Source: Gemmatimonadota bacterium
Lineage (GTDB): Bacteria; GCA-2686955
NCBI GenBank assembly: GCA_002686955.1
Contig: NYZA01000254.1
Span: 1 to 10,561 of the forward strand
Direction: 5' to 3'
Length of the DNA stretch: 10,561 nucleotides
Shown: positions 1 through 10,561 of the stretch, one piece after another
Layout: every line of letters starts with the position of its first letter
Numbering within the stretch: the stretch's first letter is position 1
Notes under the pieces: generated by a model
The model's input: the letters and a program-made list of their open reading frames with translations, nothing else
Told to the model about the DNA's origin: nothing
Database searches by the model: none
Position numbers and translations under genes: made by a program

Positions 1-34
1 CAACAACCTTGGCGGCACCGCCCTTACAGTTGTC

Positions 35-54
35 GCCCCTCGGGGCAGTTTTTT
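35..54 (+). terminator. Possible rho-independent terminator, plus strand
   Basis: A short GC hairpin (GCCCC facing GGGGC, with at most a four-base loop) is followed two bases later by six T residues at 49-54. It would end transcription entering from the left edge of the window and so protect the convergent SLATT gene. The stem is short. The hairpin also lies inside the stretch that would be the body of an attC site read on the minus strand, so it may be attC structure instead. Confidence 0.35.
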
Positions 55-81
55 CTCTTGACTACCGGTGGGCTCATAAGT

Positions 82-88
82 GTTAGGC
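82..88 (-). other. attC-like core site (R'' box) at end of cassette
   Basis: On the minus strand this reads GCCTAAC, an exact match to the integron attC consensus RYYYAAC. It contains the TAA stop of the SLATT gene, which is common where a gene cassette runs into its attC. The core plus the following bases (GCCTAACACTTAT) matches, in inverted orientation and with one extra base, the site at 3080-3093 (GCCTAACAACTTAT). A one-base offset between arms recalls the unpaired base typical of attC stems. The matching GTTRRRY end is not visible and would lie left of position 1, so a complete attC cannot be shown here. Confidence 0.5.
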
Positions 89-517
89 CTCACTTTCGCT
101 ATCCTCCTTCGCCGAGTACTGCCGCCACACGGAGTTCTGTGCCGAAATGAGATTCTCGACCCGCATCGCAAGCACTGGAAGCGGCTCGTCCACCGAATAG
201 ACTCCACCACGCGAAAGATACATGTATTTCTCGTGCTTCAGTGATTCGCATGTGCCTCTGTAGCCGATCCAGTTCTCTTGATACTTTCCAAGACTCAGCA
301 TTCCAGTTGCTACGGCCACAAACACACCCAACAGGCCAACTCCGAATCGGGCCCACTCGTATTCGCCGGTGTACGCAGACAGAAGTGGTATTGAGGCGGA
401 AGCGATCAGCGCAGAGATCTGCAGCAGCTTGAATGCCCTCTGGTTTCTACCACTGGCCTCATCATACCATGAGATCTGGTCATCCAATCGTTCCTCTACG
501 TACCTGTCCGCATCCAC
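83..517 (-). CDS. SLATT/DUF4231 two-helix membrane protein, predicted defence effector
   Basis: This 144-residue protein has the hallmarks of the DUF4231/SLATT family. An N-terminal segment carries LDDQISWYD (residues 11-19). Two hydrophobic helices follow at about 30-49 and 57-77, then the conserved KYQENWIGYRGTCESLKHEKYMY block (78-100). SLATT proteins are two-helix membrane proteins that accompany nucleotide-generating or nucleotide-sensing partners in bacterial conflict systems. They are predicted to form pores or disrupt the membrane when triggered, but that activity is not shown by this sequence. The start is GTG at 517, supported by GGGGAGG six bases upstream. The stop codon lies inside an attC-like core. 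Its likely partner is the TIR gene upstream on the same strand, now separated from it by an IS256-type element. The gene looks intact. The family call is firm and the role is inferred. Confidence 0.85.
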   Translation of the reverse strand: MDADRYVEERLDDQISWYDEASGRNQRAFKLLQISALIASASIPLLSAYTGEYEWARFGVGLLGVFVAVATGMLSLGKYQENWIGYRGTCESLKHEKYMYLSRGGVYSVDEPLPVLAMRVENLISAQNSVWRQYSAKEDSESEA

Positions 518-613
518 GCCAACCCTCCCCTCACGTTTTTCCGTTCAGACGCCATTTGCGGTGTTGCATGGCACACAGTTTCGCTTGTTTAGATTCTTGA
601 GTCCGCCCTTCGC

Positions 614-622
614 CCGGATCGC
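614..622. repeat. Left target-site duplication of the IS element
   Basis: CCGGATCGC occurs directly before the left inverted repeat and again at 2049-2057 after the right one. Nine bases is a normal duplication length for IS256-family insertions. The copies are identical, which points to a fairly recent insertion. Confidence 0.85.
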
Positions 623-670
623 GAGATATTGTCAAAAATTGTGGCTCGGGGGGGCCGGGTTGAGGGCGTG
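623..670 (+). repeat. Left terminal inverted repeat of IS256-type element
   Basis: It begins GAGATATTGTCAAAA and runs through a seven-G block to GGGTTGAGGGCGTG. It pairs with 1999-2046 with four mismatches over 48 bases. It is the presumed transposase binding end. Confidence 0.9.
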
Positions 671-744
671 AAAAGAGGCGGCGTATCCTTCGGGTACCAA
701 GAAAACCCGAGGCCCGGCGGAAGCCGCAGAAGGAGACGCCACCC

Positions 745-1994
745 ATGCTTAGAATCGCGGAAACCGAGACCGGTGTCGAGACCGAAGATGGCCGAAGCCT
801 GGACGAAATCGTGAAAGCTGGAGCCCAGCGCATGCTGATGAGCGCGCTGCAGGCCGAGGTCGGCGAGTACCTCGCCGCACACGAGGGCGAGCGGGATGAG
901 CGGGGCCACAGCGTCGTGACCCGCAACGGCGCCAGCCGCCCGCGCAAGCTCTCGACCGGCGCCGGGACACTCACGGTGCGCACGCCTCGAGTTCGCGATC
1001 GTGGGACGGACACGGAAGGGCAGCGGCGCAAATTCACGAGCAAGATTCTGCCTCCCTACATGCGGAAGACTCCGAAGGTCGCGGAAGTGATTCCGATTCT
1101 ATACCTTCGCGGGCTTTCGACGGGGGACTTCAAGCCCGCTCTCGCTGCGCTTTTGGGGAACGAGGGGGCGCTGGCCTTTCTCCGACCACGATCACCCGGC
1201 TCACGAGCGAATGGCGCCAGCATTACGAGGCATTCTGCAAGCGCGACCTGAGCAAGAACGAGTTCGTATACGTCTGGGCGGACGGCATCCACTTCCGCAT
1301 TCGCCTGGAGGAGGACCGGCTCTGCACATTGGTGCTCATGGGGGTCCGTGCCGACGGGACCAAGGAGCTGATCGCGGTCGCCGACGGCTACCGAGAGAGC
1401 ACGAAGAGCTGGTCGGAGGTACAGCGTGATCTCAGCCGCCGCGGGCTGCAGGCGCCGGTCCTGGCGATCGGGGACGGCGCCCTCGGATTCTGGGCCGCCG
1501 TGCGCGACGTGTGGCCCGAAACCAGCGAGCAGCGGTGCTGGGTCCACAAGCTGGCCAACGTCCTGGACAAGCTGCCCAAACGAATCCAGCCCAGAGCGAA
1601 GCGAGCGCTCCACGAGATCATGAATGCGGAGTCCAAGAAGGACGCCCTCGATGTCGTGCAGGAGTTCGAGGCGCAGTTCAGCGCCACGTACCCCAAAGCT
1701 GTCGCTTGTCTCCTGAAGGACTCCGATGCCCTGCTCTCGTTCTACGACTTCCCCGCCGATCACTGGCGTCACATTCGAACCACGAACGCCATCGAGTCGA
1801 GCTTCGCCACGGTGCGGCTGAGACAGCGCATTACCAAGGGCGCGGGCACCCGCCTACGAGCTCTGACCATGGCCTTCAAGCTCCTCGAGATGGCACAGAA
1901 ACGATGGCGGAGGATCAATGGCCACTCGCTGCTCGGCGACGTCGTCGAGCGCGTCACCTACGTCGACGGAATCAAACTTGAAGAAGCTGCCTGA
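745..1994 (+). pseudogene. IS256-family (mutator) transposase, split by a frameshift
   Basis: Two plus-strand frames together make a normal-length IS256 transposase of about 416 residues. The first runs from ATG 745 (AGGAGA eight bases upstream) through LDEIVKAGAQRMLMSAL to LAALLGNEG, then reads out of frame and stops at 1251. The second resumes one frame back at about 1168 with GLSPTTITRL and ends at 1994. The DDE residues are present in the second part: D in YVWADGIHF, D in LAIGDGALGFW and E in NAIESSFATVRLRQ, plus the QRCWVHKLANVL motif. The break falls in a run of five G at 1164-1168. One more G would restore GNEGGAGLSP, so a single-base deletion (or a sequencing error) is the simplest explanation. 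Programmed -1 slippage at the G run is possible but is not usual for this family. No neighbouring gene depends on it. Confidence 0.88.
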
Positions 1995-1998
1995 TTCT

Positions 1999-2046
1999 CA
2001 TGCCCTCAACCCAGCCCCCCCGATCCACAACTTTTGACAATATCTC
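1999..2046 (-). repeat. Right terminal inverted repeat of IS256-type element
   Basis: The reverse complement of 623-670 with four substitutions, it ends TTTTGACAATATCTC. It starts five bases after the transposase stop. Confidence 0.9.
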
Positions 2047-2048
2047 AT

Positions 2049-2057
2049 CCGGATCGC
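2049..2057. repeat. Right target-site duplication of the IS element
   Basis: CCGGATCGC, identical to 614-622. Confidence 0.85.
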
Positions 2058-2169
2058 TTCCTGCCTCGATTTTCTGAGTCACGCGGCACGTCGCCCTTCA
2101 TATTTCCGTGGCATGTCTCGCACTCCGAAACGTCTCCTTTGCCCATCCCGTCCACTACGCGACTACCAC

Positions 2170-3033
2170 TTACAGACTCTGCCACATTGTTGCGTAGAAC
2201 ACGGCGAAAAGAAGCATTGCGAGGACCATCACGATGAACGCATTGCGAATCCTGTAACGCCCTGCTGTCAGTCCTCCTAGTGCGAATGAAGAGCCGGGCA
2301 GCCAAACCCAAGACATCTTGATCATGGCCGTTTCGCTCATGCTATTGAAATCCCAAAGATAGATGACACCAATCTGCGCCATCGAATAGGCTAGCGTTGC
2401 CCAGTAGAATCCACGCAACTGTTTTCGCACCAGCTCCTTCGCGCCTGCCCGCGAGGCCATAATGTAGTTAATTTGAACGGTGGTCAGCCGCGGCGTATGT
2501 TCATGTTCTCTCTTTAGATTCTCGTTTGCTTCATCTAGATCCTCACCGAACAGTATGTAGCTGCCGTTGTGGTTCTTGTTCACCCACTCACTCGCGCGCA
2601 CCTGGAGTCGCGAATGAAACCTGCGCCAGGCTAAGTCAGCATTGAGAGTGTCAATCAGATCATCAAGGGACTCCGCAGGTTCCCGATCTTGAGTGAATCT
2701 TAGCCAGTTTGTTATTGCCACCGCGTTGCTGCTGTTGAGAGAATGATCGAATTCCTTGTACTGCACCGGTACAATTCGCTTATTGGACTCCTCAGCGAGA
2801 CTCAATTCAGCTCCGCACGTCTGTGACCCGAAATATTCATCGGACAGAACGCAAACGAATGCAGACGCCCCTTCGATAGCCTGCGCTATCTCGTTCCACC
2901 AATTAGACGAGTAGGGAATATCCTCCCAGTCAATCCATACCTCCAGACCGCGGTCATGCAGCTTTGAACTTAGCTTCTTGACGAAGGTCGCATCCCGGCG
3001 AGAGTAGGATATGAGCACATCGCTTAGTACCAC
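2170..3033 (-). CDS. TIR-domain protein with C-terminal transmembrane helices
   Basis: This is a 287-residue protein. Residues 4-95 form a bacterial TIR domain: DVLISYSRRD at the first strand, GLEVWIDWEDI, then AFVCVLSDEYFGSQTCGAEL. E76 in CGAEL is the expected catalytic glutamate of NAD-consuming TIR enzymes. Residues about 130-205 (DLAWRRFHSRLQVRASEW, then LFGEDLDEANENL and YIMASRAGAK) match the linker that follows TIR domains in many bacterial TIR-WD40 and TIR-TPR proteins. Here the linker leads into hydrophobic helices at about 209-227, 240-258 and 264-283 instead of repeats. The protein is therefore probably membrane-anchored. Known bacterial TIR proteins cleave NAD or make cyclic ADP-ribose signals during phage defence, and that role is inferred here. 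GTG 3033 is the chosen start, with AAGGAG ten bases upstream. The ATG at 3043 opens only a five-codon frame. Its likely partner is the SLATT gene downstream on the same strand. GC is visibly lower than in the lpx genes. Confidence 0.85.
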   Translation of the reverse strand: MVLSDVLISYSRRDATFVKKLSSKLHDRGLEVWIDWEDIPYSSNWWNEIAQAIEGASAFVCVLSDEYFGSQTCGAELSLAEESNKRIVPVQYKEFDHSLNSSNAVAITNWLRFTQDREPAESLDDLIDTLNADLAWRRFHSRLQVRASEWVNKNHNGSYILFGEDLDEANENLKREHEHTPRLTTVQINYIMASRAGAKELVRKQLRGFYWATLAYSMAQIGVIYLWDFNSMSETAMIKMSWVWLPGSSFALGGLTAGRYRIRNAFIVMVLAMLLFAVFYATMWQSL

Positions 3034-3079
3034 GCCTGCATATCTCCTTGCGGTTTCTCTACTTCATTTCCTTCTTCGA

Positions 3080-3086
3080 GCCTAAC
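3080..3086 (-). other. Integron-type core site upstream of the TIR gene (R' box, GTTAGGC)
   Basis: On the minus strand this reads GTTAGGC, an exact GTTRRRY core. Integron integrases cut after the G, so a cassette would begin TTAGGC, 52 bases before the TIR start codon. It forms an inverted repeat with the core at the SLATT stop, and the match extends outward (AATAAGTTGTTAGGC here against CATAAGTGTTAGGC there). A weak partner core lies 72 bases into the flank (GCTGAAC on the minus strand at 3145-3151, one base off RYYYAAC), which would make a degenerate attC of usual size. Otherwise this may be the edge of an attI site. Confidence 0.5.
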
Positions 3087-3738
3087 AACTTATTACCAAC
3101 CCTCCCACAACCCCCGGCCACCCCGCACGCTCCGCTCGCCCAGTGGTTCAGCACTCAGAGTGCTTGCAGCAGTGGTGGCCGATGCGGAAACGACCGGCGT
3201 GGCTGGATCTTAGCAGAATCCGCCGCGGTCTTGGCCGGGGGAAGTCCGCCGAAGCGACGGCAGGTATATCCCCGGAGATCCGTGGATATCCGGAAGTGCG
3301 GCAATCGTGGATATCGGGTATTTGGGGCCGTAGATACCGGGAATCAGGGGGCTGCGGGTGGCGAGCGCGAGGCGGATTGCACGCGCCTCTGGGTGGTCCA
3401 CATCTTGCTCTCGCGGGGCGGTCATGAGATCAACAGATGACGGCAGGGGCTGGAGTTTCCGGAGACAGTGGAGTTCGCCGCCACCTGGCAGGCACAAGGG
3501 ACAGGCCGCCGTGGCATCGGGATCGCGACGCGGGCGCAACCGTGCCGAGACCCGCGCGGCTTTGCAGGAACCCTCCATCCCGCGGGTCAACTGTCTTCCC
3601 TCGAGCGGTCAGCGAGCGACCCGGACCGAGCCTCTGCTCACAGCTCCGGAGGCGACGCGGATTCGGCAAGCCGGCGGTGCAATTTCCGTCTACTTCAACC
3701 AATCTCGTTCCGTGGCCACGGCGAGCTCCCCCGCAGCC
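3087..3738. other. Gene-poor stretch between cassette boundary and integrase remnant
   Basis: I find no convincing gene here. Open frames exist on both strands, but their products (rich in R, G, A and P) resemble no family I know. Two features stand out. There is a small hairpin, AGCAC-TCAGA-GTGCT, at 3150-3164. There are also spaced near-repeats of GTGGATATCCGG at 3282-3293, 3307-3318 and, degenerate, 3330-3341, with a weaker copy near 3262-3275. In an integron this interval would hold attI and the cassette promoter, or decayed cassettes. None of these can be assigned with confidence. Confidence 0.5.
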
Positions 3739-3903
3739 GTCAACGACTGGACTGGCGCGGCGGCTCGCGAGTCGGGGACCGCTCTGCTGGAAATGCGTCG
3801 CCTTCTGGGTATAGAGCGCTATTCGCGAAGCACAATGCGAAACTACATGGGTTGGGCAGCGCGATTCCTGGACTACCTCGCCCCGGGGCGAGCGACACTT
3901 CCG
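3739..3903 (+). pseudogene. Fragment of a tyrosine recombinase, integron-integrase-like N-terminal domain
   Basis: A short plus-strand stretch translates to NDW near 3742-3750, then LLEMRRLLGIERYSRSTMRN and YMGWAARFLDYLA (about 3784-3894). This is the pattern of the SAM-like DNA-binding domain that opens integron and related integrases (L..E.R....YS..T...Y..W..RF..F). The catalytic domain with its R...H..R...Y residues is missing. After about 3900 the frame runs into an interspersed repeat and then across the lpxA antisense strand, so this is a remnant. It points away from the TIR-SLATT cassette, as intI does relative to its cassettes. The 600-base gap to the core site at 3080 is longer than usual. 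A XerC-like or phage integrase fragment is the alternative. Confidence 0.45.
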
Positions 3904-3910
3904 CGAGGAG

Positions 3911-3955
3911 GCGTCATCCTGGCCAGAGCCGGGATCCAGGATTGCTCGATTCGCC
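3911..3955. repeat. Interspersed palindromic repeat of the VIPAKAGIQ-translating type
   Basis: The sequence around CGTCATCCTGGCC and GGGATCCAGGATT reads VILARAGIQDCSIRQDS in one frame. This closely resembles the intergenic repeats of many proteobacterial genomes (CGTCATTCCCGCG..., wrongly translated as VIPAKAGIQ). The core can fold, with CCTGGC facing GCCGGG. It directly follows the integrase fragment and probably marks where that gene was lost. Only one copy is visible in this window. Confidence 0.5.
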
Positions 3956-4041
3956 AGGACAGCGACGAAAGGAACAGGTCCAACAAAGCAGAACCAAGGC
4001 TCTTCCCGACGCCTATCCGCGAGCTATTCCCGCGCGGCCCC

Positions 4042-4830
4042 TCAGCGCCCCGCCCGCATCATGCCACGCGAGCTCTTGCGAATGAAGTCGATCAGCGGGA
4101 GCACGATCGGGTGAGGCTCTTGAGCATCCAGCCTCTCGAGCGCCGCGGCGACGGTCAGCTTCGAGCGGAAGATCGTCTTGTAGGCGCGCCGGATCTCGCG
4201 AATCTCCTGCTGGCTGAAGCCGCGCCGCGAGAGCCCCACGGCGTTGGCGCCGACGATCCTCGGCTCCGAACCGGCCGCGAGCGCATAGGTCGGCACATCT
4301 TGGGTGACGCGGGAGCAGCCCCCGATCATCGCGTGGGCGCCGACGTGCACGAATTGGTGCACACCCGTCAGTCCACCGATGATGGCGTGGTCGTCCACCC
4401 GCACGTGGCCGGCGAGATTGGCCGAGTTGGCCAGAACGACATTGTTGCCGAGCCGACAGTTGTGGCCCACATGAGAGTAGGCCATGAGCAGATTGTCGCT
4501 GCCGAGCCGGGTTTCCTCGTCGATGGAGGTCGCCCGATTCACGGTGCAGTACTCTCGGAAGGTGTTGCGGTCCCCCACGATCGTATAGGTCACATCTCCC
4601 GCGAATTTCAGATCTTGCGGGGTCGATCCGACCACCGCCCCATGGTGGATCTGGTTGCCCCGTCCCAAACGGGTGTGAGCTCCCACCATCGCGTGAGCAC
4701 CCACCACGGTGTCGTCCCCGATGACGACGTCTTCTTCGATGACTGCGTAGGGGCCAATCACCACTCCATCTCCAACGCGGGTCGCCGCATGCACGACCGC
4801 GGTGGGGTGGATTCCACTGACCAGTTCCAT
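4042..4830 (-). CDS. lpxA: UDP-N-acetylglucosamine O-acyltransferase LpxA
   Basis: This enzyme performs the first step of lipid A synthesis, moving a 3-hydroxyacyl chain from ACP to UDP-GlcNAc in the cytoplasm. The 262-residue protein is full length. It has the left-handed beta-helix hexapeptide repeats from residue 7 (IHPTAVVHAATRVGDGVVIG) to about 185. The catalytic histidine is H123 in SHVGHNC (H125 in E. coli). The helical C-terminus carries GLSRRGFS. The glycine of IGGCSRV (G171) aligns with the E. coli chain-length ruler G173, suggesting a longer acyl chain than enzymes with methionine there. ATG 4830 is chosen because the frame is open further upstream but overlaps lpxC-fabZ, and a GAGG-type site precedes it. 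It starts 11 bases after the lpxC-fabZ stop and is the last gene of the operon seen; no lpxB follows. Confidence 0.95.
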   Translation of the reverse strand: MELVSGIHPTAVVHAATRVGDGVVIGPYAVIEEDVVIGDDTVVGAHAMVGAHTRLGRGNQIHHGAVVGSTPQDLKFAGDVTYTIVGDRNTFREYCTVNRATSIDEETRLGSDNLLMAYSHVGHNCRLGNNVVLANSANLAGHVRVDDHAIIGGLTGVHQFVHVGAHAMIGGCSRVTQDVPTYALAAGSEPRIVGANAVGLSRRGFSQQEIREIRRAYKTIFRSKLTVAAALERLDAQEPHPIVLPLIDFIRKSSRGMMRAGR

Positions 4831-4841
4831 GCCCTCGATCC

Positions 4842-6140
4842 TCACTTGGAAGCTCCTATCGAATTCGGTCGATCCACCACCATGGCTTGCATCTCCGTCT
4901 CGCAGACGACCACCCCTTGGACGGTCGCTCGGGCGCTGATCCGGGAGAGGCGCTGCAGTCGTCTCACGAAGACCTCGAGTCGAAGCTGGTCCCCCGGAAC
5001 GACCGTCTTTCGGAATCGGGCGTTTTCGACCGCCGCAAGATAGACCATCTTTCCCTCGAAGTCTTCCCGACTTCTGTAGAGGAGGTAGGCGGCGGCCTGC
5101 GCCAAGGCTTCGAGAATGAGTACGCCGGGCATGACCGGCTGTCCAGGAAAATGCCCTTCGAAGTACGGCTCGCACGCGGTGACGTTCTTGATCGCGACCA
5201 TTCGCTTGCCGATCTCGATCTCTACGATGCGGTCGACCAGCAAGAAGGGGTATCGGTGAGGCAGAATCTCCATCACTCGCTGAATGTCATAGAGTCCCCC
5301 CTCTTCGACGGCTTTTTCTCGAACCAACTCCTTCGCGAAGCTCACATTCGCCGCGTGGCCGGCGCGGATCGCTATCACGTGCCCGAGGATCCTGCCCGGC
5401 ACCAATGAGAGGTCGCCGATCAGGTCGAGCATCTTGTGGCGAGCGGGCTCATCGGGAAAGCGCAACGGCTCTTCGTTCAGCGTGCCCTCTTTGCTGAAAA
5501 CCACCGCGTTTTCGAGGCTGCCACCTTGGATCAGCCCCTGCGCGCGGAGATGCTCGATTTCGTGATCGAAGCAGAAAGTGCGGGCGGGTGCCACCCGATC
5601 CCGAAAGTGGCTCAAGGGCTCCGAGACCGTGCCCATGCCGAGCTGCGGATGCTCGAAATCGATGTTGAAGGTGACCCGGAACTCGTCGGGAGAGGGCAGG
5701 TAGACGAGTTCGGCTCCCCCCTCTCGGAAATGCACCGGTCCGTTTAGCCGAAAGAGCTCGGGGGAAGCGCTCTGAGGCTCGACCCCGGCACGATCGATCG
5801 CCTCGACCACGGGCAGCGCGCTGCCGTCCAATGCCGGTGGTTCGGGTCCATCGAGCTCGATGAGCGCATTGTCGACATCGCAGCCGCGCAGCGCCGCTAG
5901 CACGTGCTCCACCGTGTGCACCTCGACACCATCTTCGGACGCGAGATTCGTCCCTCGCGGAGTGGTGTGCACCCGTTCGATTCTGCCCGGGATCTCGGGG
6001 CGGCCCTCGACATCGCTCCGGACGAAGATGCGCCCCGTCGATTCGGCCGCGGGGAGCAGTCGCATCTTCACCGTCCGGCCGGTGTGCAGACCCACTCCCT
6101 CGAACTCGATCGGGGCGGCGATTGTGCACTGACGTCTCAT
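4842..6140 (-). CDS. lpxC/fabZ: Bifunctional LpxC deacetylase / FabZ dehydratase fusion
   Basis: One 432-residue protein joins two enzymes. Residues 1-275 are LpxC, the zinc deacetylase that commits UDP-acyl-GlcNAc to lipid A. It shows GVGLHTG (15-21), TVEHVLAAL with E78 and ligand H79, DGSALP (105-110), [11 protein letters not shown] with ligands H235 and D239, and GHAANVSF with H262. Residues about 284-432 are FabZ, the 3-hydroxyacyl-ACP dehydratase of fatty acid synthesis, with [26 protein letters not shown] (H330) and LILEALAQ (E344). All key residues of both halves are present. LpxC and FabZ draw on the same 3-hydroxyacyl-ACP pool, so fusion ties their amounts together. The fusion is known from Bacteroidota, Chlorobi and related phyla. 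The start is ATG 6140. It lies 40 bases after lpxD and 11 before lpxA. Confidence 0.96.
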
Positions 6141-6180
6141 CGGACCTTTCCAGGGAACCGCGCGCCTGCGCCCGCTGCCC

Positions 6181-7215
6181 TCAACTAGCTTGCTGCGCGG
6201 AGTCCAGACGTCGCTCGACCGCCCGCAGGCGCGCGGCGATTTTCGGGAGGCGGGCGATCCAGGCCAAGGTGCGTTTGCCCTCGCGGTGCGGGCGGGCGGG
6301 AGCGCCGAGCACGCACACGCCGTCGGGGATCGAACGTGTCACCGCCGATCGCGCCGCGACCATCGCGCCGTCGCCGATCCTCACATGGCCGATGATGCCG
6401 GCCTGCCCACCGATGAGCACATTGTCTCCGAGTGTTGCCGATCCCGAGATGCCCACCTGGGCACAAACGATGGTGTTCTTGCCCATCTTGACGTTGTGGC
6501 CGATCTGCACCAAGTTGTCGATCTTCGAACCGGAGCCTATGATGGTCTCGCCCAGGGTGGCCCGATCGATGGTGCTGTTCGCCCCGATCTCGACATCGTC
6601 GCCGATCAGAACCCTGCCGACCTGCGGGATTTTCTCCTGGACGCGCCCGTTCTGCGCGAAGCCGAAGCCGTCGGCGCCGATCACCGCGCCGGCATGCACC
6701 ACCACCCGATCACCGATCTCGACCCGTTCCCGGATGACGGCATTCGGATAGACGAGCGTATCGTGCCCGATGCGGGCTCCCTCGCCCACATAGGCGCCCG
6801 ACCGGATGATGGCCCGATCGCCGATTCTGGCCCCCGCCTCGACTACCGCCCCGGCCTCGATCGAAACCGCCTCTCCGATCTCGGCGGCAGGGGAAACCGT
6901 GGCCGAAGGGTGGATCCCCTGGCCCGGCCTGCGACCATCGGGATGGAAGAGGTGCATGACGTTGATCAGTGCGACCTGCGGATTCTCGACCTCGAGACGG
7001 GTCGGTCCGCCCTCGGTCGCGACCCGATCTCTCGGAACGATCACCGCGCTCGCGCGGCACTCGGCGAGGTGTGGCAAGTAGCGCCGATTGGTCAAAAAGG
7101 AGATCTCTCCCCGTTGGGCCTCTTTGATCCCTTGTATGCCCGTGATCTCGATCTCGGGCAGTTCACCGGGATCCGCGCCGATGAGCTCGGCGAGCTTTGT
7201 TAGCATGATCGGCAT
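6181..7215 (-). CDS. lpxD: UDP-3-O-acylglucosamine N-acyltransferase LpxD
   Basis: This enzyme performs the third committed step of lipid A synthesis, adding the N-linked hydroxyacyl chain to the product of LpxC. The 344-residue length is normal. The N-terminal uridine-binding region (1-95) includes GEISFLTNRRY. Hexapeptide repeats follow from IHPSATVSPAAEIG (101) to about 300. The segment GADGFGFAQNGRVQEKIPQVG (180-200) is the signature loop. H240 in LVQIGHNVKMG matches the catalytic H239 of E. coli. A helical tail rich in R and A ends the protein. ATG 7215 is used, with GGGAGG 12 bases upstream. An ATG nine bases further in (MLTKL) is an alternative. It lies 54 bases after ompH and 40 before lpxC-fabZ. 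Confidence 0.96.
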   Translation of the reverse strand: MPIMLTKLAELIGADPGELPEIEITGIQGIKEAQRGEISFLTNRRYLPHLAECRASAVIVPRDRVATEGGPTRLEVENPQVALINVMHLFHPDGRRPGQGIHPSATVSPAAEIGEAVSIEAGAVVEAGARIGDRAIIRSGAYVGEGARIGHDTLVYPNAVIRERVEIGDRVVVHAGAVIGADGFGFAQNGRVQEKIPQVGRVLIGDDVEIGANSTIDRATLGETIIGSGSKIDNLVQIGHNVKMGKNTIVCAQVGISGSATLGDNVLIGGQAGIIGHVRIGDGAMVAARSAVTRSIPDGVCVLGAPARPHREGKRTLAWIARLPKIAARLRAVERRLDSAQQAS

Positions 7216-7269
7216 AGGCTCTTTTTTCCTCCCGACTCCCGAACTTCGAAGGGTTCGAGCAGAGGAACC

Positions 7270-7800
7270 CTACTCCTCCGCCCTGGAGTCGAGCTCGGAG
7301 ATGACGGTTTCGGTCAGATCGAGATCGCCGTCCGCCCACACCACGCCCGCGGCCGAAGCATCGAAGATCATCGCGTAGCTCTCTCGTTCGGCCACGATCT
7401 TGATCGATTCGAGAATCGCCGCCTCGACGGGTCGGAGCAGCTCCGCCCGCCTCTTCGCGGCCTTGCCCTCCGGGCCGAAGTACCGCTGCACGTACTCGTC
7501 GAGCGCGACCCTCTTGCGGTTGATCTGCTCCTCTTTTTGCTTCTTCGCGGCATCGGAGAGCATGGCCGACTGGCTCTGGTACTCCTCGAAGAGCTGGGCC
7601 ACCTCCTGCTCCATCTCGGCGCCCTCCTGGCGCCATCCGTCGACCTCTTGCTGGAGCTGAGCGACCGCCCCTTTCGTGGCGCTATAGCGCTCGAGAATCT
7701 CGTCGGAGCGCACGAAACCCATTTTCTGCTCGGCATCGGCTCGTCCACCCGTGGCGATCGCGATGGCCGCCGCGCAGCCGAGAGCTTGAATCGTTCTCAT
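7270..7800 (-). CDS. OmpH/Skp-family periplasmic chaperone
   Basis: A 176-residue secreted protein. Residues 1-23 (MRTIQALGCAAAIAIATGG, then RADA) form a signal peptide with an AxA-type cleavage site. The mature part begins EQKMGFVRSDEILERY, the usual OmpH start (beta strand, then helix). Residues 40-135 form a long charged helical pair (QQEVDGWRQEGAEMEQEV, then KKQKEEQINRKR) that makes the jellyfish-like tentacles. The end returns to the core fold (YAMIFDASAAGVVWADGDLDLTETVI). Skp holds unfolded outer-membrane proteins on the way to BamA, encoded just upstream (30-base gap). The start is ATG 7800, with AAGGA eight bases before. Confidence 0.93.
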   Translation of the reverse strand: MRTIQALGCAAAIAIATGGRADAEQKMGFVRSDEILERYSATKGAVAQLQQEVDGWRQEGAEMEQEVAQLFEEYQSQSAMLSDAAKKQKEEQINRKRVALDEYVQRYFGPEGKAAKRRAELLRPVEAAILESIKIVAERESYAMIFDASAAGVVWADGDLDLTETVISELDSRAEE

Positions 7801-7830
7801 CGTGAAGTCCTTGAATTACCGGGAGCGTGA

Positions 7831-10077
7831 TCAGAATGCCCCTTGATTGCCGAACTGGAAATGAGGCTCCCATTGGGGGCCATCGATCCGATCGAAACCG
7901 TAGCCGAAATCGAAGCCGATCAGCCCGATCGGCGGAACGACCAAGCGCACTCCGACACCCGCGCCTCGCATCAGATCGAAGGGTTGCGTGCTCACCAGGT
8001 CCTCCCAGGTGTTGCCCGCATCGAAGAATGCAAGACCGTAGACCTGATTCTCCGATACCGGGAAGCTGTATTCCAGCGTCGTCTTCAGAAGGGTGCGTCC
8101 GCCGAGCACCAGACCGTCTTCTCGCGGGCCGATCGATCGATCCGGGTAGCCGCGGAGGGGGTTGACGAAGGTCCCCCCCATCTCGAAACGCTCGTAGATC
8201 GGAACCTGGTCCGGGGAGGTGAAGCCATTGACATAGCCCGCCTCCACGCCGACATGGAGCGCGAGCTTCCACAGGGTCGGGATCGTCCAGGTCGATTTCG
8301 CGATGTACTTGTGGAAAGAGACGTCTCCCCCCAAAGCGCCACCGGCGAACTCCGCGCTGATGGTACTCTCCGATCCACTGGTGGGGAACTGGAAGTTGTC
8401 GCGGCTGTTCCTGACGATCGACCACAGGGTCGACACGGTCCGCTGGGGGCCGGCGGTCGCATAGCGGGCGAGAGCGCTCGAGTTGCTGCTCACGTCGACG
8501 TCGACATCCTCGACCTTCCAGGTCGTCGACGCCCTGGTGTGGAGCAGCCCCGGGATCGGACGGGCCAGGCGGACGCTGGCGCCACGCCGGTCCTCGTCGT
8601 AGTCGAATCGGGTGCGGCGCAGGGTGAAGATATCGAATCCGACACTGGTCGGAGTGTCCATGAGCCACGGCTCGGTGAAAGACACCAGAAACTGCCTCTT
8701 GAACTGCCCGAACTCCCAATTGAAGTTCGCGTTCCACCCGTTTCCGAATACGTTCGGGTGCCCGACCCCGATCGTGCCGGTGATCCGATCGAGAGCGGAG
8801 TAACCGATCGCCAGGTTGAACTGGCCGGTGAACTTCTCCTCGACATTCCAGACGAGATCGAGGTCACCCTCGTCGTTGGCGCGCTCGAAGGTCGGTTCGA
8901 CATTCTCGAAGAAGCCCAGATTGAAAACCCGCTGCTGGCTGAGGATCAGCCGATTCGCTGAGTAGAGCTCGCCGGGGTGAACGTGGAACTCACGCCGGAT
9001 CACGTGCTCCTTGGTCTTTACATTTCCCGCCACCTCGATCCTTCGGATCCGCGCGGGCTCACCCTCGCGGATAGCGAAATGCACATCGACCGTGTCGCCT
9101 CGAACGGTCTCGCCCGGCTGCACCAGGCTGTAGATGTAGCCGCGGTCGGCGTAGAAGCGTCCAATGCCCTCTTGGGTTGCATCGAAGGCCGCCTGGTCGA
9201 AGGCGGCGCCGGATCGCAAGCGAACCAGCCTCTCGATACCGGCCTCGGCGAGAACCTCATTCCCCTCCCAGCTCACGCCGCCGACATAGTAAGGGCTTCC
9301 TTCATCCATGAAGAGCTCGAGGATCATTTCGGCTCCTCGACGCTTATAGGAAGACTGGTGGGCGTAGGCATCGACATCGCGATAGCCGGCTCGTCGGTAG
9401 TGCTCTTCGATCGCCTTCAGGTCGCTCTCGATCTCGGCTTCCTTGAACTCGCCCCCGCGGTACCAGCGCTTCTCCTTGTTCTCGAGCAGCCCTTTCAGCT
9501 CCTCGTCGTCGAAGGCTGTGTTGCCATGTACGTAGATTCGACCGATCCGCACTTTCTCGCCCGGATCCGCGTCGATCGTCACGTCGATCGCACCTTCCCC
9601 GTTGTCGGCATAATCGGCCTGGACCTTCGCGTTCAGATGCCCGTCCTCCACGAGGAGATCGCGAATCCTCGTGGTCGCGTCGAACACCTCGGCCCGATCC
9701 AGCACCTGCCCGGCAACCAAACGCAGCGCATCGTCCACATCGGTTTCGGAGAGCTTGCCGGTCCCCTCGATCTTCAGCTCTCCGATCCTGGGGCTCTCGA
9801 CGACACGAAGCTCGATCTCGAGGCCCTCACTCGCGCGCCGCGCGTGCACACGCACATCATCGAAGAGCCCGAGCGCGTGAACACGCGCGATCGCCTCTCG
9901 GAGATCGGGCGTCGAGATCGTGTCGCCCGGGCTCAGCCCAAAGGCGCGCTCGATCAGCTCGGGATCGTGGTTCGCCAGCCCCCGAGTTTCGATCCCGCCA
10001 ACCACCTCGACGCTCCACGCCACGGGGGCGAGGCACACGGCGATCAGCAAGAAAAGGACGGGGACTCGACGAGGCAA
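7831..10077 (-). CDS. bamA: Outer-membrane protein assembly factor BamA
   Basis: This is the core of the BAM complex, which folds beta-barrel proteins into the outer membrane. The protein has about 748 residues: a signal peptide (PRRVPVLFLLIAVCLAPVAWS), POTRA domains over roughly residues 25-400 (for example VRIGRIYVHGNTAFDDEELKG and RIRRIEVAGNVKTKEHVI), then a 16-strand-type barrel with FTEPWLMDTPTSVGFD, the loop-6 motif NPLRGYPDRSIG (LRGY in place of VRGF) and a final phenylalanine. I prefer TTG 10077, because GGAG lies eight bases upstream and it gives a clean signal peptide. GTG 10119 extends the frame by 14 residues but has no visible ribosome binding site. It is the first gene of the operon and diverges from the small lipoprotein gene, with about 250 bases between. 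Confidence 0.95.
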   Translation of the reverse strand: MPRRVPVLFLLIAVCLAPVAWSVEVVGGIETRGLANHDPELIERAFGLSPGDTISTPDLREAIARVHALGLFDDVRVHARRASEGLEIELRVVESPRIGELKIEGTGKLSETDVDDALRLVAGQVLDRAEVFDATTRIRDLLVEDGHLNAKVQADYADNGEGAIDVTIDADPGEKVRIGRIYVHGNTAFDDEELKGLLENKEKRWYRGGEFKEAEIESDLKAIEEHYRRAGYRDVDAYAHQSSYKRRGAEMILELFMDEGSPYYVGGVSWEGNEVLAEAGIERLVRLRSGAAFDQAAFDATQEGIGRFYADRGYIYSLVQPGETVRGDTVDVHFAIREGEPARIRRIEVAGNVKTKEHVIRREFHVHPGELYSANRLILSQQRVFNLGFFENVEPTFERANDEGDLDLVWNVEEKFTGQFNLAIGYSALDRITGTIGVGHPNVFGNGWNANFNWEFGQFKRQFLVSFTEPWLMDTPTSVGFDIFTLRRTRFDYDEDRRGASVRLARPIPGLLHTRASTTWKVEDVDVDVSSNSSALARYATAGPQRTVSTLWSIVRNSRDNFQFPTSGSESTISAEFAGGALGGDVSFHKYIAKSTWTIPTLWKLALHVGVEAGYVNGFTSPDQVPIYERFEMGGTFVNPLRGYPDRSIGPREDGLVLGGRTLLKTTLEYSFPVSENQVYGLAFFDAGNTWEDLVSTQPFDLMRGAGVGVRLVVPPIGLIGFDFGYGFDRIDGPQWEPHFQFGNQGAF

Positions 10078-10325
10078 AGTAGGGGACTCCGGCAGGGTGC
10101 AAAACGGCCAAATTAGCACACCACCGCGAGAGCAACCAGCTTTCGCGAAACGTCGGCGGCAGAGCCGATCCGGATGTCGATCGTTGGTAGAATCAGGGCA
10201 GTTAGGAAATGTAGATGAGGGGGAATCCTAGTCTGATCTGTCGATCCGCCCCGCCCGGTGGGTCGGGCTCCGCCGCGTCCCCTCAAGCCGGCACGTACGG
10301 AACTCTCAGACCAAGGAGGGACCCA
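10078..10325. promoter_or_regulatory. Divergent promoter region between bamA and the lipoprotein gene
   Basis: The two genes are transcribed away from each other, so both promoters should lie here. A perfect ten-base palindrome TTTCGCGAAA is at 10141-10150 and could be an operator or chance. TAGAAT at 10188-10193 resembles a -10 box for the lipoprotein but has no good -35 at the usual distance. No riboswitch or RNA gene is recognisable. Confidence 0.4.
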
Positions 10326-10427
10326 ATGTGCGCCGTCACTCGATGCATCGCTGTCGCGCTCCTGATGACCACGATCTTCGGTTGCTCCAAGGACGAGATC
10401 TTGGCCCCCAACCAACCCGTGGATTAG
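10326..10427 (+). CDS. Very small lipoprotein
   Basis: A 33-residue protein, MCAVTRCIAVALLMTTIFGC then SKDEILAPNQPVD. It has a positively charged start, a hydrophobic stretch and a lipobox TIFGC, so signal peptidase II should cut before C20. That leaves a lipid-anchored peptide of only 14 residues. S at +2 favours the outer membrane by E. coli rules. The start is well supported: AAGGAGG at 10313-10319 ends six bases before ATG. The frame is open upstream to 10215, but that part looks like noncoding GC-rich DNA. It resembles other tiny lipoproteins (entericidin or lysis-protein size) only in layout, and I do not recognise a family. It could also be the start of a longer gene broken here. Confidence 0.7.
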   Translation: MCAVTRCIAVALLMTTIFGCSKDEILAPNQPVD

Positions 10428-10468
10428 CCCGCATGTCTCACCAACTTTCTGCTGTGGCGGCACATCTC

Positions 10469-10561
10469 CGCACCCTGGCGGCACTTCCCCCCGTTTCGCT
10501 TTGTGCGACGTGCAACCAGCACGCCTCCGCGCGAAACGGTGCGAAGCACCGCCAGGGCACG
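10469..10561. repeat. Large imperfect inverted repeat with internal hairpins
   Basis: Arms 10469-10499 and 10531-10561 match at 25 of 31 positions as inverted copies (each with CCCTGGCGG and CCGTTTCGC in the same orientation once reversed). The 31-base centre has its own hairpin CGTGC-AACCA-GCACG (10509-10523). The right arm alone folds as CGGTGC-GAA-GCACCG (10537-10551). A second partial copy of the arm motif, TGGCGGCAC, is at 10454-10462. No T-run follows before the window ends, so it is not a clear terminator. It may be a REP/BIME-like repeat, the end of a small mobile element or a structured RNA. The window edge may cut it. Confidence 0.6.

Follow-up and report, generated by a model that had tools for sequence, protein, structure and literature searches.

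Results

The TIR-SLATT locus and its insertion sequence

The stretch of DNA analyzed here, referred to as the window, is an entire contig (C254) of 10,561 bases from genome G000, with window base 1 being contig base 1. The genome assembly comprises 4.28 Mb in 270 contigs, is 84.5% complete and has a contamination estimate of 0.9%. The left part of the window carries genes for a TIR and a SLATT protein, which are separated by an insertion sequence (IS) and enclosed by putative integron sequences. The following features were assigned:

1-88, minus strand: attC, R''-side arm only; R'' box GCCTAAC at 88-82; recurs on C71, C198, C232 and G001:C501
83-517, minus strand: SLATT (SLATT_1/DUF4231) protein, 144 aa; NCBIfam SLATT_1 1.6e-34, Pfam DUF4231 1.7e-22
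614-622, no strand: target-site duplication CCGGATCGC, left copy of an exact 9-bp repeat
623-2048, plus strand: IS of the IS256/Mutator type, 1,426 bp; Pfam Transposase_mut 6.9e-14 and 3.4e-35
2049-2057, no strand: target-site duplication CCGGATCGC, right copy of the exact 9-bp repeat
2170-3033, minus strand: TIR protein, 287 aa; Pfam TIR_2 1.6e-25; TIR domain (residues 6-126), linker and C-terminal membrane segment
3080-3086, minus strand: putative cassette start and attI crossover core GTTAGGC; three attI copies diverge here
3087-3348, minus strand: putative attI and leader region; 85% identical to C79:97-361 and inside a 577-bp match of 90% to C265
3655-3894, plus strand: integron-integrase remnant, part of the N-terminal extension and the start of the SAM-like domain; BLASTP 8e-13 to a protein of C58

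The single membrane segment predicted for the TIR protein spans residues 265-283, and hydropathy predicts two for the SLATT protein. PADLOC matches to the TIR protein span the TIR domain only, with the ThsB models being weak (best 2.4e-6), and PADLOC gave no match to the SLATT protein. No ThsA-like gene was found in the cassette, where the partner of the TIR gene is SLATT_1.

The two genes adjoin each other with the IS lying between them. The transposase of the IS is broken in two frames (745-1251 and 1329-1994), and its inverted ends are located at 614-674 and 1995-2052. Both genes have retained an intact reading frame. Without the IS, the gap between the TIR and SLATT genes measures 217 bp, more than is usual in a tight operon. 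The possibility that the insertion point conceals a third gene was dismissed, as the rejoined gap does not contain a convincing open frame. Scattered Cys-x2-Cys codons occur on both sides of the IS (2049-2170 and 518-622), in different frames and without a continuous one; they are perhaps what is left of a decayed small zinc-binding gene.

Further to the right, the translations exhibit one frame (4842-6140) which we take to be an LpxC-FabZ-like fusion, inside a cluster resembling lpxA, lpxD, ompH and bamA. At the far end, bases 10422-10561 are a repeat in common with the ends of contigs C79, C198 and C265. The last 42 bases of the window equal the first 42 of C265, and the two contigs may either adjoin or share a dispersed repeat. 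Other dispersed repeats are also found at contig ends in G000.

Boundaries of the putative cassette

The earlier note had proposed, from the letters of the window, that the TIR-SLATT block is framed like an integron gene cassette, and the motifs behind this proposal were all found as described. The window contains exactly two copies of GTTAGGC, one at 82-88 (+) and one at 3080-3086 (-), which are oriented as would be expected for one cassette. On the coding strand, one copy (3086-3080) precedes the GTG start codon of the TIR gene at 3033 by about 50 bases, while the other, there read as GCCTAAC (88-82), overlaps the end of the SLATT gene and holds its stop codon. The match extends outward as an inverted repeat with a one-base offset (GGTTGGTAATAAGTTGTTAGGC at the right end against GGTGGGCTCATAAGTGTTAGGC, the reverse complement, at the left end). 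Removal of the IS and one target duplication leaves a unit of 1,570 bp, in agreement with the proposed 1.6 kb. A motif scan yielded no core between the two genes; GTTGGGT at 326-332 falls within the SLATT gene. As 0.32 copies of GTTAGGC are expected and two were reached in 7 of 200 shuffles, the motif pair alone is only weakly significant, and the GTTRRRY class is not enriched in the window (seven seen, ten expected). The decisive evidence is the comparative recurrence of both flanks, which break at the cores, and not the motif count.

This recurrence was assessed on other contigs of G000 and on one relative, G001, the sole other genome of the same phylum and family among the genomes compared. 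From base 3084 rightward, the window recurs on C265 (90% over 577 bp and 92% over 111 bp) and on C79 (85% over 265 bp), with about 205 bp of C265 missing from the window copy. The three copies correspond as far as the GTT and continue into unrelated DNA beyond it, which is the signature of an attI site and places attI beside the first cassette. The window copy neighbours the lpxA-type cluster and the C79 copy a tRNA gene; the gene next to the C265 copy presumably encodes a ribosomal-protein-L13-like protein. A search of the attI region for a sigma-70-type promoter gave no match.

The left flank (bases 1-88) recurs on C71 (99% over 86 bp), C198 (98% over 54 bp), C232 (92% over 59 bp) and G001:C501 (84% over 43 bp). 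Each of these five attC arm copies from two genomes, the window included, is preceded by a different gene, and the match ends at the core, which is degenerate on C232 (GAATAAC). As the contig ends at base 1, the L'/R' arm of the window attC is absent from the assembly and its R'' arm is the visible part. A search with the complementary pattern for the missing arm recovered the four arms already known and, apart from these, a single chance match within a coding gene. Rfam gave no attC match in this region of the window, and the arm itself had no match in viral contigs and a match in only one named genome contig. Complete attC sites that fold are present in G001 and, once a group II intron is removed, on C71, where the joined exons form a site of approximately 70 nt folding at -21.9 kcal/mol.

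With both flanks recurring beside other genes and breaking at the cores, the assignment of the TIR-SLATT block as an integron cassette is well supported. Its framing by two cores also stands; the right-hand core (3080-3086) has to be regarded as the attI x attC junction, which lies outside any attC.

An integron cassette begins with bases complementary to the R'' box at its own end. Such complementary ends, with a TTRRRY start and a RYYYAAC end, are present in the window (TTAGGC...GCCTAAC, hence TTAGGC/GCCTAA). Including this one, five cassettes of the two genomes exhibit TTRRRY/RYYYAA ends, the others being an OLD-type (TTAGAC/GTCTAA) and a beta-helix cassette (GTTCGACC/GGTCGAAC) on C71 and two cassettes in G001 (GTTGGCAC/GTGCCAAC and TTCGGCG/CGCCGAA). 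The cassette on C265 starts with TTCGAG, and the last bases visible ahead of the intron end there are CTCGAA.

Integrase remnants and a related integron

The integrase remnant is located on the far side of attI and reads away from it, which is the expected orientation. Its 80 residues share 38% identity over 80 aa with the C58 protein, itself a decayed integrase; the match to Pfam Phage_int_SAM_4 (0.0027) is below the cut-off. The C58 protein in turn matches TIGR02249 (1.5e-23) across the first 117 positions only. Altogether, four integrase remnants were found in G000, namely in the window and on C265, C58 and C12. This 84.5% complete genome yielded no intact integron integrase, and no remnant exceeded the TIGR02249 cut-off. 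As only integrase remnants are present, the locus is referred to as an integron remnant. No attI of the window type was detected with the decayed genes on C58 (L010, 710-1600) and C12 (25495-25650). Two further candidates for an integron integrase, a XerC-like gene on C51 and an integrase of the phage type on C173, were dismissed.

In G001, contig C501 exhibits, in this order, a decayed intI, attI, a cassette encoding 409 aa, a complete attC, a cassette encoding 219 aa and an attC arm of the window family. Its intI includes the N-terminal extension, contains one stop and matches TIGR02249 with 4.3e-58 over positions 1-180, and the complete attC folds as a hairpin (z of about -2 on either strand). 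This is the textbook order of an integron, and it supports the integron reading of the window.

Other cassettes in the genome

Several other cassettes of G000 look like defence genes. Directly at the second attI copy, C265 (L014, 9517-11382) encodes a protein of the PD-Lambda-1 type (DUF4041 and T5orf172; PADLOC 8e-164). An OLD/AriA-like ATPase cassette (AriA 1.5e-21) is found on C71 (L012, 93-2065), and an AbiEii-like nucleotidyltransferase gene (Pfam 3.6e-8) lies by the attC arm with the degenerate core on C232 (L011, 1563-2300), where a possible small partner gene was also seen beside it. The beta-helix cassette on C71 and the small cassette on C198 have no obvious defence role. The defence-like cassettes are consistent with integrons serving as stores of anti-phage systems, as has recently been put forward (PMC12409362).

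Neighbours of SLATT homologues

In a search of 386 genomes, SLATT had four strong homologues, which belong to four families and share 38-44% identity with it (E < 1e-20). Each of them adjoins a TIR or ThsB-type gene:

L041: TIR gene, divergent from the SLATT homologue
L042: TIR gene with membrane segments, upstream of the SLATT homologue on the same strand
L043: ThsB-type gene directly upstream of the SLATT homologue
L044: ThsB-type gene directly downstream of the SLATT homologue

Five weaker matches of this search (E from 1.9e-13 upward) had no detected TIR alongside. A TIR/ThsB gene also adjoins the SLATT homologue in two staphylococcal plasmid records and in three of four inspected phage or satellite records (SN10, Javan277 and IME197); the fourth, Javan199, was left unscored as it has no annotated gene at the expected place. 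A TIR or ThsB neighbour is thus present for nine of the nine scored close homologues, in several cases directly adjacent or overlapping. Such neighbourhoods were previously described for Firmicute phages, with SLATT being predicted to act as a membrane effector regulated by ADPr derivatives (PMC9503650). The homologues of the TIR protein on plasmids are large TIR proteins with no SLATT alongside; near one of them, a gene is annotated as 'integron integrase'.

Discussion

Origin of the locus

The TIR-SLATT pair is very probably a two-gene integron cassette which occupies attI in a chromosomal integron with a decayed integrase gene. It almost certainly stands first among the cassettes of this degenerate integron and was split later by the IS. 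We infer that a circular TIR-SLATT cassette with one attC would have been captured by an integron integrase through recombination of attC with attI at G/TTRRRY, which would make it the first in the array. Truncation of the integrase gene and insertion of the IS256-type IS between TIR and SLATT would have followed, and expression of the cassette presumably proceeds from the attI side.

Two other explanations of the same sequences were considered. The cores might be chance matches, with TIR-SLATT being an ordinary chromosomal defence locus by the lpxA cluster. Variable chromosomal sites do often house defence genes and the motif pair is, by the shuffles given above, only mildly unusual, but chance matches are contradicted by the recurrence of both flanks on other contigs, where other genes are attached and the similarity breaks at the cores, and by the integrase remnant beside the right flank. 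This explanation appears extremely improbable, and only slightly more credit, still very little, is given to the idea that the flanks belong to a repeat dispersed in the genome, such as the end of a transposon, whose own ends would account for the common break points in place of integrase recombination. The copies do lie beside different chromosomal genes, in a genome with other dispersed repeats at its contig ends. Yet the breaks fall on GTTRRRY/RYYYAAC cores, the variable bases match between the two ends of each cassette, the repeat bears integron-integrase sequence and G001 exhibits the full integron order.

The integron remnant is related to two known kinds of locus. It shares with sedentary chromosomal integrons an attI site, ends of the attC type whose cores match, small cassettes that look like defence genes, and an integrase gene across attI from the cassettes. 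G000 differs from these in its decayed integrase, several attI copies, the few cassettes recovered and its rarely sampled lineage. Clusters of attC sites without integrase are known as CALIN (PMC9668308). With these the window shares attC-bearing cassettes and the lack of a working integrase alongside, whereas its contig shows fewer than two attC sites. Since attI and an integrase remnant are recognisable in the window, it represents a decayed integron and not an orphan attC cluster.

Possible function of the TIR-SLATT pair

A Thoeris-like function of the pair appears probable. In the proposed scheme, the TIR protein would probably sense infection and convert NAD+ to a nucleotide signal. This signal would activate the small SLATT membrane protein, which may then permeabilise the membrane and thereby stop phage replication, SLATT replacing ThsA. 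This working model is likely, and rests on the recurrence of the pair and on the published prediction (PMC9503650). Alternatively, both proteins might act independently and share the cassette by chance, for instance if the TIR protein were a stand-alone NAD+-depleting toxin and SLATT unrelated to it. The gap that remains between the genes without the IS would be in agreement with this, as would the larger plasmid TIR homologues that lack SLATT. Independent action is nevertheless considered unlikely, given the TIR or ThsB neighbours of all scored close SLATT homologues, the lack of a core between the two genes and the prediction already made for TIR-SLATT pairs.

As in Thoeris, which consists of the TIR protein ThsB and ThsA, a TIR protein is combined with a separate putative effector, and ThsB-type TIRs adjoin SLATT homologues elsewhere. 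Unlike Thoeris, the window has no ThsA but a small membrane protein as putative effector, without a recognised sensor domain. The pairs of Firmicute phages and satellites (PMC9503650) likewise consist of SLATT_1/DUF4231 adjoining a TIR-type gene. The window differs from them in its TIR_2 protein with a C-terminal membrane segment, which appears not to be of the short ThsB type, and in its location in an integron cassette instead of a prophage.

Integrons as stores of defence systems

Anti-phage systems are stored in sedentary chromosomal integrons (Darracq 2025; Getz 2025; as cited in PMC12409362) and are also carried by mobile integrons (Kieffer 2025; as cited in PMC12409362). Both TIR-SLATT pairs and the carriage of defence genes in integron cassettes have been described before. 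Their combination appears new; TIR-SLATT as integron cargo was not found in the literature searched. The locus extends the storage of anti-phage systems in integrons to an uncultured lineage about which little is known, and adds a compact two-gene candidate of a size suited to a cassette.

What is less ordinary is that a single genome contains four integrase remnants alongside at least three attI copies. These could stem from duplication or from repeated acquisition; an origin from mixed strains is less likely (contamination estimate 0.9%). As several attI copies occur in G000 together with decayed integrases, the genome provides insight into the fate of integrons after the death of the integrase: the cassettes nearest to attI remain, and several of them resemble defence genes. 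It is a tentative and rather doubtful thought that integron platforms of attI and integrase multiplied round the chromosome and lost their integrases, whereby the attI-proximal defence systems would have been frozen as permanent immune genes, including TIR-SLATT with SLATT as a Thoeris-like effector.

Some attC sites of G000 are associated with further elements, which also speak for the integron reading. On C71 (L012), a group II intron (approximately 2062-3970, minus strand; Rfam D1-D4 matches) interrupts the attC at the R' box, upstream of the OLD/AriA-like cassette, and no second copy of this intron-bearing attC was found in G000. On C265 (L014, 11430-12180), a group II intron with a maturase domain borders directly on the R'' of the PD-Lambda-1 cassette, points in the opposite direction and runs off the contig. 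As in these two cases, IIC-attC introns are known to insert into attC at the core, and the same opposite-orientation arrangement has been described for them (PMC7923331). On C198 (L015, 12390-13094), the ends of an IS110-type element (Pfam DEDD_Tnp_IS110, weak at 0.039 on a stretch of 37 aa) flank the attC arm, which is interrupted, and a small membrane-protein gene; IS1111 elements which target attC are known (PMC11187229).
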